NCBI RefSeq assembly: GCF_024519725.1
Contig: NZ_JALJRK010000028.1
Location: forward strand, 1 to 64,000
DNA length: 64,000 nucleotides
Source of the DNA: Microvirga sp. Mcv34
Lineage (GTDB): Bacteria > Pseudomonadota > Alphaproteobacteria > Rhizobiales > Beijerinckiaceae
Direction: 5' to 3'
The position numbers and the translations under genes were made by a program. Numbering within the stretch: position 1 is the stretch's first letter; every line of letters begins with the position of its first letter. The notes beneath the pieces are model-generated. The model saw only the letters and a list, made by a program, of their open reading frames with translations. It did not search any database and was not told the DNA's origin. Positions 1-64,000 of this stretch are shown in pieces.

Positions 1-50
1 CCTACGCGATCAGACCCCGTGGCAAAACGCTTGACGAAAAACACAGTCGC

Positions 51-144
51 TGAGGAGCAGACGCAGTCTGCGTCTCGAAGGAGCGTCCAGTGCTCGCTGG
101 AACCTCCTTCGAGACGGTCGCTACGCGACCTCCTCAGGATGAGG
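51..144. repeat. Dispersed palindromic intergenic repeat, copy 1
   Basis: A GC-rich imperfect palindrome downstream of hslO. It contains the blocks CGTCTCGAAGGA, CCTCCTTCGAGACG and CCTCAGGATGAGG, which recur in the same order in the second copy at 4309-4419. The outer arm on the left (TGAGGAG) is degenerate here. The layout is that of a REP-like non-coding element rather than a gene. The first 50 bases of the window show nothing I can name. Confidence 0.75.
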
Positions 145-177
145 TGAGAGGGTGTTGGTGGGCCGATTTAAGCGTGG

Positions 178-1173
178 TTAGTCAGATGCTTCGGACTTTG
201 CGATCTCGGCTTCCACATCGGCCGGATCGAGATCGTAGAAGCGCGAGCAGAACTCGCAGGTGATGCCGATGCGACCGTTGTCGCCGCCCATGTCGCGACG
301 GTCTTCCGCCGAGAAGCGGCGCATCATGCCCATGATGCGCTCGTGCGAGCAGGTGCACTCCTCATGCACGTGCTGGCCCTCGAAGACGCGCACGCCGCGC
401 TCGTGGAACAGGCGGTAGAGCAGCGTCTCGCTGGAAACGGTCGGATCGACCAGCTCGTGATCCTCGACCGTGCCGACCAGGGACTTGGCTTCGAGCCAAG
501 CATCGTCCTCGGACGGCGTGGCGAGATCGTGGGAGGGATGTCCCTCCGGGATATCGCCGGGATCGAGATCCGCCTGCCGCAGGCGCTCCGGCGAGGAGGG
601 CAGGAACTGGATCATGAGGCCGCCCGCGCGATAGGTATGGCGGCCGTTCTCGAACTGCTCGGCCACCGCGAGGCGTACCTGCGTGGGGATCTGCTCGGAC
701 TGGCGGAAATACTGATGCGCCGCTTCTTCGAACCCCTGGCCTTCGAGGGCGACGACGCCCTGGTAGCGGCTGCGCTCGGAGCCCTGGTCGATGGTCATGG
801 CCAGATAGCCCGTGCCGAGGAGCTCACCCGTGCCGATCGAAGCAGATTCGAGGGCCTCGAGCTTGTCCTTGTCGAACCGGGCGGTGGCGCGCAGGCGGTC
901 CGGCGCGTTGAAATCGACCACCACCATGTCGATGATGCCGTCGGTCTTCGTCTGCAGCTGGAAGCGCCCCTCGAGCTTGAGGGATGCGCCGAGCATGACC
1001 GTCAGAGCCGCGGCCTCGCCGATGACGCGGGCCACCTGGTCGGGATAGCCGTGGCGGGCCAGGATCGTGTCGATGGAGGCTCCGAGACGCACCACGCGCC
1101 CGCGCACGTCGAGAGGCTCGACCGCGAACGGCAGGACGACGTCGTCGTTTCCTTCAAGCGAAGCTGAACTCAT
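178..1173 (-). CDS. hslO: Hsp33 redox-regulated holdase chaperone
   Basis: Cytosolic Hsp33 chaperone, 331 residues, slightly longer than the usual ~290. In this family oxidation releases zinc from a C-terminal cysteine centre and switches on holdase activity. The zinc motif is visible as Cys273-x-Cys275, then 30 residues, then Cys306-x-x-Cys309. The ATG at 1173 is chosen because it overlaps the argF stop as ATGA, which suggests translational coupling; a longer frame upstream would run further into argF. It is the last gene of argD-argF-hslO, a linkage I recall from other Rhizobiales. The N-terminal two thirds match the Hsp33 fold region. Confidence 0.95.
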
Positions 1174-2096
1174 GCGTTTGCCGCTCCCAGGCACCAGGCC
1201 AGGATGCCCTTCTGTGCGTGAAGCCGGTTCTCGGCCTCGTCGAAGACTACGGATTGCGGACCGTCCATGACCTCATCCGTCACCTCCTCGCCGCGATGGG
1301 CGGGAAGGCAATGCATGAAGATCGCGTCCTTGTCGGCCACGCCCATGAGCCTGCCGTTGACCTGATAGGGCTTGAGCAGGTTCTGGCGGCGGAACTCGTC
1401 GTCGTCGCCCATGGACACCCAGCAATCGGTGACGATCGCATGGGCGCCCTCGGCGGCCTCGAAGGCATCGGTGGTCACGCTGATCCTGGCCCCTTCCTGT
1501 TTCGCCCAGGACAAAAGCTCCGGGCGCGGGGCAAGTTCCGGCGGGGAAGCGATCTTCAGGGTGAAATCGAGGCGCGCCGCCGCATGGATCCAGGAGGCCA
1601 GCACGTTGTTGGCATCGCCCGTCCAGGCGATTGTCCGGCCTTGAATAGAGCCGCGATGCTCCTCGAAGGTCATGATGTCGGCCATGATCTGGCACGGATG
1701 CGTGGTCTTGGTCAGGCCGTTGATCACCGGGATCGAGGCATATTCGGCCAGTTCCGTCACCATGGCATGATCGAGGGTGCGGATCATGATGGCGTCCACG
1801 TAGCGCGAGAGGACGCGGGCCGTGTCGGCGATGCTCTCACCACGGCCGAGCTGCATTTCCTTGCCGGTGAGCATGAGGGTCTCGCCGCCGAGCTCGCGCA
1901 TGCCCACGTCGAAAGACACGCGGGTGCGGGTGGACGGCTTGTCGAACACCATCGCCAGGACCTTGCCCTCGAGCGGCCGGTCCTTGGGCTTCTCGCCGCG
2001 GCGGCGCTTGGCCTTGAGCTCCAGGCCGATATTCAGGAGGTGCCGGATCTCCGCGCCGGAAAAATCGCTGAGATCGAGGAAATGGCGGGTCTTCAT
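1170..2096 (-). CDS. argF: Ornithine carbamoyltransferase
   Basis: Transfers the carbamoyl group of carbamoyl phosphate to ornithine, giving citrulline, in cytosolic arginine synthesis. At 308 residues it has the standard length. The carbamoyl-phosphate loop STRTR is at residues 55-59, HPCQ at 133-136, and the ornithine-loop motif HCLPAHRG lies near residue 265. The ATG at 2096 overlaps the argD stop as ATGA, and its own stop overlaps the hslO start the same way, so the three genes are almost certainly one transcript. Nothing is missing or truncated. Confidence 0.97.
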
Positions 2097-3301
2097 TGAA
2101 CTGCTCCCGGCTGAGCGGTGGTCTTCTGCTCAGCCTCGATGGCCGCACAGGCGGCGTCCAGACGATTGATGGCTTCTCCGAGATCGGCTTCCGTGATGAT
2201 CAGCGGCGGCAGAAGTCGGACGACGTTGTCGCCGGCCCCGATCACGATGAGCTTCTGCTCGCGGGCGGCGTTGACGAAATCCGTGTTGGGGACGACGGTG
2301 CGCAGGCCCATCATGAGCCCCTGCCCCCTCACCTCGGCGATGACGCTCGGATGGCGGTCTTTCAGCTCGGCGAGGCGCTGCTTGAGCAGCAGGCCCTTGC
2401 GCTCGACGCCCTCCAGGAAGCCGGGCTCCAGGATCACGTCGAGCACGGCATTCCCGACCGCCATGGCAAGCGGGTTGCCGCCGAAGGTCGTGCCGTGGGT
2501 GCCGAGGGTCAGCCCCTTGCCGGCCTCCGCCGTGGCGAGGCAGGCGCCCAGCGGGAAGCCGCCGCCGATGCCCTTGGCGACCGTCATGATGTCGGGGGTC
2601 ACCCCGCTCCATTCATAGGCGAAGAGCTTGCCGGTGCGGCCGACGCCGGTCTGGATCTCGTCGAAGATCAGGAGCAGACCATTCTGGTCGCACAGGGCGC
2701 GCAGCTCGCGCAGGAAGGCGGGCGAGACGCTGCGGACGCCGCCCTCACCCTGGATCGGCTCGATCATCAGGGCCGCCGTCTGAGGGCCGATGACGGCCTT
2801 CAGGGCCTCCAGGTCCTCCACGGGAACCTGGTCGAAGCCCTGCACCTTGGGCCCGAAGCCTTCCAGATACTTGGCCTGGCCGCCGGCCGCGATGGTGCCC
2901 AGGGTCCGCCCGTGGAAGGCGCCCTCGAAGGTCACGATGTGGAAGCGCTCGGGGTTGCCGTTCACATGGTGATAGCGGCGCGCCATCTTGATCGCCGCCT
3001 CGTTCGCCTCGGCGCCCGAATTGGTGAAGAAGACGAAATCCGCGAAGGTGTTGTCGACCAGCCGCTGGGCGAGACGCTCGCCCTCGGGGATCTGGAACAG
3101 GTTGGAGCTGTGCCAGATCTTGGAGGCCTGCTCGGTCAGGGCCTTCACCAGATGCGGGTGGGCGTGGCCGAGGGCGTTCACCGCGATGCCGGCGCCGAAA
3201 TCCAGGTATCGCTCGCCATCTCGGCCGTAGAGCCAGGGGCCCTCTCCCTTCTCGAAGGAAAGCTCGGCGCGGGCAAAAGTCGGCAGCAATGGCGATGTCA
3301 C
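2093..3301 (-). CDS. argD: Acetylornithine aminotransferase
   Basis: PLP-dependent class-III aminotransferase that makes N-acetylornithine from the semialdehyde in arginine synthesis; it may also serve lysine synthesis as in enteric bacteria. Length 402 residues. The PLP lysine lies in [14 protein letters not shown], the nucleotide loop in [10 protein letters not shown], and the conserved aspartate in LIFDEIQTG. The GTG at 3301 is preferred because a GGAG sits seven bases before it; an upstream TTG at 3328 lacks a ribosome site. It is the first gene of the argD-argF-hslO operon, and its leader carries a strong promoter plus a terminator-like hairpin (3346-3413). Confidence 0.95.
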
Positions 3302-3345
3302 GGGTTGTCTCCGCCTAGAGAGGCCCAAGGTCGCACCCGGGGCCG

Positions 3346-3376
3346 AAAAAGAAAGCGCCGCCCCATCGAGGGCGGC
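3346..3376 (-). terminator. Terminator-like hairpin in the argD leader
   Basis: Read on the minus strand, a perfect 7-bp stem (GCCGCCC with GGGCGGC, 6-base loop, 3357-3376) is followed by GCTTTCTTTTT. This is a textbook intrinsic terminator, but it lies between the argD promoter (3386-3413) and the argD start (3301), so it would end transcription within about 35 bases of initiation. It may be an attenuator or the end of a very short RNA. No upstream minus-strand gene needs it, because gcrA is divergent. Confidence 0.6.
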
Positions 3377-3385
3377 ACGGCGGGG

Positions 3386-3413
3386 ATTCTAACGAGGTGC
3401 GAGACCCTGTCAA
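3386..3413 (-). promoter_or_regulatory. Sigma-70-type promoter of the argD operon
   Basis: On the minus strand a perfect -35 hexamer TTGACA (3408-3413) is followed after 16 bases by TAGAAT (3386-3391), a good -10. Transcription would start near 3379, only about three bases before the hairpin at 3357-3376. Confidence 0.65.
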
Positions 3414-3672
3414 TTCAAGAGAAATGAAGTCACTCATCACAAGGAATTTTTGCCTGGGGCGAGTTCCTTGGGGAAAACGACATGGCCTGTTCGGGGACTC
3501 TTGCGCCGGAGTCCACCCATCCTGTAACTTCAGGGCAGTCGAGTACAGCATTCGTGCGGCGGCATTCACCCTCAGGAGCGATCCTCGCAACGCGGTCGGA
3601 CATCAAACCCTGTCCGCGAGGCATCTGGGATTCTGAGCTTGAAAGCCCGACACGATGGAGGCGAGTTTAAAA

Positions 3673-4209
3673 ATGATGGATGCGGGTGGAACTTGGACGG
3701 ACGAGCGGGTCGAGCTTCTCAAGAAGCTCTGGACCGATGGTTTGAGCGCGAGCCAGATCGCCGCCGAGCTTGGCAACGTCACCCGCAACGCGGTGATCGG
3801 CAAGGTTCACCGCCTCGGCCTGTCGGGCCGAGCCAAGGATGCGAAACCGGCCGCTTCCGTGGCCGCGCGCCCGCGCAAGGCGACCCGCGCCCCGAGCGCC
3901 CCGGCCCCGATCACGCCCCAGCCCCACGCCAACAACGTGGTGCTGGCTCCAATCCCGATGCAGCCTGTGGCCGAGGCGCCCGTGGCCTATGTCGAGGACG
4001 ACGTCGCCATTCCCATGTCCGAGCGCGTGACCATCATGGACCTGCGCGAGTCCATGTGCCGCTGGCCGATGGGCGACCCGACGAAGCCGGAATTCCGCTT
4101 CTGCGGCGCCCGCTCGATCACGGGGCTGCCCTACTGCACCCACCACGCCCGCATCGCCTACCAGCCGGTGGCCGACCGCAAGCGTGAGCGGAAGCTGGCC
4201 CGCGCTTAG
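3673..4209 (+). CDS. gcrA: GcrA family cell-cycle regulator
   Basis: GcrA is an alphaproteobacterial transcription factor that binds sigma-70 and methylated GANTC sites and controls cell-cycle genes in Caulobacter. The 178-residue product opens with the helix-turn-helix region (TWTDERVELLKKLW, then NVTRNAVIGKVHRLGL), has a Pro/Ala-rich linker, and ends in the conserved Cys/His module (CRWPMGDP, RFCGA, PYCTHH). Two ATGs are tandem at 3673 and 3676. The first is chosen because GGAGGCGAG sits seven bases upstream; an ATG at 3655 would overlap that site. It is divergent from argD and followed by a strong terminator. Confidence 0.95.
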   Translation: MMDAGGTWTDERVELLKKLWTDGLSASQIAAELGNVTRNAVIGKVHRLGLSGRAKDAKPAASVAARPRKATRAPSAPAPITPQPHANNVVLAPIPMQPVAEAPVAYVEDDVAIPMSERVTIMDLRESMCRWPMGDPTKPEFRFCGARSITGLPYCTHHARIAYQPVADRKRERKLARA

Positions 4210-4230
4210 AATCGAAATTCCCCAAGCAAA

Positions 4231-4270
4231 AGGCCGCGCTGATGGATCTCAGCGCGGCCTTTTTGTTTTA
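4231..4270 (+). terminator. Intrinsic terminator after gcrA
   Basis: A perfect 12-bp stem (AGGCCGCGCTGA with TCAGCGCGGCCT, 6-base loop) is followed by TTTTGTTTTA. It starts 21 bases after the gcrA stop. Confidence 0.92.
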
Positions 4271-4308
4271 ATTTCTCGGGTCTGGCTCGTCTGTCTGCTT
4301 TTCCGAGC

Positions 4309-4419
4309 CCTCATCCTGAGGGGATTGCGCCAGCAATCCGTCTCGAAGGACGAGGGCGGTTCCAGTGTCCTCGGGATCCTCCTTCGAGACGCCGCTTTCA
4401 GCGGCTCCTCAGGATGAGG
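4309..4419. repeat. Dispersed palindromic intergenic repeat, copy 2
   Basis: The second and better preserved copy of the element at 51-144. Outer arms CCTCATCCTGAGG and CCTCAGGATGAGG flank inner arms CGTCTCGAAGGA and TCCTTCGAGACG, so the whole unit could fold into a long cruciform. It lies between the gcrA terminator and the phoB stop, a typical place for such elements. Confidence 0.85.
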
Positions 4420-4451
4420 ACAAAGATTGATGAGGCCGACTGCTGAATGCT

Positions 4452-5168
4452 TCAGGCGTCCAGCGCCTGCTCCTCGCGGGCGAAGGTTTCGTCGAAGGAA
4501 TAGCCGGCGCCGCGCACGGTCCGGATGGGGTCGGGCCGGCGGGGCAGGTTGATGGCCTTGCGCAGGCGGCCCACATGCACGTCCACGGTGCGCTCGTCGA
4601 TATAGACGTCGTGGCCCCAGACGGCGTTGAGCAGATGCTCGCGGGAAAAGACGCGGCCGGGGCTCTGCATCAGGAATTCGAGGAGACGGAACTCGGTCGG
4701 CCCCAGATGGAGCTCCTGTCCGGCGCGGCGCACGCGGTGGGTCTCACGGTCGAGCTCGATGTCCCCGGCCCTGAGAAGCGTCGCGATATGGGCGGGCTTC
4801 GCCCGGCGCAGAAGCGCGCGGACCCGCGCCAGCAGCTCCGGCACCGAGAAAGGCTTGACGATGTAGTCGTCGGCGCCGGTCGAGAGGCCGCGGATCCGGT
4901 CGCCCTCCTCACCCCGGGCCGTGAGCATGATCACCGGCAGGCGCTCGGTTTCCGTGCGGGCCCGGATGCGGCGGCAGAGCTCGATCCCGGACAGGCCCGG
5001 CAGCATCCAATCGAGCAGCACGATGTCGGGAACCTGCTCGCGCAGGCGGATCTCCGCCTCGTCGCCCCGTGAGACGCCGTCCACCTCGTAGCCTTCGGCC
5101 TCGAGGTTGTAGCGCAGGAGCAGCATCAGCGGTTCTTCGTCCTCGACGATCAGAACGCGAGGTCCCAT
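4452..5168 (-). CDS. phoB: Phosphate response regulator PhoB
   Basis: OmpR/PhoB-class response regulator, 238 residues. The receiver domain covers about residues 5-118 with acidic pocket E9-D10 and phospho-acceptor Asp53 (LLDWMLPG). The winged-helix DNA-binding domain covers about 130-230 (GPTEFRLLEFL, RTVDVHVGRLRKAI). It is phosphorylated by PhoR under phosphate starvation and binds Pho boxes such as the one at 9892-9919. It is the last gene of the pst-pho cluster, three bases after phoU. Confidence 0.97.
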   Translation of the reverse strand: MGPRVLIVEDEEPLMLLLRYNLEAEGYEVDGVSRGDEAEIRLREQVPDIVLLDWMLPGLSGIELCRRIRARTETERLPVIMLTARGEEGDRIRGLSTGADDYIVKPFSVPELLARVRALLRRAKPAHIATLLRAGDIELDRETHRVRRAGQELHLGPTEFRLLEFLMQSPGRVFSREHLLNAVWGHDVYIDERTVDVHVGRLRKAINLPRRPDPIRTVRGAGYSFDETFAREEQALDA

Positions 5169-5171
5169 GGT

Positions 5172-5885
5172 TCAGGCTCCGGGTGCGACCGTCGCGTCGA
5201 TGGAGCGGTCGTTCTTAGGCCGGTCGATGGCCAATGTTTCGCCCGTGACGAGGTAGTGAACGGTCTCGGCAATGTTGGTGGTATGGTCGCCGATGCGCTC
5301 GATGTTCTTGGCGCAGAAGAGAAGATGCGTGCAGAACGAGATGTTGCGCGGATCCTCCATCATGTAGGTCAGGAGCTCGCGGAACAGGGAGGTGTAGAGC
5401 GCGTCGATGGCGCCGTCCCGCTTCCACACGTCGAGGGCCTTCGCGGTGTCCTTCTGCGCATAGGCGTCGAGCACGTCCTTGAGCTGCCCGAGCACCAGGT
5501 CGCCCATGTGCTGGAGCCCGACGACGATCTTCTGCGGCTGGAAGTCGTCGCCGATGGCAAGGGCCCGCTTGCCGATATTCTTCGCCATGTCGCCGATGCG
5601 CTCGACGTCGCCGGAGATGCGGATCGCCGAGATGGTCTCGCGCAGGTCGACCGCGAGCGGCTGGCGCCGCGCGATGGTGAGGATCGCATTCTCCTCCACC
5701 TCCCGCTGCAGCACGTCGAGGCGCTTGTCGGACGCCACGACCACCTGAGCGAGCGCCCTGTCGTGGCGCACGAGGGCCACGATGGAATCGACCAGCATCT
5801 TCTCGGCGATGCCGCCCATCTCGGAGATGCGCTGCCGGAGACCCTGCAGGTCGTTGTCGTAGGAGCTGACGATATGCTCCGCCAT
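5172..5885 (-). CDS. phoU: Phosphate transport regulator PhoU
   Basis: Cytosolic helical protein of two PhoU repeats, 237 residues, that links the Pst transporter to PhoR and damps signalling when phosphate is plentiful. The repeats are seen as two long helical blocks, the first with RISGDVERIGDMAKNIGKRA and the second with CAKNIERIGDHTTNIAE, both carrying the E-R-I-G-D metal-cluster motif. It sits between pstB and phoB with short gaps, the usual order. Confidence 0.97.
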   Translation of the reverse strand: MAEHIVSSYDNDLQGLRQRISEMGGIAEKMLVDSIVALVRHDRALAQVVVASDKRLDVLQREVEENAILTIARRQPLAVDLRETISAIRISGDVERIGDMAKNIGKRALAIGDDFQPQKIVVGLQHMGDLVLGQLKDVLDAYAQKDTAKALDVWKRDGAIDALYTSLFRELLTYMMEDPRNISFCTHLLFCAKNIERIGDHTTNIAETVHYLVTGETLAIDRPKNDRSIDATVAPGA

Positions 5886-5913
5886 GGGATAGGCCTCCCT
5901 TGAAGCGCTTCGG

Positions 5914-6732
5914 TCAGCCGAAGCGGCCCGTGATGTAATCCTGAGTCTGTTTCTTGGTCGGGTTCATGAACATCTTGGTGGTCGGCCCGAACTCAATGAG
6001 CTCGCCGAGATACATGAACGCCGTGAACTGCGAGATGCGCGCCGCCTGCTGCATGTTGTGCGTCACGATCACGATGGTGAATTCCGAGCGGAGCTGCTCG
6101 ATCAGCTCCTCGATCTTGCCCGTCGAGATCGGATCGAGCGCCGAGGTCGGCTCGTCGAGCAGGATCACCTCCGGCCGCTGCGCGATGGTGCGCGCGATGC
6201 ACAGGCGCTGCTGCTGGCCGCCCGACAGGCCCATGCCCGACTGGCGCAGCTTGTCCTTCGCCTCGTCCCAGAGAGCCGCCTTGCGCAGCGCTTCCTCGAC
6301 GCGCCCGTCCAGCTCGGATTTCGGCAGCCTCTCATAGAGTTTGATGCCGAAGGCGATGTTGTCGTAGATCGACATGGGGAACGGCGTCGGCTTCTGGAAC
6401 ACCATGCCGACGCGGGCGCGCAGCTCGTTCACGTCGACGTTGGGCGAAAGCACGTTCTGCCCGTCGAGCAGGATCTGTCCGTCGGCGCGCTGCTCGGGAT
6501 AGAGGCTGTAGATGCGGTTGAAGGTGCGCAGCAGGGTCGACTTCCCGCAGCCGGACGGGCCGATGAGGGCCGTCACCTGGCGGTCGTAGAAATCGATCGA
6601 GACGTCCTTCAGGCTGCGGAAATCGCCGTAGTAGAAGTTCAGGTTCTTGACAGCGATGCGCACCGGCGCTCGGGTATCCGCAGCCGCCGCGTTTCCGATG
6701 GCGCTGCTCGTGTTGAGGGCAATCGTGCTCAT
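5914..6732 (-). CDS. pstB: Phosphate ABC transporter ATPase PstB
   Basis: ATPase of the high-affinity phosphate importer, 272 residues. Walker A is GPSGCGKST, the signature is [13 protein letters not shown], Walker B is [12 protein letters not shown], and the switch histidine lies in VTHNMQQA. The N-terminal ~25 residues before the ABC domain are poorly conserved and Ala-rich. The start overlaps the pstA stop (ATGA), so the two are translationally coupled. Confidence 0.97.
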
Positions 6733-7625
6733 CGGACTCTATCCTTCCTCAGGATCAGGCGTGCCACGACGGACAGCGCCAGGATCGACATGGTGATAAT
6801 GAGGGCGCCGGCCCAGGCGAGCTCGCGCCAGTTCTCGTAAGGCGCCAGCGCGAACTGGTAGATCGTGACGGGCAGGTTCGAGACGCCGCCCATCAGGGTC
6901 GGGCTGAACCAGAAGGTGTTGTTGAGGGCGGTGAAGAGGAGCGGTGCGGTCTCGCCCGCGATACGCGCGGTGGCGAGGATCACGCCCGTCACCATGCCGG
7001 CGCGGGCCGCCTTCCAGCTGATCTTCACGATCACCTTGGACATGGGTGCGCCGAGCGCCGCGCCGGCTTCGCGCAGGGATCCCGGCACGAGGCGCAGCAT
7101 GTCTTCCGTCGAACGGACGATCACTGGGATGGCGATGATCGCCAGGGCGACGCCGCCGGCCCAGCCCGAATAACCGCCCATCGGCTGCACCATGAGAATG
7201 TAGACGAAGAGACCGATCAGGATGCTCGGCGCGGCGAGCAGGATGTCGTTCACGAAGCGGATGACCGTGGCGAGAACCGAGCCCTTGCCGTATTCGGCCA
7301 GGTAGGTTCCGGCGAGCACGCCGATGGGCGTCGCCACCACGATGCCGAGTGTGGTGAGCACGAGGCTGCCCACGATGGCGTTGGCGATGCCGCCACCCTG
7401 CGTTCCGGGCCCCGGAGTCGTCTCCGTGAACACGGCGGGCGAAAGGCCGCCGATGCCCTCATAGAGAAGCATCAGCAGGATCCAGCCGAGAACGAAGGCG
7501 CCCAGCAGGGTGAACAGGGTGCAGGCGATCTTGAGCACGCGGTCGGCCAGATAGCGGCTGCGGCGCACACGGCCCCAGGGCGCGGGAGCAGCAGTCGGGG
7601 CGTGGTTGTCGATGACGGTATCCAT
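6729..7625 (-). CDS. pstA: Phosphate ABC transporter permease PstA
   Basis: Inner-membrane permease of the phosphate importer, 298 residues, with about six membrane segments beginning near residue 35 ([18 protein letters not shown]). The ATPase-docking EAA-type loop is seen as [18 protein letters not shown]. It pairs with PstC, whose gene ends nine bases upstream. The ATGA overlap with pstB supports one transcript. Confidence 0.96.
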
Positions 7626-7633
7626 CCTTCACC

Positions 7634-8608
7634 TCAGGGGGTCTTCACGCGGGCGATCAGAAGGCGCGCGAGAGCAAGAACGATGAAAGTGACCACGAAC
7701 AGGATGCAGCCGAGGGCCAGCAGGGCGCTCATATGCAAGCCGGACGCCTCGTTGAACTCGTTCGCGATGCGGGAGGCGATGGTCGAGCTCGGATCGAAGA
7801 GCGACAGGGACAGGCGGTTCGCGTTTCCGATCACGAAGGTGACCGCCATCGTCTCGCCGAGGGCGCGTCCGAGGCCGAGCATGACGGCGCCGATGATGCT
7901 GACGCCCGCCTGGGGGAGCAGGACGTGGCGCACCACTTCCCACGTGGTGCAGCCGATGCCGTAGGCGCTCTCGCGCAGGATGCTGGGGATCTGGTCCAGC
8001 ATGTCGCGCGTGATCGACGCGATGAAAGGAATGATCATGATCGCCAGGATGATTCCCGCCGTCAGCATGCCGACACCGGACGGCACGCGCGCATAGAGGA
8101 TCGTTCCGAGGATCGGCATGCCCTCCACGATGTTTGTGAGCGGGACCTGCACGTAGTTGGCGAAGAGCGGGGCGAAGACGAAGAGGCCCCACATGCCGTA
8201 GATGATGCTGGGCACCGCGGCCAGCAGCTCGATGACGGTCGAGACCGGGCGCCGGAGCCAGGACGGACAGAGCTGCGTGAGGAAGATCGCGATCCCGATC
8301 GAGATCGGCACGCCGATCACGAGGGCGATCAGGGCCGAGGTCAACGTGCCGGCGATGGCGACCCAGGCGCCGAACTGCTCGCCGCCCACGTTCCAGATGC
8401 TGGACGTGACGAAGCCGAAGCCGAACTCCTGGAAGGCGGGCCATCCGCCGTAAATCATCGTGCCGATGATTCCGGCCAGGACGGCGAGAACGATCAGGGC
8501 AGAGCCGTAGCTGGCCCAGCGGAAGCCCTGATCGAACACGGGTGACGTGCGGCGGCGGACGGGCTGCATGTTGTTCGACACGATGATCTCATCAGACAAA
8601 ACAGCCAT
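7634..8608 (-). CDS. pstC: Phosphate ABC transporter permease PstC
   Basis: Second permease of the phosphate importer, 324 residues, with about six membrane segments starting near residue 35 (YGSALIVLAVLAGIIGTMIY). The docking loop is visible as RESAYGIGCTTWEVVRHV. The neighbours pstS upstream and pstA downstream give the normal pstSCAB order. Confidence 0.96.
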   Translation of the reverse strand: MAVLSDEIIVSNNMQPVRRRTSPVFDQGFRWASYGSALIVLAVLAGIIGTMIYGGWPAFQEFGFGFVTSSIWNVGGEQFGAWVAIAGTLTSALIALVIGVPISIGIAIFLTQLCPSWLRRPVSTVIELLAAVPSIIYGMWGLFVFAPLFANYVQVPLTNIVEGMPILGTILYARVPSGVGMLTAGIILAIMIIPFIASITRDMLDQIPSILRESAYGIGCTTWEVVRHVLLPQAGVSIIGAVMLGLGRALGETMAVTFVIGNANRLSLSLFDPSSTIASRIANEFNEASGLHMSALLALGCILFVVTFIVLALARLLIARVKTP

Positions 8609-8641
8609 CCGCCTTACTCCATCAACAGGTCGGGGACCAGC

Positions 8642-9685
8642 TTACATCTTGTAGACGGGCTGGCCGGCGCTGGTCTTGATGTCCTTCGACCAGGTCGAGC
8701 GGATCTGCTCCACGACGTTGTCCGGCAGCGGGACATAGTCGAGGTCGGAGGCCAGCTTGTCGCCGTTCTTGAAGGACCATTCGAAGAACTTCAGCACCTC
8801 GGCGGTCTGCTCCGGCTTCTCCGCGGTCTTGTAGACCAGGATGAAGGTGGGGTTCGTGATCGGCCAGGCGTCGTCGCCGGCCTGATTGGTCAGCGAGATG
8901 CCGAAGCCGGGAGCCGACGACCAGTCGGCGCTGGCGGCGGCGGCCTGGAATGACTTGATCTCAGGCTGCGGGTACTTGCCGGCCTTGTTCTGGAGCAGGA
9001 TGTAGGGAATGTTGTTCTGCTTGGCGTAGGCGTACTCGACATAGCCGATCGAGTTCGGAACCTGCTTCACCGTCGCGGCGACGCCCTCGTTGCCCTTGCC
9101 GCCCTGGCCGATCGGCCAGTTGACTGTGGTGCCGGCGCCGAGCTCGCCCTTCCAGGCATCGGAGACCTGCGACAGGTAGGTGGTGAACACGCTGGTCGTG
9201 CCCGAGGCATCGGAGCGGTAGACCGGGGTGATGTTGGCGTTCGGCAGGTTCACGCCGGCGTTCAGCTGGGCGATCTTGGGATCGTTCCACTTGGCGATCT
9301 TGCCCTGGAAGATGTCGGCGAGAACCTGGCCCGTCAGCTTGATCTGGCCGGGCTGGACGCCCTGGATGTTCACGACGGGGACGACGGCGCCCATCACGGT
9401 CGGGAACTGCAGAAGGCCGTTCTTCTCGAGGTCCGCACCCTTCATCGGGGCATCGGTGGCGCCGAAATCGACGGTCTTGGCCTGAATTTGCTTGATGCCG
9501 CCGCCGGAACCGATCGACTGGTAATTCATGCCGTTGCCCGTCTCCTTCTTGTAGGCCTCGGCCCACTTGGAATAGACCGGGAACGGGAAGGTCGCGCCTG
9601 CGCCGGTGATGTCAGCAGCAGAGGCCGTGGTCGTAAGGCTAGCGACGGCGAGGCCGGCCGCGAGGGCGTAGGACATAATCTTCAC
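8642..9685 (-). CDS. pstS: Phosphate-binding periplasmic protein PstS
   Basis: Periplasmic phosphate-binding protein, 347 residues. A short signal peptide (SYALAAGLAVASLTTTASAA) precedes the mature start at ADITGAGATFPFPVYSKW; phosphate-site residues lie in YQSIGSGGG and YRSDASGTT. The GTG at 9685 is chosen because AGGAG lies seven bases before it; an ATG at 9703 would overlap that ribosome site. It is the first gene after the Pho box, and about 170-180 bases of leader containing two palindromic repeats separate the two. Confidence 0.95.
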   Translation of the reverse strand: MKIMSYALAAGLAVASLTTTASAADITGAGATFPFPVYSKWAEAYKKETGNGMNYQSIGSGGGIKQIQAKTVDFGATDAPMKGADLEKNGLLQFPTVMGAVVPVVNIQGVQPGQIKLTGQVLADIFQGKIAKWNDPKIAQLNAGVNLPNANITPVYRSDASGTTSVFTTYLSQVSDAWKGELGAGTTVNWPIGQGGKGNEGVAATVKQVPNSIGYVEYAYAKQNNIPYILLQNKAGKYPQPEIKSFQAAAASADWSSAPGFGISLTNQAGDDAWPITNPTFILVYKTAEKPEQTAEVLKFFEWSFKNGDKLASDLDYVPLPDNVVEQIRSTWSKDIKTSAGQPVYKM

Positions 9686-9724
9686 GATAAGTCTCCTGTT
9701 CATGCAAGCGCGACAGGCCGCCCA

Positions 9725-9774
9725 GAGCATCGGACCCAAAAGTGGATTGCACTTTTGGGATCCATCCGATGCTC
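9725..9774. repeat. Palindromic repeat in the pstS leader, unit 1
   Basis: Inverted repeat with outer arms GAGCATCGGA and TCCGATGCTC and inner arms CCAAAAGTG and CACTTTTGG. The same GAGCATCGGACCC arm recurs at 39115-39146 after the polyamine-binding protein gene, which marks it as a dispersed repeat family. Confidence 0.8.
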
Positions 9775-9784
9775 CAGCTTTACT

Positions 9785-9835
9785 GGTGCATCGCTGATGC
9801 GGAAAACCGGTTTCCACTTTTCCGCACGATGCACC
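9785..9835. repeat. Palindromic repeat in the pstS leader, unit 2
   Basis: Inverted repeat with outer arms GGTGCATCG and CGATGCACC and inner arms GCGGAAAA and TTTTCCGC around CCGGTTTCCAC. This resembles a repeat I recall as common in Rhizobiales intergenic DNA. It abuts unit 1, so the pstS message would begin with two large hairpins. Confidence 0.75.
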
Positions 9836-9891
9836 CGAAGCCTCGGCCGCGTCACGCGATGGGACAGCTAGGCCCGACGGATGTCTCCTCT

Positions 9892-9919
9892 ACGACAGTT
9901 GGATGACAATTAAATGACA
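9892..9919 (-). promoter_or_regulatory. Pho box (PhoB operator) upstream of pstS
   Basis: On the minus strand there are three direct repeats, TGTCAT, TGTCAT and TGTCGT, spaced exactly 11 bases apart and separated by AT-rich spacers. This matches the known PhoB-binding consensus of tandem 11-bp CTGTCAT units. It lies between the phoR stop and pstS and faces pstS. Confidence 0.88.
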
Positions 9920-9954
9920 CCCCCATTTGATCCCTCGGGAGGTGCGCCACCGCC

Positions 9955-11310
9955 CTACGGATGAGGCCTCGCCTCTGGCAGCCGGACCGTGAAGCGGGCG
10001 CCCTGCCCCGGCTCGCTCGCGATGTCGAGGTGGCCGCGGTGGCGGTTGACGATGTGCTTGACGATGGCGAGCCCGAGGCCCGTTCCGCCCTTGTCCCGGC
10101 TCTGCGCGACATCGACCCGGTAGAACCGCTCGGTCAGGCGCGGCAGGTGCTCGGGCGCGATGCCCGGGCCGTAATCCTGCACGGAAAAGGCGACCTGCGG
10201 CACCGGCTCACCGGTCCGGACGACCTCCACGTCCACCCGGCCGCCGCTCTCGCCGTATTTGACCGCGTTCTCGATCAGGTTCTCGGCAACGCGCAGGAGC
10301 TCGTCCCGGTCGCCGAGAACGAGAACCGGCTTATCCGGCAGGGTCGCCTGGATGACCACCCCCCTCTCCCTGGCCAGGGGCGAGAGGGTTTCCACCATCT
10401 GGGACGCGATGGCCGCGAGGTCGACCGTCTGGGTGGGGGACAGGTGGGCACGCATCTCGATGCGCGAGAGGGACAGGAGATCGTCGATCAGGCGCTTCAT
10501 GCGCTGCGCCTGGCCCTTCATGATATCGAGGAATTTCTCCCTGGCTTTGGCGTCGTCACGGGCAGGCCCCTGAAGGGTTTCGACGAAGCCCAGAAGAGAA
10601 GCCAGGGGCGTGCGCAGCTCGTGGCTCGCATTGGCAACGAAATCGGCCCGCATGGCCTCCAGCCGTCGGGCCGAGGTGAGATCGCGGAAGAACAGGACCA
10701 CGCCCGCACCCACGTCCGCGTCAGCGACATCCGCTTGCAGGGGGCCGATATGGACCTCGAAAGTCCGCTCCGTCGGGATGCGCTCCGAATACTCGACCTT
10801 GAGGGCTTGGCCGCTGTCCATCACCTCCTGGATGCCGTCGAGCACGTCCGGGGTGCGCAGGGCGAAGGACAGGGGGTGGCCAGTCTTCAGTCCCGCCAGA
10901 AGATCGTAGGCGGCCCGGTTTGCCTGGATCACCACCGCCCGCTGACCCACCAGGATGACCGGATCCGGAATCTGGGCCAGAACCGCCTCGGCCACGCTGG
11001 AGCGGGAATTCGCCTTTGGCTGCGACGTGATCTTGGTCCCGAGCCCTAGACCGCGCTTGGGGCCGGCAACGAGGAAGCCCGCCAGGATGGCGATCGCGGC
11101 CCAGACCAGGAGCCATAAGTCCCCGTGGCCGCGCGCTAACGAAACGGACACCAGCACGAAGCAGGTCACGACTGTTCCGCGCAAGGCGGCATCACGGATC
11201 GGAGAGGCGCTCTGTCGGAGGGGATCCGGCGCGAGGCCGTCGGGTTCGCTCATGGGGAATGTCTCGGAGGCGCGGCCCGCCTTTTTAGGGGAGGCCGGCT
11301 CCGGTGTCAT
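9955..11310 (-). CDS. phoR: Phosphate-regulon sensor histidine kinase PhoR
   Basis: Membrane histidine kinase, 451 residues. Two membrane segments lie at about 42-82, a PAS domain at about 105-215, the HisKA domain with phospho-acceptor His230 (SHELRTPLASLLGF), and a HATPase domain at about 330-445 with the N box (ENLIENAVKYG) and G boxes (DYGPGI, GTGLGLAIVKHI). Its partner is PhoB, encoded at the far end of the cluster. The ATG at 11310 overlaps the stop of the preceding membrane-protein gene (ATGA). The cytosolic N-terminal stretch before the first membrane segment is long for PhoR. Confidence 0.92.
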   Translation of the reverse strand: MTPEPASPKKAGRASETFPMSEPDGLAPDPLRQSASPIRDAALRGTVVTCFVLVSVSLARGHGDLWLLVWAAIAILAGFLVAGPKRGLGLGTKITSQPKANSRSSVAEAVLAQIPDPVILVGQRAVVIQANRAAYDLLAGLKTGHPLSFALRTPDVLDGIQEVMDSGQALKVEYSERIPTERTFEVHIGPLQADVADADVGAGVVLFFRDLTSARRLEAMRADFVANASHELRTPLASLLGFVETLQGPARDDAKAREKFLDIMKGQAQRMKRLIDDLLSLSRIEMRAHLSPTQTVDLAAIASQMVETLSPLARERGVVIQATLPDKPVLVLGDRDELLRVAENLIENAVKYGESGGRVDVEVVRTGEPVPQVAFSVQDYGPGIAPEHLPRLTERFYRVDVAQSRDKGGTGLGLAIVKHIVNRHRGHLDIASEPGQGARFTVRLPEARPHP

Positions 11311-12371
11311 CTCCCGCCGAGCTCGACCTCGCCCGTCAACTCGTCCTCGTCGGGCTTGAAGGACAGTCGCGCGGCCCGGATGCGGTTGCGGATCTCGTAG
11401 GCCCCGAGGATTGCCAGGGCGATCACGAAGGGAACGAGGTAATAGCAGAGGCGGTAGAGGAGCAGCGCCCCCAGGACCTGCTCCCGGGGATAGTTCGACA
11501 GCGCCAGGAGGATGGTGGCCTCGAAGACTCCGAGCCCACCCGGCGCATGGCTCGCCACACCGAGCATGACGGCGAAGATATAGACCGCCAGGAAGGTCTC
11601 GAAGCTGAGATGATGACCGCCGGGCAGGAGGACAAAGAGCACGCCGGCCCCGGCGCAGACGTCGCCTGCGCCGATCAGGATCTGAGCCAGGGACAGGCGA
11701 AAGCCCGGCAGTTCCAGCTTCCAGCCCTGGATCTTCACGGCGCGGCGCTTGATCGAGACCCAGACCATGTAGCCGATGACGAACACAGCGGCGCCCAAAC
11801 CCACGAGCTGATTCATCCAGATATGGGTATAGACGAGGCTCGCCAGCTCGTCGGCCTTGCTGATCAGGCTCCAGGCGAGGACCAGCGCCATCCCGAGCCA
11901 GAAGGTCACCCCAGCGATCACGGTCAGGCTCGCCACCCGTCCAGGGCTGACCCCCTTGGGGGAGTAGATCCAGTAGCGGACCGTGCCGGCCGTCAGCAGC
12001 GGAAAGCCAAGCGTGAAGCTCACCGCGTAGCTTGTGAAGGAGGCGAGCGCGGTCGTTCGGTAGGGAACCTGCAGCTTGAGCTGCCGCAGGGCGATGGCGT
12101 CGTAGCAGGTCAGCAGGCTGTAGCTGATGGCGGTGAGAAGGACCGCAAGACCAATCTGGCGCACGCTGGCGGCCGTGAAAGCAGCTTTCAGTTCGTTGAC
12201 GTCAATTTCCGATACGATGTGCCAGAGAACCACCAACGACGCGCCGAACAGGAGAACGCTCGCCGCCATCCCAATCCAGGCGAACCGGCGGGATCGGCGC
12301 TCCTTCGGATGAAGGGCTTCGGCAGAGGACATCTCCGGCTCGGGCACCGGGCGGGGGCTCAAATCATTCAT
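11307..12371 (-). CDS. YbhN/lysylphosphatidylglycerol-synthase-type membrane protein
   Basis: Integral membrane protein of 354 residues with about eight hydrophobic segments, matching the UPF0104 / COG0392 family (the flippase-like membrane domain seen in MprF, without the synthetase domain). Recognisable pieces include FTSYAVSFTLGFPLLTAGTVRYW and APGGLGVFEATILLAL. The biochemical role in this family is not settled; lipid handling is an inference. It is translationally coupled to phoR by an ATGA overlap, so it may be expressed with the phosphate-sensing genes. Confidence 0.85.
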   Translation of the reverse strand: MNDLSPRPVPEPEMSSAEALHPKERRSRRFAWIGMAASVLLFGASLVVLWHIVSEIDVNELKAAFTAASVRQIGLAVLLTAISYSLLTCYDAIALRQLKLQVPYRTTALASFTSYAVSFTLGFPLLTAGTVRYWIYSPKGVSPGRVASLTVIAGVTFWLGMALVLAWSLISKADELASLVYTHIWMNQLVGLGAAVFVIGYMVWVSIKRRAVKIQGWKLELPGFRLSLAQILIGAGDVCAGAGVLFVLLPGGHHLSFETFLAVYIFAVMLGVASHAPGGLGVFEATILLALSNYPREQVLGALLLYRLCYYLVPFVIALAILGAYEIRNRIRAARLSFKPDEDELTGEVELGGR

Positions 12372-12621
12372 GAAAACGGTCTATCAGCCTCAACGTGGAA
12401 ACGATCGCATCGGGTATGAGGGCTGTCCTGCATCTATGCTCTGGCCGGAGAAACCGCCAGACGTCGGGGGCCTTTTAATGGTTTCGGCAGGCTGACGCTA
12501 CTCTTTCGCCGGAGAAATCGCCGCGAACGACCGATGTGGGTTGCCAGCCTGGAAAAAGGCCTACAACAATGATTCTGTTGCATCGGAGACTTGGCTGCAG
12601 GGTCGGGCCTGGGAGTTTTGA

Positions 12622-14013
12622 GTGGATTTCAAGGAAACGGAAACGCAATTTGCTGTTCTGGCGGAATCTCTGCCGCAACTCGTCTGGTCTTCCCGCCCCG
12701 ATGGATCCGTCGATTACGTGAACCGCCGGTGGCGTGAGTTCACGGGTCTCTCCAGCGAGCAGCTTCTCGGAAACGGCTGGGAAGCGGCCATTCATCCTGA
12801 CGATCTGCCCGAAGTCCTGGAGCATTGGCGCCGGTCCCTGGATGCCGGACAGGATTATGAATGGGAATACCGGGTCAGAACGGCGGCGGGCGATTACGAA
12901 TGGTTCCTCAGCCGGGCCATCCCGATCCAGGACCTGACGGGAAAAATCACCCGCTGGTTCGGCACGAGCACCAACATCAATGCCCAGAAGAAGGCCGACG
13001 AGACCATCCGCCTGCTCGAGTGCCAGTACCGGCTCGCTCTTGAGGCCGCCGATCTCGGAACCTGGCAGATCGACCTGAACAAGAACCTGATCACCTGGGA
13101 CGAGGGCTCATGCGCCCTCTACCACATTCCCCATAACGGTTTGTACAGCCTGACCCTGGAAGACGCCTGGGCGATGATCCACCCGGAGGATGTGGAAGGG
13201 GTCAAGGAGCGGATCGCAGCGGCCGCTGCTCCCGGATCGGACGGCAAGTACGACAGCGAGTATCGCGCCATCCTGCCGGATGGAAGGCTTCGCTGGTTCC
13301 GGTCGCACGGGCAGGCTGTCTATGCGAACGAAGACAATACCCGGCGCGCCATCAGCCTCTACGGCGTCGTCAGCGACATCACCGAGCATCATGCCCTGGA
13401 AGAGGCGCAGAAGCTTCTAACCCGGGAACTCAACCATCGCGTGAAGAACCTGTTCGCTATCGCCAACGGCATGGTTTCGATGACCGCCCGCACGGCGAAG
13501 GACACGAAGGACATGGCCAATGCCCTGCGCGGGCGCCTGAGCGCCCTGTCGCGGGCTCATGAGCTGGTGCAGCCCGTCTCGGCGGGCGAGCCGGGCAAGG
13601 GCACGGACGTGGAACTCGCGCGGCTGATCGAGGCGGTTCTCGAGCCCTATCGGCAGGCCGACCAGAACAGGATCGCCATCGAAGGACCGATTGTCCTCGT
13701 CGGATCCAACACGACCACGAGCTTGGCCCTGGTTCTGCACGAACTCGCAACGAATGCGGCCAAATACGGCTGCCTGTCGTGCCCGGAGGGCCAATTGTCC
13801 ATCCGGTGGAGCGTGCAGGACGAGAATGTCGATCTTCACTGGACCGAGACCTGCGGCCCCCATATCGAGACGCCGCCGACCTTTGAGGGGTTCGGCACCC
13901 AGCTGTCGCAGCGGAGCATCACCGGGCAGCTCGGCGGCACGCTCGACCGTGACTGGCGTCCGGAAGGCCTGTGCGTTCACATGATCCTGCCGCTCAACCG
14001 CCTGACAGCCTGA
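12622..14013 (+). CDS. PAS-PAS HWE-family sensor histidine kinase
   Basis: Soluble histidine kinase of 463 residues with no membrane segment. Two PAS/PAC domains lie at about 8-125 and 135-255. The kinase core has the HWE-family phospho-acceptor His272 in RELNHRVKNLFAIANGMV, an N box (LHELATNAAKYG), and the WxE motif (HWTETCG) that names the family. HWE kinases are frequent in Rhizobiales and often sense light or redox through PAS, but the first PAS lacks a cysteine motif of the LOV type, so the signal is unknown. GTG at 12622 follows GGGAG by six bases. No response regulator is adjacent. The 250 bases upstream hold no clear element. Confidence 0.9.
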   Translation: MDFKETETQFAVLAESLPQLVWSSRPDGSVDYVNRRWREFTGLSSEQLLGNGWEAAIHPDDLPEVLEHWRRSLDAGQDYEWEYRVRTAAGDYEWFLSRAIPIQDLTGKITRWFGTSTNINAQKKADETIRLLECQYRLALEAADLGTWQIDLNKNLITWDEGSCALYHIPHNGLYSLTLEDAWAMIHPEDVEGVKERIAAAAAPGSDGKYDSEYRAILPDGRLRWFRSHGQAVYANEDNTRRAISLYGVVSDITEHHALEEAQKLLTRELNHRVKNLFAIANGMVSMTARTAKDTKDMANALRGRLSALSRAHELVQPVSAGEPGKGTDVELARLIEAVLEPYRQADQNRIAIEGPIVLVGSNTTTSLALVLHELATNAAKYGCLSCPEGQLSIRWSVQDENVDLHWTETCGPHIETPPTFEGFGTQLSQRSITGQLGGTLDRDWRPEGLCVHMILPLNRLTA

Positions 14014-14019
14014 TCGACG

Positions 14020-14565
14020 ATGCTCTCCTCTCGCCGCGTCCTGGTCCTGGGCGGAGCCCGCTCCGGTAAAAGCCGCACCGCGCTGGAGCTCGCCGAGGGC
14101 GCATCGCCAGAGCGGACCTACATCGCCACGGCCCAGGCCTATGATGGGGAAATGCGCGAGCGGATTGCCCAGCATCGTGCCGAGCGCGACGAATCGTGGC
14201 GAACGCTGGACGCTCCCCTCGATCTCGTGGAGGCCGTCCGGGCGCAGGCCGGTCCCGGGCAGGCCGTGCTGGTCGATTGCCTGACCCTCTGGCTTTCCAA
14301 CATCGTCCTCGCGGAGCGTGACCCTGTCCATGAGGCGGATCGGCTGGTTCAGGCCGTTCGGGATGCCGGGGGCCCGCTGATCCTGGTCTCCAACGAGGTC
14401 GGCCAGGGCATCGTGCCCGCGACACCCTTGGGACGACGCTTCCGCGACGAGCAGGGTCGCCTCAACCAGCGGATCGCGGAGGCTTGCGACGCCGTTGTGT
14501 TCGTGGCGGCAGGCTGCCCGATTCTTCTCAAGCCGGCCCCTCCCCTGCAGCTGAGGCTGGAATAG
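14020..14565 (+). CDS. cobU: Adenosylcobinamide kinase / cobinamide-phosphate guanylyltransferase
   Basis: Bifunctional CobU/CobP enzyme, 181 residues. It phosphorylates adenosylcobinamide and then attaches GMP in the lower-ligand branch of cobalamin synthesis and salvage. The P-loop is GGARSGKS near the N-terminus, and the guanylylated histidine is expected in RIAQHRAERDESW. It begins six bases after the kinase gene and ends nine bases from a convergent BtuF-like gene, so a B12-related pair is likely. No other cob genes are in the window. Confidence 0.93.
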   Translation: MLSSRRVLVLGGARSGKSRTALELAEGASPERTYIATAQAYDGEMRERIAQHRAERDESWRTLDAPLDLVEAVRAQAGPGQAVLVDCLTLWLSNIVLAERDPVHEADRLVQAVRDAGGPLILVSNEVGQGIVPATPLGRRFRDEQGRLNQRIAEACDAVVFVAAGCPILLKPAPPLQLRLE

Positions 14566-14574
14566 CCCCGTCTA

Positions 14575-15426
14575 TCACCGGACCTTGGCCCGCACCTCGG
14601 CGCTCAAAGCATCAATGGCCGCGGGGGTCGAAGGACCGCCGCAGATCGTCAGGCGGCCGGGAAGCGCCAGGCGCCGCTCCTGCGGCACCGCCTCGGCAAG
14701 GGCACGATGCGCGAAAAGCGCCGTGCCGTTGTCGACCGCCCGGCTCGACGCCTCGTCGACGAGCATGAAATCCGGTGGCGCCATCACGATGGCCTCCAGC
14801 CTCGCCACGCCGCCCTGTGTCAGCCCCAAAGTCTCCTGATGCGGTCTGAAACCCATCTGGACCAGGATTTCGCCGAGCAGCGACCGGGGCCCAATGACCC
14901 AGCCACCTCGCTCGTAAACGAGGATGCTGCGTCGCCCCGGAACGCTTCCCCTCGCCTGCTCAAGGCTCTTGTCGATATGGGCAATCAGGTCCTCTCCGCG
15001 TTCCGGGTGCCCGAGCCTGCGGGCCAGGGCGCGGATCTGCTCGCGTCCGTCCTCCAGGCTCGTCCAGGGCCCGAAGGTCAGCACCTCCAGTCCCTGCCGC
15101 CTCAGAAGGGCGACCTGCTCCTGCCGGCCATAGGTGCCCGTCAGCACGAGGTCCGGCTTGGCGGAGAGGAGGGCCTCGGCGCCGCCGTCGTTCCGGGATA
15201 GTCCGGCGGCCTCGTGGGCTAGAAACGAGAGGGAAGCGTCCGCGGCCAGACGGCTCAGGGACGAGATCTGGCTCCGGTCCGCTAAGGCCAGGAGAAGCTG
15301 GTCGGTGCAGAGGTTGAGCGACGCGACCCGCGCGGGCCTCGTCTGGACCTGCGCACCGGCGGCGAAGCTTGCCAGGCACGACATCAGAACCAACGCTGCA
15401 CGGCAGCTGACAGAGCGGTGGAGCAT
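14575..15426 (-). CDS. BtuF-like periplasmic substrate-binding protein
   Basis: Helical-backbone metal or cofactor binding protein (class III binding protein of B12/siderophore importers), 283 residues. The N-terminus has a signal peptide ending near SFAAGAQ and no lipobox cysteine, so a soluble periplasmic protein is expected. Typical pieces are RVASLNLCTDQLLLAL, LLSAKPDLVLTGTYG and GLEVLTFGPW. Convergent with cobU, hence vitamin B12 is the likeliest ligand, but an iron chelate cannot be excluded. The permease and ATPase genes are absent here. The ribosome site AAGGAGG lies 13 bases before the ATG, which is rather far. Confidence 0.8.
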   Translation of the reverse strand: MLHRSVSCRAALVLMSCLASFAAGAQVQTRPARVASLNLCTDQLLLALADRSQISSLSRLAADASLSFLAHEAAGLSRNDGGAEALLSAKPDLVLTGTYGRQEQVALLRRQGLEVLTFGPWTSLEDGREQIRALARRLGHPERGEDLIAHIDKSLEQARGSVPGRRSILVYERGGWVIGPRSLLGEILVQMGFRPHQETLGLTQGGVARLEAIVMAPPDFMLVDEASSRAVDNGTALFAHRALAEAVPQERRLALPGRLTICGGPSTPAAIDALSAEVRAKVR

Positions 15427-15895
15427 TGTGAGCGCGCTCGTCCTCCTTGACGCACAGACGGTATCATATGGGGAAGACTAGGGAAAAATGCCCTCCGGTC
15501 CGCCAGATCTGCCGCCTGTGCAAAATCCAGTTTCGACCGAGGGCCGGGCTGGGAAGGAACGCCGCCGCCGTACCCCCCTGAGCGCAGGAGATCTCCAGAA
15601 GCCAGTATTACCTCCCGCAAGGTTAACTTTATTAGGCTATTATCATCTCAACACATCGTATTATTAACCCTGCGTCATCTCGTCCCCAGTCCTTTGCGGC
15701 ACAGCTAAAGCTTTTCCGTGAAAAACAAGACTTCAATGAAGATGAACGCTTATTAATAAACTCGTACGAATAGTCGCACCTTGGAACCTAACCGAATTTT
15801 TAACGCCAAGCTGACCTATTCTGGACATATCAGGCCATCACATACTTGCCCCGTCAAACGAAGAACGACCGTGCACCCGCCGTGGCGGAGAAACG
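15427..15895. other. Non-coding divergent region, partly AT-rich
   Basis: A 469-base gap between the divergent BtuF-like and transglycosylase genes. The half near the BtuF-like gene is GC-rich; 15620-15840 is clearly AT-richer than its surroundings and probably carries the promoter of the transglycosylase gene. I looked for a cobalamin riboswitch on the minus strand and did not find its conserved B12 box. No convincing gene is present. Confidence 0.6.
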
Positions 15896-17080
15896 GTGCA
15901 TTTGTGGGGACTTATCCATATGCAAATCGCTCTGACAGCGTCTCAGGACGCGTGCCAGCAGACGGCTATTTGCCTTGAAAACGAGAAGAAGACGGGCTTC
16001 CAGTCGCTCGTTGATGCCTGCCGTCTCCCCTCGCAGGGAGGCAAAACCCTGCTGGACCTCACCAAATGCTTTGGTCTCAGCGCATGCCTGACGATTGCCA
16101 TTGGGACGGCGGTCCACACACCACCTGCTTCGGCCGCTGAAGCATGGACGGCTCTGCCGCCGACCCTCGACGCCGGGCCGGACGCCATTCGGTTGCCGCC
16201 CGCCCGCAGGAACGCGCCGTTCTCCATGTTCGGAAAGGAAGCGGCGCATGCCGATCCGCTCGAAGCCATCGTTCCGGTCGCGGCCGCAGACACGACAACG
16301 GCGGAGCTTCAAAAGCAGATCATCCTGTCCATTCCCCTGACCGATGCACCGGTCTCGGACAGCGTCAGTGACCAGGAGCCGGTTTCCCGCGAGCTCACGG
16401 AATTCATGGAATTCGAGGAGATGCGCGTCCCCGTCTGGATCGTCGATACGATCCTGCGAGCGTCCAAGCTCACCGGGGCCGATCCTGTCTACATGATGGC
16501 CCTGGCGGACAAGGAATCGAGCTTCCTGCCCGGCAACAAGGCTTCCACGTCTTCCGCCGTCGGCCTGTTCCAGTTCATCACCAGCACCTGGCTCGACGCG
16601 GTCCGCTCGTTCGGTCCCCTGCATGGGCTCACGGCCGAAGCGGAGGCGATCTCAGGCACGGGGGCCAAGATCGACGTGGCGGACGCCACGATGCGCCAGC
16701 ACATTCTTGGCCTGCGCCGGAACCCGTATATCTCGGCCCTCATGGCGGCCGAGATGATGAAGCGCGACAAGTCCAAGATCGAAGCCAAGCTTGGGCGGCA
16801 GCTGAGCCGATCGGAGTTTTACCTGTCACACTTCTTCGGCGTCGACAGCGCGAGTCGGTTCATCGCCCTGGTGGACGATACTCCGAAGAAGAGCGCTCCG
16901 GACGCCTTCCCGGCGGCCGCCAAGTCCAACAAGTCGCTGTTCTTCACCAAGAGCGGCAAGAAGACCCGCCAGCTCAGCGTGGCCGAGGTCTACGACAAGA
17001 TCGATGGCATGATCGACAAGCGCCTCAACCGCTACGAGGCCGTATCGGCCCGTGCCACGGCGGATGCTTCGCCGTTCTGA
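15896..17080 (+). CDS. Lytic transglycosylase (SLT-domain) protein
   Basis: Predicted peptidoglycan lytic transglycosylase, 394 residues. The SLT-like catalytic region spans about 185-330, with the probable catalytic Glu in ALADKESSFLPGN, followed by SSAVGLFQFITSTW. An unusual feature is that the only hydrophobic signal-like segment (CFGLSACLTIAIGTAV, then PASAAEA) lies at about residues 58-80, after a long polar stretch. I find no alternative start that would bring it to the N-terminus. GTG at 15896 follows GGAG by five bases; an ATG at 15920 is possible. Its last 49 bases overlap the convergent MFS gene. Confidence 0.82.
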   Translation: MHLWGLIHMQIALTASQDACQQTAICLENEKKTGFQSLVDACRLPSQGGKTLLDLTKCFGLSACLTIAIGTAVHTPPASAAEAWTALPPTLDAGPDAIRLPPARRNAPFSMFGKEAAHADPLEAIVPVAAADTTTAELQKQIILSIPLTDAPVSDSVSDQEPVSRELTEFMEFEEMRVPVWIVDTILRASKLTGADPVYMMALADKESSFLPGNKASTSSAVGLFQFITSTWLDAVRSFGPLHGLTAEAEAISGTGAKIDVADATMRQHILGLRRNPYISALMAAEMMKRDKSKIEAKLGRQLSRSEFYLSHFFGVDSASRFIALVDDTPKKSAPDAFPAAAKSNKSLFFTKSGKKTRQLSVAEVYDKIDGMIDKRLNRYEAVSARATADASPF

Positions 17081-18342
17081 TCAGGCTCGTCCGCCACTGA
17101 GGGCAGCTCTTCGGCGGGCTGCACATCCGCACGAGTCGTCAGGCTTGCGGCGGCCGAACTGGTGGTCGCGACGACGGCGAAGCCTCCCTTGGCCGGTGAG
17201 CGGTCCACCTGGAGAATCCGCACTACGATGAAGGCGACGAGGCCGAGCGAGGCCACGCCCGAGTAGATGAACAGGCCCTGCGGCCCCATCATCTCCATGG
17301 CGGCAGCGCCGAACAGGGGGCCGACGGTGACGCCGGCGGCCCAGGAAAACAGCAGTGTCCCGACGGTGGACACGATCTGCCCCGGCTCGACGATGTCGCA
17401 GGCATGGGCCACGCAGACCGAGTAGATGCAGAGGGCCAAGCCGCCCCAGGCGGCGAAGGACCAAAGGACCAGCAGATTGGCGCCCTGGGTGCTGGCCCAG
17501 AGGATCAGAAGCGACACCAGGCTCGTCCCGGCGGCCAACCCGGCAATCACATAGCGCCTGTCGGCCCGGTCGGAGAGCCATCCGAGCGGCCATTGCATGG
17601 CGAGGCTGCCGGCCTGCAGGGCGAAGAGAAGCGCGGCGGCCTGATCCTGGCTCAATCCGATGCTGACGCCGAAGACGGGCGTGATGGCGATGACCGGGCC
17701 GTTGACCAAACCGACGACGAAAGCGCCGACCACGGCGGATGGTGCGGTGGCGAACAGCTTTCGGACCTCGATCCGCACACCCTGCGGGGCGGCCGGCTCC
17801 GTCGTGGTCGTTGCTGCGATCGGCAGGAGCGAGAGCGTGATCAGGGCGCTCACGGTCATGAACAGGCCGTCCATGCGGATATCGCCGAGTCCAATCCCAA
17901 GGGGTGACAGCATCAGGGCGACCTTGGTGCAGATCATGTAGATCGACAGGATTCGCCCGCGATGGCTCGACGTGGCGCGGGCGCTGATCCAGCCGTCCGT
18001 CACGGTGAAGATGCAAGCGAGCGTGACCCCGGTCAGGCCGCGCAGAACGATCCAAGCCCAGGTGGAATGCGCCTGGGTCATCGCAAGGATCAGGACGGCC
18101 ACCACTGCTGCGAGGCTGGCGAAGGCCCGGATGTAGCCCACATGCCGGATGAAGCTCGGAGCCAGGAAGCAGCCCGTCGAGAAGCCGAGCCCGTAGGCGG
18201 CCGCCACCACGCCGATGGATGCGACCGAGATCCCCTCGGCCTGCATGCGCAGGGGCATAAGCGCTTGGAGCAGACCATTGCCGGCCTGAAGCAGGGTGGT
18301 TGCAGCCGTAATAGTCCAGATGAGGGCGAGGGAGGAGTTCAC
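17032..18342 (-). CDS. MFS transporter
   Basis: Major facilitator superfamily transporter, 436 residues, with about twelve membrane segments in two groups of six. The loop 2-3 region and the repeated half motif (GWLSDRADRRYVIAG) are recognisable. The C-terminal ~45 residues are polar and Ala/Thr/Glu-rich. The profile resembles the YcaD/sugar-efflux branch, but the substrate is not evident. The last 16 residues are encoded opposite the 3' end of the transglycosylase gene. Confidence 0.88.
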   Translation of the reverse strand: MNSSLALIWTITAATTLLQAGNGLLQALMPLRMQAEGISVASIGVVAAAYGLGFSTGCFLAPSFIRHVGYIRAFASLAAVVAVLILAMTQAHSTWAWIVLRGLTGVTLACIFTVTDGWISARATSSHRGRILSIYMICTKVALMLSPLGIGLGDIRMDGLFMTVSALITLSLLPIAATTTTEPAAPQGVRIEVRKLFATAPSAVVGAFVVGLVNGPVIAITPVFGVSIGLSQDQAAALLFALQAGSLAMQWPLGWLSDRADRRYVIAGLAAGTSLVSLLILWASTQGANLLVLWSFAAWGGLALCIYSVCVAHACDIVEPGQIVSTVGTLLFSWAAGVTVGPLFGAAAMEMMGPQGLFIYSGVASLGLVAFIVVRILQVDRSPAKGGFAVVATTSSAAASLTTRADVQPAEELPSVADEPDQNGEASAVARADTAS

Positions 18343-18498
18343 AATCGAATCGGGGATGAAAGGCGGCGGGCGCGAATGTCAGTCAGATAGAAGACAGGTG
18401 CCGCTTAAGATCAAGTTTCGATCGGAATGGACGGGGTGTTCTTTAGTCGGTTCGGCATGCCCGGCGGTCAGCCGGACATGCGAGGGAACGGCCGGACC

Positions 18499-18729
18499 CT
18501 AATGGCCCGGGCGGTCCTTCTGAAAGCTCGCAAAAAGATAGAAACCGTTGAAGCGCACGCCTTCCATGGCGGCCTTCCGGTCAAACCCGAGAGGCGCGTC
18601 CTGGCTTTCCATCCGCCCGCCGAATTGCCAATGCGGCTCGACGACGAATGCAGGGACGGAGCGCTCTTCCGGGACGGCGCATACCAGCCCGTCCGGTTTC
18701 GTGCTTCGGAACAGATTATATGAGTACAT
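18499..18729 (-). CDS. Small hypothetical protein, 76 residues
   Basis: No family is recognised. The start ATG at 18729 is well supported by GGGAGCAGGA immediately upstream. The product begins MYSYNLFRSTKPDGLVCAVP and has a compact mixed composition with several aromatic residues and no signal peptide or membrane segment, so a small cytosolic domain is plausible. It stands alone between the MFS gene and ggt. The 155 bases on its other side contain no gene. Confidence 0.6.
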   Translation of the reverse strand: MYSYNLFRSTKPDGLVCAVPEERSVPAFVVEPHWQFGGRMESQDAPLGFDRKAAMEGVRFNGFYLFASFQKDRPGH

Positions 18730-18918
18730 GTCCTGCTCCCTTATTCGCATCACGAATCGCACCCTGCCGGAAAAGAGTGACAGGAGTGTGTTATTGCATC
18801 GCAGCAAAGGCGGATTTTCTTCTTTTCATGGGTTCGATGGAAGTGGCGCAAAGGGATGATCGTTTGTTAGGCTGACCTTTCCCATGGGAACCGAAGAACC
18901 AGAGAGGAAGCCCGCCGC

Positions 18919-20676
18919 ATGATCACTCACAACGCTCTTCGACGAAATCTTCTGAGCCTCGGCCTTCTCGCGGGCATCGCCCTGCCCGGCCCGGTCTTCG
19001 CGCAGGCTCTCGCCCCCTCGCCCGAGGCTCCCACGGGGCGCACGGCCAAATCGGTCGGAACGGCAACGAAGGACATGGTCGCGGCCGCCAATCCCCTGGC
19101 CGCGCAGGCGGGCAGGGAAATCCTGGCGGCCGGCGGAAGCGCCGTCGATGCGGCGGTTGCCGTGCAACTCGTGCTCAATCTCGTGGAGCCGCAGAGCTCC
19201 GGCATCGGCGGCGGCGCCTTCATGGTCTTCTGGGACGGGAAGACCATGACGACACTCGACGGCCGCGAGATCGCTCCGGCCGCCGCCAAGCCCGAACGCT
19301 TTCTCGGTCCCGATGGCAAGCCGATGAAGTTCTACGATGCCGTGGTCGGCGGCCGTTCGGTCGGCGTGCCGGGCACGTTGCGCCTGCTTGAGGCGGCTCA
19401 CCGGAACTGGGGCAAGCTCTCCTGGCAGCAGGTGATCGAGCCGGCGGCCCGCCTTGCCGAGGAAGGCTTTGCGATCTCGCCACGCCTCAACGGGCTTCTG
19501 ACCCAGGAGAAATATCTCCAGAACGATCCCGTGGCGCGAGCCTATTTCTACGAGGCGGACGGCACGCCGAAGACGGTGGGGACGATTCTCAAGAATCCGG
19601 CCTTCGCCAAGACTCTCAGGACCATCGCCGACAAAGGCGCCGATGCCTTCTACACGGGCGAGATCGCCCAGGACATCGTGACAACCGTGACGGGCCACGC
19701 CACGAATCCCGGCGACATGACCCTGGACGATCTCAAGGGCTACAAGGTCCAGGAGCGAGAGGCCCTTTGCGGGAACTACCGGACCTACCGGATCTGCGGC
19801 ATGGGTCCGCCGAGCTCCGGGCAAATCGCCGTGCAGCAGATCATGGGTATCCTCGAAACGCAGGATATGGCTTCCATGAAGCCTGGGCCGGATGCGGTGC
19901 ACTGGATCGCCGAGGCGGGCCGCCTGGCCTATGCCGACCGGGCGCTCTTCGTGGCCGATCCCGCCTTCGTGAACGTACCGGTCAAGGGATTGACCGATCC
20001 CGGCTATCTCAAGAGCCGCGCCTCACTGATCGATCCCGCCAAGTCCATGGGCAAGGCGAAGCCCGGCGACCCGCCCTTCCAGAAGACCTTCCTGTGGGGC
20101 CCGTCCGAGGGCATCGAGTTCGGCACGAGCCACATGTCCATCGTGGACCGCAATGGCAATGCCGTCTCTATGACGACGACCATCGAGGACGGTTTCGGAT
20201 CGCGGCTGATGACGAAGAGCGGCTTTCTGCTCAACAACGAGCTGACCGACTTCTCCTTCGCCACGATGGAGGACGACAAACCGATCGCCAATCGCGTCGA
20301 GCCCGGCAAGCGCCCCCGCTCCTCCATGGCCCCGACCATCGTGCTCGACGGCAGCGGCAAGCTCTACGCGGTCGTGGGATCGCCGGGCGGAAGCCTGATC
20401 ATCAACTACGTGGCCAAGACGCTGGTGGGCCTTCTCGACTGGAAGCTCGATCCTCAGGTGGCGGCCGATCTTCCCAATATGGGCAGCCGCAATGGCCCGA
20501 CGGAGCTCGAGGCCGGAACGGAGGCCGAAGGCTGGAAGGCCGCTCTCGAGACGAAAGGCCACGAGGTCAAGCTGATCGACCAGAATTCGGGCATTCATGC
20601 TATCGTGGTGACGCCCGAGGGACTGGTCGGCGGCGCCGACAGCCGCCGCGAAGGCGTTGCCATCGGCAATGACTGA
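18919..20676 (+). CDS. ggt: Gamma-glutamyltransferase
   Basis: Periplasmic gamma-glutamyltranspeptidase, 585 residues, that cleaves glutathione and other gamma-glutamyl compounds. A signal peptide (LLSLGLLAGIALPGPVFA) is followed by the large-subunit region with EPQSSGIGGGAFMV. Autocleavage is expected before Thr403 in GTSHMSIVD, giving the small subunit, which carries NNELTDFS, GKRPRSSMAPTIV and GSPGGSLI. All key motifs are present. A hairpin without a U tract (20687-20710) follows the stop. Confidence 0.96.
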   Translation: MITHNALRRNLLSLGLLAGIALPGPVFAQALAPSPEAPTGRTAKSVGTATKDMVAAANPLAAQAGREILAAGGSAVDAAVAVQLVLNLVEPQSSGIGGGAFMVFWDGKTMTTLDGREIAPAAAKPERFLGPDGKPMKFYDAVVGGRSVGVPGTLRLLEAAHRNWGKLSWQQVIEPAARLAEEGFAISPRLNGLLTQEKYLQNDPVARAYFYEADGTPKTVGTILKNPAFAKTLRTIADKGADAFYTGEIAQDIVTTVTGHATNPGDMTLDDLKGYKVQEREALCGNYRTYRICGMGPPSSGQIAVQQIMGILETQDMASMKPGPDAVHWIAEAGRLAYADRALFVADPAFVNVPVKGLTDPGYLKSRASLIDPAKSMGKAKPGDPPFQKTFLWGPSEGIEFGTSHMSIVDRNGNAVSMTTTIEDGFGSRLMTKSGFLLNNELTDFSFATMEDDKPIANRVEPGKRPRSSMAPTIVLDGSGKLYAVVGSPGGSLIINYVAKTLVGLLDWKLDPQVAADLPNMGSRNGPTELEAGTEAEGWKAALETKGHEVKLIDQNSGIHAIVVTPEGLVGGADSRREGVAIGND

Positions 20677-20686
20677 TCTTGCCTAG

Positions 20687-20710
20687 GCGGCCCTGTTCGG
20701 ATAGGGCCGC
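20687..20710. terminator. Hairpin after ggt
   Basis: An 8-bp perfect stem (GCGGCCCT with AGGGCCGC, 8-base loop) sits ten bases after the ggt stop, without a U tract. It may act as a weak terminator or mRNA 3' end. Confidence 0.4.
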
Positions 20711-20734
20711 TTCCATCATCGAAGAGGATTGCGG

Positions 20735-21646
20735 GTGTCCATGCGTATCATCGTCGTCGGCAAGGAGGGTCAGGTCGCGCGCGCCCTGGCGGAGCGTGCG
20801 CGGGCCCATGGCGCGCAGGCCGTGCTCGTCGGCCGCCCCAAGCTCGATCTTGCCGATCCGTCAGGCATCGAAGACGCCCTGATCGAAACCCGTGGCGACG
20901 TGATCGTGAACGCCGCCGCCTACACGGCCGTGGACCAGGCTGAATCGGACCGGGAGCTGGCCGAGGCCATCAACGGCATCGGCGCCGGCGTCGCGGCCGG
21001 TGCAGCGACGGCCATGAACGTGCCCATCATTCACCTGTCCACGGATTACGTCTTCGACGGCACGGCCGACCGCCCCTACCGCGAGGACGATCCGGTTTCG
21101 CCGCTGGGCGTCTACGGGGCCTCGAAGCTCCTGGGCGAGGAAGCCGTGGCGGCCGAGGCGGAGAACCACGTGATCCTCCGCACCGCCTGGGTCTACAGCC
21201 CCTTCGGCAAGAATTTCGTGAAGACCATGCTGCGCCTCGCAGCCGACCGTGACGAACTCGGGGTGGTGGGAGACCAGTACGGATCGCCCACGAGCGCCCA
21301 CGACATTGCCGACGGCATCTTCGCGGTCAGCCGCAATCTCCTCGAAAGGCCGGAAGACCGAAACCTGCGCGGACTGTTTCACATGACGGGAACGGGCTTC
21401 GCGAGCTGGGCGGAATTCGCCACGGAGATCTTCGCCCTGTCCGCACGGTTCGGCGGTCCATCGGCCAAGGTCAGGCCGATCGCAACGGCCGATTATCCGA
21501 CGCCGGCCCAGCGCCCGGCCAATTCCAGGCTCGATTGCGGCAAGCTGAAGGAGGTCCACGGGGTCGCGCTTCCGCCCTGGCGCTCCTCGCTCGAGCCCTG
21601 CGTGAAGCGGCTGATCGAAGAGGCGCGCAAGGAAGTCTTGCGCTGA
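20735..21646 (+). CDS. rfbD: dTDP-4-dehydrorhamnose reductase
   Basis: SDR-type reductase of the RmlD family, about 303 residues, performing the last step of dTDP-L-rhamnose synthesis. The nucleotide motif is GKEGQVARAL, and the catalytic Tyr-x3-Lys is YGASK in VYGASKLLGEE, with STDYVFDG preceding it. GTG at 20735 is preferred because GAGG lies seven bases upstream; an ATG at 20741 is equally good by sequence similarity. The usual partners rfbA, rfbB and rfbC are not nearby. Confidence 0.9.
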   Translation: MSMRIIVVGKEGQVARALAERARAHGAQAVLVGRPKLDLADPSGIEDALIETRGDVIVNAAAYTAVDQAESDRELAEAINGIGAGVAAGAATAMNVPIIHLSTDYVFDGTADRPYREDDPVSPLGVYGASKLLGEEAVAAEAENHVILRTAWVYSPFGKNFVKTMLRLAADRDELGVVGDQYGSPTSAHDIADGIFAVSRNLLERPEDRNLRGLFHMTGTGFASWAEFATEIFALSARFGGPSAKVRPIATADYPTPAQRPANSRLDCGKLKEVHGVALPPWRSSLEPCVKRLIEEARKEVLR

Positions 21647-21689
21647 CGGCCGAGAGAGAAGGATATTATGAAACTTTCCGCAGAATAAG

Positions 21690-21717
21690 ACGATTGTTCT
21701 TTTAAAAGAACAATCGT
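21690..21717. promoter_or_regulatory. Perfect 28-bp palindrome before metZ
   Basis: Each half is 14 bases (ACGATTGTTCTTTT and its exact complement) with no spacer. It ends 11 bases before the metZ ATG and directly abuts the AGGA ribosome site. It could be an operator for a dimeric repressor, or an mRNA hairpin of 12 bp with a TTAA loop that affects initiation. No SAM riboswitch sequence is seen around it. The palindrome contains an AT-rich core unlike the surrounding DNA. Confidence 0.75.
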
Positions 21718-21728
21718 AGGATCGTTTC

Positions 21729-22919
21729 ATGACCGAGCCGCAGCCACCCGAGTATCGCCTGGAAACCCGCCTCGTCCACGAGGGCCATCAACGCACGCCC
21801 TTCGGCGAGACGTCGGAAGCGCTCTTCCTGACCCAGGGCTTCGTCTACGAGAGCGCGGAAAGCGCCGAGCGACGCTTTTTGAACGAGGAGCCCGGCTACA
21901 GCTACAGCCGCTATTCCAACCCCACGGTCGATGCCTTCGAGCAGCGCATCGCCTCTCTCGAAGGCGCCGAGACGGCCCGGGCGACCGCGAGCGGCATGGC
22001 CGCCGTTACGGCAGCCATGGTTGGGCAGGTCCAAGCCGGTGACCACGTGGTGGCGGCGCGTGCGCTTTTCGGCTCCTGCCGGTGGGTGGTGGAGGATCTC
22101 CTGCCCCGCTTCGGCGTCGGCTGCACCCTCGTCGATGGCGGCGATCTCGACCAATGGCGTGCGGCGGTGCGGCCGGAGACGAAGGCTTTTCTGCTGGAAA
22201 CGCCGACCAATCCGGGCCTGGATATCATCGACATCGCGGCTGTCGCGGCCATTGCGCACGAGGCCGGCGCGACCCTGACCGTCGACAACGTCTTTGCCAC
22301 ACCCCTCTTCCAGAAGCCCCTCGCTCTCGGGGCCGATTGCGTGGTCTATTCCGCGACCAAGCACATCGACGGACAGGGTCGATGTCTGGGCGGTGTAATC
22401 CTGGGCTCGACCGAGTTCATCGAGACCAAGGTGCAGCAGTTCCTGCGTATGACAGGACCTTCCATATCGCCTTTCAATGCCTGGGTGCTCCTGAAAGGCT
22501 TGGAGACGCTTCCCCTGCGGGTCGAGAAGCAGACGGCGACCGCCGGCTACCTCGCGGATGCGCTCCATGACCACCCCAAGCTCCAGCGGCTGACCTATCC
22601 GGGACGCCCGGATCACCCCCAGGCCGAGCTGATCCGACGGCAGATGAGCGGCGCCTCGACGATGATCGCCTTAGACGTAAAGGGCGGAAAAGCCGGGGCC
22701 TTCCGCTTTCTGAACGCCCTCAGGCTCATCCGGATTTCGAACAACCTGGGCGACGCGAAGAGCCTCGTCACCCATCCGGCCACAACCACCCACCAGCGGT
22801 TCACCCCGGAGCAGCGGGCGCAGATGAGCATTCCGGACGGCCTGGTGCGCCTGTCCGTCGGGCTGGAGCATCGTGATGACCTGTTGGAAGATCTTACCAC
22901 TGCCCTTGAGAGCGTCTGA
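21729..22919 (+). CDS. metZ: O-succinylhomoserine sulfhydrylase
   Basis: PLP enzyme of the Cys/Met metabolism family, 396 residues, forming homocysteine directly from O-succinyl- (or O-acetyl-) homoserine and sulfide. The PLP lysine is Lys211 in SATKHIDGQGR; YSRYSNPT and ETPTNPGLDI are also typical. The MetZ assignment over MetB/MetC rests on overall resemblance and length. A perfect palindrome precedes its start. The last 26 bases overlap the convergent DUF2243 gene. Confidence 0.93.
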   Translation: MTEPQPPEYRLETRLVHEGHQRTPFGETSEALFLTQGFVYESAESAERRFLNEEPGYSYSRYSNPTVDAFEQRIASLEGAETARATASGMAAVTAAMVGQVQAGDHVVAARALFGSCRWVVEDLLPRFGVGCTLVDGGDLDQWRAAVRPETKAFLLETPTNPGLDIIDIAAVAAIAHEAGATLTVDNVFATPLFQKPLALGADCVVYSATKHIDGQGRCLGGVILGSTEFIETKVQQFLRMTGPSISPFNAWVLLKGLETLPLRVEKQTATAGYLADALHDHPKLQRLTYPGRPDHPQAELIRRQMSGASTMIALDVKGGKAGAFRFLNALRLIRISNNLGDAKSLVTHPATTTHQRFTPEQRAQMSIPDGLVRLSVGLEHRDDLLEDLTTALESV

Positions 22920-23424
22920 CTTCCAACCGGGAGCCGGTCTCGCGCCGGCCTGAACGGAGAAGCAGCCAGCCGCCGACCAGCATGGCCGCACCCCAGACCA
23001 GGAAGCCGACGTCCCAGATGATCCATTGCTCCCGGGGCACGGTTTCGTTGACGTGGTGGATGCCGAGGAGCTGATGATTGACGAGACCCTCGACCACGTT
23101 GAACAGCCCGAAGCCGATCAGCAGGGTGCCGAAGAGAAGCTTGGTCGACCAGCGGATATGGGTACGCCGCGCCGCCCGCCAGAGAAGCCACAGGCCGACG
23201 GCAACGAACATGTAGGTGAGCACGTGGAAGAGACCGTCCCAGAACGTGTTGATCTTCAGGTTCTCGAGGCTGTCGGGCGGGTAGCCCGCATTCGTGACCA
23301 TGTGGTGCCATTGCAGCAGCTGGTGCAGGACGATGCCGTCGAAGAAGCCACCGAGGCCGAGACCGAAGAAGATACCGGCCGAAACCGGAAAGCCTGCGCT
23401 TTCACGTGAAGTCTCACTCTCCAT
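22894..23424 (-). CDS. DUF2243 membrane protein
   Basis: Small integral membrane protein, 176 residues, with four to five hydrophobic segments. The DUF2243 hallmark GFFDGIVLHQLLQWHHM is at about residues 25-41, and a second His-rich element is EGLVNHQLLGIHHV. The conserved histidines suggest metal or haem binding, but the function of the family is not known to me. Convergent overlap with metZ. Confidence 0.88.
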   Translation of the reverse strand: MESETSRESAGFPVSAGIFFGLGLGGFFDGIVLHQLLQWHHMVTNAGYPPDSLENLKINTFWDGLFHVLTYMFVAVGLWLLWRAARRTHIRWSTKLLFGTLLIGFGLFNVVEGLVNHQLLGIHHVNETVPREQWIIWDVGFLVWGAAMLVGGWLLLRSGRRETGSRLEVRRSQGQW

Positions 23425-23448
23425 GGCGCATCGAGCCCTCGAGCAGGA

Positions 23449-23823
23449 TCACTGAGGCGGCTGAGCGGGCGCCGAGGGGTTTCTCGTTGCCGCTCCTGGC
23501 TGGGACTGCATTCGGTCGAACAATCGCAGGGCCGCGTCGACGCAGACTTGCGTGGATTCGCGATTGCCGCAAACGACCCGAAGTTGGGTATCGCCGTTGC
23601 GCAGGAAGAAGTGGGAGCCGTGCGCGTCGCGGCTGTTCCGATCCTCCTCGTCGTCGTCGCGCATGATCGCGCCGCGACGGCGATCCCTGTCGCGGTCCCA
23701 TCCATCGTGTCTGTCACGCCAGACGCCGCGGCCGGAATCGTCCCGATCCCGCGATATTTCCTGACTCATGGCGCCTGTCGTTGCAAAAACGAGACCGACC
23801 GCCAGAAGGAAAGCATGGTTCAT
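23449..23823 (-). CDS. Secreted charged hypothetical protein
   Basis: A 124-residue protein with a clear signal peptide (HAFLLAVGLVFATTGAMS), then a stretch rich in Asp and Arg (DRHDGWDRDRDRRRG) at about 35-60, then a more ordered half with two cysteines (RVVCGN, TQVCVDAALRLF) and a Pro/Ala tail. The two cysteines could form a disulfide. The ATG at 23823 follows GGAGG by five bases, which decides the start over longer frames. The function is unknown. Confidence 0.75.
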   Translation of the reverse strand: MNHAFLLAVGLVFATTGAMSQEISRDRDDSGRGVWRDRHDGWDRDRDRRRGAIMRDDDEEDRNSRDAHGSHFFLRNGDTQLRVVCGNRESTQVCVDAALRLFDRMQSQPGAATRNPSAPAQPPQ

Positions 23824-24158
23824 CGCAACCTCCACGAATGGATGTGAACAGGTCACGGGTCTCTTGGTTCCTGACGCTCTCCCATAAAGGACGCGTCGCA
23901 CATCCGTCCCTATTCACTGGACCTGCGGCTAACGCCGTTCCATCCGCACGGTTGTCGAAAGTCAATTCCGCTCTTCCCACATATGGCGATGTTCTACTCC
24001 TTTCCCGAAGATCGGCCTCTTGCTGCCGCGCCATCTCTAAGGCTGAGTTCGACCGAACGGACGTGCAGGAAGCGTCGCCATGAAGCCGCCTTTCGAGTCG
24101 CGGAACCCTGGCATCGCCTTCACGTTGGCCTCCTGTTCATGCTGCAATGGAGGCGATC

Positions 24159-24323
24159 ATGAGATGCCAGTTCTGTCATCAGGACGTCGAGAACCCCTGC
24201 CATAACGTTCAAGAGATGCAGCAGCGCGCGCAAAGCCACGTGGAGCGTTGCGAACATGCTCTCCAGGATCAGAAGGGCATGAAAGCCGGCTCGCAGCGCA
24301 GCGATGTTCAAAGAAGCGGATGA
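24159..24323 (+). CDS. Tiny Cys/His-rich protein, 54 residues
   Basis: A 54-residue protein with start ATG at 24159 after GGAGGCGATC. The N-terminus reads MRCQFCHQDVENPCHN, and a later HVERCEH follows, giving a CxxCH, CH and CEH arrangement that looks like a small zinc finger. The C-terminal third is polar. It is the first of three tandem tiny genes that end at the terminator 24664-24689. I do not recognise a family. Confidence 0.6.
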   Translation: MRCQFCHQDVENPCHNVQEMQQRAQSHVERCEHALQDQKGMKAGSQRSDVQRSG

Positions 24324-24327
24324 GCTC

Positions 24328-24519
24328 ATGTCCGACAAGACCGAGGACCGTGATCGGGGCTTGGCAGAGCGGAGCGTAAACACCAGCATCGTGCCGCCGA
24401 CCGAGGATAATCCCGGCCATAGGATCCGGAACGACCGCTCCGCACCCGATCGACGCCTGGAGGAGAACGGTCAGCGCGAAGGCCTGGAGAGGACTGAGCG
24501 CGATCACGAAGTCCGATAA
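24328..24519 (+). CDS. Tiny hydrophilic protein, 63 residues
   Basis: Starts four bases after the previous gene's stop, beginning MSDKTEDRDRGLAERS. It is highly charged, rich in Arg, Glu and Asp, and probably disordered. The ribosome site is weak (GGAT), so translation may be coupled to the Cys/His-rich gene. Third positions are about two thirds G or C, compatible with coding but not decisive. An in-frame ATG at 24304 is possible. Unknown function. Confidence 0.45.
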   Translation: MSDKTEDRDRGLAERSVNTSIVPPTEDNPGHRIRNDRSAPDRRLEENGQREGLERTERDHEVR

Positions 24520-24544
24520 CGACACGAAGCCTGGGAGCATCGCA

Positions 24545-24643
24545 ATGGCACGAAAGGCCCGGATGAGACCATCCTGGAAGAAGGCGAAGAGCCAGAAGAA
24601 GGCGTCGGGTTCCCGCAAAGAACGGGTGACCCAGCGCAGCTAA
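24545..24643 (+). CDS. Tiny basic peptide, 32 residues
   Basis: A 32-residue peptide beginning MARKARMRPSWKKAKSQKKA, with 14 Lys or Arg and only two Glu or Asp. GGGAG lies seven bases before the ATG. It could bind nucleic acid or membranes, but that is inference from charge only. It is the last frame before a good terminator, which supports a real transcript end here. Confidence 0.45.
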   Translation: MARKARMRPSWKKAKSQKKASGSRKERVTQRS

Positions 24644-24663
24644 CCTCCATGAGGTTCGTCCTG

Positions 24664-24689
24664 ACGGCCCGCCTTGGCGGGCCGTTTCT
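24664..24689 (+). terminator. Terminator after the tiny-gene cluster
   Basis: ACGGCCCGCC pairs perfectly with GGCGGGCCGT around a very short loop, followed by TTCTG. It starts 20 bases after the stop of the 32-residue frame. Confidence 0.7.
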
Positions 24690-24789
24690 GCATGTCCCGT
24701 CTTTCCGGCTTGCGAGGGCTGGCACGCGACGATGTTTACGCGAATGTACGAAATAACGTATATAGGCGACATTCGTGCCGAATCATTGT

Positions 24790-24803
24790 TGTGATTTTTC
24801 ACA
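24790..24803. promoter_or_regulatory. CRP/FNR-like inverted repeat
   Basis: TGTGA-TTTT-TCACA is a perfect inverted repeat with a 4-base spacer, 72 bases before the gene at 24876. The spacing fits FNR/FixK-type sites and the half-site fits CRP, so a member of that superfamily is a candidate binder. A run resembling a -10 (TATATA) lies near 24760. Confidence 0.4.
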
Positions 24804-24875
24804 CATCGGACATTCTGCTCTCCGGTGTAGTGGAAACATAAGCAAACCAGCCGGGAATACTTTCAGGAGGACCTC

Positions 24876-25286
24876 ATGACTGCATCGTCGCTCAGCTTCA
24901 AACTTGCCGTTCTCTTCGTCATCGCAGGAATGGCGATGGGAATCGGCATGGCCGCATCCCAGGACCACTCGATCATGCCCGCCCACGCACATCTCAATCT
25001 GCTCGGGTGGGTGTCGCTGTTCCTCTTCGGCATTTACTATGAGCGCCGTCCCGCCCTCGACAAGAGCCGGCTGGCCATGATCCAGGTTATTATCTGGTCG
25101 CTTGGGACCGTCGTGCTGACCGTCGCCGTCGCCGCTCTCCACCTCGGATACGCGGCTTTCGATCCGGTTGCCGCCATCGCATCGCTGATCGTGCTCGTCG
25201 CCATGGTCCTGTTCGCGTATTTCGTCTTCAAGCCGGCGCGCGACATCGCTTCGTCGCCGACGCCTCACCTGACGCCGGCCGAGTGA
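24876..25286 (+). CDS. Small haem-copper-oxidase-like membrane protein
   Basis: A 136-residue protein with four hydrophobic segments. The motif AHAHLNLLGWVSLFLFG recalls the haem-ligand helix of cytochrome oxidase / NorB subunit I (HxHxxLLG); such stand-alone short proteins occur in Rhizobiales. Catalytic function is doubtful at this size; a haem-binding or sensor role is inference. GGAGG lies five bases before the ATG. A CRP/FNR-like repeat is upstream. Confidence 0.7.
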   Translation: MTASSLSFKLAVLFVIAGMAMGIGMAASQDHSIMPAHAHLNLLGWVSLFLFGIYYERRPALDKSRLAMIQVIIWSLGTVVLTVAVAALHLGYAAFDPVAAIASLIVLVAMVLFAYFVFKPARDIASSPTPHLTPAE

Positions 25287-25290
25287 TCGG

Positions 25291-25341
25291 CAGAGTGCCG
25301 GGGGGTACCCGCCGCCTCGGCACTCTGACGGCTCAAGCCGT
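25291..25341. terminator. Hairpin pair between convergent genes
   Basis: A 10-bp stem (CAGAGTGCCG with CGGCACTCTG, 17-base loop) is followed directly by ACGGCT-CA-AGCCGT. These lie between the gene at 24876 and the convergent AraC regulator and probably stop transcription from both sides. Neither has a long U tract. Confidence 0.5.
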
Positions 25342-25364
25342 CTGCCTAACATATGCAGTGATGC

Positions 25365-26423
25365 TCAACGCTTCTTGTTGAGCGTCTGGCTTGGCGTGAC
25401 GCCGAAGACGCGGCGATAGGCCATACCGAACTCGCCCACATGCCTGAAACCGCAGGCCAACGCGATCTCCGTCACCGTCACCAGGGCCGGATCGGCCACT
25501 CGCAGCGCCTCGTGCGCCCGATGCAGCCGCACGGAGCGCAGGAACATCATCGGCGTGATGTGGCGAAAGTTCTGAAACCCCGTCTGCAGGCTGCGCGCGC
25601 TCACCCCCGCCTGCGCGGCGATGTCGGCAAGGGACAGGGCCTCGGCAAAGTGGGCCTCGATATAGGCCTCAGCCCGCCTGACATAGAATGGTACGGCCGC
25701 TGCCTGCGGGGCCAGAAGAGCCTCGCTGTATTCATGCCGCTGGGAGAGCAGGAAGCCGGTGAGCAGCTGCTGCTCGAACTGGCGCCAGGCCACCGGCGAG
25801 TGCCTGACGAAGGAGTACGGATCGGACAGCTCGGCCTCGGCATAGCTGAGCAGCCGCAGCCAGCTGCGGCCCGCGGCCGTGTCGAGATCGGCCGAGATCT
25901 CGAAGTCGACAAAGCCGGGAATGTCGTGACCCAGGAGCTTGGCACAGCATTCGGCAACCTTCAGGCGCTCTGTCATGAAGACTTTGACTTCCGTCGACTG
26001 GTCGAATCGTACGATCCGCTGCGGGCCGGACGGGAAAATGACGGCTTGGTCCATCGAGTGAGAGAATGTCCTGTCATTCAAGAGGACCTCTCCCGTTCCC
26101 GACGCCGCCATGACGAAGGCCATTCTGTCGTCTGCTTCTTCGGGCTCCAGGATGACGTCAAGCTCACGCCCGATACGCAATTGAAATATTCCGGAGACGC
26201 CATGCCCCCGGTATGCGAGCATTCCGTTGGCTCGATCGCCGGCCGCCGCGTTCGCAAACTTCTGCGGAGACACTTGCGCGTTGAGCACATTCTCCAGCTC
26301 ATCGAGCCGCTTCGTGTGGAAGGTCTGGTCGATGATCAGGCTGGTGGTAGACGCCTGGAGCTGCACAGCCAAGCTCTCGCCTGACGGGTCGGCTGGAACG
26401 ACAGCAGGCATCTCTGTGCTCAT
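25365..26423 (-). CDS. AraC-family transcriptional regulator
   Basis: A 352-residue regulator with an N-terminal cupin-like sensing domain (about 60-190) and a C-terminal AraC helix-turn-helix pair (about 245-350: LSLADIAAQAGVSARSLQTG, then VTEIALACGFRHVGEFGMAY). The ligand is unknown. The architecture resembles the AraC_binding_2 regulators of oxidase or dioxygenase genes, but no such target is adjacent; the convergent neighbour is the oxidase-like membrane protein. Confidence 0.9.
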   Translation of the reverse strand: MSTEMPAVVPADPSGESLAVQLQASTTSLIIDQTFHTKRLDELENVLNAQVSPQKFANAAAGDRANGMLAYRGHGVSGIFQLRIGRELDVILEPEEADDRMAFVMAASGTGEVLLNDRTFSHSMDQAVIFPSGPQRIVRFDQSTEVKVFMTERLKVAECCAKLLGHDIPGFVDFEISADLDTAAGRSWLRLLSYAEAELSDPYSFVRHSPVAWRQFEQQLLTGFLLSQRHEYSEALLAPQAAAVPFYVRRAEAYIEAHFAEALSLADIAAQAGVSARSLQTGFQNFRHITPMMFLRSVRLHRAHEALRVADPALVTVTEIALACGFRHVGEFGMAYRRVFGVTPSQTLNKKR

Positions 26424-26894
26424 GGGCGAACCCGGCAGAGCGAGCCGTCGGAAGCTTGGTTGAGCCTGTGGCGGATCATCATGAAGGGTATGCCGCGCTG
26501 AATACTGTCTATCGGGAAAACCTGCTCATGAAGGCGAATACAAGTCGCGAAACGTTGTTTCTCGGAATCAATGAAAATATTCGCGCGTTCAGCTGCGCGA
26601 AGTACTGCACAACAACCTATAGTGGTGCCCCTCAAGTCCATTCGAGCTTGCTGCCGAACACGCCAGATCTCGCAATCTTAGAAGATCACCGGATTGTCCA
26701 CAAGCAACACCTACGGCCAGAACCTTTGTACCGGTCATGCTCAGGATGGGAGGAAAGCCGGACCCGTGCTTTACTGGCGTGCCACTCCGGGGTTCGCACG
26801 GTGCGCTTCGGAAACCGGGCAAGGGGCCTGCCCCTTGCCCGGTTTCGGGACATCGAAGGTGCCTCTGGGGTGAGCCTATGCGATCCGGAGCACC
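26424..26894. other. Non-coding gap between the AraC regulator and DUF1150 genes
   Basis: A 471-base stretch with no gene I can support. The frame at 26456-26908 has no ribosome site and an erratic composition. Its notable content is a 16-bp perfect hairpin at 26811-26846; the promoter of the AraC gene is expected near 26430-26560, which is somewhat AT-richer. Confidence 0.6.
26811..26846. repeat. Perfect 16-bp hairpin
   Basis: GAAACCGGGCAAGGGG and its exact complement flank a 4-base loop (CCTG). No U tract follows on either strand, so it is not a classical terminator. It begins 49 bases beyond the DUF1150 stop on that gene's downstream side and may protect or end that message. Confidence 0.8.
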
Positions 26895-27161
26895 TTAGTG
26901 AAGGCTGACCGTCGTCAGGTCGTGCGCCCACGCATTGGCGACAGCCGCGTCGTGGTTGTCGGTGAGCAGGATGGGCTCGCCGCTAGCGGACAGCAAAGCG
27001 AAAAGGCGCATGCCGGGCTGGAGCTTCGGCGCCTGCGGGAAGAGCCGCGCGACCTCGTCGGACTCGATCGGCTTCACGTAAGCCATCTGCCCCACGCCCA
27101 GGGTCGCCAGCTCGGCCACATCGAGGACCGGCTCGGAATGGTTCTTGATATCGAAGTTCAT
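26895..27161 (-). CDS. DUF1150 family protein
   Basis: An 88-residue protein of the DUF1150 family, found next to small heat-shock genes in alphaproteobacteria. Typical pieces are GQMAYVKPIESDEVA and LFALLSASGEPILLTDN. The ATG at 27161 is chosen since AAGGAG lies six bases upstream; an ATG at 27167 abuts that site too closely. It follows hsp20 by 25 bases, so the two probably share a transcript. Function unknown, presumably stress-linked. Confidence 0.88.
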   Translation of the reverse strand: MNFDIKNHSEPVLDVAELATLGVGQMAYVKPIESDEVARLFPQAPKLQPGMRLFALLSASGEPILLTDNHDAAVANAWAHDLTTVSLH

Positions 27162-27186
27162 GGACATCTCCTTGATGCGGATGCCG

Positions 27187-27621
27187 TCACACCTTGTCCG
27201 ACGCGATGATGTCGATCTTGCGGACGATCCGTTCCGGCTCGGGCCGGACGAGATCGATCGACAACAGACCGTTGGACAAGTCCGCGCCCATGACCTCCAT
27301 GCCATCGACAAGGAGGAAGGTACGCTGGAACTGACGGGCGGCGATGCCGCGATGAAGGAAGTGCCTTGTCTTGTCGTCCGACTGGCGCCCACGGATGACG
27401 AGCTGGTTCTCCTCCAGGGTCACTTCCAGCTGGTCCCGGGTAAATCCGGCGACGGCCAGGGTGATGCGGAGGCGCTCGGGAGCGTGTTCGGTGCGAGCCA
27501 GCCGCTCGATATTGTAGGGCGGATAGCCGTCTCCTGCCGCCTTTGCGACACGGTCGAGCGCCTGCTCGATCTCATCGAAGCCTAACAGGAACGGATGCCC
27601 AAAGGGCGACTGACGCGACAT
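27187..27621 (-). CDS. Small heat-shock protein, Hsp20 family
   Basis: ATP-independent holdase of the alpha-crystallin family, 144 residues. The N-terminal arm (FLLGFDEIEQALDRVAKAA) and YPPYNIERL are typical of rhizobial class A Hsp20 (IbpA-like). The crystallin domain spans about 40-130 with RGIAARQFQRTFLL and the structural GLLSIDL. No ribosome site is visible before the ATG; instead the leader can fold close to the start. A possible heat-shock sigma promoter lies about 90 bases upstream. Confidence 0.93.
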   Translation of the reverse strand: MSRQSPFGHPFLLGFDEIEQALDRVAKAAGDGYPPYNIERLARTEHAPERLRITLAVAGFTRDQLEVTLEENQLVIRGRQSDDKTRHFLHRGIAARQFQRTFLLVDGMEVMGADLSNGLLSIDLVRPEPERIVRKIDIIASDKV

Positions 27622-27709
27622 GTTCGAAGCCCAAGGTTGGAGGCACTTCGGTGGTTTTGAGCCCGCTCATGCGGCACTCAAGTGGCCCCAGAAGGAGCCG
27701 CTGTCGGCA

Positions 27710-27738
27710 ATATGGCGATGGCAGCCGGCCCTATCAAG
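27710..27738 (-). promoter_or_regulatory. Possible RpoH (heat-shock) promoter of hsp20
   Basis: On the minus strand CTTGATA (27732-27738) and GCCATAT (27710-27716) are separated by 15 bases, close to the enterobacterial sigma-32 pattern CTTGAAA-N11-16-CCCATnT. Transcription would begin near 27703 and give an ~80-base leader. The alphaproteobacterial consensus fits less well, so this is tentative. Confidence 0.4.
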
Positions 27739-27790
27739 GCCCTGGCTGCAAGGGCTGCCGGGGGCCGCAAGCGAGGGTTAACGGGACGGG

Positions 27791-29191
27791 TCAGACCCGC
27801 TCGCGCCACCAGGCGACCTGCTCGGCCACGCGCACGGGCGAGGTTCCGCCGAAGCTCGTGCGGGAGCGGACGGAGTTCTCTACGCCCAGAACGTCGTAGA
27901 TGCCCTGGTGGATCTTGGGTTCGACGGCCTGCATCGCCTCCAGGGGAAGCTCCTCCAGGGTGCAGCCGCGCTTCTCCGCCTCCGAGACGATGCGGCCGGT
28001 GATATGGTGTGCATCGCGGAACGGGATGTTGAGGCTGCGCACGAGCCAGTCGGCGAGGTCCGTCGCGGTGGAGAAGCCGGCGCCGGCGACCGCCGCCATG
28101 CGCTCCGGAACGGGTTCCAGGTCCTGGATCATGCCAGTCATGGCCGCGAGCACGATCTCGATGGTGTCGGCCGCGTCGAAGAGCGGCTCCTTGTCCTCCT
28201 GCGTGTCCTTCGCATAGGCGAGTGGCAGACCCTTCATGACGGTGAGCAGCGACACCAGCGAGCCGACGACGCGGCCGCTCTTACCGCGCACCAGCTCGGC
28301 GGCATCCGGATTGCGCTTCTGCGGCATCATGCTGGAGCCTGTGGTCCAGCGGTCCGGGAGCTTCACAAAGCCGAAGGGGGCCGACATCCAGATGATGATC
28401 TCTTCCGCGAGCCGCGACAGGTGCATGGCGCAGATCGAGGCCGCCGCCATGAACTCGAGGAGGCTGTCCCGGTCGGACACGGTGTCGAGCGAATTGCGGG
28501 TCGGCCCATCGAAGCCGAGCGCCCGGGCGGTCATGTGCCGGTCGATGGGGAAGGATGTTCCGGCGAGCGCACCGGCACCCAGGGGGCACTCGTTCAGGCG
28601 CTTGCGGGAATCGCGGAAGCGACTGCGGTCGCGGCCGAACATTTCCACATAGGCCATGAGGTGATGGCCGAAGGTCACCGGCTGGGCGCTCTGGAGATGG
28701 GTGAAGCCCGGCATCACGGTGGCTGCATGGGCCTCGGCCTTGTCGAGGAGCGCCCGGATCAGGATGGTGAGCTGCTCGTCCGTCCGGTCATGCGCCTCGC
28801 GTACCCAAAGGCGGGTGTCGGTGGCGACTTGGTCGTTGCGGCTGCGGGCTGTATGCAGGCGGGCCGCCGGATCGCCGACGATCTCGCGAAGCCTGCTTTC
28901 CACGTTCATGTGGATGTCTTCGAGCGCCGTCGAGAAGGTGAAGGAGCCGGATTCGATCTCGCCCAGGACCCGCTGCAGCCCCTGATGGATCGCGTCCCGA
29001 TCGCTCTCGGCGATGATCCCCTGTTTCGCCAGCATGGCACTGTGGGCGATGGAGCCCTGGATGTCCTGGGAAGCCAGTCGCTTGTCGAAGCCGATGGAGG
29101 CGTTGATCGCTTCCATGAGAGCGCTCGGCGAGGACGAGAACCGCCCGCCCCACATGGTATTGGCACCTGACTTTTTGGCTTCTTCAGACAC
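27791..29191 (-). CDS. argH: Argininosuccinate lyase
   Basis: Cleaves argininosuccinate to arginine and fumarate, the last step of arginine synthesis. At 466 residues it has the family length. The signature loop [12 protein letters not shown] near residue 285 contains the catalytic serine, and [12 protein letters not shown] is present. It starts with [20 protein letters not shown]. It is far from argD-argF, so the pathway is split on the chromosome. Downstream lies a 169-base gap before hsp20 with the candidate heat-shock promoter. Confidence 0.97.
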
Positions 29192-29385
29192 GGTCGTTCA
29201 TCCGATCAAGAGGGTCCGGGTGCCTTTGCCACAATTTGCCGTCTCAGGCCACCCTGCCCGGCCATTAAGCATCGTGCGCAATGTTTGCCAGTTTAAAACC
29301 AGTTGCTAGACTCGACAGCGCTTGTGTGATTTGCATTCATACTGGCGCAACAACAGGCGCTCTGAGCGCCGTAAGGGAATGGCCA

Positions 29386-30981
29386 ATGAAGCGACTTCCG
29401 AAATTCCTCCTATCCGCAGCCATGGTTGCCGCGATGGCGACCTCCTTCTCCGCCGTGCAGGCGGCGACTCCGCCGGACACGCTGGTCCAGGCCTGGCAGA
29501 GCGACGACATCATCTCCCTCGACCCCGCCGAGGTGTTCGAGTTCAGCTCGTCCGAGATCATCGGCAACACCTATGAGCGCCTGATCGCCTATGACATCAA
29601 GGACGTGTCCAAGATCTACGGGCAGGTCGCCGAGTCCTGGACGATCTCCCCGGACGGCAAGACCTTCACGTTCAAGATCAAGCCGAACCGCAAGTTCGCT
29701 TCCGGCAACCCGATCACCGCCGAGGATGTGGTCTACTCCCTCCAGCGCGCCGTGGCGCTCGACAAGTCCCCCGCCTTCATCCTGGGCCAGTTCGGCCTGA
29801 CGAAGGACGACATGAAGGACAAGATCAAGCAGACCGGCCCGCTTGAGATGACCTTCGAGGTCGACAAGCCTTACGCTCCGACCCTCGTGCTCTACTGCCT
29901 CGGCAACTCGGTGGCCTCCATCGTCGACAAGAAGCTGCTGACGCAGAACGAGAAGGACGGCGACTGGGGCTACAACTGGCTGAAGACCAAGTATGCCGGC
30001 TCGGGCCCCTACATCATGCGCGACTGGAAGGCCAACGAGGTTCTCGTTCTCGAGCGCAACCCGAACTACGAGCAGAAGACCCCGCTTGCCCGCGTGATCT
30101 TCCGCCACATCAAGGAGACCGCAAGCCAGCGCCTGCTCCTCGAGAAGGGCGACGTGGACGTGGCCCGTAACCTGAACCCCGAAGAGATCGCCGCGGTTGC
30201 CAAGAACCCGGATATCCAGATCCAGAGCGGTCCGAAGGGCACGGTCTATTATCTCGGCCTGAACCAGAAGAACCCGAACCTGGCCAAGCCGGAAGTCCGC
30301 CAGGCTCTGAAGTGGCTCGTCGACTATCAGGCGATCGCCGACACGATCATGAAGAGCAAGGGCGACGTTCATCAGAACTTCCTGCCCAAGGGCTTCCTCG
30401 GCGCCGAGACCAACAATCCCTACAAGCTCGACGTCGCCAAGGCGAAGGAGCTTCTCGCCAAGGCCGGCCTGAAGGACGGCTTCACCGTCACCATGGACAC
30501 CCGCTCCACGGCGGATATCACCGGCATCGCCCAGGCCATGCAGGCGACCTTCGCGCAGGCCGGCATCAAGCTGGAAATCCTGCCGATGGATTCCAAGCAG
30601 GCCCTGACCAAGTACCGCGCCCGCCAGCACGACATCTATATCGGCAACTGGGGCTCGGATTATCAGGACCCGAACTCCAACGCCGACACCTTCGCGTCCA
30701 ACGAGGACAACTCGGACAATGCGAAGGCGAAGCCGCTCGCATGGCGCAATGCCTGGGATCCGGGCCCGCTGACCGCCAAGACCCGCGCCGCCGTGATGGA
30801 GCGTGATGCCGAGAAGCGCGCGCAGATGTACAAGGAGCTGCAGAAGGCGGTTCTCGACGACGGCCCGTTCGTGATCTTCCTGCAGCAGACGGAAGTCGCG
30901 GCCGTGCGCAAGAACGTGCAGAACTTCATCCTCGGCCCGTCGTTCAGCGACAACGACGTGTCACAGACGAAGAAGAACTGA
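29386..30981 (+). CDS. Peptide-type ABC transporter substrate-binding protein
   Basis: Periplasmic family-5 binding protein (DppA/OppA type), 531 residues. The signal peptide ends near SAVQA before ATPPDTLVQAW. Typical pieces are SLDPAEVFEFSSSEIIGNTYE, GSGPYIMRDWKANE and the C-terminal domain with NWGSDYQDPNSNAD. AAGGGA lies before the chosen ATG, so frames beginning at 29281 are set aside. First gene of an operon with two permeases, two ATPases and a dipeptidase; short peptides are the likely ligand, though family members also bind glutathione, opines or metals. Confidence 0.92.
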   Translation: MKRLPKFLLSAAMVAAMATSFSAVQAATPPDTLVQAWQSDDIISLDPAEVFEFSSSEIIGNTYERLIAYDIKDVSKIYGQVAESWTISPDGKTFTFKIKPNRKFASGNPITAEDVVYSLQRAVALDKSPAFILGQFGLTKDDMKDKIKQTGPLEMTFEVDKPYAPTLVLYCLGNSVASIVDKKLLTQNEKDGDWGYNWLKTKYAGSGPYIMRDWKANEVLVLERNPNYEQKTPLARVIFRHIKETASQRLLLEKGDVDVARNLNPEEIAAVAKNPDIQIQSGPKGTVYYLGLNQKNPNLAKPEVRQALKWLVDYQAIADTIMKSKGDVHQNFLPKGFLGAETNNPYKLDVAKAKELLAKAGLKDGFTVTMDTRSTADITGIAQAMQATFAQAGIKLEILPMDSKQALTKYRARQHDIYIGNWGSDYQDPNSNADTFASNEDNSDNAKAKPLAWRNAWDPGPLTAKTRAAVMERDAEKRAQMYKELQKAVLDDGPFVIFLQQTEVAAVRKNVQNFILGPSFSDNDVSQTKKN

Positions 30982-30988
30982 CGCTTCG

Positions 30989-32047
30989 ATGGTTTCAGCA
31001 GTCATGAGCCGGGGCGGAGGGCACGTCGGTGCCCTCCGCTCCTTCCTTAAGAAAGTCGCCCAGTTCGTCATCGTCCTGGCGACGACTCTCCTCGGCCTCG
31101 TCGCCGTCACCTTCTTCATCGGCCGGGTCGTTCCCATCGACCCCGTCATCGCCATCGTGGGCGACCGGGCACCGGCTCACGTCTACGAACGCGTCCGCCA
31201 GGAACTCGGCCTCGACCGGCCCCTGATCGAGCAGTTCGTCATCTATGTGAAGAAGGCCGCCACTGGCGATTTCGGCAATTCCGTTCTCACCACGAACCCG
31301 GTGATGACCGATATCATCAACGTGTTCCCGGCGACGCTGGAACTCGCGACGCTCGGCACGATCATCGGCGTCATCGTGGGGATCCCGCTCGGCGTTCTGG
31401 CGGCGGTCAAACGGGGCAGCCTCCTCGACCAGTTCGTGCGCGTCCTCGGCCTCGTCGGCTATTCGGTGCCGATCTTCTGGCTCGGCCTGATGGGACTGCT
31501 GCTGTTCTACGCGAAACTCGGCTGGGTCGCGGGCCCGGGCCGCATCGACGTGACCTATTCCTATCTTTATACCCCCGTCACCGGAATCGTGCTTCTCGAC
31601 ACGGCCATGCAGGGCCAGTGGGATGCGTTCTGGGACGCCGTCTCGCACGTGCTTCTGCCGGCCTGCCTGCTCGGCTATTTCTCGCTCGCCTATATCAGCC
31701 GCATGACGCGTTCCTTCATGCTCAACGAGCTGGCGCAGGAGTACGTGATCGCCGCGCGCGTGAAGGGCCTGTCCGAGCTACGCGTGATCTGGCGCCATGC
31801 GCTGCGCAACGCGGCCGTTCCCCTCATCACGGTGATCGCCCTGTCCTATGCCAACCTGCTCGAAGGGTCCGTGCTCACCGAGACGGTCTTCGCGTGGCCG
31901 GGGCTCGGCCAGTACATCACCAATTCCCTGCAGAACGCGGACATGAACGCGGTGCTCGGCGGAACCCTCGTGATCGGGACCGTTTTCGTGCTGCTCAACC
32001 TCGTGTCCGATCTGCTCTACCGCCTGCTCGATCCGAGGACCCGCTGA
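30989..32047 (+). CDS. Peptide ABC transporter permease (DppB type)
   Basis: Inner-membrane permease, 352 residues, with about six membrane segments; the first is FVIVLATTLLGLVAVTFFIG. The EAA docking loop is seen as EYVIAARVKGLSELRVIWRHALRNA, and the GLDRPLIEQF motif is typical of DppB. It begins seven bases after the binding protein gene; an alternative ATG lies at 31004. Its stop overlaps the next start as TGATG. Confidence 0.94.
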   Translation: MVSAVMSRGGGHVGALRSFLKKVAQFVIVLATTLLGLVAVTFFIGRVVPIDPVIAIVGDRAPAHVYERVRQELGLDRPLIEQFVIYVKKAATGDFGNSVLTTNPVMTDIINVFPATLELATLGTIIGVIVGIPLGVLAAVKRGSLLDQFVRVLGLVGYSVPIFWLGLMGLLLFYAKLGWVAGPGRIDVTYSYLYTPVTGIVLLDTAMQGQWDAFWDAVSHVLLPACLLGYFSLAYISRMTRSFMLNELAQEYVIAARVKGLSELRVIWRHALRNAAVPLITVIALSYANLLEGSVLTETVFAWPGLGQYITNSLQNADMNAVLGGTLVIGTVFVLLNLVSDLLYRLLDPRTR

Positions 32048-32982
32048 TGGCCGGCTCTCCCGCTCTCTCCCCCTCGTCGACCGGCTGGCGGGCCTGGCTG
32101 CTCTCCCCGGAGCCGCATTCCCGCTGGCAGGCCCGCCTCGGCCGCTTCTATCTCGGCTGGCGCGCCTTCTCCCGCAACCCGCTCGCTGTGATCGGCCTCG
32201 GCATCGTCCTGCTGTTGATCCTGGTCGCGCTCTTCGCCGACGTCATCGCCCCCTATTCGCCGGTGGCCGGCGGGGACCTCCGCACGCAGCGCCTGCTGCC
32301 GCCGAGCGAGACCTTCTGGCTCGGTACGGACGACCAGGCGCGCGACATCTTCTCGCGCATCGTCTACGGCTCCCGCATCACGCTTTTCGTCGTGGTGCTG
32401 GTGGCCCTGATCGCCACGCCCATCGGTCTCCTGGTCGGTACCGTCGCGGGCTATCTCGGAGGCTGGGTCGACACGGTGCTGATGCGCATCACCGACATCT
32501 TCCTCGCCTTCCCGCGCCTCGTCCTGGCACTCGCCTTCGTGGCGGCGCTCGGCCCCGGCATCGAGAACGCCATCATCGCCATCGCCATCACCTCGTGGCC
32601 GCCTTACGCCCGCATCGCCCGAGCCGAGACCCTGATGGTCCGCAACAGCGATTTCATCGCCTCCGTGAAGCTGCAGGGCGCCTCCACGCCGCGCATCATT
32701 CTCGGCCATGTGGTGCCGCTCTGCGTCTCCTCGCTCATCGTGCGCGTGACGCTCGACATGGCAGGCATCATCCTGACCGCCGCGGGCCTCGGCTTCCTCG
32801 GCCTCGGCGCGCAGCCGCCGATGCCGGAATGGGGCGCGATGGTCGCCACGGGCCGCAACTATCTCATCGACCAATGGTGGGTCGCCGCCATGCCGGGCAT
32901 CGCCATCTTCGTGGTGAGTCTCGGCTTCAACCTCTTGGGTGACGGCCTGCGTGACGTTCTCGATCCGAAGGCAGCCAAATGA
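32047..32982 (+). CDS. Peptide ABC transporter permease (DppC type)
   Basis: Second permease, 311 residues, with an OppC-like N-terminal helix (RAFSRNPLAVIGLGIVLLLI) and the motif LGTDDQARDIFSRIVYGSR. The docking loop is SVKLQGASTPRIILGHVVPL. Its ATG overlaps the stop of the upstream permease and its stop overlaps the next ATG, so the three are translationally coupled. Confidence 0.95.
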   Translation: MAGSPALSPSSTGWRAWLLSPEPHSRWQARLGRFYLGWRAFSRNPLAVIGLGIVLLLILVALFADVIAPYSPVAGGDLRTQRLLPPSETFWLGTDDQARDIFSRIVYGSRITLFVVVLVALIATPIGLLVGTVAGYLGGWVDTVLMRITDIFLAFPRLVLALAFVAALGPGIENAIIAIAITSWPPYARIARAETLMVRNSDFIASVKLQGASTPRIILGHVVPLCVSSLIVRVTLDMAGIILTAAGLGFLGLGAQPPMPEWGAMVATGRNYLIDQWWVAAMPGIAIFVVSLGFNLLGDGLRDVLDPKAAK

Positions 32983-33815
32983 CCAAGCCGCTTCTCGACG
33001 TCGAAGACCTGCGCGTCCGCTTTCATCTGCGCACCGGCACCGTGGAAGCGGTGCGCGGCGTCACTTTACAGCTCGGCCGCGAGCGCCTCGGGATCGTGGG
33101 CGAGTCCGGCTCCGGCAAGTCGCAGACGGGGCGCGCCATCCTTGGGCTCACCCCGCCCCCGGGCGAGGTCACGGCCAAGCGCCTCGCCTTCGACGGCATC
33201 GACCTGCTCACCGCCTCGAAGCGGACGCTGCGCACCCTGCGTGGCGGACGCATCAGCATGGTGATGCAGGACCCGAAATACTCGCTGAACCCGGTCATGA
33301 CCATCGGCGAGCAGATCATCGAAGCCTATCAGGCCCACGCCAAGGCCGGCCGCGGGGAAGCCCGCGACAAGGCGCTCGCCATGCTGGAAGCGGTGAAGAT
33401 GCGCGATCCGGCCCGGGTGTTCTCGCTCTACCCGCACGAGGTATCGGGCGGCATGGGGCAGCGCGCCATGATCGCCATGATGCTCGTGACCGATCCCGAC
33501 CTGCTCATCGCCGACGAGCCGACCTCGGCCCTCGACGTGACCGTGTCGATGGAGGTCCTGCGCATCCTCGACGAACTCGTCACCGAACGCGGCATGGGGC
33601 TCATCTTCATCTCGCACGACCTCAAGCTCGTCTCCTCCTTCTGCGACCGGGTGCTGGTGATGTATGCCGGCCGGGTGGTCGAGGAGCTGGAGGCGAAGAA
33701 CCTGCGCGAGGCGAAGCATCCCTATACGCAGGGGCTCATGCGCTGCCTGCCGACCCTCGCGGACGACGTCCGCCCGCTTCCCACCCTGAACCGCGACCCC
33801 GCTTGGGCACTGTGA
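32979..33815 (+). CDS. Peptide ABC transporter ATPase (DppD type)
   Basis: ATPase of 278 residues. Walker A is GESGSGKSQTG, the signature is EVSGGMGQRAMIAMM, and Walker B is [14 protein letters not shown]. The C-terminal oligopeptide-transport extension is short. A 14-base sequence containing its stop codon is repeated in tandem just after it (33802-33829). Confidence 0.95.
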   Translation: MTKPLLDVEDLRVRFHLRTGTVEAVRGVTLQLGRERLGIVGESGSGKSQTGRAILGLTPPPGEVTAKRLAFDGIDLLTASKRTLRTLRGGRISMVMQDPKYSLNPVMTIGEQIIEAYQAHAKAGRGEARDKALAMLEAVKMRDPARVFSLYPHEVSGGMGQRAMIAMMLVTDPDLLIADEPTSALDVTVSMEVLRILDELVTERGMGLIFISHDLKLVSSFCDRVLVMYAGRVVEELEAKNLREAKHPYTQGLMRCLPTLADDVRPLPTLNRDPAWAL

Positions 33816-33844
33816 CTTGGGCGCTGTGACAGGTGAAAGATCCG

Positions 33845-34624
33845 ATGCTCGATATTCAGAAACTACAAGTCGTCTTCGGCACCGGCCGCCTCAGGGTCGA
33901 TGCGGTCAAGGACGTGAGCTTCCATGTGGAGCCCGGCGAGGCCTACGGGCTCGTCGGTGAATCCGGCTCCGGCAAGTCGACGGTGCTGAGAGCCATCTGC
34001 GGCCTGGCGCCGATCACGAGCGGGCGCGTCCTCGTCGACGGAGCGGAGGTCACCACGCCGCGCTCAAAGGCGTTCTACCGGACGGTGCAGATGGTCTTCC
34101 AGGACCCCTACGCCTCGCTCCATCCGCGCCACACGGTCGACCGCACACTCTCTGAGCCGCTCGCCATTCATGGCGAGAAGGACACGGAGACACGCATCCT
34201 CCAGGCTCTGCGCGAGGTGGGCCTCGGCCCCTCCTTCCGCTTCCGCTACCCGCACCAGCTCTCGGGCGGCCAGCGCCAGCGTATCGCCATCGCCCGCGCG
34301 CTGATCCTGCGCCCGAAGGTCCTGCTCCTCGACGAGCCGACCTCGGCGCTCGACGCGTCCGTCCAGGCTGAAATCCTCAACCTGCTCGACGACCTGCGCC
34401 GTAAGATGGGGCTGACCTATATCCTGGTGAGCCATGACCTCGCCGTCGTGGCGCATCTGTGCGAGCGTCTCCTGGTCATGCGCCACGGCGAGGCCGTCGA
34501 GGAAACCACCTCCGCGGCTCTGCGCTCGGGCGCGGCCTCGAACGAGTATACCCAGTCCCTGATCCAGGCGAGCCAGGGCTTTACCCGAAACGCGAAACCG
34601 CCGCTCCAGTCTCTGGCTGGGTGA
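33845..34624 (+). CDS. Peptide ABC transporter ATPase (DppF type)
   Basis: Second ATPase, 259 residues, paired with the DppD-like protein. Walker A is GESGSGKSTVLRAI, the signature is LSGGQRQRIAIARAL, and Walker B is [14 protein letters not shown]. The ATG at 33845 is favoured because AGGTGA lies eight bases before it; a GTG at 33833 would use that same sequence as coding. The dipeptidase follows after 37 bases. Confidence 0.94.
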   Translation: MLDIQKLQVVFGTGRLRVDAVKDVSFHVEPGEAYGLVGESGSGKSTVLRAICGLAPITSGRVLVDGAEVTTPRSKAFYRTVQMVFQDPYASLHPRHTVDRTLSEPLAIHGEKDTETRILQALREVGLGPSFRFRYPHQLSGGQRQRIAIARALILRPKVLLLDEPTSALDASVQAEILNLLDDLRRKMGLTYILVSHDLAVVAHLCERLLVMRHGEAVEETTSAALRSGAASNEYTQSLIQASQGFTRNAKPPLQSLAG

Positions 34625-34661
34625 AACCGTTTCTTTCAATCCAACTGTTTGGCACGACACC

Positions 34662-35735
34662 ATGTCCAGCTCCTCCCCGATGCCCGTCTTCGATGGCCAT
34701 AACGACGTCCTCCTCCGCCTGATGCGCGGCAAGCTCCAGCCGGAGAAGGCTTTTCTGGAGGGCGACAATATCGGGCATCTCGATTGGCCCCGCATGAAGC
34801 AGGGCGGCCTCCTGGGCGGGTTCTTCGCCGTCTACGTGCCGTCGGAGAGCGACAGCACCGGCGTCGATGTGGACGCGCTCATGACGCAGTCGCGCTACGA
34901 CGTGCCCCTGCCGTCGCAACTGGCGCTCGCGCCGAGCCAGCAGGTCACCGTGCACATGGCCTCGATCCTCATCCGCATCGAGCGCGCCTCGAAGGGCGAG
35001 GTGAAGATCTGCCGCACGGCCGCCGACATCCGCGAGTGCCTCGACAATGGCCGGCTCGCGGCCATCCTCCACATCGAGGGCGCGGAGGGCATCGACCCCG
35101 ACCTGCACATGCTGGACGTGCTCTATGAGAGCGGGTTGCGCTCCATCGGCCCGGTCTGGAGCCGCCCCAACATCTTCGGTCACGGCGTGCCGTTCCGCTA
35201 CCCCTCGACGCCGGATACCGGCCCCGGCCTGACGGATCGCGGCCTCGAGCTGGTGCGCGCCTGCAACCGCCTGAAGATCATGATCGACCTCTCGCACCTC
35301 AACGAGAAGGGGTTCTGGGACGTGGCGCGCCTTTCAGATGCGCCGCTCGTCGCCACCCACTCCAATGCGTGGGAGATCTGCCAGCACTCGCGCAACCTGA
35401 CCGACAAGCAGCTCGCCGCCATCCGCGAGAGCCGCGGCATGGTCGGCGTGAACTTCGCCACCTCGTTCATCCGCCCCGACGGCCAGCGCAACGATGACAC
35501 GCCGCTGGAGGAGATGATCCGCCACATGGATCACCTGATCGAGCATGTGGGCGTCGACGGCGTCGGCCTCGGGTCCGATTTCGACGGCGCCACCATTCCG
35601 GCCGCAATCGGCGACGCGCGCGGCCTGCCCCGCCTCGTCGACGCCATGCGCCGCCACGGCTACGACGAAGCGACCCTGCGCAAGCTCTGCCACGAGAACT
35701 GGGTGAACGTCCTGGAGCGCACCTGGGGGCGGTGA
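34662..35735 (+). CDS. Membrane-dipeptidase-type (M19) metallodipeptidase
   Basis: Zinc dipeptidase of peptidase family M19 (renal dipeptidase class), 357 residues. Zinc ligands are expected at His13 and Asp15 (FDGHND), the bridging Glu in HIEGAEG, and the histidines in IDLSHLNEKGF and ATHSNAWEIC; the late Asp is in GLGSDFDGA. No signal peptide is visible, so it is probably cytosolic and hydrolyses dipeptides brought in by the upstream importer. Family members also accept D-residues and some beta-lactams. Confidence 0.94.
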   Translation: MSSSSPMPVFDGHNDVLLRLMRGKLQPEKAFLEGDNIGHLDWPRMKQGGLLGGFFAVYVPSESDSTGVDVDALMTQSRYDVPLPSQLALAPSQQVTVHMASILIRIERASKGEVKICRTAADIRECLDNGRLAAILHIEGAEGIDPDLHMLDVLYESGLRSIGPVWSRPNIFGHGVPFRYPSTPDTGPGLTDRGLELVRACNRLKIMIDLSHLNEKGFWDVARLSDAPLVATHSNAWEICQHSRNLTDKQLAAIRESRGMVGVNFATSFIRPDGQRNDDTPLEEMIRHMDHLIEHVGVDGVGLGSDFDGATIPAAIGDARGLPRLVDAMRRHGYDEATLRKLCHENWVNVLERTWGR

Positions 35736-35747
35736 GGCTGTTGTCGC

Positions 35748-36068
35748 ATGAGTAACGTTACTCCTCTCCTGAGCCACCACTCCCTGGTCGGGCGGTGGCG
35801 CTCGGAAGAAGATGATGGACGCTCAGAATACATTATCTCCGCAGCCCCTGGCGGGATCAGCGTAAGAGGCTGCGACTTCGTTGACGGCGAAGAATATATT
35901 ATCTCCGACGTCCGTTGGACGGAGAACAGCGTCGAGTTCAAAACTCATATGCCCTCGACAGGACGGAAAGGGCACATCGTTCTGATATTCGTCCAATCGC
36001 TTCAAACCGTCACGATGACTTACACGTTCACGGATACGTGCGTCGCACACAAGGTTGATGAACGCTGA
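35748..36068 (+). CDS. Hypothetical protein, 106 residues
   Basis: No family is recognised. The product opens MSNVTPLLSHHSLVGRWRSE and alternates short polar and hydrophobic strands (SEYIISAAPGGISVRG, HIVLIFVQSLQTVTMTYTF), suggesting a small beta-rich domain of the lipocalin-like kind, which is inference. It lies 12 bases after the dipeptidase gene and may be the last gene of the importer operon. Its base composition is lower in GC than the operon before it. Confidence 0.65.
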   Translation: MSNVTPLLSHHSLVGRWRSEEDDGRSEYIISAAPGGISVRGCDFVDGEEYIISDVRWTENSVEFKTHMPSTGRKGHIVLIFVQSLQTVTMTYTFTDTCVAHKVDER

Positions 36069-36100
36069 CCACCTGCCTCTAGGGGCGTCTACGTTCTCAC

Positions 36101-36940
36101 TTACCGTTCCGCTTTCGACGTGAGCGCAAACACGCTCGCGATCCCGCCAACGCCCAGCATCAGCAGCAGACTCACCGCATTGATCGCTGGTGTCGCGCCC
36201 TCGCGCATCTGGCCGTACATGGTGATCGGCAGCGGTGCGTCGGAGCCGACCAGCATCAGGGTCGTGTTGAAGTTCTCGAACGACATGAGCAGAGCCACGA
36301 GCCCAGCGCCGATGAGCGCGGGGCTCAAGAACGGCAGCGTGACGGTGCGCAGCACGCGAGTGCGGCTGGCGCCGAGGTCGAAGGCCGCCTCTTCCAGCGA
36401 ACGGTCGAACTTGCGCAGGCGTGCCGCGATGATGAGGGTCGAGATCGTCAGGATGAACGACAGCTGCCCCAGGATCACGAGGGTCAGGCCGGGCCGCAGG
36501 AAATCGAGATCCGTCTGAAGCCATTCCTCGAGCCCGTTCGCCAGCCGGGAGAAGAAGGCGAGGATCGAGATGCCGAGCACCACGCCGGGAATGACGAGCG
36601 GCCAGAGCATCATCATGGCCAGGAAAGTCTTGCCGCGAAACTCGGCCCGCTCCAGCACCCAGGCGTTGACCGTGCCGAGGAGAACCGCCAGCACGGCCAC
36701 GGGTACCGCGACCTTGAAGCTGTTGCCGATGCTGTCAAGCCAGATCGGATCCGCCAGCACGCCGGGCTTGCCGAACACGGCGCCCGTGCCGAAGAACCAT
36801 TCGAGGGTGAAGCCCCGCCAGGGCGGCGACGGGAACGGGCTCGCGTTGAACGCGAAGATCGCCACGATGAGCAGCGGCGCGAACAGGAAGACGTAGAACG
36901 CCGCGATGTAGAGTTTCCAGGCGATGGTCGGGCGGTTCAT
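36101..36940 (-). CDS. Polyamine-type ABC transporter permease (PotC type)
   Basis: Permease of 279 residues with about six membrane segments, beginning MNRPTIAWKLYIAAF. The docking loop is EEAAFDLGASRTRVLRTVTL. The ATG at 36940 lies five bases after the upstream permease stop; longer frames run back into that gene. Last gene of the importer cluster. The facing hypothetical gene ends 32 bases away. Confidence 0.93.
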   Translation of the reverse strand: MNRPTIAWKLYIAAFYVFLFAPLLIVAIFAFNASPFPSPPWRGFTLEWFFGTGAVFGKPGVLADPIWLDSIGNSFKVAVPVAVLAVLLGTVNAWVLERAEFRGKTFLAMMMLWPLVIPGVVLGISILAFFSRLANGLEEWLQTDLDFLRPGLTLVILGQLSFILTISTLIIAARLRKFDRSLEEAAFDLGASRTRVLRTVTLPFLSPALIGAGLVALLMSFENFNTTLMLVGSDAPLPITMYGQMREGATPAINAVSLLLMLGVGGIASVFALTSKAER

Positions 36941-36945
36941 GGTCG

Positions 36946-37815
36946 TCAGGCCTGTTTCAGGGTGGTGCCGAGGCTCTGGCCGGTGAGGCGCAGGCCCAGC
37001 CACACGATGGCCGAGGAGAGCAGCAGGAGCAGCATGCCGAAGGCCGCGCCCTGGGGCCAGTTGAAGCGCGTGATGAACTGCGCGTAGATCTGCTCGGTGA
37101 ACCACAGGCCGTTCTTGCCGCCGAGCAGCACCGGCGTGGCGAAGTTGCCGACGGTGAGCATGAATACGATGATCGAGCCCGCCACGATGCCGGGCATCGC
37201 ATGGGGAATGACGATCCGGCGCAGAACCGTCCAGCGGCTGCCGCCGAGATCGAAGCCCGCCTCGACCACGGATTGATCCAGGCTTTCCAGCGCGTTGGCC
37301 AGGGGCACGATCATGAACAGCAGGCCGCCATAGACGAGGCCCAGGATCACGGCGCCGTCGTTATAGAGAAGCTCCACGGGCTGGTCTGCGAGGCCGACCG
37401 CACGAAGGACATAGGAAATCACGCCCGTCTCGCGCAGAAGCATCATCCAGCCGAGGGTGCGCACGAGTTCCGACACCCAGAACGGCAGGAGACAGAGCAG
37501 CAGCAGCATCGCCTTGACGCGCCCCTGCGCCACGCGGGCGATGTAGAGCGCGATGGGAAAGGCGAGCACGAGGGTCAGGGCCGTCACCAGGATCGACATG
37601 AAGGCCGTGCGCGCGAAGGTGCGCCAGTAGAGCGGCTCGGTGAAGAACTCGAGGTAATTGCCGAAGCCGAAGGCGTAGACCCGCGGCGCGACGCGCTCGC
37701 TGAAGGAGAGGACGAGGATCTCTACGTGCGGCAGCACGATGAGAAGCCCGAGCCACAGGATCGCGGGAGCGACCAGCAGGAAGAACGTGAGGCGCGATGC
37801 CTGTTTCGTCATCAT
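36946..37815 (-). CDS. Polyamine-type ABC transporter permease (PotB type)
   Basis: Permease of 289 residues with about six membrane segments, the first being LTFFLLVAPAILWLGLLIVL. The docking loop is EAGFDLGGSRWTVLRRIVIPHA. It overlaps the ATPase gene as ATGA and precedes the PotC-type permease, giving the order potD-like, potA-like, potB-like, potC-like. Confidence 0.94.
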   Translation of the reverse strand: MMTKQASRLTFFLLVAPAILWLGLLIVLPHVEILVLSFSERVAPRVYAFGFGNYLEFFTEPLYWRTFARTAFMSILVTALTLVLAFPIALYIARVAQGRVKAMLLLLCLLPFWVSELVRTLGWMMLLRETGVISYVLRAVGLADQPVELLYNDGAVILGLVYGGLLFMIVPLANALESLDQSVVEAGFDLGGSRWTVLRRIVIPHAMPGIVAGSIIVFMLTVGNFATPVLLGGKNGLWFTEQIYAQFITRFNWPQGAAFGMLLLLLSSAIVWLGLRLTGQSLGTTLKQA

Positions 37816-38897
37816 GCGGCGAAGACCTTCATGGCATCCGCCGTCCAGCCCACATGGATCGGCGCACCGACCTCGATGCCGGCAAGGGGACCTGCCTGGG
37901 GCAGCACGGCACGGACCGGCTGGTCGAAGCCGAGCGTGTCGATGAGTAGGCTCGAATTGGCCCCGTCGAAGAGCACGGCCGAGACCCGTCCCTCGAAGCG
38001 GTTCGGGAGGTCGCGCAAAGCCGGCTGGCTCGGCGCCAGGGCGATCGCTTCCGGTCGCACGAAGGCGATAGCCGCCTTCTGCGAGACACGGCCTGACCCT
38101 TGAGTCACCATGCCCGATGGCAATTGCAGGGCGACAGTGCCATCGGACGACGACACGATCTCTCCCGGCCAGCGGTTCGTCTCGCCGACGAAGCTCGCCA
38201 CGAAGGGCGTGGCCGGGTTGTGATAGAGCTCGCGCGGGCTTCCCACCTGCTCGAACTTGCCTTGGTTCATCACGGCGATGCGGTCGGACATGACGAGCGC
38301 TTCGGACTGGTCGTGCGTGATGTACACGAAGGTGGTGTTGAAGGTGCCCTGCAGCTGCTTCAGCTCGATCTTCATGTGCTCGCGCAGCTTCAGGTCGAGG
38401 GCGCCGAGAGGCTCGTCGAGGAGCACGAGGGTCGGCTCCAGCACGAGGCAGCGGGCAATGGCCACGCGCTGCCGCTGGCCGCCGGACAAAGCCATCACGC
38501 GACGCTCGCCGAAACCTTTCAGGCCGACGCGCTCCAGCATGCGCTCCGCGCGCTCCTGCGCATCCTCACGGGGCACGCCGCGGCAGGAGAGCCCATAGGC
38601 CACGTTCTCGCCCACACTCATCATGGGAAAGAGCGCGAGGCTCTGAAACACCATGTTGACCGGGCGTTTGTTGGCCGGAACGCCGATCATCGAGCGCCCA
38701 CGAATGCGGATGTCGCCGGAGGTCGGATGCTCGAACCCCGCGATCATGCGCATCAGGGTGGTCTTGCCGCAGCCGGAGGGACCAAGGATCGAAAAGAACT
38801 CACCGGGAGCGACGCTGAACGTCACGTCGTCGACGGCCGCATGGCTACCGAAACGCTTCGTGACGTTGACGATATCGAGATCAGTTGAAGGGGCCAT
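37812..38897 (-). CDS. Polyamine-type ABC transporter ATPase (PotA type)
   Basis: ATPase of 361 residues. Walker A is GPSGCGKTTLMRMI, the signature is LSGGQRQRVAIARCL, and Walker B is LVLLDEPLGALD. The C-terminal TOBE domain runs from about 270. PotA-like sequences transport spermidine, putrescine or related cations; the ligand here is inferred from the binding protein. Confidence 0.94.
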   Translation of the reverse strand: MAPSTDLDIVNVTKRFGSHAAVDDVTFSVAPGEFFSILGPSGCGKTTLMRMIAGFEHPTSGDIRIRGRSMIGVPANKRPVNMVFQSLALFPMMSVGENVAYGLSCRGVPREDAQERAERMLERVGLKGFGERRVMALSGGQRQRVAIARCLVLEPTLVLLDEPLGALDLKLREHMKIELKQLQGTFNTTFVYITHDQSEALVMSDRIAVMNQGKFEQVGSPRELYHNPATPFVASFVGETNRWPGEIVSSSDGTVALQLPSGMVTQGSGRVSQKAAIAFVRPEAIALAPSQPALRDLPNRFEGRVSAVLFDGANSSLLIDTLGFDQPVRAVLPQAGPLAGIEVGAPIHVGWTADAMKVFAA

Positions 38898-38970
38898 AAC
38901 GCTGCTACGTGAGAAAGATCATTCCCGCGGCACGCGCACCGTGCGGATTCGAACGGCGCTGCTTGAAACG

Positions 38971-39012
38971 GGCACCGGATCCCAAATGGACAATCCACTT
39001 CGGATCCGATGC
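38971..39012. repeat. Palindromic repeat between binding protein and ATPase genes
   Basis: Imperfect inverted repeat, GCACCGGATCC with GGATCCGATGC, around CAAATGGACAATCCACTT. It resembles the family at 9725-9774. It lies in the 262-base gap between the two polyamine transporter genes, which otherwise shows no gene. Confidence 0.6.
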
Positions 39013-39114
39013 CTGCCGGGGATGGTGATAGACAAGCGCATCATGCGGAATGTGAACCCGGATTTCACGAACGCTGCCTTCTGGGGCAGCCGAACGATAT
39101 GCGCTTAAGGAATT

Positions 39115-39146
39115 GAGCATCGGACCCGAAAGCGGGTCCGATGCTC
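39115..39146. repeat. Perfect palindromic repeat after the binding protein gene
   Basis: A 14-bp perfect stem (GAGCATCGGACCCG with its complement) and a 4-base loop (AAAG). It starts 13 bases past the binding protein stop on its downstream side and shares the GAGCATCGGACCC arm with 9725-9774. It probably stabilises or ends the binding protein message. Confidence 0.8.
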
Positions 39147-39159
39147 TCGGACGGGCTTT

Positions 39160-40239
39160 TTACGAACCGGCCTTCAGACGATCGAGAACCTTGCCCTCGA
39201 TCTCCTCGATGCCGGCCGGCACGGCCGGATACCACTTGATGTTGTCGATGGCGGCCTTCGGGAAGCTTTCGGCGAATTGATCCTTCAGCTTGCCCTGCAT
39301 GAGCTTGTCGGCGCCGTTCGAAGCCGTGAAGTTGCCCGCGGAGGCCGCGACTTTCGCGGCGATCTCGGGCTTCATGTTGAAGTTGATCCACTTATAGGCG
39401 GCATCGTCATTGCGGCCCTTGGCGGGGATCGCGAAGGTGTCGACCCAGCCCAGCGCGCCCGATTTCGGAGCGATGAACTTGATGTCGGGGTTCTCGGAAT
39501 TGAGCTTCCAGCCGCCCGTGTCCCAGGCCATGGCCGCCACCACTTCGCCGGAGCGCAGGGCGTTGAGGAGCTGGTCCTTGCCGTCCCAGAAGAACTTCAC
39601 GTTCTTCTTGCACTCGGCGAGCTTGGCCCCGACCTTGTCCATCATGGCCGCATAAGCCTTGGCGTCGCCATAGGATGCGAAGGGATCCATGCCGTTGGCG
39701 AAGGCGAAGGCGATGAGCGCGGGACGCTTGGCGCGGAAGCTGGTCTTGCCGGCAAGGGCGGCATCGCAGAGATCGTTGTAATCGGCGACCTTCGGGGCCG
39801 CCTTGGTGTTCACGATCAGGCCGTCGGTACCCCAGATATGGGGAACGCCGTAGACCTTGCCGCCGACCGTGGTGTTCTTCTTGGTCGCTTCCAGCATCGA
39901 GGCGATGAACTGATCGGACTTGAGCTTCGAGAGGTCGAGCGGCTTGTAGATGCCGAACTCCGCCTGCGGGCCGGCGATGCGGTCCTGGCTCGGCTGGACG
40001 AGGTCGAAGCCTGTGCCCTGTGTGGCGCGCAGCTTGGAGATCATTTCCTCGTTGTTCGAGAGGGTCACCTCGACCTCGATCCCGGTCTCTTTCGTGAACT
40101 GGTCGATCACATCCTTCGGTGCGTAATCGGCCCAGGTCAGAAGCCGCAGCTTCTCGGCGGCCTGCGCCGTACCGACGACCATGAGAGCGGCGAGAGCCGT
40201 AGCCAGCTTCAGGCTGGCGCGTTTGGTCAACATCTTCAT
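39160..40239 (-). CDS. Polyamine-type ABC transporter substrate-binding protein
   Basis: Periplasmic binding protein of the PotD/PotF class, 359 residues. The signal peptide (LKLATALAALMVVGTAQAA) precedes EKLRLLTWADYAPKDVIDQF, and further typical sequence is GFDLVQPSQDRI and GVPHIWGTDGLIVNT. Being separated from the ATPase gene by hairpins, it may be made in excess over the membrane parts, as is common for binding proteins. Confidence 0.93.
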   Translation of the reverse strand: MKMLTKRASLKLATALAALMVVGTAQAAEKLRLLTWADYAPKDVIDQFTKETGIEVEVTLSNNEEMISKLRATQGTGFDLVQPSQDRIAGPQAEFGIYKPLDLSKLKSDQFIASMLEATKKNTTVGGKVYGVPHIWGTDGLIVNTKAAPKVADYNDLCDAALAGKTSFRAKRPALIAFAFANGMDPFASYGDAKAYAAMMDKVGAKLAECKKNVKFFWDGKDQLLNALRSGEVVAAMAWDTGGWKLNSENPDIKFIAPKSGALGWVDTFAIPAKGRNDDAAYKWINFNMKPEIAAKVAASAGNFTASNGADKLMQGKLKDQFAESFPKAAIDNIKWYPAVPAGIEEIEGKVLDRLKAGS

Positions 40240-40380
40240 CCTCCAGTGTGGCTGGGCTTTTTACCCATGTTCCCCAGTTGCAAAACTATATGACAGTTGA
40301 ACGACGCGCTAGGGGGTCCGAAGCCGGCTTACTAACCTTCCTGAATGGCTGACAGCCCTCCCCTGCCCCGCTATGGATAG

Positions 40381-41346
<966 letters not shown>

Positions 41347-41363
41347 GGATGTCTGATCAAGCT

Positions 41364-41505
41364 GTCATCCCGGATCCAAGCATGAGCTTGGATCCGGGAT
41401 CGCATTACGAGAATGGCGCAGAAATACCTCTCCCTCAATGAGAGAGAGCCACCGGTATCTCCTGTGCACGATCCCGGATCTGCGCTGCGCTTCGTCCGGG
41501 ATGAC
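41364..41505. repeat. Composite palindromic intergenic repeat
   Basis: Outer arms GTCATCCCGGATC and TCCGGGATGAC flank an internal perfect 15-bp hairpin (41367-41400, loop ATGA) and GATCCCGGATCTGCGC. This arrangement matches a repeat I recall as widespread in Bradyrhizobium and relatives. It lies between the convergent pip and bdhA genes. Confidence 0.8.
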
Positions 41506-41516
41506 GATCGTAAGAG

Positions 41517-42302
41517 TTACTTCGCGGTCCAGCCGCCATCCATCGAGATATTCGCGCCGGAGATCTGGCTTGCCGCGTCCGAGCACAGGAACACGGCGAG
41601 CGCCGCCACCTGGTCGACGGTCACGAATTGCTTTGTGGGCTGCGCCTCCAGGAGCACGTCGTTGATCACCTGCTCCTTGGTCAGCCCGCGCGCCTTCATG
41701 GTATCGGGGATCTGCTTTTCCACGAGCGGTGTCCAGACATAGCCGGGGCTGATGCAATTGACCGTGATGCCGTCGGTCGCCACCTCAAGCGCCACCGTCT
41801 TGGTGAGGCCCGCGATGCCGTGCTTGGCCGCCACATAGGCCGATTTGAACGGCGAGGCGACCAGCGAATGGGCCGAGGCGGTGTTGATGATGCGGCCCCA
41901 TTTGCGCGCCTTCATGCCCGGCACCGCCGCGCGGATCGCGTGGAAGGCGGACGACAGGTTGATGGCGATGATCTGGTCCCATTTCTCGACCGGGAAATTC
42001 TCCACCGGCGAGACAAACTGGATGCCCGCATTGTTGACCAGGACGTCGACGCTGCCGAAGGTGCGCTCGGCGAGGCGGATCATCTCCTCGATCTCGTGCG
42101 GCTTCGACATGTCGGCCGGTGAATAGATCGCCTTGACGCCGAACTCGCTCTCGATGCCCGCGCGCGTCTTCTCGATCTCGCCCGCGTCGCCGAAGCCGTT
42201 GATGACCACATTGGCCCCTTCCTTAGCGAGAGCTCGCGCGATGGCGAGGCCGATGCCGCTGGTCGAGCCTGTCACGACAGCTGTCTTGGATGTCAAAGTC
42301 AT
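41517..42302 (-). CDS. bdhA: 3-hydroxybutyrate dehydrogenase
   Basis: Short-chain dehydrogenase, 261 residues, interconverting 3-hydroxybutyrate and acetoacetate in polyhydroxybutyrate turnover. The Rossmann motif is TGSTSGIG, the structural NNAG is present, and the catalytic Tyr-x3-Lys is YVAAK. The C-terminal WTPLVEKQIPD segment and QPTKQFVT are typical of BdhA. No other PHB genes are adjacent. Confidence 0.95.
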   Translation of the reverse strand: MTLTSKTAVVTGSTSGIGLAIARALAKEGANVVINGFGDAGEIEKTRAGIESEFGVKAIYSPADMSKPHEIEEMIRLAERTFGSVDVLVNNAGIQFVSPVENFPVEKWDQIIAINLSSAFHAIRAAVPGMKARKWGRIINTASAHSLVASPFKSAYVAAKHGIAGLTKTVALEVATDGITVNCISPGYVWTPLVEKQIPDTMKARGLTKEQVINDVLLEAQPTKQFVTVDQVAALAVFLCSDAASQISGANISMDGGWTAK

Positions 42303-42529
42303 GATCTACTCCGCTTAAGCCTGGGCTCCAGGCATGAGATGGGATGGCATAACACGAAGAACGGGACGAGGTTGAGTCTAGCAAAAAGGCGCATGGAAGG
42401 CTGACCCTCGGGCAAGCCCCCTCACCTGCTCCGGATGCATGGCCCGCTGGCTCCGGGACCCGTTGCCGGATCGGCGGCAATATGAGATGCGGGCATGAGG
42501 CCCTTCCGGTTCGTCAACAGGGGTGCATC

Positions 42530-43249
42530 GTGCCGACACCGAAAATCCTTCCCTGCGGCGACAGCGCCGTCACCGTCGAGTTCGGTGCCACGATCGACCC
42601 GGACATCAACGGGATGGTCCTCGCGCTGGACGACATCGTCCGCAGCCGCGCCCCGACGGGCCTGATCGAGACGGTGCCGACTTATCGCTCGCTCACGATC
42701 CAGTTCGATCCGGTGGCCACCGATTACGACGCGCTGGTCGCCCTCCTGGAAGCGGAAACGCAGAACCTGCCGCCCCGCAACGCCGTCGGTCGGCGCTGGC
42801 GCGTGCCGGTCGTCTATGGCGGCGAATACGGCATCGACCTCGAAGAGGTGGCAAGCCTGCACGGCCTGACACCGAACCAGGTGATCGACATCCATTCCTC
42901 GGCCGTCTACCGCATCTACATGATCGGCTTCCTGCCGGGCTTCACCTATCTCGGTGGGCTCGACAAGCGGATCGCCACGTCCCGACGGCTTCACCCCCGG
43001 GCGAAGATCCCGGCCGGCACGATCATGATCGGCGGCGAGCAGGCGGGCATCGCCCCCATGGACATGCCGAGCGGCTGGCACAATCTCGGGCTGACGCCGG
43101 TTCGGCCCTATGCGCCGGGGCGCGACCCGGTCTTCCTGTTCGCGGCCGGCGACGAAATCGTCTTCGAGCCGGTCGAAGCCTCGCGGTGGGAGGCGCTGGA
43201 AAAGGCCGCGCTTGCCGGCGAGCCCGTGGCCGAGGAGGTACGCCCATGA
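42530..43249 (+). CDS. pxpB: 5-oxoprolinase subunit B (KipI family)
   Basis: A 239-residue protein of the PxpB/KipI family. In PxpABC it takes part in ATP-dependent opening of 5-oxoproline to glutamate. Visible motifs are YRSLTIQFDP, YMIGFLPGFTYLGGLD and IPAGTIMIGGEQAGI. GTG at 42530 has AGGGG six bases upstream. It overlaps pxpC as ATGA. The PxpA subunit gene is not present in the window. Confidence 0.93.
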   Translation: MPTPKILPCGDSAVTVEFGATIDPDINGMVLALDDIVRSRAPTGLIETVPTYRSLTIQFDPVATDYDALVALLEAETQNLPPRNAVGRRWRVPVVYGGEYGIDLEEVASLHGLTPNQVIDIHSSAVYRIYMIGFLPGFTYLGGLDKRIATSRRLHPRAKIPAGTIMIGGEQAGIAPMDMPSGWHNLGLTPVRPYAPGRDPVFLFAAGDEIVFEPVEASRWEALEKAALAGEPVAEEVRP

Positions 43250-44280
43250 CCGATCTCGTGGTGAAATCCTGCGGCCCGATGACCTCCCTGCAGGATCGCG
43301 GACGCATCGGCTACCAGGGCTTCGGCGTCTCGCCCTCGGGCGCCATGGACCGCCGCGCCCTGGCGATGGCCAATGCGCTCGTCGGCAACCCGCCCGAGAC
43401 GGCCGCCATCGAGTTCGTGAATCTCGGCGGTGCCTTCACGTGCGAGGGCGGCGACCTTCATGTGGCGCTCGTCGGCGCCGGATGCTCCGCCAGCATCGAC
43501 GGAACGCCGGTGGCGCCGCAGACCTCCGCAATCCTCAAGGAAGGCCAGGTCCTGGAGGTGGGACATCTGCGGACCGGCACTTTTGCCTATCTTGCCGTTG
43601 CGGGAGGTTTTGCGGTCGCGCCGGAACTGGGAAGCCTGTCGTTCCACCTGCGCTCCCGGCTGGGGGGCCTGAAAGGCGCTCCGCTGAAGGCGGGAGACCG
43701 CCTTCCTGGCCGGCCGGAGGCGCAGGACCGGGAGCCGATGCAACTGACCGCCGATATCCTGGAGGAGAGCGGCCCGATCCGCGTGATGCTGGGCCCGCAG
43801 GACGATTACTTCACGCCGGAAACGATCCGCGCGTTCCTGGAGAGCGCGTTCACCATCAGCCAGCAGGCCGACCGCATGGGCTTCCAGCTCACCGGCCCGC
43901 GCCTGGAACACGCCAAGGGCTTCAACATCGTGTCGGACGGGATCGTGGACGGCCATATCCAGGTGCCGGGCAGCGGCCAGCCCATCGTGCTGATGCGCGA
44001 CCGGCAGACGGCGGGTGGCTATCCCAAGATCGCCACCGTGATCAGCGCCGATCTCGCCCGCTTGGCTCAGATGCGTCCGGGCACGGAGGTGCGTTTCCGG
44101 GCCGTGGAACGGGACGAGGCCCTGGCCGCCGCGCACCGACTGAAGGACTGGATGGCCTCCCTACCCTCGAGCCTCGCGCCCGTCCGCTTCGCGCTCACGA
44201 CGGAGCATCTTCTGAGCCGCAACCTGATCGGCGGCACGGTCGACGCGCTCGCTCCCGCGCCGGCTGAGCATCACGATTAA
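43246..44280 (+). CDS. pxpC: 5-oxoprolinase subunit C (KipA family)
   Basis: A 344-residue protein of the PxpC/KipA (biotin-dependent carboxyltransferase-like) family. The N-terminal signature TSLQDRGRIGYQGFGVSPSGAMD and FRISQQ-like sequence (FTISQQADRMGFQLTGP) plus the C-terminal VPGSGQPIVLMRDRQTAGGYP are clear. It is coupled to pxpB and followed by a hairpin shared with the convergent glcB gene. Confidence 0.94.
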   Translation: MTDLVVKSCGPMTSLQDRGRIGYQGFGVSPSGAMDRRALAMANALVGNPPETAAIEFVNLGGAFTCEGGDLHVALVGAGCSASIDGTPVAPQTSAILKEGQVLEVGHLRTGTFAYLAVAGGFAVAPELGSLSFHLRSRLGGLKGAPLKAGDRLPGRPEAQDREPMQLTADILEESGPIRVMLGPQDDYFTPETIRAFLESAFTISQQADRMGFQLTGPRLEHAKGFNIVSDGIVDGHIQVPGSGQPIVLMRDRQTAGGYPKIATVISADLARLAQMRPGTEVRFRAVERDEALAAAHRLKDWMASLPSSLAPVRFALTTEHLLSRNLIGGTVDALAPAPAEHHD

Positions 44281-44287
44281 ACGAAAA

Positions 44288-44309
44288 GGGCGCCGAACCA
44301 GCGGCGCCC
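44288..44309. terminator. Bidirectional terminator between pxpC and glcB
   Basis: GGGCGCC and GGCGCCC form a 7-bp stem with an 8-base loop. On the minus strand TTTTCGTTT follows, giving a fair terminator for glcB; on the plus strand only CTTTCC follows. Confidence 0.7.
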
Positions 44310-44318
44310 CTTTCCTGC

Positions 44319-46535
44319 TTATTTCGCCTGCGACTTCGTCTTGACGCCGCTCTCCTGGCTGCGGTCCGGCGCCCCTGCGGCCTTGGCCTCGCGGCGACGC
44401 GCATGCAGGATCCATTCGGTGTAGCCGTTGGGCTGCTCGGCGCCCTTGAAGACCAGGTCGCAGGCGGCATTCCAGGCCGGGCCTTCGAATTTGGGCGCCA
44501 TGGGACGATAGACGGGATCGCCCGCGTTCTGCCGGTCCACCACGGCCGCCATGCGGCGCAGGGTTTCCATGACCTGGTCCTTCGACACGATGCCATGGCG
44601 CAGCCAGTTGGCGAGGTGCTGACTCGAGATTCGCAGAGTCGCGCGATCCTCCATCAGCCCCACATCGTGGATATCCGGCACCTTGGAGCAGCCGACGCCC
44701 TGGTCGATCCAGCGCACCACATAGCCCAGGATACCCTGGCAGTTGTTGTCGAGCTCCTGCTGCACCGCGTCCGGCGCCCAGTTGGACTGGGAGACCGGAA
44801 TGGTCAGGATGTCGGAGAGCTTGGCGCGCGGACGCGCTTTCAGCTCCTCCTGGCGGACGGGAACGTCGATCTGGTGGTAATGCAGCGCATGGAGCGTGGC
44901 GGCCGTGGGCGACGGCACCCAGGCGGTGCTGGCGCCGGCCTGCGGATGGCCGATCTTCTGCGCCAGCATGTCGGCCATCTTGTCCGGCGCCGCCCACATG
45001 CCCTTGCCGATCTGCGCCTTGCCGGGCAGGCCGCAGAGAAGCCCCACATCCACGTTGTTGTCCTCGTAGGCCTTGATCCATGCAGTCGACTTCATGTCGT
45101 TCTTGCGGATCATGGGGCCGGCTTCCATCGAGGTATGGATCTCGTCGCCGGTGCGGTCGAGGAAGCCCGTGTTGATGAACACGATGCGCTCCGCCGCCGC
45201 CCTGATGCAGGCCTTGAGGTTGACGGTGGTGCGCCGCTCCTCGTCCATGATGCCCATCTTCAGCGTATTGCGGGCAAGACCCAGCATGTCCTCGACGGCC
45301 GCGAAGAGATCGTTGGCGAAGGCCACCTCGTCGGGCCCGTGCATCTTGGGCTTCACGATATAGACCGAGCCCGCGCGGCTGTTGCGCAGCGGACCGGTGC
45401 CCTTGAGGTCGTGGATGGCGATCAGCGAGGTGACGGCGGCATCGAGGATGGTCTCGGGGATCTCCTCGCCCGCCTCGTCCAGCACCGCATCGGTGAACAT
45501 GTGGTGGCCGACATTGCGCACCAGCATGAGGCTGCGCCCATGCAGGCGCAGTTCCCCGCTGCTCGGCATGGTGTACACGCGATCAGGGTTGAGACGGCGC
45601 TCGACGGTCTTGCCGCCCTTCTCGAAGCTCTCGACGAGGTCGCCCTTCATGAGCCCAAGCCAGGTGCGGTAGACTTGGACCTTGTCCTCGGCGTCCACGG
45701 CCGCGACGGAATCCTCCAGGTCCATGATGGTGGAGACGGCCGATTCCATCACCACGTCCGCGATCCCGGCCGGATCCTCGGCGCCGATCGGGTGCGAGCG
45801 GTCGATGCGGATATCGAGATGCAGGTTGTTGTGGCGCAGGAGCACGGAGGACGGGCTGGCCGCATCGCCCTGGTAGCCGACGAACTGGGTCGGGTCGATC
45901 AGGCCGGTTTCGGTGCCGTCCTGCAGGGTGACGATGAGAGCTCCGTCCCTGTCCGCATAGCTGGCCGCGTCCCGATGGCTGCCGCCGGCGAGCGGTGCTG
46001 CCCGATCCAGCACCTCGCGGGCGCGCTCGACGACCTTGGCGCCGCGTTCCTTGTTGTAGCCGCCCGACCGGGTGGCGCCGTCGTCCTCGGGGATCGCATC
46101 GGTGCCGTAGAGGGCATCGTAGAGGCTGCCCCAGCGGGCATTGGCGGCATTGAGCGCATAGCGGGCATTGGAGACCGGGACCACGAGCTGGGGACCGGCG
46201 ATGCGGGCGATCTCGTCGTCCATGTGATGCGTCTGAACCGAGAAATCCTCCGGCTCGGGCAGCACATAGCCGATATCGCGCAGGAAGCGCTCATAATCCG
46301 CCTGATCGAAGGCCTTCCCGGCCCGGCTGCGGTGATACTCGTCGATCTGCCCCTGGATCTTGTCGCGGACGGCGAGCAGCTCGCGGTCTCGGGGCGCGAA
46401 ATCCCGGACGAGCCCGGCCAGGCCGGCCCAGAAGGCGGAACTCGATACTCCCGTGCCCGCGAGCGCTTCCCGTTCGATGAAATCGTGAAGAACCGGTGCA
46501 ACCTGGAGGCCGTTCGTCTGGACGCGCGTCGTCAT
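44319..46535 (-). CDS. glcB: Malate synthase G
   Basis: Condenses glyoxylate with acetyl-CoA to malate in glyoxylate assimilation, 738 residues, the G-type length. Recognisable sequence includes [47 protein letters not shown]-like ([16 protein letters not shown]) and [20 protein letters not shown]. No isocitrate lyase gene is adjacent. The 155-base gap before the start holds an AT-rich stretch, probably the promoter. Confidence 0.97.
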
Positions 46536-46691
46536 CGTTCCCGCTTTCGGTGCTAAAGGGCTTTGCCTTAGCTTAAGGCACTGCGACTAAAAATGAAGAT
46601 CGACGTCGTTTCCATCAGAAAAAGGACGAACGATCAGCCTAAAGACAATGCTTTGGGAGTATATTCAGCTCTCCGGCCAGGATCAGGCAAC

Positions 46692-46720
46692 AAAAAAGCC
46701 GCCAGAAGGCGGCTCTTTTT
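46692..46720. terminator. Terminator after tRNA-Ala
   Basis: A 7-bp stem (AGCCGCC with GGCGGCT, loop AGAA) flanked by A-rich and T-rich runs on both sides, so it can act on both strands. On the minus strand the run after the stem is TTTTTTG, eight bases past the tRNA 3' end. Confidence 0.9.
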
Positions 46721-46728
46721 GAGGGATT

Positions 46729-46804
<76 letters not shown>

Positions 46805-46884
46805 ATTTTCGGCCGCGGCGCTTGGGGTCCGCAGCGGTCTCTGGCGAAGCAGAGGCGTCTCTATAGTCGCCTCCGATCCGAGGT

Positions 46885-47271
46885 TCAAGCCTCTTCGTCG
46901 TCTTCCAGATCGCTGTCGATCAGGTCGGACACGTCGTCGTCGCCCTCTTCCTCGTCCTCGAGGAAGGTATCGTCGTCGGCCACGTCGTCAGCCACGTCGA
47001 TATCGTCGTCGACCGGGATATCCTTCTCGTTCTCGCCGGCCTCGACCTCGTCGAGGGAGACCATCTCGGGCCCGGTCGATTCGAGCTCGGTCTCGTCGTC
47101 GTCAGGGGCGGCGGCGGCGCGGGCGGCCACGGGGGCGGCGACGCGGCTCATGGCGACGGCCTGGAAGACGGTGCCGCATTTCGGGCAGACCGCCGGGTCC
47201 TTGTTGAGATCGTAGAATTTCGCGCCGCAGCTCATGCACTGGCGCTTCAAGCCGAGTTCCGGTTTGGCCAC
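46885..47271 (-). CDS. TIGR02300 family acidic zinc-ribbon protein
   Basis: A 128-residue alphaproteobacterial protein. The N-terminal zinc ribbon is CMSCGAKFYD followed by CPKCGTVF (about residues 12-36); the rest is Ala-rich and then strongly acidic (many Asp/Glu from about 55 on), ending DSDLEDDEEA. The function is not known. The linkage to aroA and cmk is typical of Rhizobiales. The promoter region is shared with divergent aroA. Confidence 0.93.
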   Translation of the reverse strand: MAKPELGLKRQCMSCGAKFYDLNKDPAVCPKCGTVFQAVAMSRVAAPVAARAAAAPDDDETELESTGPEMVSLDEVEAGENEKDIPVDDDIDVADDVADDDTFLEDEEEGDDDVSDLIDSDLEDDEEA

Positions 47272-47409
47272 GGTGATTGCCTTGATTACGTGTGAAAGGT
47301 TGGGAACGCTCCGTTAGTCATGAGGGAATGGCTTGTCAAATAGGAAATTGCAAGAGCAGGCGAAGGCTCGTGTCAGCTTGCGCGTGACGGCGGGAACCCT
47401 CCGTGTTAG

Positions 47410-48795
<1,386 letters not shown>

Positions 48796-48802
48796 GCCGC
48801 CC

Positions 48803-49444
48803 ATGATCATCGCCATCGACGGACCTGCCGCCTCGGGCAAGGGAACCCTGGGCAAGCGCCTGGCCGAGCATTTCGGCTTCGCTCACCTCGACACGGGACT
48901 GCTCTATCGGGCCGTCGCCCGCGTGCTGATGGACCGGGACATTCCTCTCACGGACCGGGATGCCGCCGCGCAAGCGGCGCTGGACCTGGACGTCAGCCAC
49001 CTCGAAGACGATTCCCGCCTGCGCGGCGCCGCCATGGGCGAGGCCGCATCCGTAGTCTCGGCCTATCAGCCGGTCCGGGATGCGCTCCTCGCCTTCCAGC
49101 GCCAGTTCGGCGCCCAGGAACCCGGCGCGGTGCTCGACGGGCGGGACATCGGAACGGTGGTCTGCCCCGATGCCGAGGTGAAGCTCTTCATCACGGCAGC
49201 CCCCGAGGAACGGGCCCGGCGGCGCTATCGGGAACTGCTGAGCCGGGGCGAGCAGGCGGAGTACGAGACCATCCTGGTGGATATCCGCCGCCGCGACGAG
49301 CGCGACATGAGCCGCAGCACCGCGCCGCTGAAGGCCGCCGCCGACGCCATGACCCTCGACACGACACACCTGGATGCCGACGGCGCCTTCCAGGCGGCGC
49401 TCGACCTCGTGGAACGCAGGCGGTTCGCGAAGGCCGATCGATAA
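48803..49444 (+). CDS. cmk: Cytidylate kinase
   Basis: Phosphorylates CMP and dCMP, 213 residues. The P-loop is DGPAASGKGTLGKRLA at 6-21, with DTGLLYRAVA, and DGRDIGTVVCPDAEVKLFI and the lid RARRRYRELLSRG following. In most Rhizobiales rpsA follows; here a DUF1194 gene follows instead. Confidence 0.96.
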   Translation: MIIAIDGPAASGKGTLGKRLAEHFGFAHLDTGLLYRAVARVLMDRDIPLTDRDAAAQAALDLDVSHLEDDSRLRGAAMGEAASVVSAYQPVRDALLAFQRQFGAQEPGAVLDGRDIGTVVCPDAEVKLFITAAPEERARRRYRELLSRGEQAEYETILVDIRRRDERDMSRSTAPLKAAADAMTLDTTHLDADGAFQAALDLVERRRFAKADR

Positions 49445-49604
49445 ATCGCAGCTTACTCCCACGTCAGAGACGATCCTTGCGCCCAGGAGCCGAAGCCCCG
49501 CGCTGCCATGCCTGTGGCCGCCCCTGGTCCCGGTGTGTCCTTGCCTTAGTTTCAGAAGCTGGCACACTCGCCTGACCAATCCGGCTCCCGACAAGGAGAC
49601 ACCG

Positions 49605-50408
49605 ATGGTTCGTTCCGGCTTCATCCGCTTGGCCGCGGGCCTTGCCTGCCTCATGGGGCTCTTCGCAACCCACGCCCAGGCCCAGCCCGAGACGGAGGTC
49701 GACCTCGCCCTCGTGCTGGCCGTCGACATCTCCTTCTCCATGGATACGGACGAGCAGGCCCTGCAGCGGGAGGGCTTCGCCCAGGCCTTTCGCTCCAAGC
49801 TCGTTCACGACGCGATCCGCGGCGGGATGCTGGGCCGGATCGCCGTGACCTACATGGAATGGGCGGGCTCGCCCGACCAGAAGGTCATCGTCCCTTGGAC
49901 CATCCTCGACAATTCCGAGAGCCTGATGGCCTTCGCGGACAAGATCTCCTCGACGCCCTTGCGCCGTGCACAGCGGACCTCGATCTCCAGCGCCATTGAC
50001 TTTAGCGTGAAGCTTCTCGATGACAGCGGCCTCAACGCGGCCCGGCGCGTCATCGACGTTTCGGGCGACGGGCCCAACAACCAAGGACGGCTCGTGGTCG
50101 AAGCGCGCGATGCGGCCGTGGCCAAGGGCATCATCATCAACGGCCTGCCGATCATGCTGCGCCAGCCCGGCTACCTCGACATCCCGGATCTCGACATCTA
50201 TTACAGGGACTGCGTCATCGGCGGCCAGGGCGCGTTCACGGTACCAGCCCGCGAACGCGATCAGTTCATCGAGGCGATCAAGACCAAGATCCTGCTGGAA
50301 GTTGCCAATCTGATGCCCGGGCAGTTCTTGATCAACCGCATTCAGTCCCCTCCGCGCACCAACTGCATGGCCGGCGAGATGCAGTGGCGTGACCGCTGGA
50401 GCAATTGA
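49605..50408 (+). CDS. DUF1194 von Willebrand-like secreted protein
   Basis: A 267-residue DUF1194 protein. A signal peptide (AAGLACLMGLFATHAQAQ) precedes a VWA-like fold with the metal site in AVDISFSMDTDEQ. Later pieces are RTSISSAIDFSVKLLD and VIDVSGDGPNNQG. Two cysteines near residues 203 and 258 could be paired. The chosen ATG follows AAGGAG. Role unknown, presumably protein binding in the periplasm. mgsA starts 12 bases after. Confidence 0.9.
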   Translation: MVRSGFIRLAAGLACLMGLFATHAQAQPETEVDLALVLAVDISFSMDTDEQALQREGFAQAFRSKLVHDAIRGGMLGRIAVTYMEWAGSPDQKVIVPWTILDNSESLMAFADKISSTPLRRAQRTSISSAIDFSVKLLDDSGLNAARRVIDVSGDGPNNQGRLVVEARDAAVAKGIIINGLPIMLRQPGYLDIPDLDIYYRDCVIGGQGAFTVPARERDQFIEAIKTKILLEVANLMPGQFLINRIQSPPRTNCMAGEMQWRDRWSN

Positions 50409-50420
50409 GCTGTTCCTCCC

Positions 50421-50798
50421 ATGAAGCAATTGACGTTGGCGCTCGTGGCTCACGATGCCAAGAAGGCCGACATGGCCGAATTCGTGGCCAAGTACGAGAA
50501 CGACCTCCGGCCCTTCGCCCTCTTCGCCACCGGCACGACCGGAGGGCGCGTGATGGAGCGCTGCCCGTCCTTGTCCGTCACACGCCTGAAGAGCGGACCG
50601 CTCGGCGGCGACCAGCAGATCGGCGCGATGATCGCGGACGGAAAGATCGACGCGCTCTTCTTCTTCGTCGATCCGCTCTCGCCCCATCCGCACGACGTGG
50701 ACGTGAAGGCGCTGATGCGCCTCGCCCTCGTCTACAACATCCCCATGGCGCTCAATCCCGCCACGGCGGAGCGGTTGATCGAGTCGTTCAGAAAGTAA
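50421..50798 (+). CDS. mgsA: Methylglyoxal synthase
   Basis: Converts dihydroxyacetone phosphate to methylglyoxal and phosphate, 125 residues. The catalytic aspartate is Asp64 in [11 protein letters not shown], and the phosphate loop is FATGTTGG. The C-terminal [17 protein letters not shown] is typical. It provides a phosphate-releasing bypass of glycolysis, of possible interest given the phosphate regulon elsewhere in the window. Confidence 0.96.
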
Positions 50799-51211
50799 GT
50801 CCCAGACGACTTCACAATGCAGCGACATCATCAGCGATAGATCATCCGCTCTGCGCTTTTCCCGTTCATCGTGAGACGCACGCGGGATCGGACGCTGAAC
50901 AAGCCCATCCATCAAAAATTGAGAAACCCTGCCGTTGCGGGAGGCAACAAAGCTTGGCGCAAAGCCACTAAATGCAAGATCGATACGGTCTTACCGCCGA
51001 AACGATATAAGAATTTATAGATTTCTATATATTCAGATATTATGGAAAGATTTTTCATCAAAGGCATACATCCTTCAATACTGTAATTTTTCCATCAATA
51101 CATCAAATATTAAGTGCTATACGCATAGAATTGATCTACGTTAAGCTTGCAGAGAATGAAATGGGGCTTAGACTCGACGTGCTGTATCCAAACAGCAAGA
51201 GGAGACGAGCT
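50799..51211. other. AT-rich non-coding pocket
   Basis: A 413-base gap after mgsA. From about 50935 the sequence becomes strikingly AT-rich for this genome (long runs such as TATAGATTTCTATATATT near 51016), and it stays so to about 51170. The frame at 50935-51144 has composition and residues that look random, so I do not call it a gene. Probably a promoter region for the small secreted protein that follows, or imported DNA. Confidence 0.65.
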
Positions 51212-51457
51212 ATGAAGAAAGCTCTAGCTACAGCTGCGGCCTTGTCCCTAATCATCGTCACTGCGAGCGGCGCTTGGGCACAAGGCAATAAAACGGGATT
51301 TTCTTCAGACACGGGGCAGGGAAACCTGAACAACGAGAACTACAAAGATAATCCGGGCTCGGTTGAAGTATCAGGCCCCAAAGGTCAGATCGACAAAGGC
51401 AACACGGATTGCAACAACTGCACAAGCAGTGGTCCAGGCAACGGCAACAATCGTTGA
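51212..51457 (+). CDS. Small secreted Asn/Gly-rich protein, 81 residues
   Basis: The signal peptide (KKALATAAALSLIIVTASGAWA) is clear. The ~56-residue mature part is rich in Asn and Gly and has DCNNC as its only cysteines, ending PGNGNNR. It probably lacks a rigid fold. GAGGAG lies seven bases before the ATG. It is preceded by the AT-rich pocket and followed by a hairpin, so it forms a one-gene unit. No family recognised; its GC content is below that of its neighbours. Confidence 0.7.
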   Translation: MKKALATAAALSLIIVTASGAWAQGNKTGFSSDTGQGNLNNENYKDNPGSVEVSGPKGQIDKGNTDCNNCTSSGPGNGNNR

Positions 51458-51464
51458 GCAACAG

Positions 51465-51490
51465 AGAGCCGGAGTAACCTCCGGCTCTTC
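51465..51490. terminator. Hairpin terminator between convergent genes
   Basis: A 10-bp perfect stem (AGAGCCGGAG with CTCCGGCTCT, loop TAAC) lies between the small secreted protein and hrpB. Only TTCC follows, so it is a weak terminator for both strands. Confidence 0.65.
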
Positions 51491-51502
51491 CTCCAGCAGG
51501 GG

Positions 51503-53968
51503 CTATTTTCTTCGATGTAATGTATGCCGCGTCGGCGGTGCCGTGAGCGGGTCCTCCGGCCAGGGGTGCTTGGGGTATTGCCCGCGCATGTCGGCCCGCA
51601 CCGCCGCCCAGGAGCCGCGCCAGAAGCCCGGCAGGTCGCGGGTGATCTGGATCGGGCGATGAGCCGGCGAAAGGAGGTGCAGGATGAGCGGCACGCGTCC
51701 CGCCGCGATGGTAGGATGCTTGTCGAGCCCGAACAATTCCTGCACGCGCACAGCGAGAACGGGCCCCTCCTCCGCACCGTAATCGACAGGGATCTGCGAT
51801 CCGGTCGGCACCTCGATATGGGTAGGCGCCTCCGCATCGAGGCGCCGCTGCAGGTTCCAGGGCAGAAGACCGCGCAGGGCCTCGCTCAGCAGGTCGGAGC
51901 CGATATCGTTGAGACCGGCCTTTCCAACAAGATGCGGCGCCAGCCAGTCCTCGGCGCTGCGGCTCAAGGCGTCGTCGGATAGGTCCGGCCATTCCTCGCC
52001 TTCGGCCTGGCGCAGGAACATCACGCGCTCGCGCCACTGGGCTAGTGCCTTCGACCAAGGCAAGGGGTCGATCCCCAGGGAGACCAAACCTTCGGCAAGC
52101 GCCCGCGCCGCCTCTTCCGTCGCCGGAACCTTCAACGGGCGCTCGTTCAGGAGCAGGGCCCCGAGACGCCTGATGCCCCGCGCCCGCAGGGCCTTGGCCT
52201 GCCGGTCGAAAGCGACCTCGTCACGCTGCTCGATCGCCTCTGCGAACAGGCTCTCGACCTCGTCTCGCCCGATTGCGGCCGCTGCCAGAACGCGCGCCGA
52301 GGCGGCGGCGCCGGCGATCTCGGCGATGGCGAGATAAGGCTCCCTGGCCAGCCGCTCATGCGCTTCGAGCACGGCGCCGCGCCCATTGGCCATGAGGTAT
52401 TCGCCCGTCCTGCCGCGCGCCTTCGCGATCCGGTCCGGATACGCCAGCGTCAACAGCGCGCCGATGGAGTGCGGCTCGCCTGCCCTGGAGCCGTTGCTGC
52501 CCCTGGCCCAGCCCTCCGCCATGAGCCGCATGTCCTGCGCCCGGCCCGAGCGGTCCCGGCGGAAGCGATCAACGCGGTCGGCGAGGTCCACCGCATCGCC
52601 TCCCAGCCCGCGCTCGACGAGAACGGCCGCGACATCCGCGGCATCGCGTGCCTGCCCGATCGCGCCCGCAGCCAGAACCATCCGAGCGAGACGCGGCGGC
52701 AGAGGCAGGTCGCGCAGGCGGCGGCCCATCTCCGTGATGCGCCCCTCCGCATCGAGAGCGCCGAGCTGCTGCAGCAGCGCTCTCGCCTCCTTTAAGCCGG
52801 GCGCAGGCGGCGGGTCGAGGAAGGCGAGCGACGTGGGATCCGTGACGCCCCAGGTGGCGCAATCGAGCAACAACGGCGCGAGATCCGCCGACAGAATTTC
52901 CGGCCGTCCGAACGGCTCGAGCGCACCTGTTGCAGCCTCCTCCCAGAGCCGGTAGCACACACCGGGCTCCGTGCGGCCGGCGCGTCCCCGGCGCTGGTCG
53001 GCGGCCGCACGGGAAACGCGAACGGTTTCGAGGCGCGTGAGACCGATATTCGGCTCGTAGACGGGCACCCGGGCGAGGCCTGAATCGATGACGACGCGAA
53101 CACCCTCAATGGTGAGTGACGTCTCGGCGATGGAGGTGGCGAGCACCACCTTGCGACGGCCGGGTTTCGCGGGACTGACCGCGAGGTCCTGCTCGCCCCG
53201 CTCCAGCGCGCCATAGAGCGGCGCGATGTCGACCGCGGGATCCGTGACGCGCTCGCGCAAAAAAGTCTCGACCCGCCGAATCTCCCCCTGCCCCGGCAGG
53301 AAGACCAGGATGGAGCCGCTCTCGGCCCGCAGAGCCCGTGTCACCGCATCCGCCACCTGTTCGTCGATGCGCCGGTTGGAATCGCGCCCGAGATAGCGAG
53401 TTTCGACCGGATAGGCGCGGCCCTCCGATTCAATGACGGGCGCATCGCTCAACAGCCTCGCCACCCGGGCGCCATCGAGCGTCGCCGACATGACGAGGAG
53501 GCGCAAGTCCTCCCTCAGGCCTCCTTGGGCATCGAGCGCCAGGGCGAGACCCAGATCCGCGTCAAGGGAGCGCTCGTGGAACTCGTCGAAGAGAACGGCA
53601 GCAACGCCGTCGAGGGACGGATCGTCCAGGATCATGCGGGCGAAGACGCCCTCGGTCACGACCTCGATCCTGGTCTTGCGGCTGATCTTCGAACCCAGGC
53701 GGACGCGCAGGCCCACCGTCTCCCCCACGGCCTCGCCGAGCGTCTGCGCCATGCGCGCCGCCGCCGCCCGGGCGGCCAGCCGCCGGGGCTCCAGGACGAT
53801 GATCTTGCCGCCGTTGACCCAGGGCTCGTCGAGCAGCGCCAGCGGCACCCGCGTGGTCTTGCCCGCCCCCGGCGGTGCGACCAGCACCGCATTGGAGCGT
53901 GCGCGCAGGGCGTCCGTCAGTTCGCCAAGAACGGCATCGATGGGAAGAGAGGTGTCGAAAGCACGCAT
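51503..53968 (-). CDS. hrpB: ATP-dependent helicase HrpB
   Basis: DEAH-type RNA helicase of about 821 residues. Walker A is APPGAGKTT at about 31-39, the DEAH-type box is DEFH in LFDEFHERS, motif III is SAT, and motif VI is QRRGRAGRTEPG. The HrpB C-terminal domain ends the protein (DIGSDLLSEALRGLLPWNL, HPTIAAGRVPLILHLLSPAHRP). ATG at 53968 starts MRAFDTSLPIDAVL, as in homologues; a start at 54016 is possible. The role in bacteria is unclear. It was likely not followed by any other gene in its transcript. Confidence 0.94.
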   Translation of the reverse strand: MRAFDTSLPIDAVLGELTDALRARSNAVLVAPPGAGKTTRVPLALLDEPWVNGGKIIVLEPRRLAARAAAARMAQTLGEAVGETVGLRVRLGSKISRKTRIEVVTEGVFARMILDDPSLDGVAAVLFDEFHERSLDADLGLALALDAQGGLREDLRLLVMSATLDGARVARLLSDAPVIESEGRAYPVETRYLGRDSNRRIDEQVADAVTRALRAESGSILVFLPGQGEIRRVETFLRERVTDPAVDIAPLYGALERGEQDLAVSPAKPGRRKVVLATSIAETSLTIEGVRVVIDSGLARVPVYEPNIGLTRLETVRVSRAAADQRRGRAGRTEPGVCYRLWEEAATGALEPFGRPEILSADLAPLLLDCATWGVTDPTSLAFLDPPPAPGLKEARALLQQLGALDAEGRITEMGRRLRDLPLPPRLARMVLAAGAIGQARDAADVAAVLVERGLGGDAVDLADRVDRFRRDRSGRAQDMRLMAEGWARGSNGSRAGEPHSIGALLTLAYPDRIAKARGRTGEYLMANGRGAVLEAHERLAREPYLAIAEIAGAAASARVLAAAAIGRDEVESLFAEAIEQRDEVAFDRQAKALRARGIRRLGALLLNERPLKVPATEEAARALAEGLVSLGIDPLPWSKALAQWRERVMFLRQAEGEEWPDLSDDALSRSAEDWLAPHLVGKAGLNDIGSDLLSEALRGLLPWNLQRRLDAEAPTHIEVPTGSQIPVDYGAEEGPVLAVRVQELFGLDKHPTIAAGRVPLILHLLSPAHRPIQITRDLPGFWRGSWAAVRADMRGQYPKHPWPEDPLTAPPTRHTLHRRK

Positions 53969-54043
53969 GCCGCCTGATGGCTCAAGCGGGCCGGGAGGGC
54001 AAGAGCCGCCTGTCATTCGCGGCCATGGCGACCCGCCGCGTCA

Positions 54044-54655
54044 TCACACCGAAAAGCCGTACCGCCTCAGTTCCGCCGCCAGGTCGATGGACTCGACGCA
54101 ATGGATCGCGTGCATGCCCACATCGCGGGCGGCCTCCACGTTCGGCTTGGAATCGTCGATGAACACGCAATCCTCCGCCATCAGCCCATAGCGGTCGAGG
54201 AGGAGATAGTAGATCGCCGGATCGGGCTTCAGGAGGCGCTCGTCGCCGGACACGATGGTGCCGTCGAAGCCCGACAGGAACGGGAAACGCTGCTGCGCCA
54301 GCACGAATTTGGGACCGGAGAAATTCGTGATGCAATAATTTGGCACACCCGCCTCCCGCAGGCGCAGCAGCAAGGCCACATGGACGTCGAAGACGCCCGA
54401 GACGGTCTCGTCCCAGCGCTCGTGGAACGCGCGGATATGCGTCTCCTGCGTCGGATGATCCTTCACGAGGAGCGCCACGGCCTCGTCCCAGTCGCGGCCC
54501 CGATCCTGCTGCACGTTCCAGTCAGGGGTGCAGACATGGGCAAGGAACCATTCCATCTGCTCCTCGTCGTCGAAGATTCGACGGTAGAGATTACGCGGGT
54601 CCCAGCGCAGAAGGACGTTACCGATATCGAACACGACGGTTTGAGGCTGCCCCAT
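54044..54655 (-). CDS. HAD-superfamily phosphatase (YihX-like)
   Basis: A 203-residue HAD hydrolase. Motif I is VVFDIGNVLLRWDP, motif II ITNFS, motif III around LKPDPAIY, and motif IV FIDDSKPNVEAA. The DxGN form of motif I is typical of YihX-like sugar-phosphate phosphatases; haloacid dehalogenase activity is less likely. The ATG at 54655 is preferred to a TTG two codons upstream. Substrate unknown. Confidence 0.88.
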   Translation of the reverse strand: MGQPQTVVFDIGNVLLRWDPRNLYRRIFDDEEQMEWFLAHVCTPDWNVQQDRGRDWDEAVALLVKDHPTQETHIRAFHERWDETVSGVFDVHVALLLRLREAGVPNYCITNFSGPKFVLAQQRFPFLSGFDGTIVSGDERLLKPDPAIYYLLLDRYGLMAEDCVFIDDSKPNVEAARDVGMHAIHCVESIDLAAELRRYGFSV

Positions 54656-54851
54656 GGTCAAATTGCTTCCTTCGATCTTGCTCGCCCCTGTTTAGCCCTC
54701 CGGCGGCATCTGCACCACTCCCAAGATCATCCGGCAGGCCTCGAAAACCGACGGGCTGGACAGGCCCCGATGCAAACCTCCCGAAGCTTGGCCGGATCAA
54801 CGGAGCCGCTCGAGCGTTTCCATCCCGCTTCAATCGACATGCGGAGGCGGG

Positions 54852-56018
54852 ATGGCCGGTTTTCTGAGGTCGCAAAAGAGTGTGAACTGGCGCGCCGCCG
54901 CTCTCCTGGGCCTGATCTCCAGCACCTTCTCGACCCTCGTCAGCCAATTCCTTGCAGCCCGTGTCGGGCGCGATGCGGTCGTGGACTGGATGGTGGTGGC
55001 GACGATTCCGCTGCGCGACGGGATGCTCCAGAGCGAGCCGTCCTGGTCGACCATCGCGGCCGGCATCCTGTTCCATCAATGGGCGGATTTCTCATGGGCT
55101 ATCGTGTTCTTCGGGCTGTTCGGGCTCTGGACGGCCGACCTGAAGCCCCGGACCCTTCTCCTGATCGCACTGCCCTGGGCCCTGTTCACCTCGGCGCTGG
55201 AATGGTTCTTCCTGGTGCCGCTCATTCCCTTCTGGCAGCCGATCTTCATCCTGAACCAGCCCTATTGGATCGGCTTCCTGGTCCATGCTCTCTCGGCCCT
55301 GATGTACCCGCTCTTTCCCTGGTTGCGCGACTGGCTCCGGGGCCGGCTCCCCTCGCCGTACGGGCGCTTCACGGCCGCGTGGGGCACGCTATCCGCCGCG
55401 ACTCTTCTCGTGCTCGGCCTCGTCGCCTTTCTCGGCTGGCAGAACAGGGAGCTGCCGTGGATGGGAGAGAATCCCGCCTTCGATCAGAGCTATATGCGCC
55501 GCATGGCCGCTCACCATGCGCAGGGCGTCGAGCTCGCGCGGCTGGCCGCCGAGAAGGCGCAGGATCCCTATCTGAGGAATCTCGCCCAACTCATGGCGGC
55601 CGATCAGAAGGGCGAGATCGCGGTCTTCCGGCAATGGTGGCGCAGCTGGTTCGACGACGATCTGCCGGAGGCCTCTCCCGATGAGCACACGTCCATGCCG
55701 GGCATGCTGTCGCCGGAGCAGTTGGACAGCCTGCGTCATGCGGACAAAAATGCCTTCGATGCGCTCTTCGTCGGCCTCATGACCGCGCATCACCAGGGGG
55801 CGATCCGCATGGCCGACGAGGCCATGCGTCAAGCCGGCGACCTCCGTCTCCGGCTTATGGCCCATGCGACCCGCCACGCCCAGCGCGGTGAGATCGAACT
55901 GATGCACGGCAGCCAAGGCTTCCAGGCGGTGAAATCCGCCACCCTGTCGCTGTTCCTGACCGCGGGAGAAGCCCGCGCCGACCGGCGGGGAGCGGCTCCC
56001 TCGACGCATCCGCATTGA
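54852..56018 (+). CDS. Membrane protein with C-terminal DUF305 domain
   Basis: A 388-residue protein in two parts. Residues about 10-185 hold four to six membrane segments (LLGLISSTFSTLVSQFLAA, WAIVFFGLFGLWTA, LFTSALEWFFLVPLI) without a family I recognise. Residues about 210-370 form a DUF305 domain with the histidine motifs RMAAHHAQGVELA and LMTAHHQGAIRMA, expected to be periplasmic and perhaps copper-binding. DUF305 proteins are usually short secreted proteins, so this membrane fusion is unusual. GGAGGCGGG lies just upstream. Confidence 0.82.
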   Translation: MAGFLRSQKSVNWRAAALLGLISSTFSTLVSQFLAARVGRDAVVDWMVVATIPLRDGMLQSEPSWSTIAAGILFHQWADFSWAIVFFGLFGLWTADLKPRTLLLIALPWALFTSALEWFFLVPLIPFWQPIFILNQPYWIGFLVHALSALMYPLFPWLRDWLRGRLPSPYGRFTAAWGTLSAATLLVLGLVAFLGWQNRELPWMGENPAFDQSYMRRMAAHHAQGVELARLAAEKAQDPYLRNLAQLMAADQKGEIAVFRQWWRSWFDDDLPEASPDEHTSMPGMLSPEQLDSLRHADKNAFDALFVGLMTAHHQGAIRMADEAMRQAGDLRLRLMAHATRHAQRGEIELMHGSQGFQAVKSATLSLFLTAGEARADRRGAAPSTHPH

Positions 56019-56037
56019 GGGAGCCGGAAGCCGAGGA

Positions 56038-58329
56038 TCAGCCGCCGATATTGTAGGCCGCGAGCGCCGCCATGTTGACGATGTCGCTGTCGGTCGCCCC
56101 GAGGGAGACGATCTGTACCGGCTTGTCGAGACCCACGACGAGCGGGCCCAGAACCATCGCGCCGCCGAGTTCCTGCAGCATCTTGGTCGAGATGGAAGCC
56201 GAGTGGAACGCCGGCATGACGAGCACGTTCGCCGGTCCCGTCAGGCGGCAGAACGGATACTGCGCCATCACATCCCGGTTGAGCGCCACGTCGGCCGACA
56301 TCTCGCCGTCATATTCGAAATCGACCCGCATGCCGTCGAGGATCTCGACGGCTTCCTGGATCTTCTCCGCGCGTTCCGCCCTCGGATGGCCGAAGGTCGA
56401 GAACGACAGGAGCGCCACGCGCGGCTCGTAGCCGAGACGGCGCGCGACGCCGGCGGATTCGATGGCGATCTCGGCCAATTCCTGCGCGCTCGGCATTTCG
56501 TGGATGGCCGTGTCGGCCACGAGGACCGTGCGGCCGCGCGCAAGGCAGAGCGAGATGCCGATGACGCGATGGCCGGGCTTCGCGTCGATCACGTGGCGTA
56601 CGTCGGCGAGCGCCGTCGAGTAGTTGCGCGTCGCGCCCGTCACCATGGCGTCCGCATCGCCCAAGGCCACCATGGACGCGGCGAAATGGTTCCGGTCCTG
56701 GTTGATCATGCGCTGGCAGTCGCGGAACAGGTAACCCTTGCGCTGCAGGCGTTCATAGAGGAACTGCGCATAGGTCGCGTTGCGATGCGACAGGCGCGCA
56801 TTGTGGATCTCGATGCCCTCGCGGCCCTCGAGCTCAATGCCCGCCTGCACGGCCGTCTCGTGAATGCGGTCTTCGCGCCCGACGAGAATGGCCTTGCCGA
56901 GCCCCTGGTTGACGAAGGACAGGGCGGCGCGGATCACCTGCTCCTCCTCGCCCTCCGCGAAGACGACGCGCTTCGGGAACTTGCGCACGCGCTCGAAGAT
57001 GCGGTTGAGCGTGCCGGCCACCGGATCGCGCCGTGCCGAGAGCTGCGCCTTGTAGGACCGCATGTCAACGATGGGACGGCGCGCGACGCCGGTTTCCATG
57101 GCGGCCTTCGCCACCGCCATCGGAATCGTGTGGATCAGGCGCGGATCGAACGGCACGGGGATGATGTATTCGCGCCCGAAGCGCGGACGCGAGCCCTGAT
57201 AGGCGGCCGCCACCTCGTCCGGCACGTCCTCGCGGGCGAGCTCCGCCAGCGCCTGGGCGGCGGCGATCTTCATCTCCATGTTGATCGTGGTCGCCTGCAC
57301 GTCGAGGGCGCCGCGGAAGATGTAGGGGAAGCCGAGGACGTTGTTGACCTGGTTCGGGTAGTCGGACCGGCCCGTTGCGATGATCACGTCGTCACGGATG
57401 CGCGCTACCTCCTCCGGGGTGATTTCCGGATCGGGATTGGCCATGGCGAAGATGATCGGATTGGGTGCCATGGAGCGGATCATCTCGTCCGTGAACGCGC
57501 CCTTAGCGGAGAGGCCGAACACGGCATCGGCGCCGTTCAGGGCATCCGCCAGGGTGCGGGCGTCCGTGTCGGCCGCGTGGGCCGATTTCCACTGGTTCAT
57601 GCCCTCGGTACGGCCCTTGTAGATCACGCCCTTGGTATCGCAAAGGATGACGTTGTTGGGCGCGAAGCCCATGGCCTTGAGAAGCTCCGTGCAGGCGATG
57701 CCGGCGGCGCCCGCGCCGTTCACCACGAGCTTCGTCTTGGCCATGTCGCGATCGGTCAGATGCAAGGCGTTGATGAGCCCCGCTGCCGCGATGATCGCCG
57801 TGCCGTGCTGGTCGTCGTGGAAGACGGGGATGTCCATCAGCTCCCGCAGGCGCTCCTCGATGATGAAGCATTCCGGCGCCTTGATGTCTTCCAGATTGAT
57901 GCCACCGAAGGAAGGCCCGAGATAGCGCACGCAGTTGATGAACGCGTCCGCATCCTCCGTGTCGACCTCCAGGTCGATGGAATCCACGTCGGCGAAGCGC
58001 TTGAAGAGCACCGCCTTGCCTTCCATCACGGGCTTCGAGGCGAGCGCGCCGAGATTGCCGAGGCCGAGGATCGCGGTTCCATTCGAGATCACCGCCACCA
58101 TGTTGGAGCGAGTCGTGTAGTCGAAGGCCAGGGACGGGTTTTCTGCAATCGCCAGCACCGGCACCGCCACGCCCGGCGAATAGGCCAGCGACAGGTCCCG
58201 CTGGGTCGCCATAGGCTTGGTCGGGACGACTTCGAGCTTGCCGGGCCTTCCCTGAGCGTGGAACTGCAGCGCCTCCTGATCGGTGAAGGTGGGGCGTTTG
58301 CGGCGGATCGGGCGCTGATCGTCGGTCAT
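56038..58329 (-). CDS. maeB: NADP-dependent malic enzyme with phosphotransacetylase-like domain
   Basis: Decarboxylates malate to pyruvate, 763 residues. The malic-enzyme part (about 20-430) has SPGVAVPVLAIAENP, VFHDDQHGTAIIAAAGLINA and the nucleotide motif GAGAAGIACTEL. The C-terminal part (about 440-763) is phosphotransacetylase-like (VFAEGEEEQVIRAALSFV, LVADTAIHEMPSAQELAEIA); in rhizobia this domain regulates rather than catalyses. Ends 19 bases from the convergent DUF305 gene. Confidence 0.97.
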   Translation of the reverse strand: MTDDQRPIRRKRPTFTDQEALQFHAQGRPGKLEVVPTKPMATQRDLSLAYSPGVAVPVLAIAENPSLAFDYTTRSNMVAVISNGTAILGLGNLGALASKPVMEGKAVLFKRFADVDSIDLEVDTEDADAFINCVRYLGPSFGGINLEDIKAPECFIIEERLRELMDIPVFHDDQHGTAIIAAAGLINALHLTDRDMAKTKLVVNGAGAAGIACTELLKAMGFAPNNVILCDTKGVIYKGRTEGMNQWKSAHAADTDARTLADALNGADAVFGLSAKGAFTDEMIRSMAPNPIIFAMANPDPEITPEEVARIRDDVIIATGRSDYPNQVNNVLGFPYIFRGALDVQATTINMEMKIAAAQALAELAREDVPDEVAAAYQGSRPRFGREYIIPVPFDPRLIHTIPMAVAKAAMETGVARRPIVDMRSYKAQLSARRDPVAGTLNRIFERVRKFPKRVVFAEGEEEQVIRAALSFVNQGLGKAILVGREDRIHETAVQAGIELEGREGIEIHNARLSHRNATYAQFLYERLQRKGYLFRDCQRMINQDRNHFAASMVALGDADAMVTGATRNYSTALADVRHVIDAKPGHRVIGISLCLARGRTVLVADTAIHEMPSAQELAEIAIESAGVARRLGYEPRVALLSFSTFGHPRAERAEKIQEAVEILDGMRVDFEYDGEMSADVALNRDVMAQYPFCRLTGPANVLVMPAFHSASISTKMLQELGGAMVLGPLVVGLDKPVQIVSLGATDSDIVNMAALAAYNIGG

Positions 58330-58478
58330 GGAATATGGTTTCTTTTGATGGTGGGCGTTTCCAAAAGGGGATGCGACCTTAAGGCATAGGGGGCGCCTTT
58401 CTCAAGACTTGTCCACATCCGCCCTTTGGACCCCATGACACGGATGAAAGGGCGGGCCAGCTTTGCTAAACAGACCGG

Positions 58479-61205
58479 ATGTCGTCCCAAACCGCCTACC
58501 AATCCCCCGAGACCGCCCCGTCGAACGCCGCGCCGGCGCCCGCAGCCGCGCAGGACAGCCGGGTCACGCCCATGATGGCGCAGTATATCGAGATCAAGGC
58601 GGCCAATCCGGACAGCCTGCTGTTCTACCGGATGGGCGATTTCTATGAATTGTTCTTCGAGGATGCCGAGATCGCCAGTCAGTCGCTCGGCATCGTGCTG
58701 ACCAAGCGCGGCAAGCACCAGGGGCAGGACATCCCCATGTGCGGCGTGCCCGTGGAGCGGGCCGACGACTATCTCCAGCGCCTCATCGGCCTCGGCCACC
58801 GGGTCGCCGTCTGCGAGCAGACCGAGGATCCGGCGGAGGCGAAGAAGCGCGGTTCCAAATCCGTCGTACGCCGCGACGTGGTGCGCCTCGTCACCCCCGG
58901 GACGATCACCGAGGAACGCCTGCTGGAGCCCGGCCGAGCGAATTACCTGCTGGCCATCGCGCGCCGCCGCGTCTCCGACACGCAATGGTGCTACGGCCTT
59001 GCCGCCGTGGATATTTCCACAGGCCATTTCGTCTTGAGCGAGACGGACGGCACGGGACTCTCCGCTGAGATCGCCCGCTTCGAGCCGCGCGAGATCCTGG
59101 TGCCCGACGTGATCCACGACGACCCGGATCTCCGGAGTTTCTGGCAGGAGACCCGCGCATCGATCACGCCCCTGTCCCGCGAGGGGCTCGATCCGGCCTC
59201 GGCCGAGCGGCGGCTTAAAGACCATTTCGGGGTCGCGACCCTCGATGCCTTCGGGGCCTTCAGTCCCGCCGAGATCACGGCAGCGGGCAGCGCGCTGTTC
59301 TATATCGAGAAGACGCAGATCGACAGCCGCCCGGCGCTCAACCCGCCGTCCCGCGACACGTCCGGCGCGGCGCTCGCCATCGATGCGGCGACGCGCGCCA
59401 ACCTGGAGCTGACCCGCACCCTGTCGGGCGAGAGGGCGGGCAGCCTGCTCGCCACCATCGACTGCACGGTGACGCCGGGCGGCGCGCGGCTCCTCGCCGA
59501 GCGGCTCGCCGGCCCCCTCACCCATCCGGACCAGATCCGCGACCGGCAGGATGCCGTCACGACCCTGGTCGACAACAACGACCTGCGTGATCGCCTGCGG
59601 CGCATCCTCAAGCGCTCGCCGGATCTCGCACGCGCCCTCTCGCGCCTGAGCCTCGGGCGCGGCGGGCCGCGGGACCTGGCCTGCGTGCGCGACGGCCTGT
59701 TCGCGGCGCGCGAACTCGGGCTCGAACTGGCGATTGCCCCCGATCTGCCGAAGGAGCTGCTTGCGGCCGCGCAGGTGCTCCAGGGTCTGCGGACGGACGT
59801 GGCGGACCGGCTCGCCGCAGCTCTTGCCGACGAGCTGCCGCTGCTCAGGCGCGATGGCGGCTTCATCCGCCAAGGCTTCGATGCCGGCCTCGACGAGCTG
59901 CGCGAGTTGCAGCAGGATTCCCGCCGCTTCATCGCCGCCCTCCAGGCGCGCTACGCCACCGAGACCGGCTGCCGGACGCTGCGCGTCAAGCACAACCACA
60001 TGATCGGCTATTTCGTGGAAGTGCCGCAGAATGTGGGCGAGGACCTGCTCAAGGAGCCGTGGAAGGACACCTTCGTCCACCGCCAGACCATGGCGGGCGC
60101 CATGCGCTTCTCGACCATGGAGCTGGGCGAGCTCGAGGCGAAGATCGCGTCTGCGGCCGACCGGGCCTTGAAGATCGAACTCGCCCTGTTCGACGAGATG
60201 GTGCAGGCGCTCCTCGACCTTTCCGCCGATGTGGCGGCCGCCGCCGAAGCCATCGCGGTCATCGATGTGACGGCCTCCCTGGCCGATCTCGCCATGCGCC
60301 TCGACTGGACCCGCCCCGTGGTCGACACGAGCCTCGCCTTCACCGTCAAGGGCGGCCGCCATCCGGTGGTCGAGGCGGCGCTGAAGCGCGATGGCGTTCC
60401 CTTCATCGCCAACGATTCGAATCTCTCCGGCAAGGATGTGGGCCACATCCTGCTGATCACCGGCCCGAACATGGGTGGTAAATCCACCTATCTGCGCCAG
60501 AACGCCTTGATCGTGGTGCTGGCCCAGATGGGTTCCTACGTGCCCGCGAAGGAAGCCCATGTCGGCATCGTCGACCGGCTCTTCTCCCGCGTCGGCGCTG
60601 CCGACGATCTGGCGCGGGGCCGCTCGACCTTCATGGTCGAGATGGTGGAAACCGCCGCCATCCTCAACCAGGCCACTGCCCGCTCCCTGGTGATCCTCGA
60701 CGAGATCGGCCGGGGCACCGCCACCTTCGACGGGCTCTCCATCGCCTGGGCGGCCATCGAGCACCTGCACGAGGCTAATCGCTGTCGCGCCCTGTTCGCC
60801 ACCCATTTCCATGAGCTGACCGCGCTCGCCGAACGGATGAAGCGGATTTCCAATGCGACCCTGAAGGTCACAGAGTGGAACGGTGAGGTGGTGTTCCTGC
60901 ACGAGGTCGTGCCTGGAGCCGCCGACCGGTCCTATGGCCTGCAGGTGGCGCGCCTTGCCGGATTGCCGGGGCCGGTCGTCGAGCGGGCGAAGACGATCCT
61001 GAGCGAGCTGGAGAAATCCGACCGCGAGGCGCCCAAGCGCGCGCTCATCGACGACCTGCCGCTCTTTGCCGTTCCCGTCCGGGCTGAGCCCGCGGCGGCC
61101 CCGCAGCGGGATACCCTGCGGGAGGCGCTCGACGCCCTGGATCCGGACGCGATGACGCCCCGGGAGGCGCTCGATGCGCTTTACCGGCTCAAGGCGCAGA
61201 AATAG
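58479..61205 (+). CDS. mutS: DNA mismatch repair protein MutS
   Basis: Mismatch-recognition ATPase, 908 residues. The mismatch-binding Phe-x-Glu is Phe55-Tyr56-Glu57 in [10 protein letters not shown]; Walker A is [14 protein letters not shown] near residue 665; Walker B is [16 protein letters not shown]. The C-terminal tail with [10 protein letters not shown] is typical of alphaproteobacterial MutS. It is divergent from maeB with about 150 bases between and is convergent with the response regulator gene (9-base gap). mutL is not present. Confidence 0.98.
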
Positions 61206-61214
61206 CAGGAACCG

Positions 61215-61667
61215 TCAGGAAATCTGGGAGCTACGCTCCCGAGGAGCGGCACCGAAAGGGACGAAAGTCACCGTCCGGGCCTCGTCGGGCTCGCGGAGAT
61301 GACCGGCCCTCACATAGCCCAGGGCTTCGCGGACGCCGCGCTCCGTATAGGGCTTGGCGATGACGCCCCGGGCGCCGGCGAAATCCTCGGGTATTCGCTT
61401 GGCGTTCGCCGTCATGAACAGCACGGTGACACGGTGGTTCATCGAGAGGATGCGCGCGACATCGACGCCGGTTGGTCCGTCCGCCAGGTGAACATCGACG
61501 AAAGCGAGATCAGGCTTGAGATTCTGGCCGACGGACAGAGCCTCCTCGGACGACGCGGCTATCCCGACGACCTCATGTCCCAGATCCTGCAGAAGGCTTT
61601 CGAGCTCGAGAGCGATCAGGATTTCATCCTCGACAATGAGGATGCGCAACGGCTTCTCGCTACTCAA
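61215..61667 (-). CDS. Single-domain response regulator
   Basis: Receiver-only (CheY-like) protein, 150 residues. Acidic pocket E13-D14, phospho-acceptor Asp58 (AFVDVHLADG), the switch Thr in FMTANA and Lys105 in IAKPYTERG. The C-terminal ~25 residues are extra and polar. Its start overlaps the end of the kinase gene by eight bases, so the two form a two-component pair. No output domain, hence it likely acts on another protein. Confidence 0.92.
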   Translation of the reverse strand: MSSEKPLRILIVEDEILIALELESLLQDLGHEVVGIAASSEEALSVGQNLKPDLAFVDVHLADGPTGVDVARILSMNHRVTVLFMTANAKRIPEDFAGARGVIAKPYTERGVREALGYVRAGHLREPDEARTVTFVPFGAAPRERSSQIS

Positions 61668-62772
61668 ACTTCATCTCCTGCGCATCGACGGGCATCACGA
61701 TTTCAGCACGTGTACCTGGCTTCTGATCGCGCCAAGTCAACTGCCCCTTCAACTGTTGGACCAACATCGTGATCAAGGTTTTTCCAAAACTTCCCTCGGC
61801 CGGGGGAGCGTGATCGAGGCCGACGCCATCGTCGTCAACGGCGATTTTCAGGCCGTTTTCCGTCCGACCGATCTCGATTGTCAATCGACCCCGGCGGCCA
61901 TTTGGGAAAGCATGCTTAACGGCGTTGCCGACGAGCTCGTTCAGGAGGAGAGCCAGCGCGGTCGCCTTGGACGCAGGGACGCCGAGAGGCTGGATGGCGA
62001 GATCCAGGTCGACCTGGCCCTTGGGCAAGGCGGTGATCAGTTCCCCGGCCAGCTCCGAGGTGAATTCCTTCAGATTGAACCGTCCCCCATCCCCGGCCGC
62101 AGAGAGAAGCCGGTGGGCCGCCGAGAGCGCGCTGACCCGCTCGGCGGTTTCCTGCAGGACCTTCCGCGCCTCCGGATCCCGGAGGCGGCGGGCTTTGAGG
62201 AGGACCAGGGAAGCGGTCATCTGGAGGGTATTCTTGATCCGGTGCTCGACCTCGTGAAGCAGCGCCGTCCTGCGGTCGAAGGCTGCCTGGAGTGCCTGGG
62301 TTCGGCGCTCGACCTGCTCTTCCAGGTGCAGGCTCGTCTCGCCTCCATCCCGCGCGGGATCCTGCACGGAGCCGATCCCGGTCAGCACGAGGGTTACCCA
62401 TCGAAGCTGGCCGGCCTGGTCATGAACGGGGGAGAGAGCGAGGATGCATGTGAACGCGGAGCCGTCCTTCCGACGCCCGGTAAACCCGGTCTCGAACGCC
62501 TCTCCGGCCCGCATCGCGGCGTCGATGGCATTCAGGGCGTCCAGGCCGGTGCCCGGCATGTGGAGGACATGCCAGCCCCGACCGGACATTTCTTCCTGAG
62601 AATAACCCGCTAGGTCGAGAAGGGCCCGATTAGCGAAGGCGACGGGCGCATGCTTACGATGGGAATCAACGATCAGAACAGGCATGGGCAGGGACTGGAA
62701 GGCCGCCTTGAAAGGGGCATCCTGGAGGCCCGCCGATCGGTCTGAAGAGGATATGTGGGACTCGGCCAGCAT
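61660..62772 (-). CDS. PAS-HisKA_2 sensor histidine kinase
   Basis: Soluble kinase of about 370 residues. A PAS domain lies at about 20-140, and HisKA_2-type dimerisation follows with phospho-acceptor His177 in HEVEHRIKNTLQMTASL. The HATPase part has LLNELVGNAVKHAFPNG and VDDDGVGL. A second His-bearing context matches LOV/PAS kinases of Rhizobiales, but no LOV cysteine motif is seen. The start is uncertain: ATG at 62772 lacks a ribosome site, and longer frames overlap the divergent comM start. The 285 bases upstream otherwise hold only promoter-like sequence. Confidence 0.85.
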   Translation of the reverse strand: MLAESHISSSDRSAGLQDAPFKAAFQSLPMPVLIVDSHRKHAPVAFANRALLDLAGYSQEEMSGRGWHVLHMPGTGLDALNAIDAAMRAGEAFETGFTGRRKDGSAFTCILALSPVHDQAGQLRWVTLVLTGIGSVQDPARDGGETSLHLEEQVERRTQALQAAFDRRTALLHEVEHRIKNTLQMTASLVLLKARRLRDPEARKVLQETAERVSALSAAHRLLSAAGDGGRFNLKEFTSELAGELITALPKGQVDLDLAIQPLGVPASKATALALLLNELVGNAVKHAFPNGRRGRLTIEIGRTENGLKIAVDDDGVGLDHAPPAEGSFGKTLITMLVQQLKGQLTWRDQKPGTRAEIVMPVDAQEMKFE

Positions 62773-63057
62773 TACGATTTCAGCACGCCACGTAAGATCT
62801 CGCAGCTCCGCCGTGCCGGATCGCTCAGGAAAAATAAACGCCCCATGCCAGGAACTGCCCCGTCGATGATAGAACCCTTGCGCCTCCGCGAGTCTTTCCG
62901 AATTCCGGCTCGCGACATAGTCGGACTCAACGCGACCGCGACGGCAGGGTTCCACCTTCGCATCATCGAGTCGCACCGACCCTGCGGAATAGTTTTTGCA
63001 ACAGTATCTCATTTCAAGGTCACGCGCTAACATCGGATCTCTTAAGGAGGTCAAAGG

Positions 63058-64000
63058 ATGGTCACGCGCGTTTCCACCGTTGCATTCGAAGGAATCGAGG
63101 CGCGTACGGTCGATGTGCAGGTTCAGATTACGCCCGGTTCCGTCGTCTTCATGATCGTCGGCCTGCCCGACAAGGCGGTGGCGGAATCCCGCGAGCGGGT
63201 CCGCTCCGCCCTGATCGCCTCGGGCCTCGCCCTGCCGGCGAAACGGATCACGATCAACCTCGCTCCGGCCGATTTGCCGAAGGAAGGCAGCCATTACGAT
63301 CTCCCCATCGCGCTCGGCGTCATGGCGGCCATCGGGGCCATTCCGGCGGATGCCCTCAACGGCTTCACCGTCCTGGGCGAACTGGCCCTCGACGGATCCA
63401 TCACGGCGGTGGCCGGCGCCCTGCCGGCCGCCATGGCGGCCTATGAGCGCGAGCACGGGCTGATCTGCCCCGAGGCCTGCGGATCGGAGGCCGCCTGGGC
63501 CGGCAGCGAGATCGAGATCCTGGCGCCCCGCTCCCTGATCCAGCTCGCCAATCATTTCAAGGGCACGCAGGTGATGGCGCGGCCTGAGCCGGCCCTCATG
63601 CCCGCGTCAGGCCCCCTGCCCGACCTGCGCGACATCAAGGGGCAGGAAAGCGCCAAGCGGACGCTGGAGATCGCCGCTGCCGGATCACACAACCTGCTGA
63701 TGAACGGCCCTCCCGGGGCCGGCAAGTCCATGCTCGCGCAGCGCCTCCCCTCAATTCTGCCGCCGCTCGCGCCGCGGGAACTGCTGGAGGTATCCATGAT
63801 CCAGTCGGTGGCAGGGCTTTTGGCCGATGGGGCCCTGTCCAACCGCCGCCCGTTCCGGGCGCCCCACCATTCGGCCTCCATGGCGGCGCTCGTGGGTGGT
63901 GGCCTCAATGCGCGTCCTGGCGAAGTGTCGCTCGCCCATCATGGGGTGCTCTTCCTCGACGAGCTGCCGGAGTTCCAGCCCCAGGTGCTCGATTCGCTGC
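63058..64000 (+). CDS. comM: YifB/ComM-type AAA ATPase (cut by the window end)
   Basis: The first ~314 codons of a Mg-chelatase-related ATPase of the YifB/ComM family, a helicase-like motor linked to natural transformation in other bacteria. The N-terminal domain begins MVTRVSTVAFEGIEARTVDV and includes VGLPDKAVAESRERVRSAL. Walker A follows as GPPGAGKSMLAQRLP near residue 220, and LFLDELPEF at the end is the Walker B. AAGGAGG is upstream of the ATG at 63058. Only the 5' part is in the window. Confidence 0.95.
   Translation, partial: MVTRVSTVAFEGIEARTVDVQVQITPGSVVFMIVGLPDKAVAESRERVRSALIASGLALPAKRITINLAPADLPKEGSHYDLPIALGVMAAIGAIPADALNGFTVLGELALDGSITAVAGALPAAMAAYEREHGLICPEACGSEAAWAGSEIEILAPRSLIQLANHFKGTQVMARPEPALMPASGPLPDLRDIKGQESAKRTLEIAAAGSHNLLMNGPPGAGKSMLAQRLPSILPPLAPRELLEVSMIQSVAGLLADGALSNRRPFRAPHHSASMAALVGGGLNARPGEVSLAHHGVLFLDELPEFQPQVLDSL

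Follow-up and report, generated by a model that had tools for sequence, protein, structure and literature searches.

Three small genes lying in tandem in the soil bacterium Microvirga sp. Mcv34, designated here A, B and C, can on balance be read as a single general-stress transcription unit predicted to be driven by the sigma factor EcfG, the products of which would hold or coat nucleic acid or ribosomes. That the genes form a real EcfG-driven operon is highly likely from comparison of the sequences, and the binding of nucleic acid or ribosomes by the encoded proteins is proposed tentatively, as the more doubtful part of this reading. What the trio probably makes is a set of small stress-protection proteins. 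The EcfG promoter, the key feature of the locus, was absent from the original prediction for this DNA. All coordinates refer to the window, that is, the whole 64-kb stretch of DNA analysed.

Gene layout and coding evidence

The locus comprises the following features:

24102-24126, + strand: putative EcfG-type promoter, with the -35 element GGAAC at 24102-24106, a 16-nt spacer and the -10 element CGTT at 24123-24126
24149-24153, + strand: Shine-Dalgarno GGAGG of A, read by eye; similar in most A upstream sequences
24159-24323, + strand: gene A, 54 aa, finger-like, Cys/His-rich
24328-24519, + strand: gene B, 63 aa, acidic and hydrophilic, with a conserved GLAERSVNTSIV core
24533-24537, + strand: Shine-Dalgarno GGGAG of C, read by eye
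24545-24643, + strand: gene C, 32 aa, very basic; MARKARMRPSWKK...SGSRKERVTQRS
24664-24687, + strand: terminator-like hairpin with a 9-bp stem and a short T tail, after C

The three tandem open reading frames with short gaps between them had been described beforehand, with coordinates and lengths that are exact; the gaps measure 4 nt between A and B and 25 nt between B and C. Protein A reads MRCQFCHQDVENPCHNVQEMQQRAQSHVERCEHALQDQKGMKAGSQRSDVQRSG, protein B begins with MSDKTEDRDRGLAERSVNTSIV and protein C reads MARKARMRPSWKKAKSQKKASGSRKERVTQRS, with net charges at pH 7 of -0.2, -3.3 and +11.5, respectively. The GGAGG lies 5 nt 5' of the ATG of A and the GGGAG 7 nt 5' of that of C, whereas the ribosome site of B appears weak by eye, so that the earlier mention of good ribosome sites for two of the genes is correct. 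Translation of B may be coupled to the stop codon of A.

In the proposed frames, pN/pS was 0.22 for A (22 sequences), 0.50 for B (22 sequences) and 0.31 for C (17 sequences), as against 0.97-2.06 in the shifted sense frames of the three genes. The set for A consisted of the 22 of 30 A sequences that have B at the same locus, and that for C of matches at E<=1e-8 (17 of the 21 loci with a C match), omitting L009, L015, L018 and L024, where C is broken or partial. Judged by these substitution patterns, A, B and C are genuine genes under purifying selection. Homologues, purifying selection and freedom from frame-breaking changes between close strains had been named in the original prediction as the points on which the trio should be judged. 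Between species, relatives of all three genes were found, selection is apparent in the values above, and the frames are mostly intact; it is in C that this last expectation fails for a minority of species, with stops inside C at the A locus in four genomes (G010, G019, G031 and G036) and a truncated C in a fifth (G035). B and C are also less complete among the 30 A loci, B being present at 22 and a C match at 21.

As predicted, the trio ends in a perfect hairpin, ACGGCCCGCCTTGGCGGGCCGT at 24664-24685, which has a 9-bp stem and a short T tail. It is absent from the list produced by a terminator scan of the window because that scan asks for 5 T in 8. Conservation extends to a terminator-like hairpin 3' of C: at 13 of 17 loci, the 110 nt following C contain a stem of 8 bp or more, and at 11 of those 13 there are at least 4 T among the next 8 bases. 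Among random 110-nt stretches (n=4500), such a stem was found in 5.0%, and in 1.8% together with the T criterion.

A conserved promoter of the general stress type

The sequence GGAACCCTGGCATCGCCTTCACGTT, located 57 nt 5' of A, contains an exact GGAAC-N16-CGTT in the window. This strict motif stands 54-60 nt 5' of the A ATG at 29 of 30 loci, the remaining one (L028) having TGTT. In a second collection it was found within 150 nt 5' of A at 33 of 41 loci; six of the other eight carry one changed base and two have neither form. The two collections share many species; of 52 distinct A upstream sequences, 43 have the strict motif and 49 have GGAAC-N16-18-[C/T/G]GTT. None of 246 control ORFs from the same loci (at least 90 aa long, having a relative at another locus and lying 600 nt or more from A) is preceded by the motif. 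Strict matches in the 41 loci number 46, and 39 of these lie directly before an A copy (the 33 just mentioned and six before second copies). The motif by itself is weak and not rare, with three occurrences in the window and, for its CGTTGG form, 19 in the genome versus 11 for the backwards pattern; the case for a promoter therefore rests on its conserved position.

The EcfG consensus is given, in the portions available of the respective papers, as GGAAC-N16-CGTT (PMC7083833), GAAC-N16,17-C/GGTT (PMC4814048) and GGAAC-N17-20-GTT (PMC6599016). The first of these sources also describes a flexible -10 box (PMC7083833), with which the TGTT seen at some paralogues of A agrees.

The genome containing the window encodes PhyR (PF22029, PF22233, PF00072) and NepR (PF18557) with a sigma factor adjacent, identified as EcfG by its sigma-70 domains and its position beside nepR, and the motif faces both ways in the divide between phyR and nepR-ecfG. 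Given the conserved promoter and the presence of this PhyR-NepR-EcfG switch, the trio likely belongs to the EcfG general stress regulon. As expected of such a regulon, a consensus promoter precedes the first gene, and phyR, nepR and ecfG carry the same motif. No named family is matched over its cut-off by A, B or C. The available part of one regulon table includes many hypothetical proteins (PMC6599016).

From what is established about this switch, PhyR would sequester the anti-sigma factor NepR under stress; EcfG would thereby be freed, and the EcfG-RNA polymerase would transcribe A-B-C. A limited literature search found nothing on the trio, which is no proof of absence, and with regard to the general stress sigma factor of Microvirga only work on Burkholderia surfaced, in partially available sources.

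Two further observations concern the switch and its surroundings. The 7.5 kb around phyR-nepR-ecfG (L083, G000:C267:25500-33000) contain ten GGAAC-N16/17-CGTT matches on both strands. NepR-like matches over the Pfam cut-off number eight in this genome (G000 contigs C267, C122, C263 twice, C133, C319, C166 and C270), and there may thus be several general-stress anti-sigma factors.

At many loci, an inverted repeat (24126-24158 in the window) is formed by GTTGGCCTCC, which follows the -10 box, and GGAGGCCA, which precedes the A ATG; it may be an extended -10 element, an operator or an RNA hairpin. By promoter geometry, its left arm would fall upstream of the start site. In 25 of 49 sequences the arms form 6 or more Watson-Crick bp, compared with 46% for swapped arms and 3% for shuffled left arms. 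Mean arm pairing was 6.08 for own and 5.66 for swapped arms, a difference in which none of 5000 permutations reached the own value, kinship being uncorrected. We do not claim a hairpin that hides the ribosome site of A.

Distribution and linkage of the trio

Of 48 Microvirga genomes searched with profiles, 41 have A, in up to six copies per genome, and seven do not; B was detected in 30 and C-type genes in 29. All 41 loci in genome records with A are from Microvirga. No A was found in the other 42 genera of the family (248 family genomes). At the level of the order (397 genomes), the window's own genome alone gave a match, and at that of the class (385 genomes) it was joined by one marginal match (G731, E 8.5e-4), which is interrupted by stops and was rejected as a relative from its match row alone. 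From each genome, these wide searches scored a portion of the first-look candidates (at most 27 in the family, 16 in the order and 17 in the class), so that distant relatives of A outside the genus could be missed. B, found in 30 genomes, and C, found in 35 when short matches are included, had no match beyond Microvirga among 150 relatives from 99 genera. Among the genomes sampled, the trio is confined to Microvirga, with no credible match elsewhere.

Within the genus, none of the 48 genomes has B or a C-type gene without A, and 11 have A without B. Each of the 30 B matches is preceded on its own strand by A at a distance of less than 120 nt. The same holds, at less than 400 nt, for 27 of 35 C-type matches; the other eight places lack such an A, one of them being a contig end that cuts C from its A and B. 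All 101 A rows and all 30 B rows entered these counts, as did 35 of the 74 C-type match rows, the other 39 being short partial matches, mostly of a longer relative, C2. The C2 set itself comprised 60 of 70 rows, the other 10 being cross-hits to C.

Two A copies lie 348-603 nt apart on one strand in eight genomes (G007, G017, G023, G026, G027, G287, G297 and G303). Six of seven second A copies (L037, L048, L053, L054, L057, L060 and L069) have a strict EcfG motif of their own.

The neighbourhood of the trio is partly conserved. Over 42 A loci, including that of the window, neighbouring genes fall into a cluster of 32 for a PLP-type enzyme (c0), a cluster of 27 for a membrane protein of 136 aa that weakly resembles COX1 (c1; 24876-25286 in the window) and clusters of 26 for TRAP-type transporter genes (c2 and c3), these names being given by eye and a large gene intervening at some loci.

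C has the conserved core K-A-R-x-R-P-S-W-K. Its relative C2, 45 aa in length (MAGK..RPSFKK...RYANRHG), is found at other places. For 20 of 60 C2 matches an A copy lies no more than 400 nt away, in each case in convergent orientation (two of the 20 are pieces of one locus). Six pairs of C2 with an A copy of the A2 type were read closely: in five, the two genes share 4 bp at their stop codons, and in the remaining pair C2 is cut short by a premature stop. Convergent A2-C2 loci include L123:597-865, L124, L126, L131 and L133. None of the 13 C2 copies examined has an EcfG motif within 300 nt upstream; C-type peptides thus do not invariably belong to the regulon. The one order-level C2 match (G597) was rejected, being judged by eye unlike C2.

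A third form, C3, belongs to a different small operon, read at four loci (L128, L136, L137 and L139). A promoter-like site, GGAACAT-N-GGTT or AGTT, is followed there by a 59-aa disordered-looking ORF (without a start codon in L137) and C3, and at three of the four loci by a 69-aa His/Gly-rich ORF. The linkage of A with C-type peptides in two different gene arrangements suggests that A and C share a function.

Protein A and the possible function of the trio

In an alignment of 49 sequences (A5), residues M1, C3, C6, P13, C14, R23, A24, R30, C31 and A34 of A are invariant, and F5, Q8, H15, H27 and E32 nearly so. The structure model, of middling confidence (mean pLDDT 74.6, pTM 0.45), has helices at 17-25 and 29-44. 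Of 32 A members, 21 match PF24623 (Phage_zn_bind_8), a putative DNA-binding phage zinc finger, at E<=1 (best E 2.1e-4) and 23 match the RING-type finger zf-rbx1 (best E 0.012), all of these matches being weak. The best A-type score with PF24623, from an A2-type copy, is 22.2 bits versus a gathering cut-off of 24, and the A of the window scores 14.2 bits. No A copy reaches the cut-off, and A is for this reason termed finger-like and not a member of PF24623.

The two share the C-x2-C-x7-C spacing and H-x2-R, but the distance from the third Cys to the His is 12 in A and 10 in PF24623, and A has an additional invariant C31, its H27 not being invariant. A moreover stands alone with a C-terminal helix, and no copy was found in the phage collection, which was searched with A and not with B or C. 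True PF24623 members, over cut-off, do occur in Microvirga (G006, G014, G018 and G300), where they are other genes elsewhere in the genomes and read CPRCGAARGQPC...PHEGR. One A paralogue of the A2 type (L126) has lost two of the cysteines, from which it appears that some A copies are decaying. With less certainty, we infer for A a short, free-standing zinc finger whose ligands would be C3, C6 and C14 together with H27 or C31; this finger may derive from, or resemble, the phage-type CxxC-x7-C-H fingers.

The statement that these proteins fit no known family holds after searching: A has no Pfam match over cut-off, and none of the three matches NCBIfam at E<=1 or PADLOC. In PHROGs, A weakly matches phrog_8924 (E 0.036; 0.006 for an A2 copy), and B and C match nothing in the family libraries scanned (PHROGs excluded for B). 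Sequence searches of the PDB with A and C gave nothing meaningful, and Foldseek of the A model against the PDB gave 0 matches. A single BFVD fold match of A, at E 9.9, was discarded as meaningless. The combination of a finger-like Cys/His protein with a basic peptide, noticed from the start, is borne out as a conserved trio.

As A resembles a small zinc finger and C is very basic, the simplest reading gives them a binding role, protective or silencing, during arrest. The RPSWKK basic peptide C would bind nucleic acid or ribosomes, and B could be an unstructured acidic partner or spacer, both roles being among the less sure parts of the scheme. During growth arrest, the three proteins together would cover or retain RNA, DNA or ribosomes.

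The main rival, which we consider unlikely, keeps the stress operon and makes its products a regulatory or chaperone set that does not act on nucleic acid, with A serving as an adaptor or as a Cys protein that senses redox state, and C as its partner. One redox-regulated chaperone of bacteria is small and Cys-rich. Four invariant cysteines and a stress promoter would suit a redox switch equally well, the acidic B and the basic C could bind each other, and redox-regulated bacterial chaperones exist, according to the available portion of one source (PMC7448276). However, B is found in 30 of the 48 genomes versus 41 for A, and a fixed A-B-C complex is thus not general, B being missing where A is kept; furthermore, among the below-threshold matches of A the best is to a putative DNA-binding finger.

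A toxin-antitoxin or toxin-type module, as once suggested for this locus, is improbable. Small proteins of opposite charge encoded in one operon, the multiple A copies per genome and the convergent, overlapping A2-C2 pairs would all suit such a module, as would the occurrence of A on four plasmid records and the position of the L057 trio (Microvirga roseola) on a contig with a plasmid label. The four plasmids are, however, all from Microvirga and all typed non-mobilizable; C is found in no plasmid record, and C2 in three, again all Microvirga. The absence of A from the phage collection, the separable parts (A, B and C-type genes differ in the number of genomes that have them), the restriction to a single genus among the genomes sampled and the partly conserved neighbourhood likewise speak against a toxin module, as do the lack of any match to a toxin-antitoxin or defence family (Pfam over cut-off, PADLOC, NCBIfam) and the general-stress promoter at which the operon begins.

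That the small ORFs are not genes, their conservation being due to a regulatory RNA or an antisense gene, is very hard to credit: a 153-aa ORF on the opposite strand (24157-24618) covers the same stretch and one antisense frame has pN/pS below 1 (0.34 for A, 0.64 for B, 0.49 for C), as expected since silent positions coincide, but the lowest values are those of the proposed sense frames, with shifted sense frames at about 1 or more, the ribosome sites are conserved, and of the 22 sequences each of A and B, 21 and 19, respectively, have stops in this best antisense frame. An antisense gene across the trio is rejected on these stops for A and B; the evidence is weaker for C, where stops occur in three of 17 sequences and the frame is open in 14.

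Returning to the reading of the trio as a stress-induced unit of binding proteins, a bolder and rather improbable extension is a genus-specific nucleoprotein system in which A and the RPSWKK/RPSFKK peptides of the C type cooperate to protect ribosomes or the nucleoid during arrest. On this view, A and C have been kept adjacent in two arrangements, the A-B-C operon and the tail-to-tail A2-C2 pairs. To a specialist, an EcfG promoter before a small stress operon will come as no surprise; it is the proteins themselves that are new. Three anonymous ORFs become predicted targets of a well-studied stress switch, and, small proteins being in our judgement among the least known parts of such regulons, the repeated association between finger-like protein and basic peptide provides a specific idea of the role that some of them may play.
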